Assembly: GCF_007744075.1 (NCBI RefSeq) | Contig: NZ_CP036266.1 | Span: 4,325,748 to 4,389,747 of the forward strand | Length of the DNA: 64,000 bases | Source of the DNA: Gimesia chilikensis | Lineage (GTDB): Bacteria > Planctomycetota > Planctomycetia > Planctomycetales > Planctomycetaceae | Direction: 5' to 3' | Position numbers and translations under genes: made by a program | Notes under the pieces: model-generated | What the model saw: only the letters and a program-made list of their open reading frames with translations | The model's database searches: none | Told to the model about the DNA's origin: nothing | Shown here: one piece after another, positions 1 through 64,000 of the stretch | Layout of the letters: each line of letters opens with the position of its first letter | How positions within the stretch are numbered: position 1 is the stretch's first letter

Positions 1-2526
1 TTCTGCCGCTCTTACAATTTTGAGCTGCAGGCGACCGCCGACGATAACGGTATCATTCTCTCGCTCGGGCCGCAGCACAGCTTTCCGCTGGAAAGCCTGT
101 TTTCGATGCTCAATACCAGCAACGTGCAACAGCTGTCCGAACAGGCCATTCTGGATCATCCCATGTTCCACGTCCGCTGGCGGTGGAATGTGACCCGCTC
201 CCTGCTCGTCTCCCGCATGCAGAACGGAAAAAAAGTTCCACCTCCGCTGCAGCGGTTTCGCGCCGAAGACCTTTTGACCGCCGTTTTCCCCCGACTGACC
301 GGCTGTCCGGAGAACGAGATCGGCGAGATTGTCCGCCCCGATCATATTCTCGTCGACCAGACACTCTATGACTGTCTTAACGAACAACTCGATATCGACG
401 GGCTCAAACAGGTCTTACTGGAAATTGAGCAGGACCAGATCAAGCTGATCCCCCGCGATACCCGGGAGCCGTCCCCCTTTTGTTATGAGCTTTTGAATTC
501 CAGCCCCTATACCTTCCTGGACGGGGGCGAAGCCCAGGAACGACGCGCCCGAGCCGTGGCAACGCGGCACACACTGTCTGTGGAAAGCGTGGAAGATCTG
601 GGACGTTTGTCGCCCGAGGCGATCGCGCAGGTCTGTCAGGAAGCGCAGCCCCTGGTTCGCAATGCAGACGAATTCCACGATGTCCTGCTGGGACGGATTC
701 ATCTTCCCATCAACCAGTGTCCCGACTGGGCCGACTGGTATCGGGAACTTGAAGCCACAGGACGCGCGACGACACTCACACGTGCGATTGACAATACAAT
801 TCCAAGTTGGGTAGCGACCGAACGACTGCCTGCAGCCCTGGCCGCTTTCCCCGATTCCTCACATGCACCGGCAGTCGAAGTTCCTGCAGGCGTACAGCAG
901 GAATGGGAGTCGACCGAGGCCCGCACGGCCATCATTCGGGGACTGCTGGATACCTGCGGCCCCCTGTCGGTGGCGGAGCTTGCGGATCTGGCTGGCATGA
1001 CCGAATCGCAAACCGAAGCGGCCCTGTATGCACTCGAAGGCGAAGGCTCTGCCATGCAGGGTTACTTCCGCGTTAAAGATCCAAACTGGGATCAGAGTGC
1101 AGCTGAGGGTCAGGAGCAGGCGGAAGTGAAAGAGTCAGACAACGTCGTCCCGCCCAAAGAATGGTGTCATCGCCGGCTGCTGTCCCGTATTCATCGTCTG
1201 ACGCTGCAGGGACTAAGGGCCCAGGTACAGCCTGTTGATCCCAGTGTGTTTATTCGTTATCTCACGCATCATCATGGACTGGCTGGCGGCGAGAAACGGA
1301 CCGGCACGAATGGTCTGTTCGAAGTACTCTCGATGCTGCAGGGGATCGACATCCCGGCGGTCTGCTGGGAACGGGATATCCTGCCGGCACGCCTTTCGAA
1401 CTATCAGAGCAGTCAGTTGGACGAACTCTGTTTCACCGGCGAGATTGGCTGGGGGCGACTCTATCCTCCCAAGCGCAACCCGGATCAGGGGAAACCGATG
1501 ACCGGCATCACCCGCAATGCGCCGGTGTCGTTCTTTCTCCGCGAGGATATCCCCTGGCTGACCTGTTTTAACCTGGTGCAGTCAGAGAGTGAATCAGAAG
1601 AATCCTGCCTGAGCAGCCCGGCACAGGAAGTACAGGAACTGTTGACCCAGCGTGGTGCCCTGTTTGCCACCGATCTGATGACGGCGACCGAGTCACTCCC
1701 TTCGCAGATCGCTGATTCACTAGGCGAACTGATTGCCCGCGGTCTGGTCACTTCAGACAGTTTTTCCGGCATGCGACAGTTTACGCAGGACCGCGCTACA
1801 CAGAAACGGCGTTCTTCGCGGAAATCGCGGATCGGTCTGGTCCGCAAACGTTCGACTCCCAACAACACCGGACGTTGGTCAATCTGGCGACGCGAGCCTG
1901 AGGAACCAATTGAAGAACGGGGACTCAAGCATTACGAAAATGTCGAACAGTGGGCGTGGCAGCTGCTCAGGCGGTGGGGCGTGGTATTCCGCGACCTGCT
2001 GATTCGTGAACCCGGTGCGCCGCGGTGGTTTGAACTGCTGCAGATCTTTCGTCGGCTCGAAGCCCGCGGTGAAATCCGCGGGGGGCGTTTTGTGACGGGC
2101 GTAGCTGGCGAGCAGTTTGCCATGTCGGGTACGATTCAGGAACTGAGAAAGTTACGGGATGAATCGGGCTGTGATGAACTGACGATTCTGTCCGCAGCCG
2201 ACCCTCTGAACCTGGTGGGCATTCTGACCAAAGACGCACGCGTTCCCAGCACGGCTCACAATCGCCTGGCTTACTGGAACGGAAACCTGATCGCCTACTC
2301 GAAGAGCGAAGAACTGTTCCTGGTAACCAAGGTCAACGACAAAATTAAACGGGAACTCGTGCTCGGCTTCGGGCTCCCCTTGCCCGCAGGATCCAGTCCG
2401 GAACAGAACACAGTCGAAGATGAAACGGACTCCTCAGACGAGTTGCAGACAGTCGAAGCAACAGAAACCGAGAGCCCGGTTGAAGAGTCGACGCCACGAA
2501 AATCACCTCGCCCCTCATTTCTCTAA
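1..2526 (+). CDS. Lhr-like DEAD/DEAH helicase, C-terminal part (5' truncated by window)
   Basis: The reading frame is open from the first base, so the gene begins upstream; 841 residues are visible. The first 170 or so residues resemble the DEAD/H-associated domain that follows the helicase core in Lhr-type ATP-dependent helicases, with stretches such as LGPQHSFPLESLFSML and HPMFHVRWRWNVTRSLL. The rest is winged-helix-like and Lhr C-terminal sequence. The last ~50 residues are acidic and Ser/Thr-rich and are probably disordered. The ATPase motifs are not in the window, so the helicase call rests on the C-terminal family match. Lhr proteins are 3'-5' nucleic-acid translocases linked to DNA repair. 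The next gene follows after 39 bases on the same strand. Confidence 0.75.
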   Translation, partial: FCRSYNFELQATADDNGIILSLGPQHSFPLESLFSMLNTSNVQQLSEQAILDHPMFHVRWRWNVTRSLLVSRMQNGKKVPPPLQRFRAEDLLTAVFPRLTGCPENEIGEIVRPDHILVDQTLYDCLNEQLDIDGLKQVLLEIEQDQIKLIPRDTREPSPFCYELLNSSPYTFLDGGEAQERRARAVATRHTLSVESVEDLGRLSPEAIAQVCQEAQPLVRNADEFHDVLLGRIHLPINQCPDWADWYRELEATGRATTLTRAIDNTIPSWVATERLPAALAAFPDSSHAPAVEVPAGVQQEWESTEARTAIIRGLLDTCGPLSVAELADLAGMTESQTEAALYALEGEGSAMQGYFRVKDPNWDQSAAEGQEQAEVKESDNVVPPKEWCHRRLLSRIHRLTLQGLRAQVQPVDPSVFIRYLTHHHGLAGGEKRTGTNGLFEVLSMLQGIDIPAVCWERDILPARLSNYQSSQLDELCFTGEIGWGRLYPPKRNPDQGKPMTGITRNAPVSFFLREDIPWLTCFNLVQSESESEESCLSSPAQEVQELLTQRGALFATDLMTATESLPSQIADSLGELIARGLVTSDSFSGMRQFTQDRATQKRRSSRKSRIGLVRKRSTPNNTGRWSIWRREPEEPIEERGLKHYENVEQWAWQLLRRWGVVFRDLLIREPGAPRWFELLQIFRRLEARGEIRGGRFVTGVAGEQFAMSGTIQELRKLRDESGCDELTILSAADPLNLVGILTKDARVPSTAHNRLAYWNGNLIAYSKSEELFLVTKVNDKIKRELVLGFGLPLPAGSSPEQNTVEDETDSSDELQTVEATETESPVEESTPRKSPRPSFL

Positions 2527-2565
2527 ACGCAGGAATGTCCCGGGGATTTTAATACGGAAGAGCGC

Positions 2566-5517
2566 ATGCGGAAATATGTCATCTACTTTGCCCTGATTTA
2601 CCTCATCACGGGACTGCTGCTCCCTGCTTCCCTGCCTGTCAGCCTTGTGCGTGCTGCGGAAACAGAGAAACCATCTGCGGTCGACGAACAGTTACAAACC
2701 GCTTACGAGCACCTGCAGCATGGGCGATACGCAGAGGCACGTGAATCTTATGTAGAGGTGGAGAAGAAGCTGGCTGACGTCTCTCCCCCAACCAGCGAGG
2801 CGCATTGGAAGCTGATGCAGGGCCTGATGCGGATTGACCTGGAGACGGGCGACACAGCAGCTGCATTCCGTCGCCTGGAAACCGCGTTGAAACAGGATCC
2901 GCGTCGCGCAGAACTGCAAGCCTGGGCCGCGAAACTTTATTTTGAGGCGGGGCAATATGAAGAGGCCGAAAAGCACGTCGCGACGGCGTTGACTCTGGAC
3001 GCCGATCAACCGCGGGCGCATCTGATACAGGCACACCTGCTCACCGAGGCAGGTAAGATTGAAGAAGCCAACGAAGCCTTCCGCTGGTTTGTCCGCTATT
3101 ATAATCGTGCTCAGCCGGAAGATGCCGAGACGCTGCTGATCATCGCGGACGGCGCAACGCAGTACGCACGCTGGAACAGCGTTTCGCAGATCTTTAATTT
3201 CGTGGTCAACACGCTCTGTCCGGATGCACTTAAAGATGATCCTCTGGCCTGGGAGGCGTCTTTCCTGAGCGGTTCCATCCTGCAGGAAAAGTACAATCGA
3301 CCACAGTCAGCCGAAGAATTTCAGGCGGCACTGACGACGAATTCGCAGGCTGCGCCGGTTTACGTCGCACTGGCAGAGACCGCGGTTGAAATTCGGGAGT
3401 TCGACACCAGCAGCGAACTGCTGGAAAAGGCCTTGAAGATCAACCCGCGTCTGCTCTCCGCTCTGTTGCTGAAATGTGACCTGGAACTGATCAACGGACA
3501 GTACCCACAGGCTCTGAAAACAGTTGCAGAAGCGGAAAAGGTTAATGCCCGCAGTCAGCTGGTGCTGGCACGGAAGGCGGCCTGCTTTCTGCTGCTGGAT
3601 GGTGTTCCCACCACCGACGAACTCAAGCCCTTCTTCGACAATACTGAAACGAAAACAAAACCAGCGGGAAAATCTTCCCGGTTTAATCAGCTATTGACTG
3701 ACCTGCTGGCAGAGAATCCCAAACCGGGCTACTTTCTGTTTGAGCTGGGGAACCTGCTCGAATTCAAACGGCAGTTCGCGTTTGCAGAATTTGCGTACCT
3801 GAAAACCAGGGAACTGATGCCGCAACTTTCCGGTCCTCAGACGTCCCTGGGAATGCTCTACATGCAGATGGGCCGGACAGATCTTGCTCAGGAAACCCTC
3901 AACGCTGCTTTCCAGGCCGACCCCTATCATGTACGGGTCAGCAACATGCGCAAGGTCCTGGGCGTACTGGAGTCATATGGCTCGATCGTGACCGATCATT
4001 TTGTAATCCGCTATGATTCGAAAGCCGATTATATCCTCGGACAGTACATGGCGGACTATCTGGAAGAGATCTACCCGGAGATGGTAGCGCAGTTTGGCTA
4101 CGAACCGCCGGGCAAAACGCAGTTTGAGATCTACCACGACGCCAAAGGGCTCTCAGCCCATCAGTGGTTCAGTGCGCGGATGATCGGTCTGCCCTGGATT
4201 CAGACGATTGGTGCCTCAACCGGTGCTGTCGTCGCGCTGACTTCTCCAACGGCCATGCAGGAACCGTTCAACTGGGCCAGTGTCCTGAAACACGAACTGG
4301 TGCATGTATTCACGCTGCAGCAGACGAAGTACAAAATCCCGCACTGGTTTACCGAAGCCCTGGCTGTTCGCAGTGAGAATTCAGCCCGACCGCAGAAGTT
4401 CAATCAACTGCTGGTCGAACGGGTTCCTAAAAATGAAATCTACAGTCTGGATGAACTGGACGGCGTCTTCGTCCGTCCTAAATCGTCCTCAAACTGGAAC
4501 TTCGCGTACTGCCAAAGTCTGCTTTGTGCTGACTTCATGGTGGCCGAATTCGGAGACGACGCACTGAAAAAGCTGCTGCTCTCCTATCAGGAGCAGGGAT
4601 CGACAGCGACCGCCATCCAGGATTGCTTCGGGATCAGTCAGGAAGAGTTCGAAAAACGTTACCATGCTTACCTCAAGAAGATTACTGCCTCGCTGAAGGG
4701 GTATCAGTCCGAGGAAGCAGACCTGAGCTTTCGCGAGCTTCAGAAGCAGTACGAAGCCAATCAGAGTGATCCGGATCTCGCGGGGAAATACGCGTATCGC
4801 CTGCTCCGCCTGCGTAAGAAAGGGGAAGCCCGCAGCATTGCCAGGAAAGTGCTGGAGACGCATCCCACTCAGGCCCAGGCGGCACTGACCATCGCGCAGC
4901 TGGAACTGCTGTCCGAAGATCTGGACTCGGCACTCGACGTTCTACAGAAACCGCTCTCCGTCAAAACACCAGACGTCGATGTGCTGAGTCTGGCCGGAAA
5001 GATCCTGCTGAAACAGACGAAGTTCGACGAAGCGCTGCCCGTTTACGAACAGGCTCATCAAACCTATCCTTACCAGACCGAATGGTTACAGGGGCTGTCG
5101 ATTATTTATCAGCAACAGAAGAAAGAGAAACAGCTGCAGGAGGCGCTGCTGAAGCTGGTGCACCTGGATCCCAACGATGAAACCAGTATGAAGCTGCTGA
5201 TGGAAGGCTACCGGAAACAGGGTGACCTGGAACAGGCACTGCGCTGGGGACAGGCGGCTTTACAGGTAGACGTGCTGGATCCGGAAACGCATCAGCAGCT
5301 TTCCGAAATCGCTTTGAAGCTGGACCGAATATCGGTTGCCATTCGCGAACTCAAGATGCTGCTGCACCTGCAGGAAGACAACGCTGAACAGCGTTACCTG
5401 CTTGCTAAAACACTGCTGGATGCAGGACAACGAGAGGCAGCCCGGACTGAGCTGGATCTGCTCTTAAAACAGAACCCCACACACGCCGAGGGGCTCAAAC
5501 TGAAACAGAAACTGTAA
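2566..5517 (+). CDS. Secreted TPR protein with central peptidase-MA-like zinc metallohydrolase domain
   Basis: 983 residues. A signal-peptide or anchor-like hydrophobic segment at residues 5-30 indicates export. N-terminal TPR-like repeats cover about 35-460. The central domain carries HELVH at residues 576-580 followed by WFTEALA, with Glu near 597. This HExxH plus downstream Glu arrangement is that of gluzincin metallopeptidases of the peptidase MA-like family. Further TPR repeats fill about 710-983 (for example the AQAALTIAQLELLSEDLDSA region). Known family: zinc-dependent hydrolases; the substrate cannot be inferred. The TPR arrays suggest a protein-protein scaffold in the periplasm or on the cell surface. 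The gene is co-directional with the preceding helicase. Confidence 0.75.
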   Translation: MRKYVIYFALIYLITGLLLPASLPVSLVRAAETEKPSAVDEQLQTAYEHLQHGRYAEARESYVEVEKKLADVSPPTSEAHWKLMQGLMRIDLETGDTAAAFRRLETALKQDPRRAELQAWAAKLYFEAGQYEEAEKHVATALTLDADQPRAHLIQAHLLTEAGKIEEANEAFRWFVRYYNRAQPEDAETLLIIADGATQYARWNSVSQIFNFVVNTLCPDALKDDPLAWEASFLSGSILQEKYNRPQSAEEFQAALTTNSQAAPVYVALAETAVEIREFDTSSELLEKALKINPRLLSALLLKCDLELINGQYPQALKTVAEAEKVNARSQLVLARKAACFLLLDGVPTTDELKPFFDNTETKTKPAGKSSRFNQLLTDLLAENPKPGYFLFELGNLLEFKRQFAFAEFAYLKTRELMPQLSGPQTSLGMLYMQMGRTDLAQETLNAAFQADPYHVRVSNMRKVLGVLESYGSIVTDHFVIRYDSKADYILGQYMADYLEEIYPEMVAQFGYEPPGKTQFEIYHDAKGLSAHQWFSARMIGLPWIQTIGASTGAVVALTSPTAMQEPFNWASVLKHELVHVFTLQQTKYKIPHWFTEALAVRSENSARPQKFNQLLVERVPKNEIYSLDELDGVFVRPKSSSNWNFAYCQSLLCADFMVAEFGDDALKKLLLSYQEQGSTATAIQDCFGISQEEFEKRYHAYLKKITASLKGYQSEEADLSFRELQKQYEANQSDPDLAGKYAYRLLRLRKKGEARSIARKVLETHPTQAQAALTIAQLELLSEDLDSALDVLQKPLSVKTPDVDVLSLAGKILLKQTKFDEALPVYEQAHQTYPYQTEWLQGLSIIYQQQKKEKQLQEALLKLVHLDPNDETSMKLLMEGYRKQGDLEQALRWGQAALQVDVLDPETHQQLSEIALKLDRISVAIRELKMLLHLQEDNAEQRYLLAKTLLDAGQREAARTELDLLLKQNPTHAEGLKLKQKL

Positions 5518-5579
5518 CACGCCCGACACGCATGGCGTATGATGATCATCATTTGAACTGACGCAGACAAGGAACCATT

Positions 5580-5948
5580 GTGACCAACGACCTCCCCCCC
5601 GCTTCGGAAACTTCCTCGACAGACGCAAACCCGCGGCAACCAGGCTTATCGGTTTCCCAGTTCCAGGCGGTGATTCATAAAATGTTTTTCGAGAAGGACC
5701 AGTCACGGGGGATCGAAGGCACGTTTATGTGGTTTATGGAAGAGGTCGGCGAACTCTCTTCTGCGCTGCGTGAAAACGACGATCCACAGAACCTGGAAGA
5801 GGAATTTGCAGATGTTCTGGCCTGGCTGGCGACCATGGCGAATGTGGCGGGTGTCGATCTGGAACAGGCCGTCAGTCGTAAATATGTCCAGGGATGTCCA
5901 CGGTGCAATCAGGCAGTGTGTACTTGTGATCTCTCCTGGAAGCCCTGA
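5580..5948 (+). CDS. MazG-like nucleotide pyrophosphohydrolase
   Basis: 122 residues, GTG start preceded by AAGGAACC at suitable spacing. The body contains WFMEEVGELSSALRE followed by NLEEEFADVLAWLATMANVAG. This is the EExxE...ExxD metal-binding helix pattern of the all-alpha NTP pyrophosphatase (MazG) superfamily. Such enzymes hydrolyse nucleoside triphosphates to monophosphate and pyrophosphate as house-cleaning. An unusual C-terminal tail, CPRCNQAVCTCDL, holds four cysteines and could bind a metal. It is shorter than classical two-domain MazG (~260 residues) and fits the single-domain MazG-like class. Substrate is unknown. Confidence 0.8.
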   Translation: MTNDLPPASETSSTDANPRQPGLSVSQFQAVIHKMFFEKDQSRGIEGTFMWFMEEVGELSSALRENDDPQNLEEEFADVLAWLATMANVAGVDLEQAVSRKYVQGCPRCNQAVCTCDLSWKP

Positions 5949-5988
5949 ATCGTAAATGTGAATATCGTAATGATTTGGGGCATAAAGA

Positions 5989-6018
5989 TTGACACTGCTT
6001 TATATCTGAATTTAGACT
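5989..6018 (+). promoter_or_regulatory. Candidate sigma-70-type promoter ahead of the ExbBD cluster
   Basis: TTGACA at 5989-5994 and TAGACT at 6013-6018 are separated by 18 bases. They lie in the AT-rich gap before the 6095 gene and would give a 5' leader of about 70 bases. The -35 box is a perfect consensus and the -10 box is a partial match. No other comparable promoter was noticed between here and 19.3 kb, where gene gaps are small, so this may drive the whole cluster. Inference from sequence only. Confidence 0.45.
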
Positions 6019-6094
6019 GGAGAGATGCGGAGAAGTTTCGGCTTCTTTCTCCTGTCAGCAATATTCTCTCATCTCAGATTGCTAACGCATCAAC

Positions 6095-7873
6095 ATGGAA
6101 AATCATTGCGCCTTAATCAGACGGAATGCGAGCCCGCACCGTACCAGCCTGACTGGTATCTGGTGCCTCTGTACTTTCCTTCTGCTCGCGTGCTTTGCCG
6201 AGCAGGCAGCAGCCCAACCTCCTCAGGCGGAGATTGACGCCGCCATCAAACGCGGAGTTGCTTTCCTCAAAAAGAAGCCCGACTATGGCCGGAGCGGCAT
6301 GAATGCCTTTGTGGCATACACGCTGTTGAAAACGGGTGAATCCCCCGACTCCCCTTACATCCAGAACTGCCTGAAAAACATCATGGCAGATCATAACCAG
6401 AAGAATTCCGACGGCGAAATCGTTTATACTCCGGGCGGAGATTACAATTACACTGCCGGCGTGCAGCTGATGGTGTTCGAAGCGATCAGCCCGGAAAAGT
6501 ATCATAATGAAATCAAGACCACGGTTGATTTTCTGATCAAGACCCAGCAGCCAGCCGGCAGCTGGTATTATCCACAGCAGGAACCCAATAATGGCGACAC
6601 CAGTATCACGCAGTATGCGATTCTGGGGCTCTGGGCTGCGGAACGGGCCGGGGTAATGATTCCCACCCGCGTCTGGGACAATGCCGCCCGCTGGCATCTG
6701 ACAACCCAACTGCCAAATGGCGGATTTGGATATCATCCCGGGGGCCAGACAGACCGGGGTGCCAAACACACGATGGGTGTGGCGGGGACCGGCAGTATGT
6801 ATGTGATTTCCCGCCAGTTGTATCCCAACGGACAGCCCCGCACCGCGCCGACCACCGGTAAGGAAGGCGAGCCTAAAAAGAAATTCGGTTTCCTGGAAAA
6901 AGTGAACCTCACCGAAAAAGATAAAGAGGGTGAGGAGAACCTGTTCACAAAACCGACCATTGCCCTGTCAGCGCTTGAGACCGGCAAAACTCGAGGCGCG
7001 AACTGGGTCGTCAACAATTACAATTATCGTAACCCGACCGGCTGGCCCAACTATTATCTGTACGGGATCGAACGTCTGGCCGCTTTGGCCGATGCGAAAA
7101 AACTGGGGCCTCACGACTGGTACGCCGACGGTGCACGACACCTGTTGATGATGCAACTGGAGGATGGTAGCTGGAAAGGTTCGGGAAATATCGATGCAGC
7201 GACCTGCCTGGCAATCATATTTCTGGCCAAGGCAACCGTGAAAACCATTGACCGCAAGTATAAGCCCGATCCGGTAGGCTCCGGTCTGCTGGCCGGGGGA
7301 CGGGGACTGCCCAAGAACCTGGCCGAGGTTCAGATGCGGAATGGTAAGGTGGAAAGCAAAACCCTGTCTGGAGATCTCAGCGAACTGCTGGCCCAGCTCG
7401 AAGATCCGGCAACTGCGGATCTGGACACAACCCAGGAAACGCTGGTCGAAACAATTACCATCGGGAACCGGGAAGATCTGATCAAACAGAAAGACCGGGT
7501 CTTGAAACTGATTGATGCCCGCTCTCCGGATGTCAGGCGGACTGCTGTCTGGGCACTGGCACGAACCAATGACTTTCGTATGGCTCCCTATCTGATTCGA
7601 TCATTGAAAGATCCGGATCTGAGTGTGCGGATCGAGGCGAGGAACGGTCTCTGCACCCTCAGCCGAAAAATCCGGGGACTGGGGATGCCCGAAGATCCCC
7701 TGGCCGATGTGCCGGAAGACCTGACAAAAGAAGAACGCGTGATCATCGCCGATCAATGGGCCGATGAAGCCACCCGACGCTGGCAGAAATGGTACAACAG
7801 CGTGAAACCCTTTGATGAAATATTCAACCTCTACGAAGTTCTCGACCAGCTCCCCAAGTCAAAGTCCAAATAA
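6095..7873 (+). CDS. Secreted prenyltransferase/squalene-oxidase-like repeat protein with C-terminal HEAT-like region
   Basis: 592 residues. An N-terminal hydrophobic stretch (about 18-40, ending in EQAAAQPP) looks like a signal peptide. Residues about 45-390 contain alpha/alpha-barrel repeats with signatures such as VAFLKKK, DFLIKTQQPAGSWYYP and LLMMQLEDGSWKGSGN. These resemble the QW-type repeats of the prenyltransferase/squalene oxidase superfamily, but the DxDD cyclase motif was not seen, so a binding rather than catalytic role is likely. Residues about 455-540 read as HEAT-like repeats (SPDVRRTAVWALA, DPDLSVRIEARNGL). The start has no obvious ribosome binding site. It is the first gene of the 6.1-19.3 kb cluster and lies 35 bases before the next gene. 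Confidence 0.65.
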   Translation: MENHCALIRRNASPHRTSLTGIWCLCTFLLLACFAEQAAAQPPQAEIDAAIKRGVAFLKKKPDYGRSGMNAFVAYTLLKTGESPDSPYIQNCLKNIMADHNQKNSDGEIVYTPGGDYNYTAGVQLMVFEAISPEKYHNEIKTTVDFLIKTQQPAGSWYYPQQEPNNGDTSITQYAILGLWAAERAGVMIPTRVWDNAARWHLTTQLPNGGFGYHPGGQTDRGAKHTMGVAGTGSMYVISRQLYPNGQPRTAPTTGKEGEPKKKFGFLEKVNLTEKDKEGEENLFTKPTIALSALETGKTRGANWVVNNYNYRNPTGWPNYYLYGIERLAALADAKKLGPHDWYADGARHLLMMQLEDGSWKGSGNIDAATCLAIIFLAKATVKTIDRKYKPDPVGSGLLAGGRGLPKNLAEVQMRNGKVESKTLSGDLSELLAQLEDPATADLDTTQETLVETITIGNREDLIKQKDRVLKLIDARSPDVRRTAVWALARTNDFRMAPYLIRSLKDPDLSVRIEARNGLCTLSRKIRGLGMPEDPLADVPEDLTKEERVIIADQWADEATRRWQKWYNSVKPFDEIFNLYEVLDQLPKSKSK

Positions 7874-7908
7874 CCACCAATAGAAAACTCAGAGGATACT
7901 TTAGTACG

Positions 7909-8808
7909 ATGGCCCAGAGCACATCACAAACCGATCACCGTAAATCGCCGGTCATGCGGGTCACCCAGTATGACCAGGTGAGTTCATCGTTGATCGCGGT
8001 TGTGCTGGCGTTGATCGTGGCGGTCCTCTGGCTCTCGATTGTCTGGTTTACCAATCGCCTCCCCCAGACAGAAAACGAGGTCGCCTTGGAAATGGTGGAC
8101 CTGGCGGGTGGAGCCGAGGATGGATCGCCGGATGAAGAGCTGCTGGTGGAATCCCCGGAAGACCCCGTGGATGATCCCTCACAGATCGACACGCCGACCG
8201 AAGAGAACCAGGTCGAGGAAATGCTGGACAGTGTAGTCGAACTGTCTGACAAGGCGACTCAGCAGGTACAGCAACAGATGCAGACCGACCTGACCAACTC
8301 CGGGAAAGTCGGTAGTGCCGCGGGTACGGGAAAGCGGGCCCTGGGTTTCGGTCCGGGCAAGAAGGGATTACCCCGCGAACAGCGCTGGTTCATCAAGTTT
8401 TCCGACCGAGGATCTCTAATCGATTACGCCAGCCAGCTGGACTACTTCAAAATCGAGCTTGGCGCCCTGCTGCGTAATGGCAAGATGGTCTATCTCTCAA
8501 ATGTTTCTTCCGAAAAACCGACCAGCCGAACGGCCACTTCGGGTGAAGATGAGAAGCGACTGTATATGACCTGGCAGGGAGGCGAACGTCGCACCAGTGA
8601 CCTGAGCCTGTTCAAAAAAGCGGGCTACGATGTGACCGGGGCGATCCTGTTTCATTTCTACCCCAAAGAGGCCGAAAACCGACTCCTGCTCCTGGAGAAA
8701 AAATACCGAGATAAAAAATTCGACGAAATCCGGCGTACCTATTTTACTGTACGTGGTAATCGTGGCAGCTACGATTTTGAAGTGACCCGTCAAACTTATT
8801 TCCGATAA
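7909..8808 (+). CDS. Single-pass membrane protein of unknown function, Exb-cluster member
   Basis: 299 residues. A short basic N-terminus is followed by one transmembrane helix at about 26-48 (SLIAVVLALIVAVLWLSIVW), then an acidic Pro/Glu/Asp-rich linker to about 115 and a globular C-terminal domain. This topology (cytosolic N-tip, one helix, charged linker, periplasmic domain) resembles TonB/TolA-like energy transducers. No TonB-box-binding motif was recognised, so that is inference from topology and from its place 20 bases before ExbB. Function is unassigned. Confidence 0.6.
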   Translation: MAQSTSQTDHRKSPVMRVTQYDQVSSSLIAVVLALIVAVLWLSIVWFTNRLPQTENEVALEMVDLAGGAEDGSPDEELLVESPEDPVDDPSQIDTPTEENQVEEMLDSVVELSDKATQQVQQQMQTDLTNSGKVGSAAGTGKRALGFGPGKKGLPREQRWFIKFSDRGSLIDYASQLDYFKIELGALLRNGKMVYLSNVSSEKPTSRTATSGEDEKRLYMTWQGGERRTSDLSLFKKAGYDVTGAILFHFYPKEAENRLLLLEKKYRDKKFDEIRRTYFTVRGNRGSYDFEVTRQTYFR

Positions 8809-8828
8809 CGAGTGCAAAGCAGGCATCC

Positions 8829-9485
8829 ATGAACTACTCACTAGCTCCGATTTTAAACGCAGCCGGGATCGCCATCTATGTCGCCCTGGGTCTAACGGCC
8901 CTGTATGGCGTCTTCTGTGTGATTCTACTCGTCCGCCAGATCGCGCAGAAGCGATTCCTGACCCAGAACGCGGCCAATGAATTCCTCGACCAGGTCCATG
9001 AAGACATCGAACGGAAAGATTACGAAGCGGTTGTGAATCTCTGCGATTCGCCTCCTTACTGGAGCAAAGCGGTACCCCAGCTGATTCTGGTTGCCATGGC
9101 GAATATGGAACGCCCGGCCAAAAAGCTGCGACAGCTGCTCGCGGAGAAATTCGAACGTGACATTCTGGCCGACCTCGAATACCGCATGTCCTGGATCAGC
9201 ACGATCGTCAAGAGTGCCCCGATGCTCGGGCTGCTGGGAACCGTGATCGGGATGATCAACGCCTTCGACAAGATCGGCAACATGCAGGAATCGGGGGGCG
9301 ATCCGAGCCAGCTGGCGGGCGAGATCAGCTTCGCGCTGTTCACAACCGCCGCGGGTCTGTCGGTCGCGATTCCGCTGGTGATGGCCGGCGCTTTAATCCA
9401 TATCCGCATCGCTAAACTGCAAGACTCGGTGCAGGAACACACGGGTGAGTTTCTGGATATTCTGGAAGCCTCACGTAAGTCCTGA
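8829..9485 (+). CDS. MotA/TolQ/ExbB family proton channel protein
   Basis: 218 residues with three hydrophobic segments at about 13-38, 127-150 and 163-190. The segment SAPMLGLLGTVIGMINAF followed by ISFALFTTAAGLSVAIPLVM is the hallmark of the MotA/TolQ/ExbB proton channel domain. These proteins form a pentameric inner-membrane channel around ExbD/TolR dimers and turn proton motive force into mechanical work on an envelope partner. The two following genes are ExbD-type, separated by 20 and 55 bases, which supports a complete Exb-like motor here. Confidence 0.9.
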   Translation: MNYSLAPILNAAGIAIYVALGLTALYGVFCVILLVRQIAQKRFLTQNAANEFLDQVHEDIERKDYEAVVNLCDSPPYWSKAVPQLILVAMANMERPAKKLRQLLAEKFERDILADLEYRMSWISTIVKSAPMLGLLGTVIGMINAFDKIGNMQESGGDPSQLAGEISFALFTTAAGLSVAIPLVMAGALIHIRIAKLQDSVQEHTGEFLDILEASRKS

Positions 9486-9505
9486 ATCGAGAAGGTGACG
9501 GGCGC

Positions 9506-9982
9506 ATGGCACGTAAAAAATCATTATTCAATTCTGACGATAGCGGCTGGAAGAAACGTCCCGCCTCCGGTGGAGGCGACGATCTGGACATCACCCCCAT
9601 GATCGACGTGACTTTCCTGTTGCTCATCTTCTTCATGGTCACATCGACGATGCAGGCAACACAGGACTCGGATGTTCCGATCGCCCGGCATGGCGTCGGT
9701 GTGGATACCCGCAGTTCTACGATTGTACTTGTCCATAATGACGGTAACGGTCTGAATGGCCAGAGTGTTGTCGAGATCAAAGAATCGGGCGGGGCTACTG
9801 AAGTCACCCTGGATGAACTGACCGCACGCGTCCGCGAACGGGTTCAGGGAGGTGTAATGGATGTCATTATTAAAGCAGACCGGAATGTGCCGCACGGGTT
9901 CGTCCAGGAAGTCACCCGGGCCGTTACCGATGTGGATGGTGTGAAGTTCTATATTGGAATTGAAGAAAAGAAAAACAGGTAA
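9506..9982 (+). CDS. ExbD/TolR-type biopolymer transport protein
   Basis: 158 residues. After a short basic N-terminus, one transmembrane helix at about 29-52 carries DITPMIDVTFLLLIFFMVTS. It contains the conserved membrane Asp of ExbD/TolR that carries protons. The rest is the periplasmic ExbD domain. It is expected to pair with the ExbB-type protein encoded just upstream. It has the usual ExbD length (about 140 residues), unlike the next gene, which encodes a much enlarged ExbD. Confidence 0.9.
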   Translation: MARKKSLFNSDDSGWKKRPASGGGDDLDITPMIDVTFLLLIFFMVTSTMQATQDSDVPIARHGVGVDTRSSTIVLVHNDGNGLNGQSVVEIKESGGATEVTLDELTARVRERVQGGVMDVIIKADRNVPHGFVQEVTRAVTDVDGVKFYIGIEEKKNR

Positions 9983-10037
9983 TTATTTTCAACTGGTGCA
10001 TTGCCGCCTGCTGATATTTAAGACTGAATACTGAATT

Positions 10038-11303
10038 ATGCCGATCAAGTTTTACTGTAAACACTGTGGCCAGAGATTGAGCGTGGCCAGCAAGAAAGCC
10101 GGGAAGAAAGTTGCCTGCCCGGCCTGCAAGGGTCGCATTACGATCCCAGTGGAGAGTGAAGCCCGGCGAATGGAGAAAACACCAGATCCGAGTGAAACAC
10201 CTGGCAAGAAAGCATCTTCATCAACAAAAAAGAAAAAACCAGCCAAAGCCGCTCCACCCACAGAAGCGATGCTGGATGCGGACCAGAACCAGTTCCTGGA
10301 AGATCTGGACGACATGGGTCCGCTGGGCGAGAGCTGGGATGAACTGCTGGATGGGGACTGGGACGCCGCCGCATCCGCAGAAACAGAAGAGCCAGCGATC
10401 GAAGAGGAGGAATCGGCCCCTGAACCAGCGCCCCAGCCGGAGAAACAACCGACAAAAGCGAAGAGCTCTCCCCCACCGAAACCGGCGATTGAACCTGCTC
10501 CCGAACCCGAACCTGAGCCAGAGCCCTCTTCTCCTGTGACACCAGCTGCAGAAACAGAGGTTACAGCTGAAACGAGTCCTGATCCCGAGACTCCTGAAGA
10601 TGACGACCTGCTGGCAGCCTCGGAGTGGCTTGAAGAGATTGAATCGACCGAAGCTGATGAAGACCTCGCGACAGAACCGGTCTCAGAGCAATCAGCCGAA
10701 CCTGAGCAAGACGACTCGGCAGAACTTGAGGAAGTTGCGAGCACAGAAGAACCAGGACCGGAACCAGAAACAGCTCCGAAACCGGTAGTAGCATCTGCCC
10801 CCAGCCCCCGCTTTGTTGTGGAAGAGGAAGAAGACGACGAAGATGATGACGACGAAGGGTTTTCCATTCGCTCGGCCGAGTCGGAGTTTGAGGAGATGGA
10901 TCTGACGCCGATGGTCGACGTGACCTTCCTGCTGCTGATCTTCTTCATGATCACCGCTTCCTTCAGTCTGCAGAAAAGTATTCAGGTTCCTCCGCCCAAT
11001 CCGGATGAAGACGGCGTTTCACAGTCGTTGCAGACGCTGGATGATTTCCGGGAGGAATCCATTATCGTTGAGATCGACAGTAATAACGGCATTTATGTCG
11101 ATGACACCAAGCTGTCCAACCCTTCGGAGATCGTACAGGCGATCCTGGATCGACGTGATGAGGGAGGCAGACCCAAATCAGAACTCGTTCTCAGTGCACA
11201 CAAAGCGGCGCGGCATGAGACGGTCGTTGCCGTTGTGGATGCGGCGAACGAGGTTGGCATGCAGAAAATCAGACTCGCATCGTACAAAGGACCTGATGAC
11301 TGA
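10038..11303 (+). CDS. ExbD/TolR-type protein with N-terminal zinc ribbon and long acidic linker
   Basis: 421 residues, nearly three times the usual ExbD length. Residues 7-30 form a zinc-ribbon-like knuckle pair (C7-x2-C10 and C27-x2-C30 in FYCKHCGQRL and VACPACKG). Residues about 40-285 are a low-complexity Glu/Pro/Ala/Ser linker, including a run of Glu-Asp around 265-276. The ExbD helix follows at about 287-310 with LTPMVDVTFLLLIFFMITAS and the conserved Asp, then the periplasmic domain. The architecture implies a cytoplasmic zinc-binding head attached to the proton motor. Zinc-ribbon heads of this type are common in planctomycetal proteins. Role of the head is unknown. Confidence 0.85.
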   Translation: MPIKFYCKHCGQRLSVASKKAGKKVACPACKGRITIPVESEARRMEKTPDPSETPGKKASSSTKKKKPAKAAPPTEAMLDADQNQFLEDLDDMGPLGESWDELLDGDWDAAASAETEEPAIEEEESAPEPAPQPEKQPTKAKSSPPPKPAIEPAPEPEPEPEPSSPVTPAAETEVTAETSPDPETPEDDDLLAASEWLEEIESTEADEDLATEPVSEQSAEPEQDDSAELEEVASTEEPGPEPETAPKPVVASAPSPRFVVEEEEDDEDDDDEGFSIRSAESEFEEMDLTPMVDVTFLLLIFFMITASFSLQKSIQVPPPNPDEDGVSQSLQTLDDFREESIIVEIDSNNGIYVDDTKLSNPSEIVQAILDRRDEGGRPKSELVLSAHKAARHETVVAVVDAANEVGMQKIRLASYKGPDD

Positions 11304-11365
11304 CAGTAGCACTCGTGATTGTGTCTTCACCGCGTTCTACAGTCCTGAAAAGATAAGTAAGCTTC

Positions 11366-14300
11366 ATGGCCAGATTAGAAATTTCATTCTTATCCGGAAA
11401 AACTCAAAACATCGAGCTCTCCAAGCAGCAGCCGATCTCGATTGGCAGCCATTCGTCCAATGACCTGCAGGTGGACGATGTGGCTTCCATGCAGTGCCGG
11501 ATCAGCTGGAACAAAAAAGGGTACGAATTGATCGCCGCGACCAGCGATGGCGTGGAGATTAACGGCGTGATGTCGGGGCGTTCTCAACTGAATGACGGGG
11601 ACCTGATCCGAATCGGTGAAGCCGACATTCTGTTTACCGACGAAGTCGATCTGCTCGATCTGGACGCCCCCCTGCCCGATGTCACGGGTGGTGAAGCAAG
11701 CTCGATGTACGACCTTAAGCCGGTCAGTTCGGAACAACTGGATTTCAACCGTCCCCAACCGGAACCTGTGATCCCCGATAAATCAGGGCCAGAAAAGTCG
11801 TCTTCTAAAACAGGTTCGAAAAAGAAAAACGGTTCCAAATCCAGCAAGCAGAAATCGTCCAGGTCTTCAAAAGCACCCACAGCAGCTCCCGAAGAGAAAC
11901 CAGAGGATGATTTTCTGGAAGATGACGACCTGGACCTCGCCTCTGCCGCAGAGCTGCTCACGGAAGCCGAACCCGAGGCAGACAGTTCACCCGCTCCGAA
12001 ACACTTTTTATCCCGTACCAACGAGAATTCCGCGGCGACCAGCGAGGAAGAAGACTCCGCCGACAAAGAGAAAGCGGAGTCGCTCTCACTGAAAGATCGG
12101 ATCCGCCATCGATCCTCACGTAACGCTGTCCGTCCTGGCGAGCGTCAGATTGTGCGTTCGCCTATGATTCTCTCCCTGGTCGGCGGTAGCGTTCTGCTTG
12201 CACTGACGGCCCTGGTCTTCTGGTTTATCATTGGCCGCGATACGGCAAAACGGCACTATGATGCTGCCGTCCAGGAAATGGAAGCGGGCAAGTATTCACA
12301 GGCGATCCAGCTTTTCGAGTACTTCCTGGAAAATTACAACAAGAGTGACTACGCCGAGGAAGCCCGGATTTTACTCAGCAAATCTTTCGTCGAAAAAGAG
12401 ATCTCCGGTTCAACCCCCGCCTGGCAGGCCGGACTCGAAGCCACCCAGGGCTTTATCAAGAAACACCGCGATGATTCCGACTTCAAAGAGCTCTACCCGA
12501 CACTGACCGATTACGGACAGCGGATCGCACTGGGAGCGGTTGAAACCGCGAGTCGCACCAAGGAGCGTGAACTGCTGGACGTCTCTACGGAAGCCGAAAA
12601 GATTCTCACCCGCTACAGTCCACCAGATGCACCGCCGACCGAAGCACTGGCAAAAATCAAAGCTGGCTACGAAAAAGCAGAAGCGGAGATTCTGCGGAAA
12701 GAGGTCTTCGATGTAGCCGTCAAGGAGATCGAAGAAGCGATCAAACAGAAGCAGACCTTGAAGGCACTCGAACAGCGCAGACACCTGCTCGACCGCTATC
12801 CCTATTATCAGAACGATCGTAAGATGTCGACGGTACTGACCCGCATCCTGGAAGCGGAACAGGCGCTGATCCAGTCCAGCAATGAAGCGATCGCCGGTTC
12901 AACGAAAGATTATCCGGATGCCTTTCCGCAGGCGGTCACTCTGTCGCTGCACACCCGCTCAAGGTCCAATGAAGTTTCTGACGGACGCAATGTTTTCGCG
13001 CTGGCCAACGGCAGCTGTTTCGGCATTGACTCTGTGACCGGCGATCCTATCTGGAAACGCCCCATCGGCCTCGATTCGCCGTTTCCCCCCGAGACGGTCA
13101 CCGTGAAAGAGCCATCGCTGCTCCTGTATGACACGCGCCACAACGACCTGCTCTGCGTCACCCAGAAAAGTGGCGAACTGGTCTGGCGACAGCAGATGCC
13201 TTCACGGCCCACGGGCCCTCCCCTGGTCAACCAGGGCACGATCGTCGTTTCCTGCCAGGGTGGCCAATTGCTGAACCTGGATCTCCAGACGGGATCCATA
13301 GCCGCACAACTCAAGTTTGCCCAGCCCCTGGTGGGGGCTCCCGGCCTGGTTTACGGCGAACAGTCCGTTGCGGTCGCCGGTTATGAGGGGATGCTGTACC
13401 TCGTCTCGCTGCGTCCCTTTGAATGCACGAAGGTCGCAGCTCTCGGACATCGTCCCGGCACCATTCAGATTCCGATTATCCCCATGGGTAAGCTACTGAT
13501 GGTCTGCGAAAATGACCAGGCTGACGCCGCCCTGCTCCACGTACTGGACGGCGATGGTCAAAACGCAACTTTGAAAGAGCTCGAACAGTTCCGCATTAAA
13601 GGTCAGGTTCACAGTCAGCCGATCATGCGCGGGAAGCAACTGTTTTTCCCAACCGTTCCCGAACGAATCACTGCCTTCACCGTCACTGATGAGGAAGGAA
13701 AACGAAAGCTCACGGAGATCGGCTCTTACCAGCTGCAGGATCCCCTCTCCTGTCAGATCTATCTGTCCGCTGGTTCTGGTGGGCAGCTCTGGATGAGCAG
13801 TTCGGCCCTCCGTAAATTCACCCTGCTCAGTACCGGCATCAAAATGGATGACCAGAAAATCGCCGACGGACTGGGATCACAGCCGATGCAGCTGATCGGA
13901 AACAACCTGTACCTCGGACGGCGGTTGCTCTCTTCTAATTCGGTCATTTTCACGATCGCGAACCGGAATGAGATGACCAGCACCTGGAAATCGATTCTGG
14001 GAACCGACATTCTGGCCGTTTACCCTTATGGTGACGACAAGGAGCCGCAACCTGGTCTGCTCTGTATTACTTCTGATGGCGATGTATTTCGATTGCGGGC
14101 CAATGACTTCGAATCCTCTCCCGCTGGTTTCATGGAACGATCACTGACGCAGCTCAAGCTGCCGGAGAACCTGAAAGCACCGCTGCAGACAACTCGTCTG
14201 ACCGATGGTAAAATCGCCGTGAGCTGTGGCGCACCACAACCGACTTTGTGGATTCTGAACAGATTTGGTCAGCTGGAACAGACTATCGAGCTGTCAGAGC

Positions 14301-15049
14301 CTCTCGAGGCACTGCCCATTCAAATCGGCGATGGCATTGCGTTACCGTTAAAACGCAAGGTGGCTGTCTTCCGGAAAGGGCGCGGTTTGAATACGGTTCA
14401 GGAATTTGCCCTGCCCGGAAATGTGGACGAGGATGTTCGCTGGCGTCAACTGATCCCGACTGGCAAAGATCAGTGTCTGGCCATCACCACTGCTGGGCAG
14501 ATTATTACACTCCAATATCGCAACAACCCGGTTCGTCATCTGGCGGCCCTCTCGACCATCGACCTGAAGCAACCAGTCGATGTGGACGCCGGTATCAGCC
14601 AGACTGACATCGCGGTTACAGATGCCTCAGGTCAACTGCAGGTGTTGGATGCAAAAACGGGCCAGTTGAAAACCAAGCTGCAACTCTCTGCCCCTGCCTC
14701 CAATGACCTCTGGATTACAGACAACCTGCTGTTTGTTGAATCTCGACAGACGCTGACCTGCTACGAACTCAAAGACAGCCTGCAGCAGCTATGGCAATTG
14801 AAACTGCCGGGCCACTCCCTGGCTGGTTCTCCATCGAAAGATGGCAGCCGCCTGTTCCTGTCACTGCAGAATGGCAGCGTCCTGGCAGTCGATCCCCAAA
14901 CGGGCCAGGTCCAGTCCGAAACCACGGCACCGCTTCCCAGCAGTGGTTCCGTCGTCACCCTTGAGAAACTGTTACTGGTACCAAGCGTGGATGGCAGTCT
15001 GTATCGCATCGATCAGGGTCTGCAGCAGAAAGGACAGGCTTCGCTATGA
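11366..15049 (+). CDS. FHA domain - transmembrane - TPR - PQQ-like beta-propeller protein
   Basis: 1227 residues. An FHA-like domain at about 20-92 has GSHSSNDLQVDD and INGVMSGRSQLNDGDLIRIG. The usual Arg of the FHA GR motif is replaced (GSHS), so phosphothreonine binding is uncertain. A Lys/Ser/Glu-rich linker leads to one membrane helix at about 266-289. A TPR-like tail-to-coil region follows (about 293-500; AGKYSQAIQLFEYFLENY). About 540-1227 are repeated blades of a PQQ-like beta-propeller (for example DSVTGDPIWKRPIG, DLQTGSIAAQLKF, DAKTGQLKTKLQLS). The protein therefore joins a cytoplasmic phosphopeptide-reader-like module to a periplasmic propeller. Its stop codon overlaps the next start by 4 bases. 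Confidence 0.8.
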   Translation: MARLEISFLSGKTQNIELSKQQPISIGSHSSNDLQVDDVASMQCRISWNKKGYELIAATSDGVEINGVMSGRSQLNDGDLIRIGEADILFTDEVDLLDLDAPLPDVTGGEASSMYDLKPVSSEQLDFNRPQPEPVIPDKSGPEKSSSKTGSKKKNGSKSSKQKSSRSSKAPTAAPEEKPEDDFLEDDDLDLASAAELLTEAEPEADSSPAPKHFLSRTNENSAATSEEEDSADKEKAESLSLKDRIRHRSSRNAVRPGERQIVRSPMILSLVGGSVLLALTALVFWFIIGRDTAKRHYDAAVQEMEAGKYSQAIQLFEYFLENYNKSDYAEEARILLSKSFVEKEISGSTPAWQAGLEATQGFIKKHRDDSDFKELYPTLTDYGQRIALGAVETASRTKERELLDVSTEAEKILTRYSPPDAPPTEALAKIKAGYEKAEAEILRKEVFDVAVKEIEEAIKQKQTLKALEQRRHLLDRYPYYQNDRKMSTVLTRILEAEQALIQSSNEAIAGSTKDYPDAFPQAVTLSLHTRSRSNEVSDGRNVFALANGSCFGIDSVTGDPIWKRPIGLDSPFPPETVTVKEPSLLLYDTRHNDLLCVTQKSGELVWRQQMPSRPTGPPLVNQGTIVVSCQGGQLLNLDLQTGSIAAQLKFAQPLVGAPGLVYGEQSVAVAGYEGMLYLVSLRPFECTKVAALGHRPGTIQIPIIPMGKLLMVCENDQADAALLHVLDGDGQNATLKELEQFRIKGQVHSQPIMRGKQLFFPTVPERITAFTVTDEEGKRKLTEIGSYQLQDPLSCQIYLSAGSGGQLWMSSSALRKFTLLSTGIKMDDQKIADGLGSQPMQLIGNNLYLGRRLLSSNSVIFTIANRNEMTSTWKSILGTDILAVYPYGDDKEPQPGLLCITSDGDVFRLRANDFESSPAGFMERSLTQLKLPENLKAPLQTTRLTDGKIAVSCGAPQPTLWILNRFGQLEQTIELSEPLEALPIQIGDGIALPLKRKVAVFRKGRGLNTVQEFALPGNVDEDVRWRQLIPTGKDQCLAITTAGQIITLQYRNNPVRHLAALSTIDLKQPVDVDAGISQTDIAVTDASGQLQVLDAKTGQLKTKLQLSAPASNDLWITDNLLFVESRQTLTCYELKDSLQQLWQLKLPGHSLAGSPSKDGSRLFLSLQNGSVLAVDPQTGQVQSETTAPLPSSGSVVTLEKLLLVPSVDGSLYRIDQGLQQKGQASL

Positions 15050-17592
15050 TGAAATGCGGCAAGTTCCTGATTCTGCTGATGTGCGTCATCGGCCTCACCT
15101 GTTCCGTGGGGCTGTCCGACAGCTTTGCGCAAAATGAGAACAAGACAGATCCCCCGAAAGCGAAGCAGGATGGAAAAACCGAAACCGAAGAAGAATCGGC
15201 AGAGTCATCACTGCCCAAAATCGAGGAGATGCAACTCCCGTCCGTGGAAGACTTGTTAAAAAAGCGTCCCGTCGACTGGATCGTCCTGGAAAATGATTAT
15301 GTGCTGATCGTCGATCCCGTCTATCCCCGACCCGATACGCTGGGACAACTCGAAGCATCCATGAAAGAGAGTTTCAGCTGGCCGCGTCCCAAGAATAAAA
15401 AAGAAGCTGATGAGCAGCGTCAGAAACGGGCGACATTCAATTTCATCAACCTGACGCTGGTCGGCGAAAAAGAAGATCCAGAGTACCGGGTCCAACGACA
15501 GAACATCAAACAGATCGTGCATTACGAAGATCAGATCCTGCAGCGAATCGATCTACTGCTGAAAGACGGTGATCTGAAAACGGCGTTTGAAATGCTGCTC
15601 TTCCTCGACCGCAGACACCGGGACTGGCCCGGCTTTGAACAGCGACAGCATCGGCTGCTGTTTCTGGAAGCCCAGGATAAACAGAAGGCAGAACAGTACG
15701 TGAATGCACTGGCATTCGTCGAGGACCTGCAAAGTCGTGTCCCCGATTACCCGGGACTGAGTAAACTTGCCGGTGAAATCATCAACAGCATGATCACCCG
15801 GGCCGTAAAAGTGGAGGATTATCGCGAGGCCCATCACTACCTGAATCGACTGGCAGCGATCTACCCCCGACAGGAAACCGTCGCGAAGTGGCGAGAGACG
15901 TTTCTGAAACAGTCCAATGAGATCCTGCAGAAAGCGAATCAGAGTGCCAAAGCTGATCAGTATCAGCAGGCGTTCGACCTGGTGATGGAAGCCTCAACTG
16001 TCTGGCCCGCTAATCCCCGTTTAAGGGATGACCTGCGGCGGTATCAGGCGCGATACCCGGTCATCAATGTCGGAGTGCTGGGAACGGCTCTCGATCAGAG
16101 CCCCTATTTCCTCGAACACAATGCGACCCGCCGTCATAAAAAGCTGACGCAGATCCCCCTGTTCGAAGTCGGAAAAGTAGACCAGACACCTCAGTACCAG
16201 AGTCGTTTCTTTGAACAATGGGAACCGACCGACCTGGGCCGACGGGCCGACTTCGTCCTGCGTCAGTCGTATGCCACCTGGGAGTCGCATCCGATGCTGC
16301 TGGCTGCCGACATTGCCCAGGCGGTCCGGGCCAGACTGACTCCCGGTTCGAGCACTTATGACGAACGTTTCGACAGTTACGTGCATTCGGTCACATCCAC
16401 AGCCCCGTTTGAATTTCGCATTCATTTTGACCGGGTCCCCTTGAGCACCGAATGGCTGCTCTCATTCCCGATTACTTCCCCACCCGCATTCAGCGCAGTC
16501 GTTGCTAATCCTGAAGACGTACGCCTGGAGACGGAACAGAAAATCGGTGCGACCAGCCGCTTCGTTGTGGATGAACAGGAATCAAAGGACTCTGATCAGG
16601 TCAGTTATGTGCGGGCCGTCCCCGAACCAAAGGGACTGCGTGACTATAATGTCGCCCAGATCAACGAGGTTCATTATTCCAACTTTGAAAAATCCTTCCA
16701 GGCCCTGCTGCGTGGTGAAGTCGCGGTGCTTCCGTTCCTGCCGGCCGGTCTGGTCTCCTATTTCAAAGAACAGGATGAGTTCAATGTCGTCCAAAGTGCG
16801 ATTCCGCTGACTCATGTGCTGCAGTTCAACCCGGAAAGTAAACCGCTGCAGATTCTCGAACTTCGCCGGGCGTTGGCCTATGCCATCGATCGCCAGAAGA
16901 TTCTCAACGAGAAACTGCTGCATGAAAACAACCTGTTAAACGGTCGCCTGGTGACGGCCCCGTATTACACGGGTCTCCAGGTCTACAATCAGCAGGTGCC
17001 TCAACGCGAATACAATTTTCCGCTGGCGGTGGCCCTCGCGGTGGCATCGCAGAAGAAACTGGGAGGACAATTCCCGCGTCTGCATATGCTGTGTGATCCT
17101 AATCCCGAAGCACAGGACGCTGCCCAAGAGCTGATCAGGGCCTGGCAACGGATTGGCGTCAACGTCACGCTGATTCCCAATACGCCTGAAGAAGCAAAAA
17201 AAGAGAAACTGGAATGGGACATCGTCTATCGCACGACCGCGATGACCGAACCAATTATGGAACTCTGGCCTTTCCTGACCGTGGGGAGAGGCGCTGAGAT
17301 TAAATCACTGGAAATCTTCCCGGACTGGATGCGTCAGAAACTGATTGAGCTCGATGAAGCGACCGACTGGGAAACTGCAACCGCGCTCTTGAAGAAGCTG
17401 CAACAGCAGTTGTACTCCATGGCGCATATCGTTCCGCTTTGGGAAATCGACCAGTTTCACGTGTTTCGCACGAATATCAAAGGGTACGCCGACCGGCCCC
17501 TGAATTTTTATGATAATGTCGAACAGTGGATCACAACCCCCGTCTACCCGCGGGTGGAAACACTGACGTCGACACAGACCACCTCACCCTAG
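15046..17592 (+). CDS. Family 5 (DppA/OppA-like) solute-binding protein with N-terminal helical extension
   Basis: 848 residues with a signal peptide at about 1-29. Residues about 60-330 are charged, helical and TPR-like, an unusual extension. From about 340 to the end the sequence resembles SBP_bac_5 proteins: RRALAYAIDRQKILNEKLL, then ALAVASQKKLGGQFPRLHMLC and AAQELIRAWQRIGVNVTLI are typical of the dipeptide/oligopeptide-binding fold. At 848 residues it is far longer than DppA (~535). No ABC permease or ATPase gene is nearby, so it is an orphan binding protein. The 4-base ATGA overlap with the FHA-propeller gene implies translational coupling and joint action. Confidence 0.75.
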   Translation: MMKCGKFLILLMCVIGLTCSVGLSDSFAQNENKTDPPKAKQDGKTETEEESAESSLPKIEEMQLPSVEDLLKKRPVDWIVLENDYVLIVDPVYPRPDTLGQLEASMKESFSWPRPKNKKEADEQRQKRATFNFINLTLVGEKEDPEYRVQRQNIKQIVHYEDQILQRIDLLLKDGDLKTAFEMLLFLDRRHRDWPGFEQRQHRLLFLEAQDKQKAEQYVNALAFVEDLQSRVPDYPGLSKLAGEIINSMITRAVKVEDYREAHHYLNRLAAIYPRQETVAKWRETFLKQSNEILQKANQSAKADQYQQAFDLVMEASTVWPANPRLRDDLRRYQARYPVINVGVLGTALDQSPYFLEHNATRRHKKLTQIPLFEVGKVDQTPQYQSRFFEQWEPTDLGRRADFVLRQSYATWESHPMLLAADIAQAVRARLTPGSSTYDERFDSYVHSVTSTAPFEFRIHFDRVPLSTEWLLSFPITSPPAFSAVVANPEDVRLETEQKIGATSRFVVDEQESKDSDQVSYVRAVPEPKGLRDYNVAQINEVHYSNFEKSFQALLRGEVAVLPFLPAGLVSYFKEQDEFNVVQSAIPLTHVLQFNPESKPLQILELRRALAYAIDRQKILNEKLLHENNLLNGRLVTAPYYTGLQVYNQQVPQREYNFPLAVALAVASQKKLGGQFPRLHMLCDPNPEAQDAAQELIRAWQRIGVNVTLIPNTPEEAKKEKLEWDIVYRTTAMTEPIMELWPFLTVGRGAEIKSLEIFPDWMRQKLIELDEATDWETATALLKKLQQQLYSMAHIVPLWEIDQFHVFRTNIKGYADRPLNFYDNVEQWITTPVYPRVETLTSTQTTSP

Positions 17593-17614
17593 ACTCAGGA
17601 ATCAGAATTACTCC

Positions 17615-19318
17615 ATGCGTTGGTTTGATGCTTTCATATTTGGTTGCTGCCTGACATTGATCGGGATGTTCTGCCTGCCGACAGAGAACGCCTACGGTGC
17701 GCAGGCAGAGACTACGACCACGGAGCAACCTGAAACCGAACCAGATTCAGAGCCGAAATCTGAACCAGAGACCAAACCCGAAACCGAACAGAAAGCCAAG
17801 CCAGAATCTAAGCCCGAATCAAAGCCAACTGCCCAGCCTGACACGCGACACATCAGCTTACGGCCTTACCGAATCCGCATCGAACTGGCTTTTGCGTCTG
17901 ACTGTCGTCTGACCGATTTCGACCGCCGGCAGATATTCACACGCTTGCCCCAGATTATTGAACGCTCCGCTGGTGAGAAATGGGAATTGACCGTCCTCAA
18001 ACCGGGTGACAACACTGCCGGTATCTTTGAGAATGCCTGGCTCACACTCCCCACCAGTGCCGGTCTGAACCGCCTGTCTGCAGCGCAGGTTCTGCAACAG
18101 TATCCCACACAGGCTTTTGACAAGCTGTTTCTGCTGACCGTGGAATCTGCGGGAATCGGATACCAAATCGCGGGCCGGGAATTCGATATCGATTCCCAGC
18201 AGTTAGGGCCACTGGTCGAACAGACGACCTATGCACGACCGTTTCTGGCAGAGACCAGTTTTCAGATTCTCCGCGACCTGTTTTCCGCTGTTGTCACAAT
18301 AGAAGCGGTCGAAGGTGACCAGGCGATCGTCAGCGAACAGGGGAGCCAGTACCTGACACCTGACCCCGCGATCGGCACACTGCAGAAACGGGACTTCTTT
18401 GTACCGTTCTTTCGCTATCTGAATCGGGATCGTGAAGTCAAAGACATTCAGATGATTCCCTGGACCTATCTTATTCTGGAAGAGGTCGACCGCAAGCATG
18501 CCCGCTGTTCGATTTCTTCCGGCTTGCGAGGCATTCTGAGCAGCAGTCGGCGGCGGGTCGAAATGCAGGCCATCCGGGTCGTCCCGCGTTTTCCCGAGAC
18601 GGAACTCGCCTTGGTTCCACGGGGGACTTCGACTCAGTCTTACGCCGGGATGCGTGTCCAGATTTCTCCGCTGAATCCGCAGGAAGTCCGTCAGTTGCAG
18701 GTCGCAGCGCAGAAAGAAAGCGAAGAAACCGGCAAAAAAGTTTCTTTCGAGAAGGAATACATCACTGAGGAACTGCTGACCAACCGGGAAGGAACGATCA
18801 CCGTCAAAGCCGATCCGTCCGATCCGTTAATCTGGCTCTATGTCCGCAGTGGTAAAGCACTGGTGGCGAATGTGCCTTATATTCCCGGCATCGCACCGCG
18901 TACTGCGATCCAGGTTCCCGATGACCGGATTCGTCTGGGCGTCGAAGGGGAACTGGCAGTACTCAACGGGGAATTAATCGAAGAGGTCGCTTCCCTCTCG
19001 ATGCAGATGTCCCGCATCCGTAGTTGGGCGAAAAAGAATGACTGGAAGAAAGTGGACGGCGGAATTCGCGAACTGGAGAGCGGTATTTCTCCAAGACAGA
19101 TCTTCCAGGACAAGTTAACCGTGATCCGCGTAACCGCGACCGAAGCCGCCCAGGAACAACGGAACCGGGCCGCCGAATCCCGGATCGCCACTCTGTGTCG
19201 GGAAGCGGAAACCCGCATCAACCGTTTTCTGGATCCCACGGGGATTATTGATTTCAAAGCCGAGATCAAAGACCTGCGTGATCTCCAGGAACAGGAACGT
19301 CCGAAACGTCGCAGATGA
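17615..19318 (+). CDS. Secreted protein of unknown function with EP/KP-rich N-terminal linker
   Basis: 567 residues. A signal-peptide-like start (about 1-28) is followed by a repetitive Glu/Pro/Lys/Ser linker to about 75, built from units like SEPETKPET. The remaining ~490 residues have no recognised domain. The C-terminal ~110 residues are Arg/Glu-rich and helical. It lies 22 bases after the binding-protein gene and closes the 6.1-19.3 kb cluster, so it probably acts with the envelope complex. No family can be named from sequence alone. Confidence 0.6.
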   Translation: MRWFDAFIFGCCLTLIGMFCLPTENAYGAQAETTTTEQPETEPDSEPKSEPETKPETEQKAKPESKPESKPTAQPDTRHISLRPYRIRIELAFASDCRLTDFDRRQIFTRLPQIIERSAGEKWELTVLKPGDNTAGIFENAWLTLPTSAGLNRLSAAQVLQQYPTQAFDKLFLLTVESAGIGYQIAGREFDIDSQQLGPLVEQTTYARPFLAETSFQILRDLFSAVVTIEAVEGDQAIVSEQGSQYLTPDPAIGTLQKRDFFVPFFRYLNRDREVKDIQMIPWTYLILEEVDRKHARCSISSGLRGILSSSRRRVEMQAIRVVPRFPETELALVPRGTSTQSYAGMRVQISPLNPQEVRQLQVAAQKESEETGKKVSFEKEYITEELLTNREGTITVKADPSDPLIWLYVRSGKALVANVPYIPGIAPRTAIQVPDDRIRLGVEGELAVLNGELIEEVASLSMQMSRIRSWAKKNDWKKVDGGIRELESGISPRQIFQDKLTVIRVTATEAAQEQRNRAAESRIATLCREAETRINRFLDPTGIIDFKAEIKDLRDLQEQERPKRRR

Positions 19319-19352
19319 AATCCCCTGTCCCCGCTCAGGATAAACTTACCTA

Positions 19353-20147
19353 ATGTGGACTCTCTCTCGTATCGCCTTGTATCCGGTGAAATCTCTTGAT
19401 CCGGTGTTTGTTGAACAGGCCGAAGTACTCCCCGGAGGAGGCCTGGCCTGGGATCGGCAGTATGCTCTGTTTGATGCGGACGGAAAGGTCATCAATGCGA
19501 AGAAGCAGGCCACTATTCAACAGATCCGGGCCCGTTTCGATCTCGCCGGGCAGACGATCACTGTTTCCGCCCCTGACCGTGATCTCGCCGCGGAGCAGTT
19601 CGTGCTCTCAGAAAACCAGCCCGGGCTTGCAGCGTGGTTCAGCGATTATTTCGATCAGCGCGTGACGCTGAAATCAAACACATCTACCGGCTTTCCCGAC
19701 GATCTCGAAGCCTCGGGGCCGACGATCATCAGCACGCAGACGTATGAAGAACTTGCCCGCTGGTTTCCAGGGATCTCGGTCGATGAGTTGCGGTTGCGAT
19801 TCCGGGCCAACCTGGAATTCGCGGGGGACCTCCCTTTCTGTGAAGACCGGCTCTACAATCAACTGGATCCGCCGGTGCTGTTCCGGGCAGGAGCGGTGAC
19901 GTTCGCCGGTTCGAACCCCTGCAAGCGGTGCGTGGTTCCCTCGCGTGTGCCGACGACAGGCCAGACCGATGCCCAGTTCATGAAAACGTTCATTCGGAAA
20001 CGGGAGGAAACATTTCCCTCCTGGGGCGTGCTGTCACTGTTCCGGAACATGTATCGACTGGCGGTCAACACGCGTCTGCATGAGCTGCCCGAGGGTCAAC
20101 CGCCGCGAATTCAGTGCGGTGACACACTGGAAATTCTTTCCCGATAG
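19353..20147 (+). CDS. MOSC domain protein (YcbX-like)
   Basis: 264 residues. The N-terminus (LSRIALYPVKSLDPVFVEQAEV followed by GLAWDRQYALFD) matches the MOSC N-terminal beta-barrel domain. The C-terminal half has FAGSNPCKRCVVPSRVPTTG, with the conserved Cys of MOSC domains that bind the molybdenum cofactor or its sulfur. Such proteins (YcbX, YiiM, mARC family) reduce N-hydroxylated compounds or handle sulfur on Moco. The length fits two-domain MOSC proteins without the ferredoxin domain carried by E. coli YcbX. It sits 34 bases after the preceding gene but is probably functionally separate. Confidence 0.85.
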   Translation: MWTLSRIALYPVKSLDPVFVEQAEVLPGGGLAWDRQYALFDADGKVINAKKQATIQQIRARFDLAGQTITVSAPDRDLAAEQFVLSENQPGLAAWFSDYFDQRVTLKSNTSTGFPDDLEASGPTIISTQTYEELARWFPGISVDELRLRFRANLEFAGDLPFCEDRLYNQLDPPVLFRAGAVTFAGSNPCKRCVVPSRVPTTGQTDAQFMKTFIRKREETFPSWGVLSLFRNMYRLAVNTRLHELPEGQPPRIQCGDTLEILSR

Positions 20148-20391
20148 TACGGGCTGCAGCGAAAAATCAACAAAAATGTCCAGGTGCAGAATCGCGCTAA
20201 CCGTTATATCCCTGTGCGGGAGACAGGTGGTTAGAGGATTCCCCTGCTTTTTTTGAAGATCCAGGCAGACTGTTCAAAAACAGTACGCTAAGTTTCAAGT
20301 GTCGCTTTTCAGAAACAGCTGCGAAAAAAACACGCGCTGTTTCCCAAAGAAAGCTTTGAAAAACCTCCCAACTTATTCGCAGGGAATCGCG

Positions 20392-20589
20392 ATGCTTGTT
20401 CTCAGCCGTAAAAAAGACGAAAAAATTATGATTGGTGATTCAATCACATTGATGGTGATTGAAATCAAGAACGACAAAGTCCGCCTTGGAATCGAAGCAC
20501 CGAAAGACGTTACCGTCCATCGGGAAGAAGTCTATGCTGCGATCAAGGAACAGTCTGCACACGACAGTAAAGACTTTACATCTCACTAG
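20392..20589 (+). CDS. csrA: Carbon storage regulator CsrA
   Basis: 65 residues beginning MLVLSRKKDEKIMIGDSI, the canonical CsrA start, with the conserved IGIEAP-like segment LGIEAPKDVTVHREEVY. CsrA dimers bind GGA motifs in mRNA leaders and control translation and stability. The ATG at 20392 was chosen because it gives the family's usual length and is preceded by AGGGAATCGCG. A start at 20299 would add 31 residues not seen in CsrA. It is monocistronic, with 244 bases upstream and a convergent gene downstream. In other bacteria fliW often accompanies csrA; none is seen here. Confidence 0.96.
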   Translation: MLVLSRKKDEKIMIGDSITLMVIEIKNDKVRLGIEAPKDVTVHREEVYAAIKEQSAHDSKDFTSH

Positions 20590-20627
20590 TCGTTTCTGAC
20601 CGTCTTTCTACCAGCCGCCCGCAGGAA

Positions 20628-21518
20628 TCAGCTGTCTTGTGCCTGCGCCCACATTTTGTCGAACAGTTTACTCTGTTCTGCCAGGGCCTTCACGGGATCA
20701 CCTTTGGGTAGCACGCCCTCTTCCAGCATCAGCCAGCCGGTATAGTTCGCTCCCGCCATCAGTTCGAAGAACCGTTTGTGCGGATAGGGATTATGAATCA
20801 GGTCGTGAATGTGTGTCGTATCGCCCAGGCGATCTTTCACCATCGCGAAGTTCGCATCCAGGCCCGCCCCTTCGAGATCCTGCTTGTTGCAGTTCCAGCA
20901 GATCGCCACATTGGGATGATCGGCTACATCCAGAATTTTTCGGATCGTAGGCAGATGAGCACATTTGCCGTGCACTTCCAGACGAATCTGCTGTCCATAG
21001 TCGGCACCGAAGGCTCCCATTTCATTCAGTGACTTGCCGATCTGTTCGATGGTCACTTCTTCGGGAACGTTCTTGTGAAATGAATCGGGCTTAACCTTAA
21101 CGCCAGTTCCCCCGACATCGTGGCTGAGTTTGATGAACTCTTTCGTCGCTTCTTTGGCCTGCTTCAGCACGTCAGCATCCGGGTTGTCGTAACGCTCGTT
21201 GCTGCCGATTCCGACCAGGGTGACTGGGCTGTCCATGAATTTCTTCGCGACTTCGCGACGTTCGGTTTTGTTCAGATCGCGTTCGACGCCGTGCTTGTGT
21301 GTGGTCCGCAGTTCGACGCCGAGGACGTTCGCGGTTTCACAGTTTTTCAGCAGGGTAGGCAGATCCCAGTCTTTGGCCCACTGATAGGTGACCAGACCGT
21401 ATTGTGCCTGGGCTTTCTTTTCTTCGGCACGAGCGAGGGCCGGCAGGCCTCCCCCCATTGCCAGCATTCCCCCCAGTGCACTTGTTTTCAAAAAGTCGCG
21501 GCGGGAGTAAAATACCAT
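20628..21518 (-). CDS. Tat-exported sugar phosphate isomerase/epimerase-like protein
   Basis: 296 residues from the ATG at 21518, chosen because CGGAGAACACTGAT precedes it; an upstream ATG at 21563 would add 15 residues. The N-terminus has a twin-arginine signal (SRRDFLKTSALGGMLAMGG) ending near ALARA. The remainder is a xylose-isomerase-like TIM barrel with features such as GVELRTTHKHG, LEVHGKCAHLP, NVAICWNCNKQD and GWLMLEEGV. Planctomycetes carry many such exported paralogs, usually of unknown substrate in carbohydrate catabolism. It converges on csrA with a short gap. Confidence 0.85.
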   Translation of the reverse strand: MVFYSRRDFLKTSALGGMLAMGGGLPALARAEEKKAQAQYGLVTYQWAKDWDLPTLLKNCETANVLGVELRTTHKHGVERDLNKTERREVAKKFMDSPVTLVGIGSNERYDNPDADVLKQAKEATKEFIKLSHDVGGTGVKVKPDSFHKNVPEEVTIEQIGKSLNEMGAFGADYGQQIRLEVHGKCAHLPTIRKILDVADHPNVAICWNCNKQDLEGAGLDANFAMVKDRLGDTTHIHDLIHNPYPHKRFFELMAGANYTGWLMLEEGVLPKGDPVKALAEQSKLFDKMWAQAQDS

Positions 21519-21664
21519 ATCAGTGTTCTCCGTTGTGTAGGAATGCTGTGTCAAACGCCTCACTGTCGCGGGCTGCCTCTATTATTACGCAGGTCGCTCA
21601 CAGATTACAAACGTCTTTTGAGCGGTTTTCTGAGTTAAGTCAGCCTGCAGCCGATTGGGGCAAC

Positions 21665-21693
21665 TTTACAAGTCATTCCGTTCCCTTTATAAA
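21665..21693 (+). promoter_or_regulatory. Candidate promoter of htpG
   Basis: TTTACA at 21665-21670 and TATAAA at 21688-21693 are separated by 17 bases, a good vegetative sigma-70 match. It lies about 100 bases upstream of the chosen htpG start at 21793. No CIRCE inverted repeat and no obvious heat-shock sigma element was seen in this gap. Confidence 0.5.
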
Positions 21694-21792
21694 CGGAGCA
21701 CGATCTGTCCGGCTGCCGTCTGTTGACCAGCAGGACATCAATGTTGATTGATTCGTTACTCTATTTGTCTGTTTTCGATTCAGAGAAAGATC

Positions 21793-23703
21793 ATGAACGA
21801 AAAAACCGCACCAGAAAAATTCACGTTTCAGGCAGAAATCAAAAAACTTCTCGATCTGCTTTCCCACTCACTGTACCAGAATCGGGAAATCGCCATCCGG
21901 GAGCTGATCTCAAACGCCTCGGATGCCCTGGACAAGTACCGGTTCCTTTCGTTGACGGATGAATCCCTCAAAGATGAGCAGCCTCTTGAGATTCGTCTTG
22001 AGCCGGACAAAGAAAACCGCGTACTGGCCATCTGTGACAACGGCGTCGGGATGACTCACGATGAGTTGATCGAGAACATCGGTACGATTGCCCACAGTGG
22101 TTCGCTCGACTTTCTGAAAAACGCCCAGGGGAATGAAAAGGAAGAAGTCTCGCTGATCGGTAAATTCGGCGTCGGGTTCTACTCCGCCTTCATGCTGGCC
22201 GACAAGGTCGAAGTCCTGACTCGCAGCTGCCGGGAAGAAAAAGGCTGGAAATGGGAATCGGACGGTTCCGGCGATTTCACCATCGAACCGCAGGAAGACA
22301 TCGGCCGGGGAACATCCATTCGCCTACATCTCCGCAAAGATCTGGATGAATACACCCAGGACACGCGGCTCAAATACATCCTCAATAAATATTCGACCTT
22401 CGTCCCCTACCCGATCAAGCTGGGTGACGAACTGGTTAACGATCAGAAGCCGATCTGGATCGAGCCAAAAACGCAGCTCACACAGGAGCAGTACGACGGC
22501 TTCTACCAGTACCTGGCTCACAATGGGGAAGAATCGGCCCGTTGGCACCTGCATCTCAGCAGCGATTCACCGTTCCAGTTCCACGCCATCCTCTATTGCC
22601 CGCAGACCAACCTGGAACTGATGGGCTTTGGCCGGACCGAGCACGGCATCAGCCTGTGTGCCAAACGGATCCTGGTACAGAATGATAACCGGGACCTGCT
22701 CCCCGAATACCTGCGGTTCCTGTATGGCCTGGTCGACTCAGCCGACCTGCCGTTGAATATTTCACGCGAATCACTGCAGGACAACACCGTATTTCGCAAA
22801 ATTAAAAAGGTACTCACCAAACGAGTGCTCTCTCACCTGGCGTCGATGGCCAAGGACGACGAAGATAAGTATCTCGAGTTCTATCGCCAGTTCGGCAGTG
22901 CCCTGCGGGAAGGCATCGGCACCGATTTCGAGAACCGCGACACCCTTGCCAAACTGCTGCGGTTCCCCTCGTCACGAGGGACCTCTGAAAACGAGCTCGT
23001 TTCGCTGGAAGCCTATCTCGAAAAGGCCGACGAGAACCAGAAGCAGATCTATTACCTGGGCGGTAACGATTTCCATACGATTTCCCGCAATCCGAACCTG
23101 GAAATCTTCCGCAAGAAGGGGATCGAAGTCTTCTACCTGCCTGACCCGATGGATGAGATCGTCCTCTCGAACCTGGCGAAGTTCGAAGACTTTGATATCG
23201 TCTCGATCGACTCTGCCGAGGTAAAACTGCCGGGCGACGAGAAAGCCGAAACGGACAGCGAAGAAAAAGAGGACGAGAAGAAGGAAGAACAGGAAGCGCT
23301 GACTCCCGAGTTTGAAAAGGTCCTCTCTCTGTTCCAGGAAGAACTCAAGGACGACGTGGAATCGGTGACCAAATCGGATCGTCTGACTGACAGCCCCTGC
23401 TGCCTGGTGATGCCGGAAGGGGCCATCAGTTCGCAGCTGCAGAAAGTCCTGAGCATGAACAACAAGGACTTCCCGACCAGCAAGCGGATTCTGGAAATCA
23501 ACCCGGACGCCGAGCTGATCAAGCGGCTCTGCACGCTCTCGTCGAACGCAGATCAGCATGCCTTCATTAAGCAATGCGGTCGGCAGCTGTTCTGGAACGC
23601 TTCCCTGATGACGGGGATCGCAACCAGCCCGGAAGAGATCACGTCCAATATCCAGAGCATGATGGAAGAGCTGGCACAGAAACGCTCGCCCATCATTACT
23701 TAA
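21793..23703 (+). CDS. htpG: HtpG, Hsp90 family molecular chaperone
   Basis: 636 residues, the usual HtpG length. The start at 21793 gives MNEKTAPEKFTFQAEIKKLL; an in-frame ATG at 21748 would add 15 residues not typical of the family. The N-terminal GHKL ATPase has NREIAIRELISNASDALDK, ICDNGVGMT and GKFGVGFYSAF, the ATP-lid and nucleotide-binding motifs. The middle domain has LPLNISRESLQ, which contains the catalytic-loop Arg region. A charged acidic segment (about 490-515, Glu/Asp/Lys-rich) precedes the C-terminal dimerisation domain. It acts as a cytosolic ATP-dependent homodimeric chaperone. Confidence 0.98.
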   Translation: MNEKTAPEKFTFQAEIKKLLDLLSHSLYQNREIAIRELISNASDALDKYRFLSLTDESLKDEQPLEIRLEPDKENRVLAICDNGVGMTHDELIENIGTIAHSGSLDFLKNAQGNEKEEVSLIGKFGVGFYSAFMLADKVEVLTRSCREEKGWKWESDGSGDFTIEPQEDIGRGTSIRLHLRKDLDEYTQDTRLKYILNKYSTFVPYPIKLGDELVNDQKPIWIEPKTQLTQEQYDGFYQYLAHNGEESARWHLHLSSDSPFQFHAILYCPQTNLELMGFGRTEHGISLCAKRILVQNDNRDLLPEYLRFLYGLVDSADLPLNISRESLQDNTVFRKIKKVLTKRVLSHLASMAKDDEDKYLEFYRQFGSALREGIGTDFENRDTLAKLLRFPSSRGTSENELVSLEAYLEKADENQKQIYYLGGNDFHTISRNPNLEIFRKKGIEVFYLPDPMDEIVLSNLAKFEDFDIVSIDSAEVKLPGDEKAETDSEEKEDEKKEEQEALTPEFEKVLSLFQEELKDDVESVTKSDRLTDSPCCLVMPEGAISSQLQKVLSMNNKDFPTSKRILEINPDAELIKRLCTLSSNADQHAFIKQCGRQLFWNASLMTGIATSPEEITSNIQSMMEELAQKRSPIIT

Positions 23704-23720
23704 TTTAGTCGATCTATTGC

Positions 23721-25193
23721 TCACCGCGGTTCCGCTTCCGGGGCCGCGGTGTAGTAATACATGTGAGGCACCGCTGGCTCGAACAGCCCCACGCGATCCC
23801 AGGGCGCGAGCAGTTCACGCGCTGTCTGCAGCCAGTCAGTTTTGTGTCCTGCAGAATGATCTTGGCGGGAAACGAGCTGATACCAGTCAGTGACCGCCTG
23901 TCGAAAACGTTCATCGTCGGCACAGAGGAGCCAGGGCCGCTGCTGTTCGTGAAAGCGGAGGTGCTCATAGCTCGTCGCGGCGGCAAAATAGAAGAGCGTA
24001 CTCAGCCAGAACCGTTCGAAATCGTGCCGACTGCGATAACAGCAGGCGACCAGTGTATCGATCAGCGAGCGCTCGGTCTGCAGTGAGTGCGAATATGTGG
24101 CGAGAGCTTCGGTCAGCGTCCCCTGCCCTGTATGCTGTTCCAGGACGGTAACGAGCCGTTCGATGCCACACAGCGTGTGAGCGATGCCTGTGCTGTGTAA
24201 CGGGTCGATGAAACCGACAGTGTGAGGCAGCAGCGCCCAGTCCGGCCCGGCACACTCTTTCCAGCCCCGCTGCAGGCGGCCGGTGGTCTGCAGTCCGTCT
24301 TCCGGATCTACACATTCTGCAGAAACGAATTGAGCCTGGATCGAGGGATAACGGTCCAGCAGTGTTTCCCAGTTCTGCTGCCCTGTTTCTCCGTCGAGAA
24401 CGAAGCCGGCGCTGGTGATGCCGTTATTGAACCGCAGCTGCCACATCCAGCCTTCATCGAGGACATGATGCAGTGCGCTATGGTCGCAGTAGAACGGATA
24501 ATTGTTCTGCGAGATGCCCTGCCCGTTCAGGATGGTCTGCCAGGGAGCGACATTGCGAAAATGCCCGAAAATCGCGGACGAGTGGGTTTTGAATTCGGTT
24601 TCCGCTTCGATGCCCAGCGCGCGGGCAACGATACCCGCGGCCCCGGTGGCATCGATCAGAAAGTTTGCCTGTAGGTCGATGCACTCGCCAAGTCGGGTCC
24701 CCTGGATCTGCCAGCCCGGGGCGTTGTGCTGTAATTCAACTTCGGTCTGATCGCGATAGACGATGCCGGACGCTGCCACCTGCCGGGCGAACCAGTGATC
24801 GACGTCGGCCCGGTACCAGTGTGTGTCGGCGAGGGTGTCACTGAGGTTGGCGGTCACCAGCAGTTCGCTGCCATGCGCGGGCTGCGTCTGAAAGGGCTGA
24901 TGCGGCGTGTGGGCAAAGTAACTGAAGCCCCGCTTGATACCGCAGCTGATGTCGGGATGGGCCTGCTGCCAGGTCCCATACTTGCAAAATGGCTCAAATT
25001 GTGGAAGATCGTACTGTGCAGCCAGTGACTGGAGCAGATAGCCGGCGGCGGGCGTGGAGGATTCCCCAATCGCGAAACGGGGATGGGTGCCGCGGTCGAA
25101 CAGGGCGACGGAGAGGCCAATGCGATCGAGCAACAGGGCCGTCAGACTGCCGCCGAAACCGGCTCCCAGGATCACCACATCAAATTGCTGCAT
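23721..25193 (-). CDS. FAD-dependent oxidoreductase of the flavin-dependent halogenase type
   Basis: 490 residues from the ATG at 25193; an ATG at 25247 would add 18 residues ahead of the FAD-binding strand and has no ribosome site. The protein starts with a Rossmann motif, VVILGAGFGGSLTALLL, then GESSTPAAGYLLQ, which resembles the GE(A/S)T(I)P stretch of tryptophan-halogenase-type enzymes. EGWMWQLRFNNG corresponds in position and pattern to the WxWxIP region of halogenases but lacks Ile-Pro. HTVGFIDPLHSTGIAHTL is the C-terminal FAD-contact motif. Known family members chlorinate or hydroxylate aromatic or phenolic substrates. Whether this one halogenates is unclear. Confidence 0.75.
   Translation of the reverse strand: MQQFDVVILGAGFGGSLTALLLDRIGLSVALFDRGTHPRFAIGESSTPAAGYLLQSLAAQYDLPQFEPFCKYGTWQQAHPDISCGIKRGFSYFAHTPHQPFQTQPAHGSELLVTANLSDTLADTHWYRADVDHWFARQVAASGIVYRDQTEVELQHNAPGWQIQGTRLGECIDLQANFLIDATGAAGIVARALGIEAETEFKTHSSAIFGHFRNVAPWQTILNGQGISQNNYPFYCDHSALHHVLDEGWMWQLRFNNGITSAGFVLDGETGQQNWETLLDRYPSIQAQFVSAECVDPEDGLQTTGRLQRGWKECAGPDWALLPHTVGFIDPLHSTGIAHTLCGIERLVTVLEQHTGQGTLTEALATYSHSLQTERSLIDTLVACCYRSRHDFERFWLSTLFYFAAATSYEHLRFHEQQRPWLLCADDERFRQAVTDWYQLVSRQDHSAGHKTDWLQTARELLAPWDRVGLFEPAVPHMYYYTAAPEAEPR
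23722..23751. terminator. Inverted repeat at the convergent htpG / oxidoreductase junction
   Basis: CACCGCGG (23722-23729) and CCGCGGTG (23744-23751) form a perfect 8-base-pair stem with a 14-base loop. It lies 18 bases after the htpG stop and inside the last codons of the convergent gene. There is no strong T-run, so a bidirectional terminator role is only possible. Confidence 0.35.
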
Positions 25194-25295
25194 CAGAGCG
25201 GACTGCCTCTGCTCAAATCGAAAGACAAACGAAAACACACGCTTCACATACTAACTGATTGCCCCGCAAAAAAGCAGGTTGAAAAAGGATAGATC

Positions 25296-26879
25296 ATGGA
25301 AACACAACCGGTTCTGATTAACGGAGAATGGACGACCTCGACAGGGTCTCAGACGTTTCAGGGAGTGAACCCCGCGACCGGCGAAACGCTGGCCCCGCTG
25401 TTCCCCGTCAGCCCCTGGGATGAAATCGAATCTGCCATCATCGCGGCCGCCGAAGCGTCCAAGGCGATGCGAGGCTGGCCGGGCGAACGGTTTGCCGCCT
25501 TCCTGGAAGCGTACGCGAATGAGATCGAAGCCCGCGCCGACGCCCTGGTGGACGCCGCCCATGCGGAGACTGGCTATCCCGAATCACCGCGGCTGCGTGA
25601 CGGCGAGCTGCCGCGAACGACAAATCAGCTGCGTCAGGCCGCCAATCATGCCCGCGAAGGTTCCTGGGCGCAGCCGACCATCGACACCGCCGCCGGCATT
25701 AGTTCGATGTTCGGGCCGATTGGTCCCGTGACCGTGTTTGGCCCGAACAACTTCCCGTTTGCGTTCAACAGCATCGCCGGGGGTGACTTCGCCGCCGCGG
25801 TTGCCGCGGGGAACCCGGTAATCGCCAAAGGACATTCTTCGCACCCGGAAACCACACGCATCTTCGGAGAGGCCGCCGACGCAGCTGCTAAAGCAACTGA
25901 CATGCCGGCCGGTTTCGTGCAGCTGATCTACCGAACGAGCCACTCGGACGGCTGCCGTCTCGTGTCGCACCCGCTGATGGGGGCCATCGGTTATACCGGC
26001 GGACGGAGTGCGGGGCTGACCATCAAGGAAGCGGCCGACAAGGCGGGCAAGCCGGTCTACCTGGAACTCTCCAGCATCAACCCGGTCTTCGTTCTGCCGG
26101 GTGCACTGGCCGAGCGGAGCGCGGAGATCGCGGAGGAATTCAAGGGGAGCTGCCTGATGGGAACCGGTCAGTTCTGTACGAATCCGGGGCTGGTGGTCCT
26201 CAAAGGGGGCGAAACCGCGGAGACCTTCATCGATCAGGTCAAACAGCAGTTCGAAGCGGCCCCGGCCGGCGTGCTGCTGAGCGAAGGAGTGCAGCGTGGC
26301 TTCCTGTCCGGTATTACCGCGATTCAGGAAGCAGGGGCGACACTCGTCACCGGCGGGACTTCCACTGAGGGCGACGGGTTCTCCTGTGCGAACACACTGC
26401 TGCGGGTCTCGGGGAGTGCCTTCCTGAAAGATCCCGAAGCTTTGCAGGCCGAGGCGTTCGGCAACAGTTCGCTGTTTGTCGTCGCGGAGAGTGATGAGGA
26501 GCTGGTTCAGATCGCCGAGTGCCTGGAAGGGAACCTGACCGGCTGCATTTACAGTCAGACCACAGGTGAGGATGACGGGTTGTACGATCTGGTCGCCCCG
26601 GCCCTGCGTCAGAAGGTGGGCCGACTGCTGAACGACAAGATGCCCACCGGCGTGGCCGTCAGCCCGGCGATGAATCATGGCGGCCCCTTCCCTTCGACGG
26701 GACATCCGGTCTTCACATCAGTCGGAATTCCGGCAGCGATCCACCGGTTCTCGATGCTGCAGTGCTACGATAACGTCCGCCCCGGGCGTCTGCCGGCAGC
26801 TCTGCAGCCAAAGAATTCAAACCCGGCCCAGTGGCGTTATATTGATGGAATGTACACACAGGGCGATTACAGTGCGTAG
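25296..26879 (+). CDS. NADP-type aldehyde dehydrogenase (alpha-ketoglutaric semialdehyde dehydrogenase-like)
   Basis: 527 residues with AAAAAGGAT before the ATG. The ALDH fold is clear: FGPNNFPFAFNSIAGGD (cofactor-binding region), AIGYTGGRSAG, the general-base segment VYLELSSINPVF, and the nucleophile Cys at about residue 294 in MGTGQFCTNPGL. The FT(C) and NPGL variants match the 2,5-dioxovalerate/alpha-ketoglutaric semialdehyde dehydrogenase branch, which oxidises the semialdehyde to 2-oxoglutarate at the end of pentose, aldarate or hydroxyproline degradation. The neighbours do not confirm the pathway. It is divergent from the halogenase-like gene. Confidence 0.88.
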   Translation: METQPVLINGEWTTSTGSQTFQGVNPATGETLAPLFPVSPWDEIESAIIAAAEASKAMRGWPGERFAAFLEAYANEIEARADALVDAAHAETGYPESPRLRDGELPRTTNQLRQAANHAREGSWAQPTIDTAAGISSMFGPIGPVTVFGPNNFPFAFNSIAGGDFAAAVAAGNPVIAKGHSSHPETTRIFGEAADAAAKATDMPAGFVQLIYRTSHSDGCRLVSHPLMGAIGYTGGRSAGLTIKEAADKAGKPVYLELSSINPVFVLPGALAERSAEIAEEFKGSCLMGTGQFCTNPGLVVLKGGETAETFIDQVKQQFEAAPAGVLLSEGVQRGFLSGITAIQEAGATLVTGGTSTEGDGFSCANTLLRVSGSAFLKDPEALQAEAFGNSSLFVVAESDEELVQIAECLEGNLTGCIYSQTTGEDDGLYDLVAPALRQKVGRLLNDKMPTGVAVSPAMNHGGPFPSTGHPVFTSVGIPAAIHRFSMLQCYDNVRPGRLPAALQPKNSNPAQWRYIDGMYTQGDYSA

Positions 26880-27032
26880 TCAGGGGACGAAACGGGCCGT
26901 GGACGGCGGCCCTGCAGTCACTTTAAAAACGTTCAGAGGCGGGAATAAGCGAACCTGTCAGGGAGCAGAGGCGTCTGAACGACTAAGGGTTGAGAAAATA
27001 TGAATTTAGAGAGATTTTTTTTGCCCGTAACG

Positions 27033-27062
27033 TTGTGAAGTGATTGTGGTTGTTGCTATTAT
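27033..27062 (+). promoter_or_regulatory. Candidate promoter of tRNA-Lys
   Basis: TTGTGA (27033-27038) and TATTAT (27057-27062) are 18 bases apart. They lie about 90 bases upstream of the mature tRNA 5' end, so a 5' leader would be removed by RNase P. The 26880-27154 gap holds nothing else clear except a CGTTCAGA / TCTGAACG inverted repeat around 26930-26982. Confidence 0.4.
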
Positions 27063-27154
27063 CCTGACTCAGTCATCAAACGGCCTGTCGAGCAGCGGAC
27101 ACCAACCACGCCGCAATAAATGCTCCGGCCGATCAAAATACAGTGAGAACAAAT

Positions 27155-27227
<73 letters not shown>

Positions 27228-27232
27228 TTCTT

Positions 27233-27267
27233 AAGAGCCTTAAGCTTCTATAGCTTAAGGCTTTTTT
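27233..27267 (+). terminator. Rho-independent terminator of tRNA-Lys
   Basis: AGCCTTAAGCT (27236-27246) and AGCTTAAGGCT (27252-27262) form a perfect 11-base-pair stem around a 5-base loop. It is followed directly by a run of six T. It starts within 10 bases of the tRNA 3' end. Confidence 0.92.
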
Positions 27268-27429
27268 GTTTTACGGCCTGCTGGTTTCATTTGACCTCGC
27301 TGGTTATGACGAGAGTTAAAGGCATTGCTCTGAGACTGGCTGATGGCAGTCAGTAATGGATTTGCCTGTTAAATTGGAGTGCCTGCGTTCGTGTCGCGTC
27401 TTTGAGTCTGAAGTGTCAGGGGAGATTGA

Positions 27430-28917
27430 ATGAACTCCGTACAAAACTGTGTCGTTGGTTCACAGGTTCGACCATTTCAATTGAGCGTGGTTACCCCCGA
27501 CCTGCAACACGCGCAGATCCAGTCCGCAGATTACCAGGGACGCTGGCTGGCGTTGATCTTCTATCCGCATGACTTCTCCTTTGTCTGCCCCACCGAACTC
27601 ACCGGATTCAGTGCTGAGAAACCGCAGTTTGATCAACTCAACTGCGATCTCTTGGGGGTGAGCATCGACTCCCTCGAGACTCACGCGCAGTGGCTGAAAA
27701 CTCCTGCGAACGATGGAGGTGTCGAAGGACTCCGCTTTCCCCTGGCCTCTGATCCCCAGGCCACGCTATGCCAGTATTTTGGTGTCTGGCGGGAGTCCGA
27801 CGGTCTGCCGAATCGCGGATTGTTTCTGATTGACCCGGAAGGGATCCTGCGCTTTGCCGCGAGTTATGACTTGAGCGTGGGTCGGAATGTACAAGACGTC
27901 CTGCGTATCTTGGATGCTTTACAGTCCGGAGGACTCTGTCCGGCCAACTGGAAACGTGCCGATGGTGTGCTGGATACCGTGTCGCTTTTGATGCCGGGCC
28001 GGGTTCTCGGCCATTACCGCATTGAACGCGAGCTGGGCCGGGGTGCTTTCGGGCAGGTTTTTGCAGCCGAAGACTTGCGTCTCGGTCGTAAAGTTGCGCT
28101 CAAAATCATCGTGAAACAGGATGATCAGACTGAAAAACAACTCCTGCGTGAGGCACGGTCGGCAGCCGGCATCCAGCACCCCAATGTCTGCACGATTTAT
28201 TCTGTGGATACGATTGACACCATACCGACGATTGTCATGGAGTACATCGATGGTGGCTCACTTGCAGATCTGATTGGCGACGGATTCGATGACCGTCAGT
28301 TCCGCAGGATCGCGCAGCAGATTGCTTCAGGACTGGCTGCCGCTCACGAAAAGGGAATCGTACACGGTGACCTGAAGCCGGCCAATATTCTGCTGCGGGG
28401 AGGAGACGAACCGGTGATTGTCGACTTCGGGCTGGCTCGTTCTTTTCGACACCAGGAGGTCGTCACCAGAGCCGGCTCCGATACCGGACCGCAGTTTACG
28501 GTCACGACGAACGCAGATGTCGCTACGGAACCGGAAGCAGCAGAGCTGGAGTTGGATGAAACCGTGGTACTCAATTCCAATCCCGTCGATGCTGCCACCG
28601 TCTCGGCCGCGGACTCCAACGGGATCTCTGGTACCCCGGCTTATATGTCCCCCGAACAGGCCCGCGGTGATCGATTGACTGCAGCCAGCGACATTTTCTC
28701 CTTGGGATTAATTCTCGTCGAGATGCTGTGTGGTGCATCAGTAATGCGCGACATGTCGGCTCTGGAAATCATCTCTGCTTTATGGAGATCGGATTTCGTC
28801 GAATCACTGACCGAGAAGATTCCCCCTGAGTTCCGCAGCGAGCTGATTGATCTGTTGGCGATGGAGCCTGATAAACGTCCTAGTGCGAAAGAAGTGAGCA
28901 GACGGATGGGAAGCTAA
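27430..28917 (+). CDS. Peroxiredoxin fused to Ser/Thr protein kinase
   Basis: 495 residues; GGGGAGATTGA precedes the ATG. Residues 1-175 are a typical 2-Cys peroxiredoxin (AhpC/TSA): YPHDFSFVCPTEL with peroxidatic Cys53, and GGLCPANW with Cys170 in the resolving-Cys position. Residues about 196-495 are a Hanks-type kinase: ELGRGAFGQVF (P-loop), VALKII (Lys225), VHGDLKPANILL (Asp314, Asn319), VDFGLAR (332-334) and GTPAYMSPEQARGD. HRD is changed to HGD, making it a non-RD kinase. The segment from DFG to SPE is about 75 residues, far longer than usual, with a Thr/Glu-rich insert. No membrane segment is present. The architecture suggests a cytosolic kinase controlled by peroxide; that is inference. 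Confidence 0.93.
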   Translation: MNSVQNCVVGSQVRPFQLSVVTPDLQHAQIQSADYQGRWLALIFYPHDFSFVCPTELTGFSAEKPQFDQLNCDLLGVSIDSLETHAQWLKTPANDGGVEGLRFPLASDPQATLCQYFGVWRESDGLPNRGLFLIDPEGILRFAASYDLSVGRNVQDVLRILDALQSGGLCPANWKRADGVLDTVSLLMPGRVLGHYRIERELGRGAFGQVFAAEDLRLGRKVALKIIVKQDDQTEKQLLREARSAAGIQHPNVCTIYSVDTIDTIPTIVMEYIDGGSLADLIGDGFDDRQFRRIAQQIASGLAAAHEKGIVHGDLKPANILLRGGDEPVIVDFGLARSFRHQEVVTRAGSDTGPQFTVTTNADVATEPEAAELELDETVVLNSNPVDAATVSAADSNGISGTPAYMSPEQARGDRLTAASDIFSLGLILVEMLCGASVMRDMSALEIISALWRSDFVESLTEKIPPEFRSELIDLLAMEPDKRPSAKEVSRRMGS

Positions 28918-28920
28918 AAT

Positions 28921-28967
28921 GGGGCGGGACTCATATCTAATTGAGTCGCTGCCCCCTTAACTCACTA
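28921..28967. repeat. Hairpin repeat, copy 1
   Basis: GGGGC (28921-28925) pairs with GCCCC (28951-28955) and GACTCA (28928-28933) with TGAGTC (28942-28947). This makes an interrupted hairpin 3 bases after the kinase stop, followed by CTTAACTCACT. A related copy with compensating differences lies at 32649-32697, beyond the large AT-rich gene. It could serve as a terminator here, although no T-run follows. Confidence 0.65.
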
Positions 28968-29150
28968 CCAACGAAGTGAGGTGATTTGGACGAGTTGAAG
29001 TTCGCTTTAAAAAAATAGAATGCGGGAAGACAACCCGCGTCTTGTGTCGAGATAAGTCGCATTCAAGAAGAGCTTGACGAATCGAAAGGGAACTATACAA
29101 TTGCTCAACCCTGAATCTGTTCTCTCTCACTCAAACTCCCTCATAGGGAC

Positions 29151-32100
29151 ATGAGGTCCGCGATGCGCACGAACACTCTCCGTTTTTTTCTGAGCCTGAT
29201 TATTTCGTGTTTCTTTTTGGTGCCACTTGCCTTCATTTTTGCTTTTCAGGACAAAGAAGAGTCTGCTGTGCGAATTGAGCAGGGAGCCATTGATATTGAG
29301 GTTCAATTTACTCAACAACAATATTTGAACACTTCGTTTCGCGTTGCTTATACGCTGCATAACCCGTCAGACAAACCTGACAGGTTTACGCGAACCTTTC
29401 CCGTGTCTGCTCCATTAAGCGCGCTGTATAATACCAAAAAGCCGTGGTGCCGTATCCTGGTTGATGGTAAGCCAGTGAAGTATGAAACTCAGCCGGTCTT
29501 AAAAGCAGCAACTCCTTTTACTGGATATCGGCAATTTAAAAACCAGGACGAGTGGGGGGATCGGCTTGAAGCCCTGATTCAGCAAGATGCGGAACTACTT
29601 GGTTTAGTTACCAAATATCGGCAACTCATCAGAGACCCCGAAAATCTCAGGGAAATTTCCACGACATTTGAGAGTCGTGTTAAGAATCATTTGATTTATA
29701 AAAGTGCTGATAATGTATCTGCTGCGTATCATCTTGCCAGGGGAGATGCTTCTCTTCTCGATCTAATCGAGTTGATGCCTGAGATCGATCCGAAGTTTAG
29801 AATTGACTTACCCGATACTCAAAGGAAATACGTTTCGATTCTTGCTCAAAGTTATAGTTTCGCTCCCTATGATAAGGAATGGCGTGCGCAGGCTGACCAG
29901 TGGTTAGCCTCTAAGCCAGATCTCGCAGAACTTGTACCGAAGTTACGTCAGGCCTGGGATATGCAGCGTGAGCCAGAGGAACTGCTCAATGGTCCGCTGC
30001 TAAAATACGTTCACGACCATATGGGCTTAAGCCTGCAACTGTCAAAGCAGTTTGTCGGATATATCCAGGCCGATTCTTACCATCCGCAACCCCATCTCCC
30101 GAGTGTATCGCTCATGAGAACCTTGTTTCCTGATATCGATCAAGAAATAAAAACAGAGGATATCGAAAGATCAAAAAAACTCGCTCAATGGGGATTCAAT
30201 GAGTCACTGGTGAGCCCCTACACGGGGAAATTGATAAAGTATGACACTGAGCCGCGCAGGGAAAGTAACGATTTTTATTCTGACCCAACTGTGCTGGATG
30301 CAATTGGTCGGCCACAGCAGGCGGAATTTTTATCGCGCAGATACCGTTTAAATCACAATTGTCAGCCAGTATTAATTTCCTTTGCCGCACCATTACAGGC
30401 CAAAAGTCATAGTAAAATCGTCGTTGAGTATGATTGTCACACGGATTCATTTCCCAATCCGTGGAGCTCTATCCAGCCCAATGACATAACTGAACTATCG
30501 GCTGTATTTCCGGCGCTTCAAACTGTACCTGTGACAGTTACATGTCCTGCAACCGTCCAGCCAATTATTGCTCCTGCTCCCCAATCAGTTACAAAACTAG
30601 AAAATGGTGGCTGTCGCTTTGAGACTCGGCTCACCAATAAGGCAACGATGCTGCATTTTATTGCGGTCAATTTAAGTCCTAATGGTAACGGCTATTCTCT
30701 TGGCAATAACCCTGTTGATTTGGCTGACATTGAGACCGTTCTTGAGAAAACCATAAATATAACGGTCAGACCACTGTTAATGACTAAGTTGTTTTCCAGG
30801 CTAAGAGAAAAACAGGCCTATCAATTAGTAGTTAAGATCCAGCAGGAATACCCTGACTTCCAGTCCAAACTTTCGCGATTACTGAATAGCAAACCTGGTC
30901 GTGATGCAGAAACCGATGAATGGATTGAGGCTAAGGTGAAGTCGCCTAAAATCATATCCGACAGTGACTTCGAAAGATTTAGAATAATCTACAACTACAG
31001 GGGGATTGAGGCAAGATTAGAGTTGATCAAGCGACTCGATCAACTTGATGTCGCGAAGCTTGATGTGCAGGAGCAAATGGGCCGCCTGTTTATGCTGTGT
31101 ACTGCTGGAGTTGACTCAAAGCAAAACTTCGCCACGTTGTTGAAGCTCGCTGAATCGAACCCAAAACGAGTTAATGAATCGCTGAGGTTCATTCGAGAAT
31201 TGCAAATGGATAAGTCAGCCGCATTACCGTTTGTGCTCAACCAATTTGATCCCGATCTTCCTAAAAAAATGCGTGCTAAGAAACTCACTGCTCCAGCAGA
31301 AGTCTGGCAACGACGAAACCAGGCTCTCCGCACACTTGGTTCCTTTCGATCCCCCCAGACTGCAACACGGATTATTGCATTGATTCAGTCGACCGATGAT
31401 TCATTATCGATCCAGGAAGCCATGGAAGCTTTATCTCAGATGACTCTCCCTAAGCATTTTGAGGAACTCGCTCGCATTTCTGATCATATTGCAGAATCTT
31501 CAGCAAGTGATTTGATTCGGTATCTCGAGTTATTAGTTCGGTCAGATGATCAAAAAAAGGCACCACCGGTATTAAATCGCCTGCGCAAACAATATCCTGA
31601 ACTGGCAGCACGTATTACCCCGTTTCTTGCTCATTATCAGCCGTCTGAGGAACTCGCTCGTGCTCAAACTGTCTATCAGAATACCAAAGCTCAGGAAGAG
31701 GATCTGCAAGCAGCCATTAATGTTTTATTCAAGTATGCTGAACCGACTGATATAGTAAAACTTGCTTATAGAAAAGGATTACCCCAACGGATGAACCAAC
31801 GGCTCGTCAGGGCCATTGCGGAAAAAGGGGGGGATGAATCCGCCTATCCATTTGTTGAAGCTTATTATCTGGAGTTTATCCAAGGACAGAAAGCAGACAA
31901 TGACTTGACCTGTGTTTCAGCTTTCGAAGAGATAGGAGATCAACGCGCCATTCCCTACTTGAGAGAGATTGTCAAGAAATCAGAACGAAAAGAAGATGCA
32001 GCACACGCCATTGGTAATATTATCTTTGACAAGCGAATCAAAAAGAAAATTGATTACCATAAGTTGGAAAAGTTGGATGAGAATATTCGCACACTCTTTC

Positions 32101-32492
32101 GAGATCCCGCATACATAACTGAGAAGGAACGCACTCAGGCACTCGATGTTTTGCTCAAAGACCCTGGTGAATCTATCGAACGCATGTTTCAGCGTGGAGA
32201 TTTGCAATCAATCATTGATAGCCCCGACTCTCAAAGGTATATGATGGATCGCCGGGTATTTTCCATCCTCAATCGATTTGGCGATTTGCCGACCCTTCTG
32301 ATTCTGGAAAAAAGCGATGGTTGTTCATTGGAGAAGCGATACAAGATTGCAGAGATACTCGCGGTCTTGCTGCCCGAATCTCGTCCGCTGATCGAGGCAG
32401 CTGCCCTCGACAAAACTGCTGACATCGATCGCAGAGCAACGGCTCGGCTTGCTTTGAAAATGTATCAAGACCGCTTGAAACTGGCGCACTGA
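29151..32492 (+). CDS. Large exported protein of unknown function with C-terminal HEAT-like helical repeats
   Basis: 1113 residues. A hydrophobic segment at about 10-33 (FFLSLIISCFFLVPLAFIFA) is a signal peptide or anchor. Residues about 40-480 are mixed and unrecognised. About 550-1100 are largely helical with repeat-like segments (QALRTLGSFRSPQTATRIIALI, IQEAMEALSQMTL, DQRAIPYLREIVKKSERKEDAAHAIGNI) that look like HEAT repeats. The gene is clearly richer in A and T than its neighbours before 29 kb, with different codon choice. The start is uncertain: an ATG at 29163 would remove four residues. It is flanked by two related hairpin repeats. Confidence 0.55.
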   Translation: MRSAMRTNTLRFFLSLIISCFFLVPLAFIFAFQDKEESAVRIEQGAIDIEVQFTQQQYLNTSFRVAYTLHNPSDKPDRFTRTFPVSAPLSALYNTKKPWCRILVDGKPVKYETQPVLKAATPFTGYRQFKNQDEWGDRLEALIQQDAELLGLVTKYRQLIRDPENLREISTTFESRVKNHLIYKSADNVSAAYHLARGDASLLDLIELMPEIDPKFRIDLPDTQRKYVSILAQSYSFAPYDKEWRAQADQWLASKPDLAELVPKLRQAWDMQREPEELLNGPLLKYVHDHMGLSLQLSKQFVGYIQADSYHPQPHLPSVSLMRTLFPDIDQEIKTEDIERSKKLAQWGFNESLVSPYTGKLIKYDTEPRRESNDFYSDPTVLDAIGRPQQAEFLSRRYRLNHNCQPVLISFAAPLQAKSHSKIVVEYDCHTDSFPNPWSSIQPNDITELSAVFPALQTVPVTVTCPATVQPIIAPAPQSVTKLENGGCRFETRLTNKATMLHFIAVNLSPNGNGYSLGNNPVDLADIETVLEKTINITVRPLLMTKLFSRLREKQAYQLVVKIQQEYPDFQSKLSRLLNSKPGRDAETDEWIEAKVKSPKIISDSDFERFRIIYNYRGIEARLELIKRLDQLDVAKLDVQEQMGRLFMLCTAGVDSKQNFATLLKLAESNPKRVNESLRFIRELQMDKSAALPFVLNQFDPDLPKKMRAKKLTAPAEVWQRRNQALRTLGSFRSPQTATRIIALIQSTDDSLSIQEAMEALSQMTLPKHFEELARISDHIAESSASDLIRYLELLVRSDDQKKAPPVLNRLRKQYPELAARITPFLAHYQPSEELARAQTVYQNTKAQEEDLQAAINVLFKYAEPTDIVKLAYRKGLPQRMNQRLVRAIAEKGGDESAYPFVEAYYLEFIQGQKADNDLTCVSAFEEIGDQRAIPYLREIVKKSERKEDAAHAIGNIIFDKRIKKKIDYHKLEKLDENIRTLFRDPAYITEKERTQALDVLLKDPGESIERMFQRGDLQSIIDSPDSQRYMMDRRVFSILNRFGDLPTLLILEKSDGCSLEKRYKIAEILAVLLPESRPLIEAAALDKTADIDRRATARLALKMYQDRLKLAH

Positions 32493-32648
32493 GAATATCA
32501 AGAGTCTGATTTCTTTGGACGCCTTCGGTGATCGTTTAAAAATTCGTTTTTTCGAACTGCTACTGAAACGCTCGACATCCGCCCTGAAAACCACGAACAG
32601 AGTCCGACTTTGTCGTGTGCGATATCATAATTCCCGAGAAGATAAAAA

Positions 32649-32697
32649 GGGGCAGCGACTCATGTCGAATTGAATCCTGCCCTCTTAACTGACTGTC
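32649..32697. repeat. Hairpin repeat, copy 2
   Basis: GGGCAG (32650-32655) pairs with CTGCCC (32677-32682) and GACTCA (32657-32662) with TGAATC (32671-32676, one mismatch). It is followed by TCTTAACTGACTG. Sequence and fold match the copy at 28921. A weaker, possibly degenerate relative (GGGGGCAGTATCCGAATCTAAT) sits near 38239. Confidence 0.65.
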
Positions 32698-32734
32698 CTT
32701 AATTTCAATCATCATTCTCAATGGGAGACTACAG

Positions 32735-33304
32735 TTGTCATATTTTAAAACAGCCATTCGTGCTGCGACTGAGGGGGTCATTGAGAGACTGAAAACAGCT
32801 CACAGTAATAACGAGGTTTATGCCCTGGTTTTTTATCCGACATCAGGCTTTGGTGATATTGATGTTTTATACGCAACCAAAGGTTGGTTGAGCAAACAGC
32901 CAGTTGGAAAAGGTCCGCAACCTGACGAAGAAATGCTCGAGTTGCTTAAATCACATCCGGACTTGTTACAGCAGGTAAAATCCCATCGGACATCGGAATA
33001 TTACTTCGAAGTGAATGCGTATGAATGGGATTCCCCCATCTCTTTCTTCGACCTTTTTACTGCTGTGAATGAGATACTCCATGAAATGGAAGAGAACGAC
33101 TCAATTGAATCAATACTGACTGAGGTTTTGCAGGATCTGCGAAGCTCTGGTCAATTCGAAAGTGATGCGTTTGCCAATGATGTGTTACTGGGGGTTCAGT
33201 TTTCTGATCCCAGTCCCAACGAAGTTGATCTGGTCACAAGAATCTCGCTGGCGGTCAACTCAGCAGAGACGCATGCAAAAATCTGTGACGGCTATGGTAT
33301 CTAG
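32735..33304 (+). CDS. DUF4303-like protein, possible immunity-type protein
   Basis: 189 residues from a TTG start with GGGAGA seven bases upstream; no in-frame ATG fits the N-terminus better. The pattern AIRAATEGVIERLKTAH, then VYALVFYPTSGFGDIDVLYATKGWL and FEVNAYEWDSP, resembles DUF4303 proteins. These are small soluble proteins often found beside polymorphic-toxin immunity genes. No toxin gene is visible next to it. The assignment is from memory of the family pattern and is moderate. It belongs to the AT-rich 29-34 kb stretch. Confidence 0.55.
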   Translation: MSYFKTAIRAATEGVIERLKTAHSNNEVYALVFYPTSGFGDIDVLYATKGWLSKQPVGKGPQPDEEMLELLKSHPDLLQQVKSHRTSEYYFEVNAYEWDSPISFFDLFTAVNEILHEMEENDSIESILTEVLQDLRSSGQFESDAFANDVLLGVQFSDPSPNEVDLVTRISLAVNSAETHAKICDGYGI

Positions 33305-33403
33305 GTTACTATTATTCACCGGCTACGGTAGTCCCTACCAACCCAATACATAAACCTCATTCCCATGCTTTTAGAGAATGAAGAAATTGTATAGAACAAG
33401 AAG

Positions 33404-33589
33404 ATGGCGATACTTTCAGAAAATGATAAGCAGCTGATACTTGATCTGGCAGTTAACAAGATCGAGCTTGATGAATTTTACGAACGGTACTCGGTTAATA
33501 TTTCAGATGATCACAGTTACGTTCTGCGGATGCTTGAGCTGGCAGAACAGGCACAGGATGCAGAAACAATCTGGAGCGAGATTTCTTGA
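33404..33589 (+). CDS. Small hypothetical protein
   Basis: 61 residues, acidic, predicted mostly helical (LDEFYERYSVNIS, YVLRMLELAEQAQDAETIW), without membrane segment or signal. AACAAGAAG precedes the ATG. It lies 99 bases after the DUF4303-like gene on the same strand and shares its AT-rich character, so it may be a partner or another immunity-type protein. It could also be the surviving piece of a longer gene. No family is recognised. Confidence 0.4.
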   Translation: MAILSENDKQLILDLAVNKIELDEFYERYSVNISDDHSYVLRMLELAEQAQDAETIWSEIS

Positions 33590-34096
33590 TCACCCGTGCT
33601 CACTCTGGCATAGCCAATCAAACGCAGTTGTTGAAATTCATGAGATACCATTTTGAATGTTCCTCTACAAATAGAGGAGTCTGGCAACATGTAATTGTTC
33701 CATAGCTGATGTTAAAATTTTCTGGAGTTGAAAAATAACTAAATGTGCCGAGTATTCTTGTTAAACTGTTGAACTTTAGACTGAACAATCCGACCATACA
33801 GTGTCAACGCGTAGAGGCGCAATGGACCGACGCACTTTACGGGTTTTCCGAAACTGCGTCTGCTTCATCGTACGACGTTACTTTGAGAGTAGCCTCAAAT
33901 CTCCAAAACGCCGCCTTTTCTAAGATTTCATAATTGGCGAATTAGAAACATAAATAAAGCCAGACAACGCAACTTAGTATTATCTATTTTTCACAATTGT
34001 GTCACTGACAACCGTTTTGCCTTCTGTTAATATAATTTGTCCTGCAATAGAGGAGAAACGCAAAGTTACACTTATTGATCGGATGTCAGTGCCAGT
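33590..34096. other. 507-base AT-rich intergenic stretch
   Basis: No convincing gene. It contains a small hairpin, TCCTCTA-CAAA-TAGAGGA (33661-33678), a short GC-rich island around 33800-33920, and the AT-rich leader of the sigma-factor gene. A TATAAT box at 34031-34036 is described separately. A 62-codon open frame at 33745-33933 has no ribosome site and was not accepted. Confidence 0.5.
34005..34036 (+). promoter_or_regulatory. Weak candidate promoter of the ECF sigma operon
   Basis: A perfect TATAAT at 34031-34036 lies about 60 bases before the sigma-factor start. The best -35 box, CTGACA at 34005-34010, is 20 bases away, longer than ideal, so only the -10 element is persuasive. Confidence 0.3.
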
Positions 34097-34729
34097 ATGA
34101 ATATTCCTGAGGATTCAGAGCGATTTCAAAGCCCCTCTTCCCATCCATCAGGGGAAGTTGACACGGAGTCTTCGCCTCCCACGCTGGCGCGTCATCTGTC
34201 GCGAGAGGACTCGCGAGAACTGTTGACCGTGAACTGGTCCAAAGCCCAGCCTTCACTGATGGCATTTCTTCTCGCTTCAACCCCTCAGTTCTCGGATGCG
34301 GAAGATCTCCTTCAGGAAGTCGCCATCGAAATCTCCCGGCGTTTTGATGACTACGATACCGCCCGTCCGTTTCTGCCCTGGGCGCTGTGGGTCGTCAAAA
34401 TAAAAATTGCCGACTTTTATCGCACACGGGAAAGGCGTCCTGTCAAATTCATTGGTGAGTCAATTGATGCCCTGGCCCTCGCCTGCGATCGAATTCAGGA
34501 AAATCTGACTGATGAGAAGTGGGCACTTGAATCATGTCTTAAAAAACTGACAGGTCGATCTCATCAGCTACTTCGATTGCGTTACTACGAAGGCCTGAAA
34601 CCTCAGGAAATCAGTCATCGACTTGACATTCCTGCAGGGACGGTACGAACGGCTTTGTCGCGTGTACGTTCTGCACTGATTTCGTGTGTTAAAACCACCC
34701 TGGCGAATGAATCTCGATCTCATGGATGA
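34097..34729 (+). CDS. ECF-type RNA polymerase sigma-70 factor
   Basis: 210 residues. The sigma2 region has FSDAEDLLQEVAIEISRRFDDYD and PFLPWALWVVKIKIADFYR. The sigma4 region has SHQLLRLRYYEGLKPQEISHRLDIPAGTVRTALSRVRSAL, a clear helix-turn-helix. The linker is short, as in extracytoplasmic-function sigma factors. It matches the planctomycete/verrucomicrobia type of small sigma factor. The stop overlaps the next gene, whose product is a membrane-anchored protein in the usual anti-sigma position, so the pair probably forms a signal-responsive switch. The first ~45 residues are a nonconserved Ser/Thr/Glu-rich tail. Confidence 0.9.
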   Translation: MNIPEDSERFQSPSSHPSGEVDTESSPPTLARHLSREDSRELLTVNWSKAQPSLMAFLLASTPQFSDAEDLLQEVAIEISRRFDDYDTARPFLPWALWVVKIKIADFYRTRERRPVKFIGESIDALALACDRIQENLTDEKWALESCLKKLTGRSHQLLRLRYYEGLKPQEISHRLDIPAGTVRTALSRVRSALISCVKTTLANESRSHG

Positions 34730-35924
34730 CACTAAGGCATACGAACTGATCGATGCGCACCTTGATCATCTGGAACTGACAGAGGAACAGTCAGACGAAC
34801 TGTCGGCCTGGATCAAGGCCTGCCCTGAGAATACAGATGATGCTTTTTATCGGATTTTCCTGCACTCCTACCTGCGGATGCGATATCAGACAGGAGCCCC
34901 CGACCTGGGCTACGATCAGAATACATTAAACAACGCCAACATGGATTATGCTGACGAGGCGCTTGCTTTACCACCTCCGCCGCAAAAGTCCAAATCTGGA
35001 TTACGTAATAAAATCATTCTTGGCGTTGTGATAACCTGCCTGTTATTAAACATCATTATTGCCGGAGTTCAGTTCGCCTTCAATCAGCCTCCGGTGCCTG
35101 AAGAAGTGGTACCTGACCTGCTGGCGTATGAACCCTTTGACTATCCGGCGACACCGTATACTGTCACTCGCGAAGGTGACATTATCTGGCCTGTAAGCGG
35201 GGGGCTGCATGGTCTGAATGGCGGACGAGGGTGGTCTGAACCGTGGCGGGAAACCAATTCGAAAGTAGCCATCATCGCCAGCTACGATGAAATAGACTTT
35301 CCCTGGGATTCCAATGATATGCGAAAGTTTGGTCCTTTGTCGTTCACCGACGAAACAGGACATTCACTGAAGATCCGGGGGAATCTGATGCGAACTGCAA
35401 CCAGTCCCCGATCGATCACCGCCAGACGCTTTGATTTCCAGAATTTCCCTGCTTCTATCAAGGACAAGGCCGGCTTAGGACGTGACGGCAGTGTGGTCTG
35501 GTTCAGTTTTCTGGCTCAATCTTCCAAGAGCTCCGCGTTTCATAATTATTATTCGTACCTGGTAATTGGTTCAAAAGAAGTCTCTGGACTTCGGATTGGT
35601 AAACTGGGAGCCGCCCCCACTGGAAACTGGACTGCAGTTGGCCTGCTGACAGGAGCCGAGGTGAATCTGCAAACCAGCAATATCCCCTCTGGTCAGCCGG
35701 TCTTTCTGGTGGCCCGTATTAATTTCGAAAAAGGTCCGGAAGATTGCTTCATCTGGATCAATCCGTCCCTCGAAACCGAACCTTCAGAGGATTCCGCAAC
35801 GATGCACCTGAAAGTTCCCGACTTTCGGTTCGATGGTCTGGCAATTCATGCCAACCATTCTTCCGACTTCGATGAGATCCGGTTTGGCACCACCTTTAAG
35901 GCGGTTGCCCCCATCTCCCAATAA
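34722..35924 (+). CDS. Membrane-anchored sigma-factor partner (anti-sigma-like) with LamG-like extracytoplasmic domain
   Basis: 400 residues from the ATG at 34722, which overlaps the sigma gene by 8 bases; alternative starts at 34707 and 34686 are open. The cytosolic N-terminus (about 1-85) is acidic and helical (AYELIDAHLDHLELTEEQSDELSAWI), like FecR-type anti-sigma N-tails. A single membrane helix follows at about 92-115 (IILGVVITCLLLNIIIAGVQF). The outer domain (about 130-400) contains YEPFDYP and GGRGWSEPWR, typical of planctomycetal LamG/concanavalin-like domains. Overlap and topology suggest that it binds the sigma factor and senses an envelope or polysaccharide signal. Function is inferred. 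Confidence 0.7.
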   Translation: MDDTKAYELIDAHLDHLELTEEQSDELSAWIKACPENTDDAFYRIFLHSYLRMRYQTGAPDLGYDQNTLNNANMDYADEALALPPPPQKSKSGLRNKIILGVVITCLLLNIIIAGVQFAFNQPPVPEEVVPDLLAYEPFDYPATPYTVTREGDIIWPVSGGLHGLNGGRGWSEPWRETNSKVAIIASYDEIDFPWDSNDMRKFGPLSFTDETGHSLKIRGNLMRTATSPRSITARRFDFQNFPASIKDKAGLGRDGSVVWFSFLAQSSKSSAFHNYYSYLVIGSKEVSGLRIGKLGAAPTGNWTAVGLLTGAEVNLQTSNIPSGQPVFLVARINFEKGPEDCFIWINPSLETEPSEDSATMHLKVPDFRFDGLAIHANHSSDFDEIRFGTTFKAVAPISQ

Positions 35925-35949
35925 GCCAGCCTGAACAGGTACTGTTCCT

Positions 35950-36408
35950 TTAAGGAGTCAGCTCGAAGTCAAAGTCCTTACTTGAGCTTTCATCGGTTAC
36001 AGTAGCTCGCAGCGGAGACTTCAAGCGATTGCTGTACTGTTCCGGCAAAAGATGTTGACTCAGATTTTTTGCGCCTGGGTATCCGGAGTCCTCCGCCCCC
36101 TCCGGCGTCTTTTGGGGTACCTTTATCTTGGTTACTAACACGACATATTCCCCCAGTCCTGCTCCATCGTCCGCATCATAGGTAGTCAGCGAATATGTTC
36201 CTGTCGAGTCTGTTTTACCGGTTGCAACCGGATTGCCATCCTCTGAAACAAAATTGACAATCGCACCTTCGACCGGATTTCCTTTAAATGAAATTGTGCC
36301 GGATACTGGTGAAACCGGAACTCTCCCTTTCAGGTGTTCTGAAGAAGAACACCCCATCACCAGTAATATCAGGGAAAAGGCAATCCAGCGGATTCGGATT
36401 TGAAACAT
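35950..36408 (-). CDS. Small lipoprotein with carboxypeptidase-regulatory/Ig-like domain
   Basis: 152 residues. The N-terminus has a lipobox-type signal (SLILLVMGCSSSEH, Cys at about 20). The body reads VSGTISFKGNPVEGAIVNFVSEDGNPVATGKTDSTGTYSLTTY, a transthyretin/carboxypeptidase-regulatory-like beta sandwich. Planctomycetes commonly place such a lipoprotein downstream of a DUF1559 pseudopilin-like gene, as here, where the DUF1559 gene ends 294 bases upstream on the same strand. It is probably anchored at the outer or cytoplasmic membrane. Role is unknown. Confidence 0.8.
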   Translation of the reverse strand: MFQIRIRWIAFSLILLVMGCSSSEHLKGRVPVSPVSGTISFKGNPVEGAIVNFVSEDGNPVATGKTDSTGTYSLTTYDADDGAGLGEYVVLVTKIKVPQKTPEGAEDSGYPGAKNLSQHLLPEQYSNRLKSPLRATVTDESSSKDFDFELTP

Positions 36409-36702
36409 CGATAGAAGATCCTGCGCTTTTGTGAGTGTATTACGTGTTCAATCTGAAACGGGGACAAGCTCCCTTTTCAGATTGGGCAGATTGGAGGTAA
36501 CGTCGGCGACTGCAAATCATTAACAGAAAAGAAGCAGTGTCGGGTAAACGGTCATTCGTTTGCTCTACAGCCCCTGAAATGACTGGTTCGACTTCTATAG
36601 CAGTCTCTAAATCGCCTCTCATGAACCATCGCGTTTTCGTTCTGAAGATGCTGAATCCCAATGGCTCTGGAGACGGACGCATTCGTTAACCCGGATCCCA
36701 GT

Positions 36703-37791
36703 CTAGTATTCTGCTATGACTTCACTTCCGGAAATGGAACCTAATGCGCCCCAGATCCCATAAGGACTTTTTCCAGCAGTCACAGAGCCAGACGTTGTAT
36801 TGCCGGTATCAATGTTTTCACTGACAAAACGAACGGCTCCGTCTCCCATCAGGCAGTGGACACCGCCGGTGTGTCGACTGGACGGATCAAAAACACCATC
36901 AGCCTGGTCGCTGCTGCTGTTCAGGGCATTGGGAGTATTGGGGCCCAGAGTAGTGGTACAGCCGGTATAAGCTGGGGCACCATCTGCCCAGCGGGTTCCT
37001 GAAACGCGAGCAACACTGCCAATAATATTCCCGCTGGAATCGACCTGACCATAAATCAGAGAGGGATTGCCGCGAAATGCATCTCCAAAATTCATGGGCA
37101 TGGCACCATCGCGAATGTTAGTAGAATTTGGTTGGGCCTTGACCCGTTCCGACATGGAGATGGTATTGCTCAATCCATCCAGCACATCCCGAAATCTGAC
37201 GCAACGACCAAAAGTACCATCGTTCCCGCTATCGCCGATGGAGGAAAACATTCCCCTCAGGCCCCGACCTCCGTTGCCGGCCCAGCGATTGTTATCCTGT
37301 ATGGAATCTCCCCTGCTGAAAACATAATTTGTGTCGGCCAGTTCTGCGGTCTGACTGGATTCCGGATCGGAGGGGCACAAAAACATGGGAATCTGTTGCC
37401 GAAATGGCAGATAATTCGTGTCCCAGGGGTTACCACCAAATGCAGCGTAGTTGGTCGTCCCATTGACGGCCGTTGCCGTTCCGCCACCTGCGATTAAGTT
37501 AAACAACGGAGCTTGTTCAAAGAAAGGAAGTAACGAAACATTGGCGCTGTAACGTCGTGAATAAGTCCCTGCGTCTGAAAGATTTGCGGCCATGGGCAGC
37601 ACTCCGTATGTTTCGTGATAATTATGTAAAGCAATTCCGAACTGTTTCAAATTGTTTTTACACTGAGAACGGCGGGCTGCCTCACGAGCCTGCTGAACAG
37701 CAGGCAACAGCAATGCAATCAGGATCGCAATAATCGCAATCACAACCAGTAGTTCAATTAAAGTAAATCCAGATTTCCTGTAACTCAGCAT
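36703..37791 (-). CDS. DUF1559 pseudopilin-like protein
   Basis: 362 residues from the ATG at 37791; a TTG at 37809 would add six residues. It starts with a type IV prepilin-like cleavage and helix, [21 protein letters not shown], then [22 protein letters not shown]. It ends with [22 protein letters not shown], the H-x9-DG motif of DUF1559. This family is greatly expanded in planctomycetes and related to PulG/GspG pseudopilins. Members are thought to be exported or assembled by type II/IV machinery, with unknown function. A second copy lies at 41630-42673. Confidence 0.92.
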
Positions 37792-38446
37792 CGAATCGAA
37801 ACTCCACAAACAAAAATAAAGGCAGATTGATGTGTATCAGGAATTTCCCCTGAATCCGCCCGGGATAATCGCAGGTTCCCTCATGACCCAACATTCCATT
37901 CACTTACCTGGAGTGTTCCTGTAACACCCCCCTAATGGTATGTCGCTCTCACTTCCCGAACGTTACAGACTCGGGGTACTATTAATCTAAATTTAACAAT
38001 AGTAAAGTTAAGAAAATCAGGCCTAGTGTTGCGCGCCAGGAGTCGTATCAAACTCACCCTGGCATGTCCTATCACACGAGTAACCCTGCTGTTATTTCCA
38101 ATTGAAAACCACTTTGAGTCAGTAGTGTATCTGAATATTCTCCGATCATTTCAACGCGCGTAAGAATCATGGGTACAAGTCTGGTCAGTAGAAGATATCC
38201 ACTCTTGACAGGCACGCGGTACACTCGGCGGACCGAAAAGGGGGCAGTATCCGAATCTAATCAGTTTACCTGAGTCAACAGGCGAGGCTGCCATTCTCAG
38301 TATGGCGGTTCGTGCTGCGTTAGGTGAGGAGCGGAGGACGACGATGAGCACAGAGCAACCGCGCAGGAACGTGAAGAATCTGCTTTCATTCTGCTTCGCT
38401 TCAGGTAAACTGAAGTTGTTGCTTCCCTGCTGATTGAGGTTGTTTT
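37792..38446. other. 655-base intergenic region
   Basis: This divergent region separates the DUF1559 gene from the small membrane protein pair. It contains AT-rich patches near 37981-38016 that may hold promoters, and a possible third, degenerate copy of the hairpin repeat near 38235-38265. No gene is supported; open frames here lack ribosome sites and family patterns. Confidence 0.5.
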
Positions 38447-38716
38447 ATGGCAGAAAAAAAGAAGGCCAGGCTCCTGCGGGCGATCTCGTATTTCGTGCTG
38501 CTGTTGCTGGTGATCTATGTATTAAGCATCGGACCTGTCGTTGCATTTTTGATTGATGCAAAGGGCAACGTGATCCACCCGGAATATGTGAATGGCTATT
38601 CCGCCTTCTATGCCCCGGTGCTTCTGCTGATTGATCATGTTGGATTCATACAGCGGTATTACTGGTGGTACGTCAATCTTTGTAATGGCTCAGAGATTCA
38701 CATTGTCTATCAATAG
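38447..38716 (+). CDS. Small membrane protein, LSIGPVV family member 1
   Basis: 89 residues; TGAGGTTGTTTT precedes the ATG. A basic N-tip (MAEKKKARLLRA) leads into a hydrophobic helix at about 12-36, which ends in YVLSIGPVVAFL. This is followed by PEYVNGYSAFYAPVLLLI. The YVLSIGPVV and FY(A/T)PV blocks recur in the next gene and in the gene at 52190, so these are three paralogs. The length, single helix and conserved block suggest a small inner-membrane protein with the C-terminus outside. No known family or function is recognised. Confidence 0.75.
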   Translation: MAEKKKARLLRAISYFVLLLLVIYVLSIGPVVAFLIDAKGNVIHPEYVNGYSAFYAPVLLLIDHVGFIQRYYWWYVNLCNGSEIHIVYQ

Positions 38717-38733
38717 CCAGGGTAAACGTGCAC

Positions 38734-38985
38734 ATGGCTGACAAGAAAGAGTCTAAAACCATCCGCTTTCCCGTATTCGTGGTACTGCTCCTGCCGTTGG
38801 GTTATGTTCTCAGCATAGGGCCTGTTGTTGCATTAATGACCGATTCCCAATGGAACATTACGTATCCTGAATATTACAGACTGGTAGAAGCTTTCTACAC
38901 GCCTGTTGGTCTGATTGAAAACAGCAATGAAATGTTGCGATCCTGTTTTTCTGCTTACATTGATTTCTTCGTCCAGCGATTCTGA
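38734..38985 (+). CDS. Small membrane protein, LSIGPVV family member 2
   Basis: 83 residues, starting at ATG 38734 by analogy with its paralogs (MADKKESK against MAEKKKAR); a GTG at 38728 is also possible. It contains GYVLSIGPVVALMTDSQ and YPEYYRLVEAFYTPVGLIE, matching the preceding gene along its length. The gap to that gene is 17 bases, so the two are probably co-transcribed tandem duplicates. A hydrophobic helix lies at about 10-33. Confidence 0.72.
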   Translation: MADKKESKTIRFPVFVVLLLPLGYVLSIGPVVALMTDSQWNITYPEYYRLVEAFYTPVGLIENSNEMLRSCFSAYIDFFVQRF

Positions 38986-39117
38986 ATGTCTTCCACTTCT
39001 CAACTGTTAAGATCATGCAGTTAGCGGGTATTTCTGCTGGACATTTCGTTTCCCATGGCTGACAATTGACTGACGTTCTCTTACCGCAGGCACTGTCTCT
39101 AATCAGGAGGTTCCTCC

Positions 39118-41463
39118 ATGAGACCTTGGTTATCGTTCCTCGCTGTTGTCGTGCTGTCACTTCCCGTCTCTGCGATTTGTTCTGCACAGCAGATTGATCG
39201 TTCCCAGCTTCCGCTGCCCGATGCTCCCTTTAAAGGCAAAATCAATAAAACCTTCGAGGGTTCCGAGCAGGACTACCCGCAACCGGTCGCGCCTCCGCAG
39301 GGGGCACCGAATGTGTTGTTGATCCTGATCGACGACCTGGGTTTTGGACATCCTGCGACGTTTGGCGGGGCCATTCCGACCCCTGCCCTGGATCGACTGG
39401 CGGCCTCGGGAATTAAGTACAACCGCTTTCACACCACCGCCATCTGTTCGCCCACCCGGGCTGCGCTACTGACGGGGCGGAACCATCATCAAAGTGGCTT
39501 CGGCACAATCACGGAACTGTCGACGGGCTACCCCGGGTATCACAGCATCTGGCCGCGGAGCTGTGCGACGATTGCCGAGGTGCTGAAGGACAATGGCTAC
39601 AGCACCGCCGCGTGGGGGAAGTGGCACAATACACCGGATTGGGAAACCAGTCCCATTGGTCCGTTTGACCGCTGGCCCACAGGGCTCGGCTTTGAATATT
39701 TCTATGGCTTTCAGGGGGGCGAAACCAGCCAGTTCTATCCCCAGTTGTTCCGCAACACCGTGCCGGTGGAACCGCCAGAAACTCCTGCAGAAGGGTATCA
39801 TCTGACGGCAGACCTGGCAGACGACGCGATCGCGTGGATCAATCAGCAGCAGTCGATCAGTCCCGACAAACCGTTCTTTGTCTACTTCGCGACGGGGGCG
39901 ACGCACGCACCGCTGCACGCCCCGGAAGAGTGGATCGACAAGTTTAAGGGGCAGTTCGATCAGGGCTGGGACAAGGTTCGTGAAGAAACGCTGGCCCGCC
40001 AGAAAAAGATGGGGGTCGTTCCCGAGAATACGAAACTCACCCCGCGCCCCCAGGAAATTCCCGGCTGGGACAGTCTGCCAGCCGACGCCCGTCGGCTCTA
40101 CGCCCGTCACCAGGAGGCCTTTGCCGGTTTCCTGGCGCACACCGACCATCACGTCGGTCGCCTGATTGACGCCGTGCGTAAGTTGCCCGACGGCGATAAT
40201 ACGTTGATCATTTACATAGCCGGTGATAACGGCCCCAGCGCCGAAGGCAGTTTGACGGGAACCACCAACAACATGATGACTCAAAATGGCATCCCCGATA
40301 CGGTCGAAGGGCAGCTGCATGAGATCAAAGAAATTGGTGGACCAAAACACGAGAATCATTACCCGGTCGGCTGGGCCTGGGCCGGCTCATCGCCGTTCCA
40401 GTGGATGAAGCGCGTTCCCTCGCACTTCGGAGGTACCCGCAACGGTCTGGTGATCTCGTGGCCTGCCAAAGTGAAGGACGCTGGTACGGTGCGGAGTCAG
40501 TTTCACCATGTCATCGACATCGCTCCGACCATCTATGAGGCGGCTGGAATTCCAGAGCCCAAGACAGTCGCTGGAGTCAAGCAGACGCCGATCGCCGGTA
40601 CCAGTATGGCTTACACCATTTCCGATCCCAGTGCCGAAGGGCGACGCAAGACGCAGTACTTCGAGACCGGCGGGCACCGCGCCATCTATCACAATGGCTG
40701 GGTCGCAGCCGCCTTTCAGGGGGTTCCCTGGGAACTGACCGGTTCGAAAGGTTTCGACAATACGAAATGGGAACTTTATAACATCGAAGAGGACTTCTCC
40801 GAGGCGGTCGACCTGGCGCAAAAGCACCCCGAAAAGGTCAAGGAACTGCAGGCGATTTTCGATCAGGAAGCAGAAAAGTACAACGTCTATCCTCTGGATG
40901 ACCGCTTTTCCGAGCGGGCCCTCAATCTCGAACGTCCCTCGGTCACTCGTGGGCGAACTATTTTCAGCTACGCGCCAGGCACCAATCGCATTCCCGAGGG
41001 GAGCGCCCCTCCGATCTATCAGCGGACCCACAGCATCACCGCGTCGATCGATGACGGTGATGACGCAGCCCAGGGCGTGATCGTGGCCGAAGGGGGTAGC
41101 GCGGGCGGTTATTCGCTGTACGTGGAAGAGGGCAAGCTGGTCTACGAGTACAATTTCTTCGGCAAAGAACGAACGAAGATCGTGTCCGCAGCGAAACTTC
41201 CCTCTGGTAAAGTCAAAGTCGAAATGGATTACCAGCAGAAACCGGTCACCAAAACGAATCCGGCAGTCGGCGGGACCGTGACGCTCTCCGTCAACGGCAA
41301 ACAGGTGGCCCGGGGCGAAGTGCCACACGTTGTGCCTTCTCGCTTCTCCGCTACTGAAACGCTGGATATCGGGGCGGACCTTGGTTCGACGGTTTCAGAA
41401 GGCTACACGGCGCCACACGCCTTTAATGGCAAAATTGAAAAGGTGGACATTGAGCTCAAGTAA
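39118..41463 (+). CDS. Exported arylsulfatase
   Basis: 781 residues with a strong ribosome site (AGGAGG) that could form a small GGAG/CTCC hairpin over itself. A signal peptide covers about 1-23. The sulfatase core has NVLLILIDDLGFG (metal-binding Asp pair), Cys110 in AICSPTRAALLTGRN (the C-x-P-x-R site converted to formylglycine) and IAGDNGPSAEG. The C-terminal ~200 residues form a beta-rich extension typical of large planctomycetal arylsulfatases. It hydrolyses sulfate esters, probably of polysaccharides or aryl compounds, in the periplasm. The maturation enzyme is not encoded in the window. Confidence 0.93.
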   Translation: MRPWLSFLAVVVLSLPVSAICSAQQIDRSQLPLPDAPFKGKINKTFEGSEQDYPQPVAPPQGAPNVLLILIDDLGFGHPATFGGAIPTPALDRLAASGIKYNRFHTTAICSPTRAALLTGRNHHQSGFGTITELSTGYPGYHSIWPRSCATIAEVLKDNGYSTAAWGKWHNTPDWETSPIGPFDRWPTGLGFEYFYGFQGGETSQFYPQLFRNTVPVEPPETPAEGYHLTADLADDAIAWINQQQSISPDKPFFVYFATGATHAPLHAPEEWIDKFKGQFDQGWDKVREETLARQKKMGVVPENTKLTPRPQEIPGWDSLPADARRLYARHQEAFAGFLAHTDHHVGRLIDAVRKLPDGDNTLIIYIAGDNGPSAEGSLTGTTNNMMTQNGIPDTVEGQLHEIKEIGGPKHENHYPVGWAWAGSSPFQWMKRVPSHFGGTRNGLVISWPAKVKDAGTVRSQFHHVIDIAPTIYEAAGIPEPKTVAGVKQTPIAGTSMAYTISDPSAEGRRKTQYFETGGHRAIYHNGWVAAAFQGVPWELTGSKGFDNTKWELYNIEEDFSEAVDLAQKHPEKVKELQAIFDQEAEKYNVYPLDDRFSERALNLERPSVTRGRTIFSYAPGTNRIPEGSAPPIYQRTHSITASIDDGDDAAQGVIVAEGGSAGGYSLYVEEGKLVYEYNFFGKERTKIVSAAKLPSGKVKVEMDYQQKPVTKTNPAVGGTVTLSVNGKQVARGEVPHVVPSRFSATETLDIGADLGSTVSEGYTAPHAFNGKIEKVDIELK

Positions 41464-41555
41464 AAGTGCCTCGCTTAGCATGCGATCTCCTGCTTAGTCG
41501 TTGCGATGTTTTGTGGCGAGATTCCTTGCCAGGTGTATCTCGTGAAACCCGCTAG

Positions 41556-41592
41556 AAAAACAGCCTTCAGCTGGAGGTCCGCTGAAGGCTGT
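41556..41592 (-). terminator. Rho-independent terminator of the second DUF1559 gene
   Basis: ACAGCCTTCAGC (41560-41571) and GCTGAAGGCTGT (41581-41592) form a 12-base-pair stem with a 9-base loop. On the minus strand it is followed by a T-run. It lies about 40 bases past the DUF1559 stop and may also stop readthrough from the convergent sulfatase gene. Confidence 0.85.
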
Positions 41593-41629
41593 GAGTCTTT
41601 GGGATTAGCAAGTGAGTTGCTGTTGAGGA

Positions 41630-42673
41630 TTAATACTCGCCGACGACTTCGCCGTCTTTGGGGTTGCAGAGGCGGCGGATGATGTGGACGTCGATGTTTT
41701 CCGACAGGAAGTGGACGCTGCCATCACCCAGCAGAGCGTGGCAACCGCCGACATGGGCACTGAAGGGTTCATCGTTGGGTCCGCAGTTATTGGTGGCCCA
41801 GGGACAACCTGAAGGGCCGTTAATCGGCGAACTGTTGTTATTGATGATGTTCTTGCGATTTCCGGCCGTCATGTTCGGAGGACCGGATACGCCACTGCCG
41901 TTATCGGGGTCAGCCCAGCGGTTGGGGGCACCGTAAGGTCCACCAAAGGTTCCGGGAACCACGTCGGCCGTAGCGAACAACTGTGTTGTATCCAGGCCGT
42001 TAGCACCGTTGACGATTTTCTGGGTCTGGTTGTAGTGTCCGGCGGTCTGGGTCGGGCGGTTGCCGTCTTCGATCACCAGAATGGTGTTACTTAACCCGTC
42101 GATGGAGGTCGTGATGGGATTGTAGGGTCCCAAAGCACCACAGCGGTCCGCGTTCAAGGCACCACTGCCACTCGGGTTTCGCAATCCGGTGGTCGGGTCG
42201 AGGTCGGTATAGGCAATCGGCATGTAGTCGGTGATTCCATAACCGAGGGAGTCGACCTGAGTCAGCGAACTGGAAGGACAGACATAGACCGGCAGCTTTG
42301 TCTTACACAACGGAGCATTGACGGCATTGGTATAGTGGAAGTTGAAGTTCCACTTCTGAGCCAGCGGCGCCTGGTCGGTGTAAGGCAGAATTGCGACGTG
42401 CATCGACACCGGCATCATGCGACGGGTAACGGCGCGTTCGTCGGTGTATTCACCTGATGTGGGAAACCGGGTATAGCTTGACTCGTAGTTTGCGATCGCG
42501 AGACCGATCTGCTTCAAATTATTTTTGCACTGTGAACGACGGGCGGCTTCCCGTGCCTGCTGAACAGCGGGGAGCAACAGTGCGATCAGAATAGCGATAA
42601 TGGCAATTACCACCAGCAATTCAATCAACGTAAAACCTCTGTGGCTGACGCGCAGCCCGGACTGTGAACGCAT
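41630..42673 (-). CDS. DUF1559 pseudopilin-like protein, second copy
   Basis: 347 residues. It carries the prepilin-like helix [21 protein letters not shown] and [20 protein letters not shown], identical over this block to the copy at 36703. The C-terminal motif is [24 protein letters not shown]. The middle of the protein differs considerably from the first copy. It is monocistronic, with its own terminator. It lies between the sulfatase and sialidase-like genes, a common setting for these proteins in planctomycetes. Confidence 0.92.
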
Positions 42674-42730
42674 AATCTTCCTTTCATTGGATGTAAAACC
42701 ACCGCCCTCAATTAAAACGAATCGTCCAAG

Positions 42731-42960
42731 GGCAGATAAAACCTACGGCGTGTATAGACCGTGGGCGTCCAGGTGGCGGGTAGCAATGGCCGATGACGTA
42801 CGTAAGGCGGGTGATCGAGGACCAGGTAGTCCCATGGCGGGCAGCTAAAGCCGAAAATGTACGGATGGCGGGTGATAAAGTTATTGGGCGTACCAGCGGC
42901 GGGTGGCAAGGACGGAAGGTGTCCAGGTGGCGGAAGCGAGTACCTTTTGGCGGGAAATTG
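42731..42960. repeat. Cluster of degenerate GGCGGG-containing repeats
   Basis: This noncoding stretch upstream of the DUF1559 gene contains several imperfect units. One pair, each ending GTCCAGGTGGCGG, covers 42731-42779 and 42886-42933. A second pair, GTACG-N-A/T-GGCGGGTGAT, lies at 42798-42816 and 42859-42877. GGCGGG or a near match occurs seven times. Minus-strand open frames through it are proline-rich and probably not translated. It may be an intergenic mosaic repeat; purpose is unknown. Confidence 0.55.
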
Positions 42961-43011
42961 AAAAGCCGGAGTCGCGGATTGATAATCCACGATTTCCGAA
43001 TTTTTCCTCAT

Positions 43012-43277
43012 TGTACGAGCCGAAATGAAGTCTTAATGTGCAATATGTGAATATTGGGTGAAGCAACTAGATGGGATAAGGGCACTCTGAATCCCTCTTA
43101 AAACGTGTTGTAAACACCATGCACGGTGCGGCTTTGTGGAAACTCGTGCACCGTGACTGTACCATGGACTGATGTTGTCGGGAGTGTTTGAGTACCTGTT
43201 TCCAGTTGGATATTTATAAATGACTTCCTGCCCCCTCCCAGGCGACACGATTTTTACATTTTCCAAAGGTTGCCACC
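43012..43277. other. Leader region of the sialidase-like gene with an inverted repeat
   Basis: CACGGTGC (43122-43129) and GCACCGTG (43148-43155) form an 8-base-pair inverted repeat with an 18-base spacer. It lies about 125 bases before the next gene and could be an operator or RNA hairpin. No clear promoter or gene was seen in this gap. Confidence 0.35.
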
Positions 43278-44906
43278 ATGAGACTTTCCCTGACGCTCAC
43301 CTGCCTGCTGCTGTTGATGACCTGCGGTTCTCTTCATGCGGAATCGAAGGACACTCCCGTTGACACTGGAGAGTTGCTGAAGGATTTCGTTCATCCGCCG
43401 GTCAATTTCCATCCGGGTGCGGAATCAAATTCGGAGGCACGCAAATATCAGGGAATCCCCACGATTGAACGGACGCCCGGCGGTCGCCTGTGGGCGGGCT
43501 GGTACGCCGGACCGATTCATGAAGACCGCTTCAACTATGTGATGGCGGCGACCAGTGACGATGATGGCAAGACCTGGAGCGATTTGAAATTCGTCATCAA
43601 CCCCGACGGAGACGGGCCTCGTCGGGCTTCGGATCCCTGTTTCTGGCTGGATCCCTCGGGCAAGCTGTGGCTGTTCTGGTGGATGAACGGGGGCGATCTG
43701 AACGTGACGATGTCGATCACGACCGAGAACCCCGATGCGGAAAATCCCACCTGGACCAAACCGCGGGCGTTGTTCCCCGGTGTGATGATCAATAAGCCGA
43801 TCGTGACGAAGAATGGGGAGTGGCTCATGCCGGCTGCGATCTGGCATCAGGATGACAGCGATCGCGTTATGGTTTCAAAGGATCAGGGACGCACGTGGGC
43901 ATTGCGGGGTGCCGCCAACGTTCCGAAGGACCGCCGGAACTGCGATGAACCGATGCTCGTCGAACGGAAGGATGGCTCTTTGTGGCTGCTGGTTCGCACC
44001 GCTGGTCACGGGATTGGTGAAGCGGTCTCTACCGATGGCGGCCGTACCTGGACCGAGGTGAAAGATCATCTGCAGCAGACAACGTCCCGTTTTCATATCC
44101 AGCGTCTGGCATCCGGTAATCTGTTGATGATCAAGCACAATGGAATCGATGAACGGGCCCGCGGGCGGAATCATCTGACTGCTTATCTCTCCGATGATGA
44201 CGGCAAGTCGTGGAAAGGCGGGTTGCTGCTGGACGCACGGGACACGGTTTCTTACCCGGATGCCACCCAGGCCCCGGACGGTACGATCTACGTGATTTAT
44301 GACTGGAACCGTGCGGATGAGAAACATATTCTGCTGACGACATTCACGGAAGCCGATGTGCTGGCCGGGAAGTATCAGAGTTCTGCGGCGCGTGAGCGGG
44401 TGCTCATCAACCATGCGACGGGCGTTAATCCGAAGCCCTGGCGGAAGAAGCAGCGAGTCACATCTTTGAAAAAGAATGAAAAAGGTGCCGCACTGCTTGA
44501 GGAGTCGGGTGCACAGTTGAAACCTGTGAAAGGCGAAATGCGCAACGTGAAGCTGGGCGAGGTGATCTTCAGTAACCGCAGCTATGCCTTTCACGACAAG
44601 CTGCCTCGTTTTCTGCAAGGCGGGCAGTTTGTCTTCAGCCCGATGGAGCAGACCGAAGTCGTCTGTACCTCACCGGGCGTGGTTTACGCAGTAACTCCGC
44701 TTCCGGACCGTAACCAGGATAACGTGACGGACGAATTACAAAAGCAGGGATTCGAACTGGCGGCGGTTCCTGAATTCGTACTGTTCCTGATGCCGGGCGG
44801 ACGCGAGATTCCCGGGAATGTCTGTTCGGTCTATCAACGCCGGGTGGCGGCCGGTGATCGGATCAAGTTCGGTAAATGGGGCGTCGTGATCACAAAACCG
44901 GAATGA
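43278..44906 (+). CDS. Exported sialidase-like BNR-repeat protein
   Basis: 542 residues with a signal peptide at about 1-22. Four Asp-box (S-x-D-x-G-x-T-W) repeats are seen: TSDDDGKTWSDL, SKDQGRTWALRG, STDGGRTWTEV and SDDDGKSWKGG. This indicates a six-bladed sialidase-fold propeller. IERTPGGRLWAGWYAGP fits the N-terminal blade. Catalytic residues were not all identified, so sialidase activity is not certain; many planctomycetal members act on other glycans. The last ~150 residues form an extra C-terminal domain. Its sulfatase neighbours suggest breakdown of sulfated polysaccharide. Confidence 0.82.
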   Translation: MRLSLTLTCLLLLMTCGSLHAESKDTPVDTGELLKDFVHPPVNFHPGAESNSEARKYQGIPTIERTPGGRLWAGWYAGPIHEDRFNYVMAATSDDDGKTWSDLKFVINPDGDGPRRASDPCFWLDPSGKLWLFWWMNGGDLNVTMSITTENPDAENPTWTKPRALFPGVMINKPIVTKNGEWLMPAAIWHQDDSDRVMVSKDQGRTWALRGAANVPKDRRNCDEPMLVERKDGSLWLLVRTAGHGIGEAVSTDGGRTWTEVKDHLQQTTSRFHIQRLASGNLLMIKHNGIDERARGRNHLTAYLSDDDGKSWKGGLLLDARDTVSYPDATQAPDGTIYVIYDWNRADEKHILLTTFTEADVLAGKYQSSAARERVLINHATGVNPKPWRKKQRVTSLKKNEKGAALLEESGAQLKPVKGEMRNVKLGEVIFSNRSYAFHDKLPRFLQGGQFVFSPMEQTEVVCTSPGVVYAVTPLPDRNQDNVTDELQKQGFELAAVPEFVLFLMPGGREIPGNVCSVYQRRVAAGDRIKFGKWGVVITKPE

Positions 44907-45009
44907 TCGTAGAGATTATTGGTCTCACAACGCGAACCTGATCAGCCCCTGGCGGCCGGCGGGGATCACGTCTCCGATCACATCCTGGCGACTAAAGTCA
45001 CTTTCTGTG

Positions 45010-45648
45010 TTATCGAGAGAGATTGCGATAGAATGTGTCGCGGATGTTTTGCATTGACTGCCAGATGTTGGCTTTCATCTCCTGCGGCGAAACGCAGGCG
45101 AACAGATAGCCGGTCCCGGTTGATTTGTCGGTCCAGGTCTGGATGCTCAGATTCAACGTTTGCGGTTTCTGGGTAACGAACGGTTCCGTCCAGTCAACCT
45201 GTGCCGCATATTCTGTGAGACCCTGCGGGTAAATCTTCTGAGGATCGACGGGGGTGGCTTTGGTCAGTTTGCAGGTAAAGCCGCTGGTATCGATTTCCTT
45301 CTTCCGGCTTTTGAAGATGGCACTCGACAGTCCCTGATAATAGGTGAGTAATTCGCGTTCGATGTTTTTTTGTGTCAGCTCTGTGCCGGGGTCGAGTTTA
45401 AATACGAAGAAGTAGGAGAAAAACGAATTCGATTTTTCCTGAAACATGCCCGGCGAAAAGCGGGCTTCTTCGATTCCCTTGAACTGCATTTCCCTGGCGA
45501 AGGAAGGGGGCAGCGGAATCTGCTCCCCCCTCCAGCCAGCTGGTACTGTGATATTCTTCGCCAACTCGGTATCAGCGGCCAGCACGGCGCTGGCTCCAGA
45601 CAGAATTACCATTAAAACAGCAAGACGGCGGAGATTAAAAAACTGCAT
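45010..45648 (-). CDS. Exported protein of unknown function
   Basis: 212 residues with a signal peptide (about 1-24, ending SAVLAADTE). The mature part is a single globular domain with VPAGWRGEQIPLPPSFA and SFFSYFFVFKLDPGTELT; two Cys (FTCKLTK and LFACVS) might pair. It lies 34 bases downstream of the Gfo/Idh/MocA gene on the same strand and is probably in its operon. No family is recognised. Confidence 0.65.
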   Translation of the reverse strand: MQFFNLRRLAVLMVILSGASAVLAADTELAKNITVPAGWRGEQIPLPPSFAREMQFKGIEEARFSPGMFQEKSNSFFSYFFVFKLDPGTELTQKNIERELLTYYQGLSSAIFKSRKKEIDTSGFTCKLTKATPVDPQKIYPQGLTEYAAQVDWTEPFVTQKPQTLNLSIQTWTDKSTGTGYLFACVSPQEMKANIWQSMQNIRDTFYRNLSR

Positions 45649-45682
45649 ACGAGGCGTTTTCTATCTTGAGGAATACAGGAGT

Positions 45683-47020
45683 CTAGATCGAAGCGATTTC
45701 GAAGCCGGTGCGGTAGTCCCGTGTCAGGTATTTGTTGGCAGCCGAGTTGTTGGTGATTTTGAGGGCTTTGCCATCGAATTCGAGGGTTTCGCCCGGGAAG
45801 TATGCGGCTACGTTGCCTAACTGCACGGCTTCGGTCAGATGGCCGCCGTATTCAAACCCGTCGCTGGGCTGTTTTCCGGACAGGCAGCCATCGACCCAGC
45901 CGTGATAATGATCGAGACCTTCTACCGGCTCGATAGTCATACCTTCGATGTTGACGAACGGCATGCCGACGTGGGGCAGAATCAAGTTGCCTTTTTCACC
46001 GACAAAGATCGAACCGCCGCCTGGCAGCGACTGGCCGGGTAACAGTTTGGCGATTCCATTCGCAGGACGCCGACCACCATCGTACCAGTTAATAGGCAGA
46101 CTGCGACCAGCGGTATACTGCGTACCGGGGATGATGTATTTGATGGTTTCCTGGGCGGGCCAGACTTCATCATTCATGCCGGTGTGTTCCGAGTGGACGC
46201 TGATCGGGTCACCTGTAATTTTGAGGGCCGTGTAGACCGGATCGAGCAAGTGACAACCGAAATCGCCGATGGCTCCGGAACCGAAGTCCTGCCAGTCTCT
46301 CCAGGTGAAGGGATGGTAGACCCGGTTTCCGCCATAGGGACGCATCGGGGCGACGCTGACCCAGAGGTTCCAGTCGAGTGTTTTGGGGACGGCTTCATTT
46401 GTCTTAGGCGGTTCGAGCAGACCACTGCGTCCGTGTCCGGTGGTGCCGACCCAGGAATGCACGGCTGATACTTTACCGATGACGCCATCCTGAATCGCTT
46501 TCACTCCGGTGCGATAAGCGGAGTGCGAATGGATCTGGTTCCCCATCCGTGTGATGACGCCTGATTTTTTGGCCTGCAGTCGCATCTGGCGGGCTTCCCA
46601 CACTGTACGTGTCAGCGGTTTCTGGCAATAAACGTGCTTTCCGCGTTGCATGGCGTCCATGCTGATGATGGCGTGGGTATGGTCGGGAGTAGAAACCGAG
46701 ACGGCATCGATTTTATCACCCAGCTCATCCAGCATTGCTTTGTAATCCTGGTAGATGGGAGCCTCAGGTGCCAACGGTTTGACTTTTTCTGTTCGCGCCA
46801 AATCGACATCGCAGAAGGCGACGCATTTCACTTTATCGTGGCTGGCGATGAGCTTGATATCAGAATACCCTTTGCCATCGGTGCCGATGCCCGCAAACTG
46901 CAATTGCGAGTTCAAATTCTGTCCGCGGACAAATGCCGGTGCGGCGAAAGTGGATGCGGCTGCAGCAGCAACGGTTGTTTTCAAAAAATCGCGACGGGTC
47001 GTCTCTTTGGAGGAGGTCAT
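45683..47020 (-). CDS. Tat-exported Gfo/Idh/MocA family oxidoreductase
   Basis: 445 residues. The N-terminus is a twin-arginine signal (TTRRDFLKTTVAAAAASTFAAP). The NAD(P)-binding half has LQFAGIGTDGKGYSD and VKCVAFCDVDLART. The family Lys-Pro block CQKPLTRTVWEARQM carries the catalytic-dyad Lys. The C-terminal half has GAIGDFGCHLLDPVYTALK, typical of the bacterial oxidoreductase domain. Such exported members are abundant in planctomycetes and act on sugars or inositols; the substrate is unknown. AGGAAG precedes the ATG, and a strong promoter lies about 80 bases upstream. Confidence 0.9.
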   Translation of the reverse strand: MTSSKETTRRDFLKTTVAAAAASTFAAPAFVRGQNLNSQLQFAGIGTDGKGYSDIKLIASHDKVKCVAFCDVDLARTEKVKPLAPEAPIYQDYKAMLDELGDKIDAVSVSTPDHTHAIISMDAMQRGKHVYCQKPLTRTVWEARQMRLQAKKSGVITRMGNQIHSHSAYRTGVKAIQDGVIGKVSAVHSWVGTTGHGRSGLLEPPKTNEAVPKTLDWNLWVSVAPMRPYGGNRVYHPFTWRDWQDFGSGAIGDFGCHLLDPVYTALKITGDPISVHSEHTGMNDEVWPAQETIKYIIPGTQYTAGRSLPINWYDGGRRPANGIAKLLPGQSLPGGGSIFVGEKGNLILPHVGMPFVNIEGMTIEPVEGLDHYHGWVDGCLSGKQPSDGFEYGGHLTEAVQLGNVAAYFPGETLEFDGKALKITNNSAANKYLTRDYRTGFEIASI

Positions 47021-47098
47021 GATTGCGGGCTTCCTGTTGATTCAAGTCGTGGGATGTATTGGGGGTCAGAATCAGATTCTGATTAGTGTAGAATAATG

Positions 47099-47129
47099 AT
47101 TATAGCATAAACTGCTTGTGATACGTCAA
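47099..47129 (-). promoter_or_regulatory. Candidate promoter of the Gfo/Idh/MocA operon
   Basis: On the minus strand, TTGACG (47129-47124) is followed after 19 bases by a perfect TATAAT (47104-47099), about 80 bases before the start codon. It sits in the 324-base gap between the M48 gene stop and this operon. The rest of that gap shows no gene or clear repeat. Confidence 0.55.
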
Positions 47130-47344
47130 TTGAGTCTGCATCATGAAGTGTGAGCAAATTTGGATTTCGTTCTGGATCATTTTAGATCAGTAAGTTGCGT
47201 CCACCATGCGATTGATTCACTTTGATGATGAGCGTGAAATCAATGGACTGTCAGAACCATTTTGAATCGCAGTTGAGTTGAGCCGATTCCTGGGGAGTCT
47301 CAAGCCCGGGTGCGCGGTTAGCAGTACTCGATTAGAGCATTGAA

Positions 47345-50300
47345 TCAATTGAGTTCATCAGCGCTGGTGACTGCTTGCCGATTGAGAGATTCCTCTCGGC
47401 CGGTGAGTGTCTGGATACGGGACAGCTCTTCACTCCAATCTGATTTCGAATCATCGGTCAGCAGGGGAAGCAATTTTTTGATGGTTCTCTCAGCCGCTGG
47501 ATAATTTCTGACACTGATCAAGGCGGTCGCCAGGACGGAAAGCGATTCTTCCTGCATGACGGGAGACGCGTTGGCAATTCGTGCGTGCTGCAATGCCTGT
47601 TTGGCCAAAGCGGGTTCTGATTCATCGGCTGTATCGAGCAGTAAACGCGCCAGTTCGCGGTGGGCATCCGGATAAGATGCATTTTTAGCGATGGATTGTT
47701 CGAGATCTGTTCTGGCGGAGTCCAGCTCATTCAATTTGAGAGAGGCCATGGCCCGATCAAATAAGGCGTCGGGAGAATCGGGAAACAGTTCGAGTGCCTG
47801 GGTGAAGTCCTGAATCGCTTCCGCATATTGATTTAACTCTGCCCGCACACGGCCGCGTGTCATCCAGGCACAAAACACGGTTTCATCCTGCTTGATGGCT
47901 TCTGTAAAGGCCTGTTCCGCTGCTGCATATTCTTCAGCGTTTTGATAACACTCGCCTAATAAGAAGTACGTTCCAAAACTGACCGAGTCGGGGAATTGTT
48001 CCATCGCGACTTTCAAGACCTGCGCTGCCTTGTGATAGTCTTTCATCGCTTTATAGACGACTGCTTTGCCGTAAAAGGCGGACTCTTTTTCGGGGGCACA
48101 TTCGATTGCGGTTTTGTAATCATTCAGTGCCGCCTGGTGGGCTCCACAAATCAGATGCAGATGAGCGCGTTCCTCATACAGTTCAGCGGCTTTGGAATTC
48201 CTCGCACACTGGCCGTTCAGATAGGCGATGTTCATTTTATTCAGCCCATCAGAATAAGAGGCCTCCTCATTCAGCAACGTAAGCAGCCCCGTTGACAATT
48301 CATCGTAGATTTTGCTTTTGTTTTTAAAGAGCTGCCAGACCATGCCCTGCCTGGAATCAGCATTTCCCTGTTCCATTTTTCTAGTATAAGTAAACCGGTC
48401 AATGTCGCTGGGATGGGTGTCTGATTCGTCAGTGGGTCGGTTGATGATTTGAACCAGCATATACTCGATCTGATCCAGGGCCTTTAAAGACGGGCGTGCA
48501 TTCACCGGCCCGAAACATTTCGATGCCTGTTGTGCCTGAAGTACTTCGGAGACACCGCGATTCATCCAGTAGTCATATTCGACTGAGCGACGGACGACAT
48601 GGCGTAAACCTTTTTCAAATGAGGCGGCTCCATAGGCTTTGACGGCCACCCGATCGGCCAGTATCTCCTGCAGTCTGCTGGCACCGAAGGTGATTCGGGA
48701 AAAGACGCGGTAGTAAAATCTCAAAAATTGAAAGGCGATGTGCCACCAGCGAATCTGGCGTCGACTGGCCACGGATTGAGCAAAGCGTTGCATCGCAATA
48801 TCAACGCGCATCGCTGTTGCGCCGCCTGCTGTATCCCGGTTGAGGAAGTGCCCATATTCATGAGCCAGAATGCAGGAAAAGGCATCGACTGAGAGACCGT
48901 CGAGAACGCCCACTCCTAAATAGAGAATCCGGGTGCCCTTGTCTCTGAATCGTTTCAGGACATTCCCCTGCTCTGAAACTGCGATGGTCGTTGACTGCAG
49001 GAGACGAATCTGATCGACGGGCCGGGTGCCAACTTTCTCGGCGACTTCTTCGACCAGCGCCCAGAGACCGGGCTGCTCTTCTTTCGAAATGATTTTGCCC
49101 GGGATTTCCCGATTGATGCCGACAAAGCAGGTCCAGATCCCGCTGCAGGCAGTCCAGATCGATCCCAGACTCAGGATAAAGACGAGGGCCACCAGCCACA
49201 GGTTCAAGTAAGGGACATTGAGCAGGGCATAACCCAGGGTGAGAGGGACGGCGAGGGAAACGACGACCAGCAGTGGTAAGGAAATATAGTAATAGACGCT
49301 GGCGATTTGCACTAACAGCCGATAGGCGGAACGTAAACTTTGATGCCCTTCCAGCGCCTGGATTATGTTTTCCTTTTGCAGAATGCGTACGATTCTGGAT
49401 GACATGAATTTGCCTGCTACGTACAAGAAGGCTAAACCAACGAGCCAGGCGAGGACCACGTATAATGTGAACCAGGCGTATTCCCAGATCCAGCGTTGCT
49501 GATCAATTGCCATTTTCAGCCACTTCGCAATGCTCGCTTCAGGAACTCCCATTTCTTTGGCTTTCAGGAACTGCTGCTCAGCGGCTTTCCAGTTTTCATC
49601 CTTGAGGTCAGCAATTCCCTGAAAATAGTAAGTGTGTTTATCGTTGGGAAACTTCTGTCCCATCGAGGAGACCACACTGCGAAATTCGGTATTGTTCTTG
49701 TCTTCTAACGAAAATTTGGCAAGCGCAATCCAGGGAGTCGGATTATTCACGTTTTTCAACGTTTCAGCGCGTGCCAGATTCTGGGCACGTCTCCGGTAGG
49801 GTTGCAGCACACTGAAGGGCGCATTCCCCTGCTCTAACGTGGAAACGGCAGACATCAAATTTGACAGCGAGGGGTTCTGCTGTAATTGGGAATCTATAAT
49901 GGCCTGCGCCTGACTGGTATTTCCTTTCTGGAGCAGTTGTTGTGCATTCTGCCATTGGCCTGTCGGGGCGGGAGAGATCCCCGCATAGACGCGCGTGGCG
50001 GGAGTCTTGCCAAATTCGACTCTGGGAGGAGCAGGATTCGTATTTCGAAAGAGCGGGTTTTTATAATGCGAAATTTGATTTGCAGAGCGATTCGTTGAAA
50101 CGGCGGGGTTTTGCCCAGAGTAGTTGGGCCGCCCCATGTTCGGATTTGCTGGATTTCCCGGGCGCGTCACGGTCCTGGAATTATAGCCTGAACGATTGCC
50201 TCCCGGATTGGGAGTGCCCGGTCGATTGACCCGCGGACTGGGAGTGCCGGGACGATTACCGTAACTCGGTCTGGGAGAAGAGGGGCGATAACTTCTGCCT

Positions 50301-50455
50301 CCCGGACTCGGTGCAGAAGGTCGCGAGAACCCGCCCCCGGAAGGGCCTGACGGAGCAGATGGAGCAGACGGGCCAAACTGAGCATGGCCCACATTATTCA
50401 GTCCCAGCAAGAGAGCTGTTGCTAGCGGGATGATGATCTTGAACGAATGAACCAC
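47345..50455 (-). CDS. Membrane M48-type metalloprotease with long TPR tail
   Basis: 1036 residues from a GTG start with GGGAGA six bases upstream. After a signal-like segment, residues about 28-120 are Pro/Gly/Ser/Arg-rich low complexity. A short TPR region covers about 170-310. Membrane helices lie at about 326-350, 385-410 and 415-440. The M48 peptidase domain contains ILAHEYGHFLNRD with HExxH near residues 530-534 and SRLQEILADRVAVKAYG as the third-ligand Glu region. Residues about 730-1000 are TPR repeats (AYNDYKTAIECAPEKESAFYGKAV-like units). M48 enzymes degrade misfolded or envelope proteins; the fused scaffold is unusual. Confidence 0.85.
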   Translation of the reverse strand: MVHSFKIIIPLATALLLGLNNVGHAQFGPSAPSAPSGPSGGGFSRPSAPSPGGRSYRPSSPRPSYGNRPGTPSPRVNRPGTPNPGGNRSGYNSRTVTRPGNPANPNMGRPNYSGQNPAVSTNRSANQISHYKNPLFRNTNPAPPRVEFGKTPATRVYAGISPAPTGQWQNAQQLLQKGNTSQAQAIIDSQLQQNPSLSNLMSAVSTLEQGNAPFSVLQPYRRRAQNLARAETLKNVNNPTPWIALAKFSLEDKNNTEFRSVVSSMGQKFPNDKHTYYFQGIADLKDENWKAAEQQFLKAKEMGVPEASIAKWLKMAIDQQRWIWEYAWFTLYVVLAWLVGLAFLYVAGKFMSSRIVRILQKENIIQALEGHQSLRSAYRLLVQIASVYYYISLPLLVVVSLAVPLTLGYALLNVPYLNLWLVALVFILSLGSIWTACSGIWTCFVGINREIPGKIISKEEQPGLWALVEEVAEKVGTRPVDQIRLLQSTTIAVSEQGNVLKRFRDKGTRILYLGVGVLDGLSVDAFSCILAHEYGHFLNRDTAGGATAMRVDIAMQRFAQSVASRRQIRWWHIAFQFLRFYYRVFSRITFGASRLQEILADRVAVKAYGAASFEKGLRHVVRRSVEYDYWMNRGVSEVLQAQQASKCFGPVNARPSLKALDQIEYMLVQIINRPTDESDTHPSDIDRFTYTRKMEQGNADSRQGMVWQLFKNKSKIYDELSTGLLTLLNEEASYSDGLNKMNIAYLNGQCARNSKAAELYEERAHLHLICGAHQAALNDYKTAIECAPEKESAFYGKAVVYKAMKDYHKAAQVLKVAMEQFPDSVSFGTYFLLGECYQNAEEYAAAEQAFTEAIKQDETVFCAWMTRGRVRAELNQYAEAIQDFTQALELFPDSPDALFDRAMASLKLNELDSARTDLEQSIAKNASYPDAHRELARLLLDTADESEPALAKQALQHARIANASPVMQEESLSVLATALISVRNYPAAERTIKKLLPLLTDDSKSDWSEELSRIQTLTGREESLNRQAVTSADELN

Positions 50456-50697
50456 GCTGTTTCTCCCAACCAGTAAGATAGCAGTAATGAATCAATGTCC
50501 CCTTATACTACTGGCGAAATATATACACGTCTACACGATGTCGTGTATTTGATTCGATTTTTTGAAACTGGAAAAATGGCCTGCTCTGTTAATCTGATAA
50601 TGTGAATCAGGGTCGGGCACTGATATGATCGAAGCAGGCGATCCTGATTTCCAAGGGACGTCTCTTCACCACACAGCCACCAGACAGAAAAGAGTTA

Positions 50698-52137
50698 ATG
50701 ATGGGGAATCGACGTGTTTTTTCAGCAGTCATCGGAGCCGTTTTTTGCCTGTTCGTGTCAGGAGTCTCCCTGGCGGCGAAGGCGGATAGTTCCGAAAAAC
50801 CGAACATCATTCTGGTGATGGCTGATGATCAGGGCTGGGGCGATACCGGCTATAATGGCCACCCGTTTGTCAAGACGCCTGAACTCGATGCCATGGCGAA
50901 AGAGGGATTCGTGTTTGACCGCTTCTATGCTGGCGCGCCGGTCTGTTCACCGACCCGGGCCAGCGTGATGACCGGGCGGAATCCGAATCGGGCCAAAGTC
51001 ACCAACCATGGTCGCTACATGCGTCCGCACGAGCAGACCATTGCCGAAACGTTGAAAGCGGCTGGATACGTCACCGGTATTTTCGGCAAAGTGCACCTGG
51101 GTTCGGGACAGCCCGACTCGCCCTGCAATCCGAGTGGCATGGGATTCGATGAATGGGTGATTGGTCTTAACTTTTTCGACAACGATCCCTACCTGAGCCG
51201 GATGGGAAAGATTGAACATCGCAAGGGGAAGGGTTCGGTCATCCTGATGGATGATACGCTCGAATTCCTCAAAAAACACAAGGATGGTAAACAGCCGATC
51301 TTCACGGTCGTCTGGTTCCCTTCTCCGCACTCCCCTCACGCGGAAGTGCCGGATGGCCCCAGCCTTTACAAAGGCAAACCGCAGGCGGGGTACTACCGCG
51401 AGATTACGCTGCTGGATCAGCAGGTCGGCCGTCTGCGACGCGCGCTGCGGGAGATGGACATGGCGGAGAATACCATCGTCTGGTACTGCAGCGATAACGG
51501 CGGGCTGAACAAAGCGACTTCCGGGGGCCGTGAGAAAAAGGGGAGCATCTACGAAGGGGGACTGCGGGTACCGGGGATCATCGAGTGGCCCGCTAAGAAA
51601 CTCAAGGGGCGGACTGCGGTCCCTGTGGCGACCTTTGATATCTACCCAACCCTGCTGGCGATGGCCGGCGTAGAGTTGTATGCCCCACATCCGCTGGATG
51701 GTATGGATGTGAGCGGCATCATTGCGGGTTCGGTGACCGAACGGAAGAAGCCGATGGGGTTCTGGCACCATTTACAGGGCGGGCAAGGGACGCGGAGCGA
51801 CCAGATTCAGAAAGCGATCATGGAGAAGCAGCAGGCCGGTGCCCCCTTACCCCATGATCCGGTCCGCATGCGGAAAGACGTGGACGAATTCCCCCAGTTT
51901 CCCGAAGAGACCACGACCGGGCACGCTGCCTGGACGGACTGGCCCTGGAAACTGCATCGGATCAAAGGGACGAGATTCGAACTCTACAATCTGAGCGATG
52001 ACCCAATGGAGCAGACCGATCTTTCCAAAGATCCAGAACAGGCCGAACGGGTGAAGCAGATGAAACAGGAGCTGAATGCCTGGATGCGGTCTGTGATTCG
52101 CAGCATTAATGGGAAGGATTATCAGGAACAGGATTAA
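50698..52137 (+). CDS. Exported sulfatase
   Basis: 479 residues with a signal peptide at about 1-29. The core has PNIILVMADDQGWGDTGYNG, the formylglycine site Cys83 in PVCSPTRASVMTGRNP, IVWYCSDNGGLN and KKGSIYEGGLRVPGI. It is shorter than the sulfatase at 39118, lacking its beta-rich C-terminal extension, and belongs to the N-acetylglucosamine-6-sulfatase/arylsulfatase A-like group in overall pattern. It probably hydrolyses sulfate esters of polysaccharides in the periplasm. A small LSIGPVV-family gene follows 52 bases downstream. Confidence 0.93.
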   Translation: MMGNRRVFSAVIGAVFCLFVSGVSLAAKADSSEKPNIILVMADDQGWGDTGYNGHPFVKTPELDAMAKEGFVFDRFYAGAPVCSPTRASVMTGRNPNRAKVTNHGRYMRPHEQTIAETLKAAGYVTGIFGKVHLGSGQPDSPCNPSGMGFDEWVIGLNFFDNDPYLSRMGKIEHRKGKGSVILMDDTLEFLKKHKDGKQPIFTVVWFPSPHSPHAEVPDGPSLYKGKPQAGYYREITLLDQQVGRLRRALREMDMAENTIVWYCSDNGGLNKATSGGREKKGSIYEGGLRVPGIIEWPAKKLKGRTAVPVATFDIYPTLLAMAGVELYAPHPLDGMDVSGIIAGSVTERKKPMGFWHHLQGGQGTRSDQIQKAIMEKQQAGAPLPHDPVRMRKDVDEFPQFPEETTTGHAAWTDWPWKLHRIKGTRFELYNLSDDPMEQTDLSKDPEQAERVKQMKQELNAWMRSVIRSINGKDYQEQD

Positions 52138-52189
52138 ACAGGGGAAAGACCTGATTTCAGACTAACAGGGATCTGAGGAGGAAGATCGT

Positions 52190-52438
52190 ATGTCGCAAAA
52201 TAAAGAATCAAGAATAATTCGTGTTTTGTGTTATACTGTTCCAACTTTGTTGATGGCTTATATATTAAGTATTGGGCCTGTGGTGGTGTTAGTAGAAGAT
52301 TCAGCAGGGAATCTCCCACCGCAATATCATGCACCACTAAGATCTTTCTATGCTCCTGTAGTCTGGGTGATTGAACGGAATCAATATTGCAAAAAACTCT
52401 ATGCAGAGTATCACAGGATGTGCAGTCCCCATTATTAA
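52190..52438 (+). CDS. Small membrane protein, LSIGPVV family member 3
   Basis: 82 residues with an excellent ribosome site (GGAGGAAGATCGT before ATG). The sequence follows members 1 and 2: MSQNKESRIIRVL, then AYILSIGPVVVLVEDSAGN and LRSFYAPVVWVIERNQ. It is more AT-rich than the upstream sulfatase gene. It lies 52 bases after that gene on the same strand, so it may be co-transcribed with it. Function is unknown. Confidence 0.75.
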   Translation: MSQNKESRIIRVLCYTVPTLLMAYILSIGPVVVLVEDSAGNLPPQYHAPLRSFYAPVVWVIERNQYCKKLYAEYHRMCSPHY

Positions 52439-52485
52439 AGTCCCTACGCATTTCGTATTGTAAATCTACGGTGGGTCCTTTTTGC

Positions 52486-54060
52486 TCAGAGCGGTTTATA
52501 AATCATGCGTGCGCCGTAGAGGTACCAGCGTCTGGTGTCTGTCTGCCAGCCGCGGAGGGTGAATAAACCGCAGCGCCAGTAGTGATCGAATCCGCCACCG
52601 TGCACGTAGCAGGTGGCGCTCTTACTCAGGTAGTAGTAGTCGCCGAAATTGTGGTGCCGCAGTGTGTCGCTGCCGAGACGCGAAGTTTTCTGTGCATGCG
52701 GCACTGAGTCCACTCCCTGATTGACATAATCCTGGGGGAGTGCCAGCAGTGGATGCGCCGGATCGAAGGTCAGATTCTTCATATAATTCCGTTCGCGATC
52801 ACCGCCGACGGTGCCGTTATCGGTCTGAATCTCCTGCGTGATACCGGTCGGTCGATACGTGCCGCTGGTCACGTCGCTGGCGTAATCACGCAGGTTGTCG
52901 CAGACGTACGCCTGACCGTTTTTGAAGTTCAGCCCATCGATATAATGCCAGACATTGCCCCACAGATTCTCCATGTAACGGTATCGCACGGCACAGCGGT
53001 AACTGGCGTCCGCTCCGCCGCCGTTAGGTGGGGTGTGGCCCGACGGGGTCTGCAGGCTGTCGGCCCAGCCGGTTTTCTGGGCGGCGCCGCCGAGCATCAT
53101 GTCCATGGTCGTGTCGAGCGATGGTCCATCGAAGTAGATGGATGTCATGCCCTTGCGGGGCATATCCGACTCCACTCGCATAATCGTCCGTTCGTTCGCC
53201 AGCACGGAATGCTGATCATTCCAGTCCACCATTTGGATTGCCGACCCGACGAACAGTTTCTGAGACAGGTACGAACTCCAGTCGCTGACGACGAACCGGT
53301 TGGTGTTTTTCTCTGCCAGCGCGCAGCGCAGCCGGGCACCACGTGAGGGCTGCAGGATCTTTCCCCAGCCGCCGCCCACCGCGGCCTGACTGTCGCGGGT
53401 GGCATATTCGACCAGGAACAGGTTATGCAGCAGATTCAACGTGCGGAGATCGAGAATTCCATACCCTGGCCCGTTGGCCCGCGCAAAGCTGCGATATTCG
53501 GGCCGTGTGCCATCCGCGGTAGGATAGACGCCCGAGATACTCAGCATTTTCCCATCGCGGACGTGGGCTTCATAGGCACTGACATAGATCGCCGGCAGCT
53601 CTCGCCCCTCTTCTACGAAGGCTGGATCAACGACAAAGCCGGGTAGTGGCTTATCACTGACAAAACGGTATTCATACCCGTCCTTCACATACCGCAGGGC
53701 ATAGTGCCGGGGGATTTCCACGAAGACATTCCCATTGCTGCCCGTCAGGGAGAAGTCGGATTCGCCGGCATAGGTCACCGTGGTGCCCCCCTGTTCCCGT
53801 TGCAGGACATTACAGAGCCGCATCTGGCTGAAGGGCGGAATCTGATCGAAGTCGGTCGGCTGGAGGCCCCTGGCTAATCCGATCCGTTCGCAGGGTGCGA
53901 GATAGTCTTTGACTTCGTCGTCGATGAGTTTCCACCGGACGCCGTATGCGGCGGGGATGGCAGGGCCGGCAGTGTCATCGGCCGGGCACCTTGATTGCTC
54001 GGTAGATATCACGAGCAGTATGAGAGAAAACAACAGGTGTAAGCAGTTTTGTCTAGTCAT
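52486..54060 (-). CDS. Exported phage-tail/C-type-lectin-like protein
   Basis: 524 residues with a signal peptide (about 1-26). The body follows the pattern of phage and prophage tail proteins: AYGVRWKL, FSQMRLCNVLQ, NVFVEIPRHYALRYVKDGYEYRFV, PLPGFVVDP, AIYVSAYEA, NLFLVEYATRDSQAAV, and YMENLWGNVWHYIDGLN. The WGNVWxxxDG block belongs to C-type-lectin/formylglycine-fold domains of variable tail proteins. Unusually it is exported and stands alone, with no phage genes around. It may be a surface ligand-binding protein derived from a phage module. It converges with the small LSIGPVV gene. Confidence 0.6.
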   Translation of the reverse strand: MTRQNCLHLLFSLILLVISTEQSRCPADDTAGPAIPAAYGVRWKLIDDEVKDYLAPCERIGLARGLQPTDFDQIPPFSQMRLCNVLQREQGGTTVTYAGESDFSLTGSNGNVFVEIPRHYALRYVKDGYEYRFVSDKPLPGFVVDPAFVEEGRELPAIYVSAYEAHVRDGKMLSISGVYPTADGTRPEYRSFARANGPGYGILDLRTLNLLHNLFLVEYATRDSQAAVGGGWGKILQPSRGARLRCALAEKNTNRFVVSDWSSYLSQKLFVGSAIQMVDWNDQHSVLANERTIMRVESDMPRKGMTSIYFDGPSLDTTMDMMLGGAAQKTGWADSLQTPSGHTPPNGGGADASYRCAVRYRYMENLWGNVWHYIDGLNFKNGQAYVCDNLRDYASDVTSGTYRPTGITQEIQTDNGTVGGDRERNYMKNLTFDPAHPLLALPQDYVNQGVDSVPHAQKTSRLGSDTLRHHNFGDYYYLSKSATCYVHGGGFDHYWRCGLFTLRGWQTDTRRWYLYGARMIYKPL

Positions 54061-54392
54061 CTAATATATCTGTTGGTTGGAGAGTATTCTGAGGCGTCGT
54101 TGATGGATTTCTGTCCGGTAATGTGCCGCCGGAGGTAATCGTGATTTATTCTAGGGATCACGTGATAATCAATCCAGTGTGCTGGTGGTACACGTTAGTG
54201 TTGAGAACCAGCGATTTCTGAGGTATATGATTTCTGTCGATTGCCTGCTCGCTGCTGGCTTCCCCGTTAAAATGTACCCCTTAATCATACTCACACAGTT
54301 AGGTAGTGCGACAGGTGGTGCACGGGGGCCAATGTTATGTTCTGTCCCCCTGGTGGAGCATTGACCGTTTTTTTGACTGAAAGAGTGGGTAG
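54061..54392. other. 332-base intergenic region
   Basis: No gene is supported. It lies upstream of the phage-tail-like gene and downstream of the kinase gene. It contains a weak GGGGG...CCCCC inverted repeat around 54326-54352 and a partial CCTGCTCGCTGC match to the REP-like elements near 54244, too short to count as a copy. Confidence 0.4.
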
Positions 54393-56354
54393 TTACGCAT
54401 CGATCAGCGAGTCCAAATCGATTTGTGCCTGCGCGACGGCCAATTCGAATTTACCTAACTGACTGCGCAACTGGTTCATTTCCTCTTCCGTCTCTCTGCA
54501 GATCTGTCTGAGATCATTGGGTCCGGCTTCCAAAAACATCTGTAATTGAATCCGTTTCTGCAGATATTTGAGATTCAACGCCTGCACAATGGAATCGGGG
54601 GCTCCCTTTTTTACATCGAATCGAAACTGCGACTCTGTAAACGCGCGCCAGCCGAGTAATTCACTGGTCTTTACAGGTCCAATTCCCGGGACAGCCATCA
54701 CCCGGTCGTAGGTGATATCCCCGGCAGTCTCAATTCCATAGGACTCAAGTGTCATTAACAGGGAAGGACCGATCCCGGGAATCTTCGCCTGACTGAGAAA
54801 GCAATGCTCGAGGTATTCGTCCAGTTGCCTGTCTCTGGCATGAGATTGAAGCTGATGATATTCGCGTTCGCAGGCAGAATTAAGATTTTCATATTGTGCT
54901 TTGGCCTGCCTGAGTTGCTCCAGTTTCTCTTGAAAGATCTTGCGCTGCTCATGGCCCACCTGCGAAATATCCCGCACTACCAGTTTCAGTTTTCCTTTAC
55001 AGTCAGCCAGCTTCCGTTTTTGGCTGCGAATCAGCTTTCGTCGCGGGCTCTGCATCCAGAGAATGGTCCACCAGACAGAAAATACCAGGAGGATGGGAAT
55101 TGAAAACAACGCGAGACGGGGTATCAGAATTCCCAGAAGCGACAATACCGCGGCGCCGAGCCCGATTAAGGCGATGGTATTATGCAGACCTTTCATCGAC
55201 CGGACTTCCTCGGGAACGGGACGTGGCGTCAGGGAACCGGTGCGTGGTGGGGCCAGTTTGAATTCAGCATTTTCTGGAGCTTTCACCAGGCTGATTTCAA
55301 ACCACACTTTTTTCAGATCAAATTTTACGCTACGTGCTTCTGTGGCTTTGATGGAAACGGAGATGAAAAAGTTAGGGCCTCCCTGACTGATAATCCGACA
55401 CCAGGGACAAGTATGCCCACCCAGATGAAAATGCCCTGCATCACGACTGCATTTGGTAATTTCCGTTTCCAGTTTCTGGAGAACCGTTCCCCACTGTTCT
55501 GCCGTTGGCCGCTGCAATCCCCTTCCGGGTGCGGCGAATGCCATTTCGAACAGCTTTGCGAGCTCAGCAGGGACATCGTCGAGAGTCAACGAATTGGGTG
55601 GTGGTGACATCTCGTAGCGGGCAGCACGGCTGCCATAGGCAAATCGATTTTCTTTGATCGCTTTTTCCAACGGCATGTCACCTGCACCGCTGAATCTGCC
55701 AGAAAACGGATGTCTTCCCATGAATAACAGATGAAAGATCATGACTGCCAGACCGAAATTGTCATGATTGCTCGTTCTCAACAGCTCGTATGAGTCGAGC
55801 TCCGGGGGAGTGAAATGTGCGACACCCACCTGGCATTTATAGGTGGTCTCATTACCGCTGATCTGAAATGAATCGCAATCAATCAGGTTCACAGTGGCGT
55901 TTTTTGAGACCAGGATATTCCCCTGGTTGACGTCACCAATCACGATATTTTTCGAATGAAACGAATCAAAGACAGCAGCACAGTTGCGGGCTGTCCTGAC
56001 CAGAAACCGCCAGTCTGATGTTGGAAAATTAAATTTACGGCGTGCAGGACTATAGAGCTCGTGAATTTCAGTCGGGTTATCAATGCGGGGTAAAATCAGG
56101 CCCCGGGTCGGCCCTCCTACTCGATCATGCAGGGTGGCAAGCGGCCAGGCGGCGATCTTCTGTAAAGAATCGTCACCCAGTTCGAGCATCAACGCCAGTT
56201 TATTCTCTTTTTCAAGATCGACTGGATTGTGATAGATTTTGGCAACATGCCTGGGGCTGCCGGCAAGTTCGTATACGGCCCCTTCCCCACCTCTGCCAAT
56301 TTCATTATCAATGACGACATGTCGTCCCCGATGATCAAAGAACTGGCTCTTCAT
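54393..56354 (-). CDS. TerY-P-triad protein kinase with zinc-binding and helix-hairpin-helix regions
   Basis: 653 residues. Kinase domain at about 14-290: IGRGGEGAVYEL (P-loop), HVAKIY (Lys39), IGDVNQGNILVS (Asp141, Asn146) and LIDCDSFQI in place of DFG. A zinc-ligand cluster follows (C302, H308, H314, C316, C319 in HLGGHTCPWC). Two membrane helices lie at about 390-434, with a coiled coil at about 440-520. A helix-hairpin-helix pair (KIPGIGPSLLMTLESYG and AVPGIGPVKTSELLG) occupies about 524-568. This is the kinase of a VWA-PP2C-kinase triad linked in other bacteria to tellurium-resistance-type stress systems. The start overlaps the PP2C gene by 20 bases. Confidence 0.85.
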   Translation of the reverse strand: MKSQFFDHRGRHVVIDNEIGRGGEGAVYELAGSPRHVAKIYHNPVDLEKENKLALMLELGDDSLQKIAAWPLATLHDRVGGPTRGLILPRIDNPTEIHELYSPARRKFNFPTSDWRFLVRTARNCAAVFDSFHSKNIVIGDVNQGNILVSKNATVNLIDCDSFQISGNETTYKCQVGVAHFTPPELDSYELLRTSNHDNFGLAVMIFHLLFMGRHPFSGRFSGAGDMPLEKAIKENRFAYGSRAARYEMSPPPNSLTLDDVPAELAKLFEMAFAAPGRGLQRPTAEQWGTVLQKLETEITKCSRDAGHFHLGGHTCPWCRIISQGGPNFFISVSIKATEARSVKFDLKKVWFEISLVKAPENAEFKLAPPRTGSLTPRPVPEEVRSMKGLHNTIALIGLGAAVLSLLGILIPRLALFSIPILLVFSVWWTILWMQSPRRKLIRSQKRKLADCKGKLKLVVRDISQVGHEQRKIFQEKLEQLRQAKAQYENLNSACEREYHQLQSHARDRQLDEYLEHCFLSQAKIPGIGPSLLMTLESYGIETAGDITYDRVMAVPGIGPVKTSELLGWRAFTESQFRFDVKKGAPDSIVQALNLKYLQKRIQLQMFLEAGPNDLRQICRETEEEMNQLRSQLGKFELAVAQAQIDLDSLIDA

Positions 56355-57126
56355 TGTTCAGCCGTGTTGCAAGGACTAATGTTTTATCATCATCCGTTCG
56401 TTCATTGATATTTTTTGAATTTAAAAATGACCGCAGTGGATCAAAGAATTCATCGCCGGTTTCGCTGCTCCTCAATGCGTTTAACATGGGAACAACAGCA
56501 GGCTCATGGACGAATTGTTTCTCAAAATTTAATACCAGTCGTTCGAGCCCATCCGTAAAGGCAGCGAATTCATCGATCTGTTTCGTGATAATTTTCCATT
56601 CCACCTGTTCCTGATATTTCTCTGACGTCAGGAAATTCGTCATATTAATATACTCACCGGAGTGCGGCCAGAAAGCATATTGAAACTGTTCTGCTTCCTT
56701 ATAGATCATGGCGCCGTCACCAATCTGGATAAACAATGCGCATTGGGGAGTAATGATGCACCCCAGAAAAGTTGAGGCCATCTGACTGAGCTCGGTTTGA
56801 AGCTGATCAGCTTCATTCAGCATCTCACTACGAATCTGTTCCAGCCAGTTGAGAATGATTTCCTGGGACACCTCTTCGATCGTATGCTGCTCATTCAGAT
56901 AAGACTGACCGAGTTTAACAAACTCGTCACAGACGATACGCGCCCCTTCCGCGGAGTGAGTTGAACTGCCTGCCCCATCAGCACAGACCGCAATCAGGAT
57001 CTCCTCTTCGGCAACCTGGTGTTTTACCACCCGCGAACAGTCCTGGCAGGGCTGGTTGTTCCTTTCGTGCGACGTGCCCTGAACAGAATCAAACACCACT
57101 TTCCAGCGCAACTGATTTCCGGTCAT
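56335..57126 (-). CDS. PP2C-type Ser/Thr phosphatase of the triad
   Basis: 263 residues from ATG 57126, whose ATGA overlaps the VWA stop codon; a start at 57141 would add five residues. Motifs are VFDSVQGTSHERNNQPCQD at the N-terminus, VCADGAGSSTHSAEGARIV (metal-binding Asp-Gly), IQIGDGAMIY and AAFTDGLERLVLNF. These match the PPM/PP2C family, in which aspartates coordinate Mn/Mg. It should oppose the kinase encoded by the overlapping next gene by dephosphorylating the same targets. Confidence 0.88.
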   Translation of the reverse strand: MTGNQLRWKVVFDSVQGTSHERNNQPCQDCSRVVKHQVAEEEILIAVCADGAGSSTHSAEGARIVCDEFVKLGQSYLNEQHTIEEVSQEIILNWLEQIRSEMLNEADQLQTELSQMASTFLGCIITPQCALFIQIGDGAMIYKEAEQFQYAFWPHSGEYINMTNFLTSEKYQEQVEWKIITKQIDEFAAFTDGLERLVLNFEKQFVHEPAVVPMLNALRSSETGDEFFDPLRSFLNSKNINERTDDDKTLVLATRLNNEEPVL

Positions 57127-57830
57127 ACAATTGACGCCCATCCATCAGGTGTTGTTGGATTGTCGAGCGGAACTTCATCGCCGGGAGTCGAACGGGACAC
57201 GGACTGCTGTGAGCTGGATAACCATAAAAACAGATCCCGAAATCGCAGTCCTTTGAGTTTCAATGGTTCGCGGGGAGAGAATTTTTGCAGCGTCCCGAAA
57301 TCTGCCCCTTCTACTCCGACGCAGAACATGGAAAATGATTTTGCCTTGTCACCAGCAACTGCGCGGCCGGCAGCCGCTTCCCAGTCAGGATCATTCGGTG
57401 CGCCATCTGTAATCAGAAAGATCCAGGGACGATAGTAGGAAATCCCGGCATTCTTGTATTCCTGCTTTCTGACTTCCAGGGAATCGATTGCCTGGTTGAT
57501 GGCCTGTCCCATATAGGTCATGCCATTGGCTTCCAGTACTGGAGGGTAAAATCCGTCTGCGGTTGTGAACGGCACAGGAGTTTTGACTTCAGAACCGAAA
57601 GTAATGATAGAGACTTCAACTCGCTTTGAAGCGAGTGTATCGGCGCTCAATTCATCTTTATAACAAATCAGTCCATCATTCAATTGCTGAATCGGTGCGC
57701 CTGCCATGGAACTGGAAACATCCAATACCAGAATACACGGGACACGGGGTTCAGGATTCTCAGCAAAATCATTTGTGCCAAAGCCTGTTTCCTCATTAAG
57801 TATATTTTCACCAAAAGGCATTTGATCCAT
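57123..57830 (-). CDS. TerY-like von Willebrand factor A domain protein
   Basis: 235 residues. ATG 57830 is chosen because GGGAGAAAATC precedes it; an in-frame start 38 codons upstream has no ribosome site. The MIDAS motif is complete: CILVLDVSSSMAG (DxSxS), the Thr in NGMTYMGQAI and the Asp in LITDGAPNDPDW. The VWA domain fills most of the protein. It is the first gene of the triad and is coupled to the PP2C gene by a 4-base overlap. TerY-type proteins act as metal-dependent scaffolds that bind partners of the phosphorylation pair. Confidence 0.88.
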   Translation of the reverse strand: MDQMPFGENILNEETGFGTNDFAENPEPRVPCILVLDVSSSMAGAPIQQLNDGLICYKDELSADTLASKRVEVSIITFGSEVKTPVPFTTADGFYPPVLEANGMTYMGQAINQAIDSLEVRKQEYKNAGISYYRPWIFLITDGAPNDPDWEAAAGRAVAGDKAKSFSMFCVGVEGADFGTLQKFSPREPLKLKGLRFRDLFLWLSSSQQSVSRSTPGDEVPLDNPTTPDGWASIV

Positions 57831-58010
57831 GATTTTCTCCCGTGTTGGATGGAAGCAAGATATTAAGCGTAACTGAAAACGAGTGAAGACGCGTATTGGA
57901 CGGGTACTGCAACTACAGAGAATCTTTCTGTAATTGAAAGACAACCATTTAGTACACTAAAATGCTAACCCAAACCGAAAACACTATCCACTATTACACC
58001 ACGGTTATTG

Positions 58011-58569
58011 TCATGAATCAAATGATTTGTAACCCGCACAAAAAGGAGGGACGGACCTGCTGTTTCTATCAGATCCTGTAGGAGTGGCTTTCATTTTGCG
58101 AAGATCGAACGCTTGCATGCCCTGCAGGTGCTTCATTCCTTCGTCTGTGATGTCGGGATTTCTCTGCGCAAACAGTTTTTTGAGCTTTGTCAGACCTGCG
58201 AGATGAGCCAGACCGGCGTCATCGATGTTAGCGCCGTCAGCGATATTCAGCGAGATAAGTGAATTCAGATTACCGATATTTGTGAGGCCGCCATTGGTGA
58301 CTTTCGCACTTTCCAAATCGAGAGTCAGTAATTTGGTTAAGTTCTCCAGGTGATTCACTCCGTCTCCCGAAATTTTCGTTTTGGGTAGACTGAGAGTATG
58401 CAGCAGAGGGAATCCGCCGAAATACTGCAGTGCGGAATCGCTGATGGAATTCGCATCCAGACAAAGCGATTCGAGTTTTTGCAGATGAGCCAGTAGAGGC
58501 CAGCTCCTCCGCGGAAAGCACACCGCTATCGTCGAGTTGAGTTGCAAACTGTTCCAGAGTCATCGTCAT
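58011..58569 (-). pseudogene. Remnant of a kinase-LRR or LRR gene, frameshifted
   Basis: Two minus-strand frames share this interval. The frame from 58569 begins MTMTLEQFATQLDDSGVLSAEELA, a start typical of planctomycetal kinases or kinase-linked proteins, then loses sense after about 25 residues. The other frame, from near 58510, reads LLAHLQKLESLCLDANSISD followed by about five leucine-rich repeats (for example LTKLLTLDLESAKVTNGGLTNIG) and ends with a nonconserved tail. The joint lies about 58490-58510. The simplest reading is an internal deletion that removed the kinase domain and broke the frame. It is a dead or decaying gene beside the triad. Confidence 0.6.
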
Positions 58570-58799
58570 GGCGGGTAGACTGGTCTATCTTCGAAGTGAA
58601 CAGATGATTTGAGCATATTGGGTGATCAGTGTAAATTTAATCAATTTCTGAGAGATCACAAGCTCATATTCTGCGAAGAAACGAGTTACAGGATAAATAT
58701 TTAGATCACGGAGACAGATTCCTGAATGCTGAGTTATCTGGTGGAGGAGAAACACTTTTTACTGGTGGTAGCATCTGACATGAATTGCTGCCGGGGCTC

Positions 58800-61220
58800 C
58801 TAGTATCTGGAGTCGAGGAGCATGTAGTATTTGAGGTCGAAATAGCCGGCGTCGGGCTGGCGGTTCTGGAAATTCCAGTCGGTCAACCAGTCGAGCAGGG
58901 GCCAGAAAGTGGCCGAGTTGCGGAGGGTGCCGAATTTGTTTTTCCAGGCGATCCATTCCGCAGTCGTACTGACAGCATTGAGTTCCGTGAGAAACGCGGA
59001 GGCGTCTTCGATTTTCAGATCGACGATCAGATTGGGGAAGTCTCCCACGAGACCGTGGTAGGCGCTCATCGTATCCAGTTCGGGTTGCCGGGCGCCGTTT
59101 TCATCGAAGACGACATTGTTGAAGGCATACGACCGGTTCGCGACCAGCGAGTAGACGCGGTGCTCTTCCCCTTTGGTCAGGCGGATGAAAGTGTTGCTGG
59201 GTAGAAACGGAGTGAACTTGAGTTGCGTGCGCATGGTGAGGGTGGAGAGCGCGGCCTCCCAGCCGTCGAAGTCGTTCACGGGGTCGGTCAGTTTGACGTC
59301 CGGTTTGTTTCCGGTGTTAAGCAGGTCGCGTGGGCCGCTGACTGCTTCTGTGAACTGACGTTGGATCTGGCTGAGCACACCGGAAATGGGGTCGGTGCCT
59401 TCTACTTCGAGTCCCTCGCCCACATTTTCGCCTGGGAATGGCATGCGGAAGAGAAGTTCCTGTCCGATGCCGCGGGTCCAGAGGTCGCGGTATTTCTTCC
59501 GCGCGTCGACCGGCAGCAGACGGAGAAAGTTGTCTTCGAATTCCTGCCGCAATCGGCTCATGAATTCCCAGGTATCGAGCTTCTGAGCGACGCTGCCATA
59601 GTATTCGTAGTTAACGACCAGGGAGTAGTACAGGCGTTCGAAGCCGCTGTAGTCGATCAGCCAGAAGGTGGGCGGAATGCCCCCCTGTCGTCCGCGGAGT
59701 ACGGTCGCATTGGTTTCATTGCGGAGGATGGTGAGCCAGGCGTTCGAGTTCTGCTGATTCCCGTCCCAGACATCGTATATCTCATAACCGGTCGGCTTGT
59801 ATTGATCGAGGACCTTGAAATAGGCGTCGTTATAGACGGCGTTCCCTTCGAGGCCGTAGTTCATGAAGTCTTCCCAGGACTGCAGACCGAGTTCCGGCTT
59901 GATAACCGAGGGATCATGTTCAGGGTCGACAAAGAAGACCCAGAAATTGTCTTTGATGGCGTAGGTTGCCAGGTTTCCCACACAGACGGGTCCGCGAATC
60001 ATGCCGCTGACGATCAGGTGTGAATTCTCCACGAGAAACTGCGCCCGTGATCGGGCAGGAATCGCCTGGAAGACTTCAAAGGGGTTGTGGCTGCTGTAGC
60101 CGGGCTCCAGGCTTTTACCGGCGACCGGTTCGACCTGAAAGAAGAGCTCATCGAGGTGTTTCAGTTTGGCGTCGCTGAGCTGCCAGACGAAGAGTGACTT
60201 CTGAACCCGCGATTCGGTCACTTTTTTCAGCCGGTAATAGAGTTTGTCGACGCCCGGGAGGTATGGATTATTATAAGGTCGGGCCGTCTTGATTTCGTGC
60301 ACCGGACTGGCGGTGACCACCTGCTTGCCATCGGCATCGGTTTTGACCTGGATCGGCGGTGTCGTGGAACGGACGAGGCGAAAGTATTCACCCGGGGATT
60401 CCTCGAAGTGTAATGTCGCGAGGAAAGCATGCTCGAAGATAAAGCGGCTGACCAGCGGGGAGATTGGTGCTTGTTGATTGAGAAAGGCTTCCCAGCGGGC
60501 GATGACTTCCGGCTGTTTCAGTTGCTGGACCTGGGCCATGACCTCGGCTGTGGGTCCGGGGGAACCGGCGGAAATCCATTCAGAAAAGCGCTGATTCTCG
60601 TCCGCAGTCAGGGCGGGCATTCCGAAAGGCATCCCTGCGGTAGGGCGTTGTTGCAGATAGGTGTCGATGCCCTGCTCGCACGGACAAAGGTGTTTGTTGA
60701 CGGAATGGTAGATCGGTTCGAGTGGCTGCAGTTCGAAGGGGGGCTGGTTATGTTCGGTGCCGGCGACCAGCATGCGGAACAGGATGCTCTTCGCGGGGCG
60801 TTCTTCGGGAGGCCCCTGCTGTTCGACGACATTGCAGAACCCCTGCTCCCGCCAGGCAGCCACGGAAGGCTGGTCGAAGAGTCGGACCGGTTTTTCCGCG
60901 AACAGGTGCGTGGCATCGGGATTGACTTTGCGGGCACCACGGAGCAGTCCTTCGTAACAGGTAAGCTTGAGCAGGCAGGGTGAGTCGAGACAACCATGAC
61001 AGACAATGCAGCGACGGTTGAAAATCGGTTGTATTTTGTCGAGATAGTAACTGCCGGCGAGCTCGGAGCCGGTGGTCTCCGGATACGTAGTGGGCTCTAG
61101 AACGAAAGGTTGCCAGTCAGCCTGTTCGCTTGCCTGCTGCCAGACAATGCCTCCGACAATCGCTCCGGCGGCCAGAAGAAAGAGCAGTACCCCAGCCGAA
61201 TAGCGAACCCTGTTCTTCAA
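58800..61220 (-). CDS. cti: Fatty acid cis/trans isomerase
   Basis: 806 residues from a TTG start with GAGGATAGAGCA upstream. A signal or anchor segment lies at about 9-28. The N-terminal CxxCH heme motif is CIVCH at 71-75, in IFNRRCIVCHGCLDSPCLLKL. Further on, GCLDSPCLLKLTCYEGLLRGA and ATHLFAEKPVRLFDQPS match the Cti family. Cti is a periplasmic c-type-heme enzyme that converts cis to trans unsaturated fatty acids in membrane lipids in response to solvents or heat. Its length is close to Pseudomonas Cti (~760). It appears monocistronic. Confidence 0.92.
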   Translation of the reverse strand: MKNRVRYSAGVLLFLLAAGAIVGGIVWQQASEQADWQPFVLEPTTYPETTGSELAGSYYLDKIQPIFNRRCIVCHGCLDSPCLLKLTCYEGLLRGARKVNPDATHLFAEKPVRLFDQPSVAAWREQGFCNVVEQQGPPEERPAKSILFRMLVAGTEHNQPPFELQPLEPIYHSVNKHLCPCEQGIDTYLQQRPTAGMPFGMPALTADENQRFSEWISAGSPGPTAEVMAQVQQLKQPEVIARWEAFLNQQAPISPLVSRFIFEHAFLATLHFEESPGEYFRLVRSTTPPIQVKTDADGKQVVTASPVHEIKTARPYNNPYLPGVDKLYYRLKKVTESRVQKSLFVWQLSDAKLKHLDELFFQVEPVAGKSLEPGYSSHNPFEVFQAIPARSRAQFLVENSHLIVSGMIRGPVCVGNLATYAIKDNFWVFFVDPEHDPSVIKPELGLQSWEDFMNYGLEGNAVYNDAYFKVLDQYKPTGYEIYDVWDGNQQNSNAWLTILRNETNATVLRGRQGGIPPTFWLIDYSGFERLYYSLVVNYEYYGSVAQKLDTWEFMSRLRQEFEDNFLRLLPVDARKKYRDLWTRGIGQELLFRMPFPGENVGEGLEVEGTDPISGVLSQIQRQFTEAVSGPRDLLNTGNKPDVKLTDPVNDFDGWEAALSTLTMRTQLKFTPFLPSNTFIRLTKGEEHRVYSLVANRSYAFNNVVFDENGARQPELDTMSAYHGLVGDFPNLIVDLKIEDASAFLTELNAVSTTAEWIAWKNKFGTLRNSATFWPLLDWLTDWNFQNRQPDAGYFDLKYYMLLDSRY

Positions 61221-61870
61221 TGCTCTATCCTCGCTTCATCTTGAATTAGATTTCCGGTCCATGTATTCTTTTCATCCGGCCCAAAATTGAAGATAGGCGT
61301 GGGGAAATAAGGTGTCAAGCCATGGGTGTGGGTTAAGTTACGTCTGATGCAGTGTCAGGATGCTCGCTCTCTGTTGTCTGAGTGCCCTGAGACTTCCTGC
61401 TCGCTCCACTCGGCCCGAATTACATTCGAGCCCACTCTTGGTTTTTTCTGAACCTTTGCTTTCCCTGTATGAACTGTGTCTGTATCTCGCCAGGCGGGCG
61501 GGCACACAGGCGCGGCCCCTACTTTTATCTCAATTGGGTGCCGTCTATTGTTCTGTCAGGTTTCGGCTTGTTATGATGGGGAAGTCCCCGTGGGATGGCA
61601 TCGTCGCTGGTTGTGAAAGCGCAGCGTCGATTCGCCAAGCGCCTCGTTTGTTGATTGTTGCCTTCTGTTTGAAATTGATCTGGTCTACCGCACAGCGGGA
61701 ATTCCGGGTTGCTCGCCCTGCCCCGCCTGTCAGTCCATACCAGCCAGGAAGATCGTTTCCTGTCTGGTGTCGAATCACCTTGCGGTTTCTTCTTTGAACC
61801 AGCCCCTGCAGATTGTCACTTTCAACAAACGACTTAAAGAATTGATTACTAAAGTTAAGGAACAGAGAGT
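61221..61870. other. 650-base intergenic region with a REP-like repeat
   Basis: Between the divergent cti and aldehyde dehydrogenase genes. It contains the palindromic repeat at 61394-61435 and, further on, GGTGCCGTCTATTGTTCTGTCAGGTTTCGGCTTG. Parts of that sequence resemble, inverted, the sequence following the second repeat near 63535-63565. A 145-codon open frame at 61360-61797 runs through the repeat, has low-complexity translation and no ribosome site, and was not accepted as a gene. Confidence 0.5.
61394..61435. repeat. REP-like palindromic repeat, copy 1
   Basis: TTCCTGCTCGCTCCACTCGG followed by the palindrome GCCCGAAT-TAC-ATTCGAGC (one mismatch in the stem). The second copy at 63464-63505 differs at only a few positions. 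It is intergenic and close to the aldehyde dehydrogenase gene. Confidence 0.65.
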
Positions 61871-63343
61871 ATGCCAGCCTGGCCAGAAAAAATGTTTATT
61901 GATGGAAAATGGGTCGACGGTCATTCCAGCACGAGTTGGACAATTACCAACCCGGCGACACGGGAACCGCTGGCGGAGATTGCCATGGCGGATGCGAGCG
62001 ACGTCGATCTGGCTGTGACTGCAGCTCGACGTGCGTTTGACGAAGGCGAATGGCGGCGGATGGATGGCCTGGAGCGCGGGCGACTGCTGTTCAAGCTGGC
62101 CGAACGGGTGCGGGAATCGGCGGAAGACCTGGCGATGACCGATACGCTCAACATCGGCAAGCCAATTCGGGATACGCTCGGGTTCGATATTCCCTGCGGT
62201 GCGGACATGCTGGAAAGCTACGCCGGTCTGCCAGACAAAATTGCCGGCCACTCCTTTGGCGGTCTGGCCGACAACGTAACCATGCAGTTTCGTGAGCCGA
62301 TGGGGGTGATCGCGGCGATTGTCCCCTGGAATTATCCGTTGACCAACGCGGCGATCAAGCTGGCCCCGATTCTCGCCTGTGGCAATACGGTTGTGCTGAA
62401 GCCCTCTGAAGTCTCTCCCCTGTCGGCGTTGATGCTGGCGAAGCTGGCGGAAGAAGTCGGCTTTCCACCCGGCGTGATCAATGTGATTCACGGAACGGGG
62501 GCAGAAGCAGGTGCTGCTCTCGTAAAACATCCCGGGATCAACAAAATCGCTTTCACGGGTCGTCACGAAACCGGTGCCCAGTTGATGGAAGCTGCCAAAG
62601 AGGGCATGAAAGGGGTGCTGCTGGAACTGGGTGGCAAGACGCCGAGCGTGGTCTTCCCCGATGCTCCGCTGGATCACGTTGTGAACGGCGTGATCACCGG
62701 TATTTTCTGTCACCTGGGACAGATCTGCGTGGCCGGTTCCCGTTTGCTGGTGCATGAGAGCCAGCACGATGAACTGCTGGAACGAATCATTGCCAAAGCC
62801 CAGAGTCTGCGGCAGGGAGATCCAACCGATCCGGAAATGCATCTGGGTTGTCTGGCGACGCCCACGCACTGCGACTTCGTACGCAGCCGCGTCGAACAGG
62901 CGAAACAGGAAGGGGCCCGCATGGTTTTGTCGGGTGAGATATCAGATGATCCGCTGGACTGCTTCTTCCCGCCCACCATTTTCGACCAGGTCTCTCCGGA
63001 CATGGCGGTGGCGAAGGAAGAAGTCTTTGGACCGGTCTTAAGCGTGATGACCTTCAAGACCGAGGAAGAAGCGATTCGGATTGCCAACGATTCCGACTTT
63101 GGTCTGATGGCCAATATCTGGTCGACCGACGGCACAAGGGCACTGCGGGTCGCACGCGAACTGCAGGCCGGCCGGATTTCCATCAATGGCGGCGGCTACC
63201 TGCGACCGAACGTGCCGATCTATGGATATAAGAAGAGCGGGTTTGGCGCAGAGCTGGGCTTCATCGAAGCGGCGCATGAACTCTGCAATTCCAAATCGGT
63301 GATTTACTCCCTGGCGACTGAGAAATCTCCGTGGCCTGAGTAA
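61871..63343 (+). CDS. Aldehyde dehydrogenase family protein (betaine-aldehyde-type)
   Basis: 490 residues, start preceded by AAGGAACAGAG. The ALDH fold shows IAAIVPWNYPLTNAAIKLAP (cofactor region with catalytic Asn), VLLELGGKTPSVVF (general-base Glu) and GQICVAGSRLLVHE with the nucleophile Cys at about 286. Its length and start (MFIDGKWVDGHSSTSWTITNPATREPL) fit the betaine/phenylacetaldehyde-type NAD-dependent branch. The usual FTGS turn reads FTGR here. It oxidises an aldehyde to an acid; the substrate cannot be fixed from sequence. A terminator follows at 63371. Confidence 0.9.
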   Translation: MPAWPEKMFIDGKWVDGHSSTSWTITNPATREPLAEIAMADASDVDLAVTAARRAFDEGEWRRMDGLERGRLLFKLAERVRESAEDLAMTDTLNIGKPIRDTLGFDIPCGADMLESYAGLPDKIAGHSFGGLADNVTMQFREPMGVIAAIVPWNYPLTNAAIKLAPILACGNTVVLKPSEVSPLSALMLAKLAEEVGFPPGVINVIHGTGAEAGAALVKHPGINKIAFTGRHETGAQLMEAAKEGMKGVLLELGGKTPSVVFPDAPLDHVVNGVITGIFCHLGQICVAGSRLLVHESQHDELLERIIAKAQSLRQGDPTDPEMHLGCLATPTHCDFVRSRVEQAKQEGARMVLSGEISDDPLDCFFPPTIFDQVSPDMAVAKEEVFGPVLSVMTFKTEEEAIRIANDSDFGLMANIWSTDGTRALRVARELQAGRISINGGGYLRPNVPIYGYKKSGFGAELGFIEAAHELCNSKSVIYSLATEKSPWPE

Positions 63344-63370
63344 ACGAACGATTCACTGAGAATGTAGCAG

Positions 63371-63407
63371 GGGCAGGATGCACATAGAGTGTGTCCTGCC
63401 CTTTTTT
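63371..63407 (+). terminator. Rho-independent terminator of the aldehyde dehydrogenase gene
   Basis: GGGCAGGA (63371-63378) pairs with TCCTGCCC (63394-63401), and CACA with TGTG inside it, with a two-base bulge. The stem is followed by TTTTTT. It lies 28 bases after the stop codon. Confidence 0.9.
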
Positions 63408-63463
63408 CGTCTGCTTCCCTGTAGATGGCCCCCATTCTCAGGATGATCGTTTTCTCTGTCAGT

Positions 63464-63505
63464 TTCCTGCTCGCTGCGCTCGGCCCGAATTTTATTCGGG
63501 CACAC
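63464..63505. repeat. REP-like palindromic repeat, copy 2
   Basis: TTCCTGCTCGCTGCGCTCGG followed by GCCCGAAT-TTT-ATTCGGGC, a perfect 8-base-pair stem. A second small hairpin, CTGTCGG-GCAAG-CCGACAG, follows near 63537-63555. It occupies the gap between the aldehyde dehydrogenase terminator and the next gene (63408-63697), which otherwise holds no gene. Confidence 0.65.
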
Positions 63506-63697
63506 CCGCTGAATCGTGTTCTAGAGCTGATGGGCACTGTCGGGCAAGCCGACAGATGGCACCCGATAAGCGTTTATTAAATCGTAGACTGGCTTGTGAC
63601 TGTAGGCACTCCCCATTCTGCATTAGTTGTTTGTGCCCTGGTGTGAGTGTAGGATGGGGCTGAACCCGTTTCGAGTCCAGCTATATTGAGAATCCCT

Positions 63698-64000
63698 ATG
63701 CGCTATATCTTTCGTTCCTTTTTATTCCTGATTGCCTGCACGAGCTACGCAGCCGCCCAGGAGAAAACAGAGTCTCCACTCAAATTGACAATGGGGGAGC
63801 CGCATGTGATTGTGCGGGGGATTCGGCCGGAGGAACAGCTTTGGGGGCCGTATCAGTTTCCGCGGCCCTATCGGTTGAAAGACCGGTATGTGGTTTCTGT
63901 GCATGTGAAAAATGACGACATCAGTAACTACGGCTCAACGGCACTCTGGTTTGAAAGCCGCGATAAGGGTAAAACCTGGCAAGAGGTTGATGCATCGGTG
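63698..64000 (+). CDS. Exported sialidase-like BNR-repeat protein, N-terminal part (truncated by window end)
   Basis: 101 codons are visible and the gene continues beyond the window. The start MRYIFRSFLFLIACTSYAAA is a signal peptide ending before QEKTES. RLKDRYVVSVHVKNDD and FESRDKGKTWQEVDAS follow; the latter is an Asp-box (S-x-D-x-G-x-T-W) of the sialidase or BNR fold. Together with the protein at 43278 this suggests more than one exported glycan-active propeller in this chromosome region. Substrate is unknown. Confidence 0.7.
   Translation, partial: MRYIFRSFLFLIACTSYAAAQEKTESPLKLTMGEPHVIVRGIRPEEQLWGPYQFPRPYRLKDRYVVSVHVKNDDISNYGSTALWFESRDKGKTWQEVDASV

Follow-up and report, generated by a model that had tools for sequence, protein, structure and literature searches.

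Can a bacterial Ser/Thr kinase carry its own peroxide sensor in the same polypeptide? The transfer of a signal from a peroxiredoxin (Prx) to a kinase is hard to study because the two partners meet transiently. The question is raised by a gene of Gimesia chilikensis lying in a stretch of 64,000 nucleotides (hereafter the window; G000:C1:4325748-4389747), part of a genome assembled as one contig of 8.29 Mb. Its product is a natural one-chain version with a near-fixed joint between Prx and kinase, which reduces the question to a single experiment on one purified protein.

The fusion is considered here a real, conserved and, in the open-access literature, apparently undescribed variant, in which a Hanks-type kinase carries a peroxidase domain within its own chain. 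Judged from its sequence features, this built-in Prx domain probably makes the kinase a peroxide sensor. If true, bacteria would possess a peroxide-to-phosphorylation route apart from transcription-factor sensors. OxyR is a peroxide sensor of the transcription-factor kind.

Anatomy of the fusion gene and protein

A sequence-only reading of the window had described a 2-Cys Prx and a complete Hanks-type kinase in one frame, and both domains were recovered far above the Pfam cut-offs. The AhpC-TSA match covers residues 9-142 with 108 bits (cut-off 26), and Pkinase scores 165.1 bits over the whole protein (cut-off 31.7), with 196-348 as its best stretch. The residues placed earlier, namely Cys53, Cys170, Lys225, Asp314 of the HGD motif, the DFG from 332 and the SPE from 407, were all located correctly (Table 1).

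Upstream of the fusion gene, a tRNA-Lys gene is found at 27154-27228. The next plus-strand frame of at least 100 aa begins at 29151; it extends to 32492 and encodes a protein of 1113 aa with Pfam HEAT-repeat matches, all of them sub-threshold.

The individual domains were modelled well by AlphaFold. As the pTM reaches just 0.56 and 0.57, the mutual placement of Prx and kinase is not fixed by the model, and linker residues 169-181 have a pLDDT below 50.

Table 1. Features of the Prx-kinase fusion gene (positions within the window)
Feature	Position	Strand	Remark
Prx-kinase fusion gene	27430..28917	+	495 aa + stop, ATG start, single open frame; homologues found
Typical 2-Cys peroxiredoxin domain, residues 8-178	27451..27963	+	
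Peroxidatic Cys53 codon (TGC; motif FVCPTE)	27586..27588	+	TGA in homologues L075, L080
Resolving Cys170 codon (LCPANW)	27937..27939	+	Cys in 45/45 fusions
Linker from resolving Cys to first kinase strand, residues 171-195	27940..28014	+	From alignment and AlphaFold model
Hanks-type Ser/Thr kinase domain, residues 196-494	28015..28911	+	From Pfam and alignment
Non-RD catalytic motif HGD, residues 312-314	28363..28371	+	48/48 fusion kinases
Kinase Cys254 (HPNVC), candidate relay acceptor	28189..28191	+	Kept in 43/48 fusions
Long activation-segment insert, residues 337-397	28438..28620	+	Length limited to closest relatives; mostly low model confidence

Conservation of the active sites and of the joint

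Residue conservation was counted in an alignment of 45 fusions, including all 42 matches of the class sample, aligned over both domains. In the Prx part, Pro46 is kept in 44 of the 45, and Ser/Thr50, Cys or Sec at position 53, Arg129 and Cys170 in every one; position 53 is Cys in 43 fusions and an in-frame TGA in two. The N-terminal domain has the thioredoxin-type Prx fold, the PxxxT/SxxC site, the catalytic Arg and the resolving Cys in the C-terminal tail that characterize typical 2-Cys Prx (Prx1/AhpC). The same fold, Cp motif, Arg and tail Cys are found in NCBIfam PrxU (NF040737) and AhpC (TIGR03137) and in human Prx1. In contrast to these, the tail of the fusion runs on into a kinase, and the window protein stays under the NCBIfam Prx cut-offs (114 vs 270-272 bits).

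The kinase part is conserved to a similar degree. Lys225, Glu241, Asp314, Asn319, Asp332, Pro408-Glu409 and Asp421 are identical in 45 of 45 fusions, and with them the invariant K, E, D, N, DFG Asp and PE of a Hanks-type kinase. It is not an RD kinase, Gly preceding the catalytic Asp throughout. The HGD in place of HRD, pointed out before on the window protein, occurs in all 48 fusion kinases, whereas the 30 further kinases examined from the window genome, the best 30 of 43 stretches listed, all lack it. HGD also occurs in 30 of 34 other bacterial kinases, a set chosen by that very motif; it is a mark of the fusion family, though not unique to it. By its non-RD HGD loop and its N-terminal enzyme domain, the fusion differs from Hanks-type kinases such as PknA and PknB of M. 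tuberculosis. In well-known bacterial kinases of this type, the sensors are mostly C-terminal.

The joint between the two domains is almost constant in length. The Cp-Cr spacing is 117 in 45/45 fusions, and the spacing from Cys170 to the VAIK Lys, compared among Prx-kinase fusions alone, is 55 in 41 and 56 in four. Both values (117 and 55) recur in 4/4 further fusions from named records, including a Zixiibacteriota MAG. The stretch 167-195 counts 29 residues in 41 of the 45 and 30 in the other four. The mean sequence entropy of the linker (1.64) is higher than that of the Prx core (1.35) and the kinase N-lobe (1.39), whereas its length hardly varies.

Compared with three relatives, dN/dS of the window gene is 0.09-0.19 outside the activation-segment insert and 0.16-0.42 within it. 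The activation segment of about 75 residues with a Thr/Glu-rich insert, highlighted in the sequence-only reading, is present in the window protein but is no family trait. Outside the window copy, a DFG-to-SPE distance of 75 occurs only in five near relatives (L043-L047), and the other 39 of the 45 fusions range from 15 to 65. The length being lineage-specific, a functional importance of the long insert was rejected.

Some copies deviate from this pattern. The catalytic loop reads HGDLKT rather than HGDLKP in one same-genus copy (L044, G001). Another copy (L043 in G009, 9001-10491, minus strand), a 95%-identical relative, is interrupted in the kinase by a TAG at codon 230, through decay or sequencing error. 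In L084 (G432; 9381-11870, plus strand), an 829-aa frame holds the fusion and a second kinase domain with an HRD-type loop.

Distribution of the fusion

Of 397 genomes in a sample of the class, 42 have the AhpC/TSA plus Pkinase architecture (E <= 1e-50), and these span seven family codes (f1, f2, f3, f5, f8, f13 and f23). The phylum sample gave matches in 12 of 392 genomes (E <= 1e-55), three of them outside the class. In the family of the window, 16 of 170 genomes have the fusion, one of which (G775) as a partial 323-aa frame, compared to 17 of 45 in f2; a search for further Sec members in f3 found it in 3 of 95 genomes, two having TGA. The class, phylum and family samples overlap. Within the genus, 7 of 17 genomes are carriers, four of them single-contig assemblies (G000, G001, G008 and G013). 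No plasmid match was obtained at E 1e-60.

Among the named-record matches listed are MAGs labelled Pirellulaceae (L104) and Planctomycetota or Planctomycetales (L108, L109). A MAG labelled Candidatus Zixiibacteriota (L107) contains a fusion with 174 of 466 positions identical to the window protein. Spread beyond Planctomycetota, at least one MAG, is a lower bound. The label comes from this single MAG (locus GC 0.445) and may reflect a binning error.

The sequence-only reading had allowed for an assembly error, with homologues always encoded by two genes. Across the class and phylum samples this was not so, and the covalent fusion is real and conserved. Chance and an assembly or annotation artefact were ruled out by the recurrence in the class, the four single-contig assemblies of the genus and the dN/dS of 0.09-0.19. 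A two-gene ancestry was likewise discarded: the 42 class matches are single frames, the exceptions being G348 and G326 (a single TGA apiece) and G009 (a single TAG).

Phylogenetic origin

The fusion Prx domains form one clade, comprising 49 of 83 tree rows with a support of 100/99. Of the 34 non-fusion rows, those of Bacillota type come nearest, and the non-fused Prx of the host branches elsewhere. The kinase part formed one clade in a quick tree (SH-aLRT 99). In a careful tree it was not one clade, two changes being needed; of 200 bootstrap trees, 52% showed one clade, and the bootstrap had yet to settle. Constraining the kinase clade raised lnL by 19.64, with a p-AU of 0.822. A single origin of the kinase part is favoured by these trees, not proven. 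Duplicates (L103, L105, L106, L110, L216), partial Prx (L130, L172, L176) and kinases spanning fewer than 220 model positions, including L109, were left out of the trees. Structure alignments comprised 41 of the 45 fusions (A2) and 38 rows (A3).

Probable selenium at the proposed sensing site

In two fusions from different genera of f3 (L075 in G348, L080 in G326), the peroxidatic codon is TGA in an aligned frame that is otherwise open. Both genomes contain tRNA-Sec (74.6 and 72.9 bits, cut-off 47), called by ARAGORN as tRNA-SeC with anticodon TCA, and SelB (358.2 and 368.2 bits, cut-off 242.25). The two fusions are probably selenoproteins because the peroxidatic TGA coincides with tRNA-Sec and SelB in both genomes. 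This machinery is not confined to the TGA members: among the 14 genomes searched, both cut-offs were also passed by three with Cys fusions (G231, G076 and G053), and the window genome fell below both. The two TGA genomes are assembled in many pieces, about 600 contigs in one (86% complete) and about 220 in the other (79%). A base-calling error is conceivable in both but would need the same codon to be struck twice. A hairpin fitting the published bacterial SECIS model (PMC13188914) lies 17 nt past the TGA in both genes. The scan does not discriminate, since a fitting hairpin is present somewhere in the allowed range in 34 of 43 Cys homologues, the energy limit of the model not being applied. 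The change of Cys53 to TGA in two genera with Sec machinery is what selection for reactivity at this site would predict.

Should the kinase indeed sense peroxide, the sensor in the Sec members would be based on selenium. The selenoprotein with a kinase-like domain already in the literature is presumably SelO; in SelO-type proteins, the kinase-like domain, a divergent one, is part of the selenoprotein itself. In the portion of its description available (PMC3281104), it resembles the fusions as a kinase-fold protein able to carry Sec, whereas in the fusions Sec would lie outside the kinase, which is canonical, in the peroxidase domain joined to it. Sec-peroxiredoxins are similar in having UGA/Sec at the peroxidatic position, as in L075 and L080. 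PrxU is a name for the PF00578 TxxU type of Sec-peroxiredoxin. Sec-containing Prx are known, PF00578 TxxU being listed as Prx in PMC13188914; in the passages of that review covered here, a kinase-fused one is not mentioned, and "protein kinase" occurs 0 times in its main text.

Proposed mechanism and alternatives

The preferred reading, to which we assign a probability of about 0.6, is a peroxide-sensing Ser/Thr kinase in which a Cys53-Cys170' disulfide acts as the switch by way of the short linker. Typical 2-Cys Prx resolve the sulfenate with a Cys of the partner subunit; this resolving Cys lies in a C-terminal tail that unfolds upon disulfide formation. In the fusion, the tail with Cys170 enters the first strand of the kinase N-lobe about 26 residues later. 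The N-terminal Prx1/AhpC-type domain, whose active site is intact, would react with H2O2 at Cys53, and the sulfenate would be resolved by Cys170 of the partner subunit. By drawing on the tail, the disulfide would move the two kinase N-lobes to new positions across a Prx dimer or ring, thereby altering kinase output, and a thioredoxin-type reduction would presumably reset the switch. We lean weakly, at about 55:45, towards oxidation activating the kinase.

The near-constant linker length fits a geometric switch better than a loose tether, and the non-RD loop agrees with control of the kinase through domain position and not through phosphorylation of its activation loop. Taken together, the near-fixed joint, the invariant redox residues and the non-RD kinase suggest a kinase whose position depends on the disulfide state. 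Broader, and given slightly less than an even chance, is the view of a wholly intramolecular Prx-to-kinase family in which the disulfide cycle of the tail would mechanically gate a non-RD kinase, some members having selenium as the sensing atom and being selenoprotein protein kinases.

The conservation of both catalytic centres would also be predicted if the kinase phosphorylated the Prx in cis, acting on its peroxidase activity or assembly. Alternatively, the Prx ring may merely cluster kinases for trans-phosphorylation, again without peroxide sensing by the kinase, and Prx1-type proteins do form dimers and rings. Such a reversed or structural flow is nevertheless unlikely. Pure scaffolding leaves the invariant Cys170 and Arg129, and the change of Cys53 to TGA alone, unexplained, and cis-phosphorylation has no obvious need for a near-fixed linker from the resolving Cys.

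A shade less probable is a thiol relay, in which the oxidised Prx would hand its oxidation to a kinase Cys, likeliest Cys254 between alphaC and beta4, and alter the ATP pocket. Cys is found in at least 30% of the 45 fusions only at alignment columns 20, 53, 72, 114, 170 and 254, Cys254 being the sole one in the kinase domain. Among 48 fusion kinases, 43 have it; among own-genome kinases the figure is 3 of 30, and among the other kinases 4 of 34. Counting against the relay, Cys254 is missing from five fusions (2 Gly, 2 Ala, 1 Ser), and by homology its position is presumably buried. Prx-dependent oxidation of a kinase Cys has been reported for yeast PKA: the 2-Cys Prx Tsa1 controls the redox state and activity of PKA, the relay site being the activation-loop Cys243 of Tpk1 (PMC7392609). 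The fusion would likewise have a 2-Cys Prx controlling a Ser/Thr kinase upon H2O2, but Tsa1 and PKA are two proteins, and the fusion is one chain. A PKA-like relay is unlikely because no conserved Cys exists in the activation segment among the 45 aligned fusions. Hence, of what the sequence-only reading had suggested, a built-in peroxide-sensing kinase persists as the best reading, both active sites being kept in 45 fusions, and a relay to an activation-segment Cys does not.

An accidental fusion of two independently working enzymes without coupling would agree with the patchy distribution and with the indirect nature of the case for coupling, but it is very improbable given that the fusion is conserved in several families and under a second phylum label, with a near-constant junction and a single Prx clade.

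Previous descriptions

No paper on a Prx-kinase fusion was found by exact phrase in the open-access library searched, to which this absence is limited. In the main text of a 2024 survey of planctomycete kinases, the words peroxiredoxin, AhpC and redoxin have 0 occurrences (PMC11032199). NCBIfam has no fusion model among the 25 families listed.

Gene neighbourhood

Among 574 clustered neighbour frames, no conserved operon partner was detected, and rough ORF choice in GC-rich loci could hide a link; nor was a neighbour seen in this set that would name a pathway. Neighbour families common to several loci lie at scattered distances and on either strand, except in close f2 relatives; L069, L071, L073, L077 and L079, for instance, have a common frame 2.1-3.0 kb downstream.

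In three close relatives (L043, L044 and L045), the setting is that of the window, the fusion gene lying after tRNA-Lys and an aldehyde dehydrogenase gene. Two further copies from the same genus (L046 in G008, L047 in G013) have neither within flanks of about 9 kb, which indicates that the fusion gene has been moved or regained there.

A different arrangement occurs in the Myxococcota MAG Prado145 (L124). There, a separate Prx gene (853-1482) lies on the same strand upstream of two kinase frames (2104 onward), each with two kinase-domain matches, and this Prx falls outside the fusion clade.
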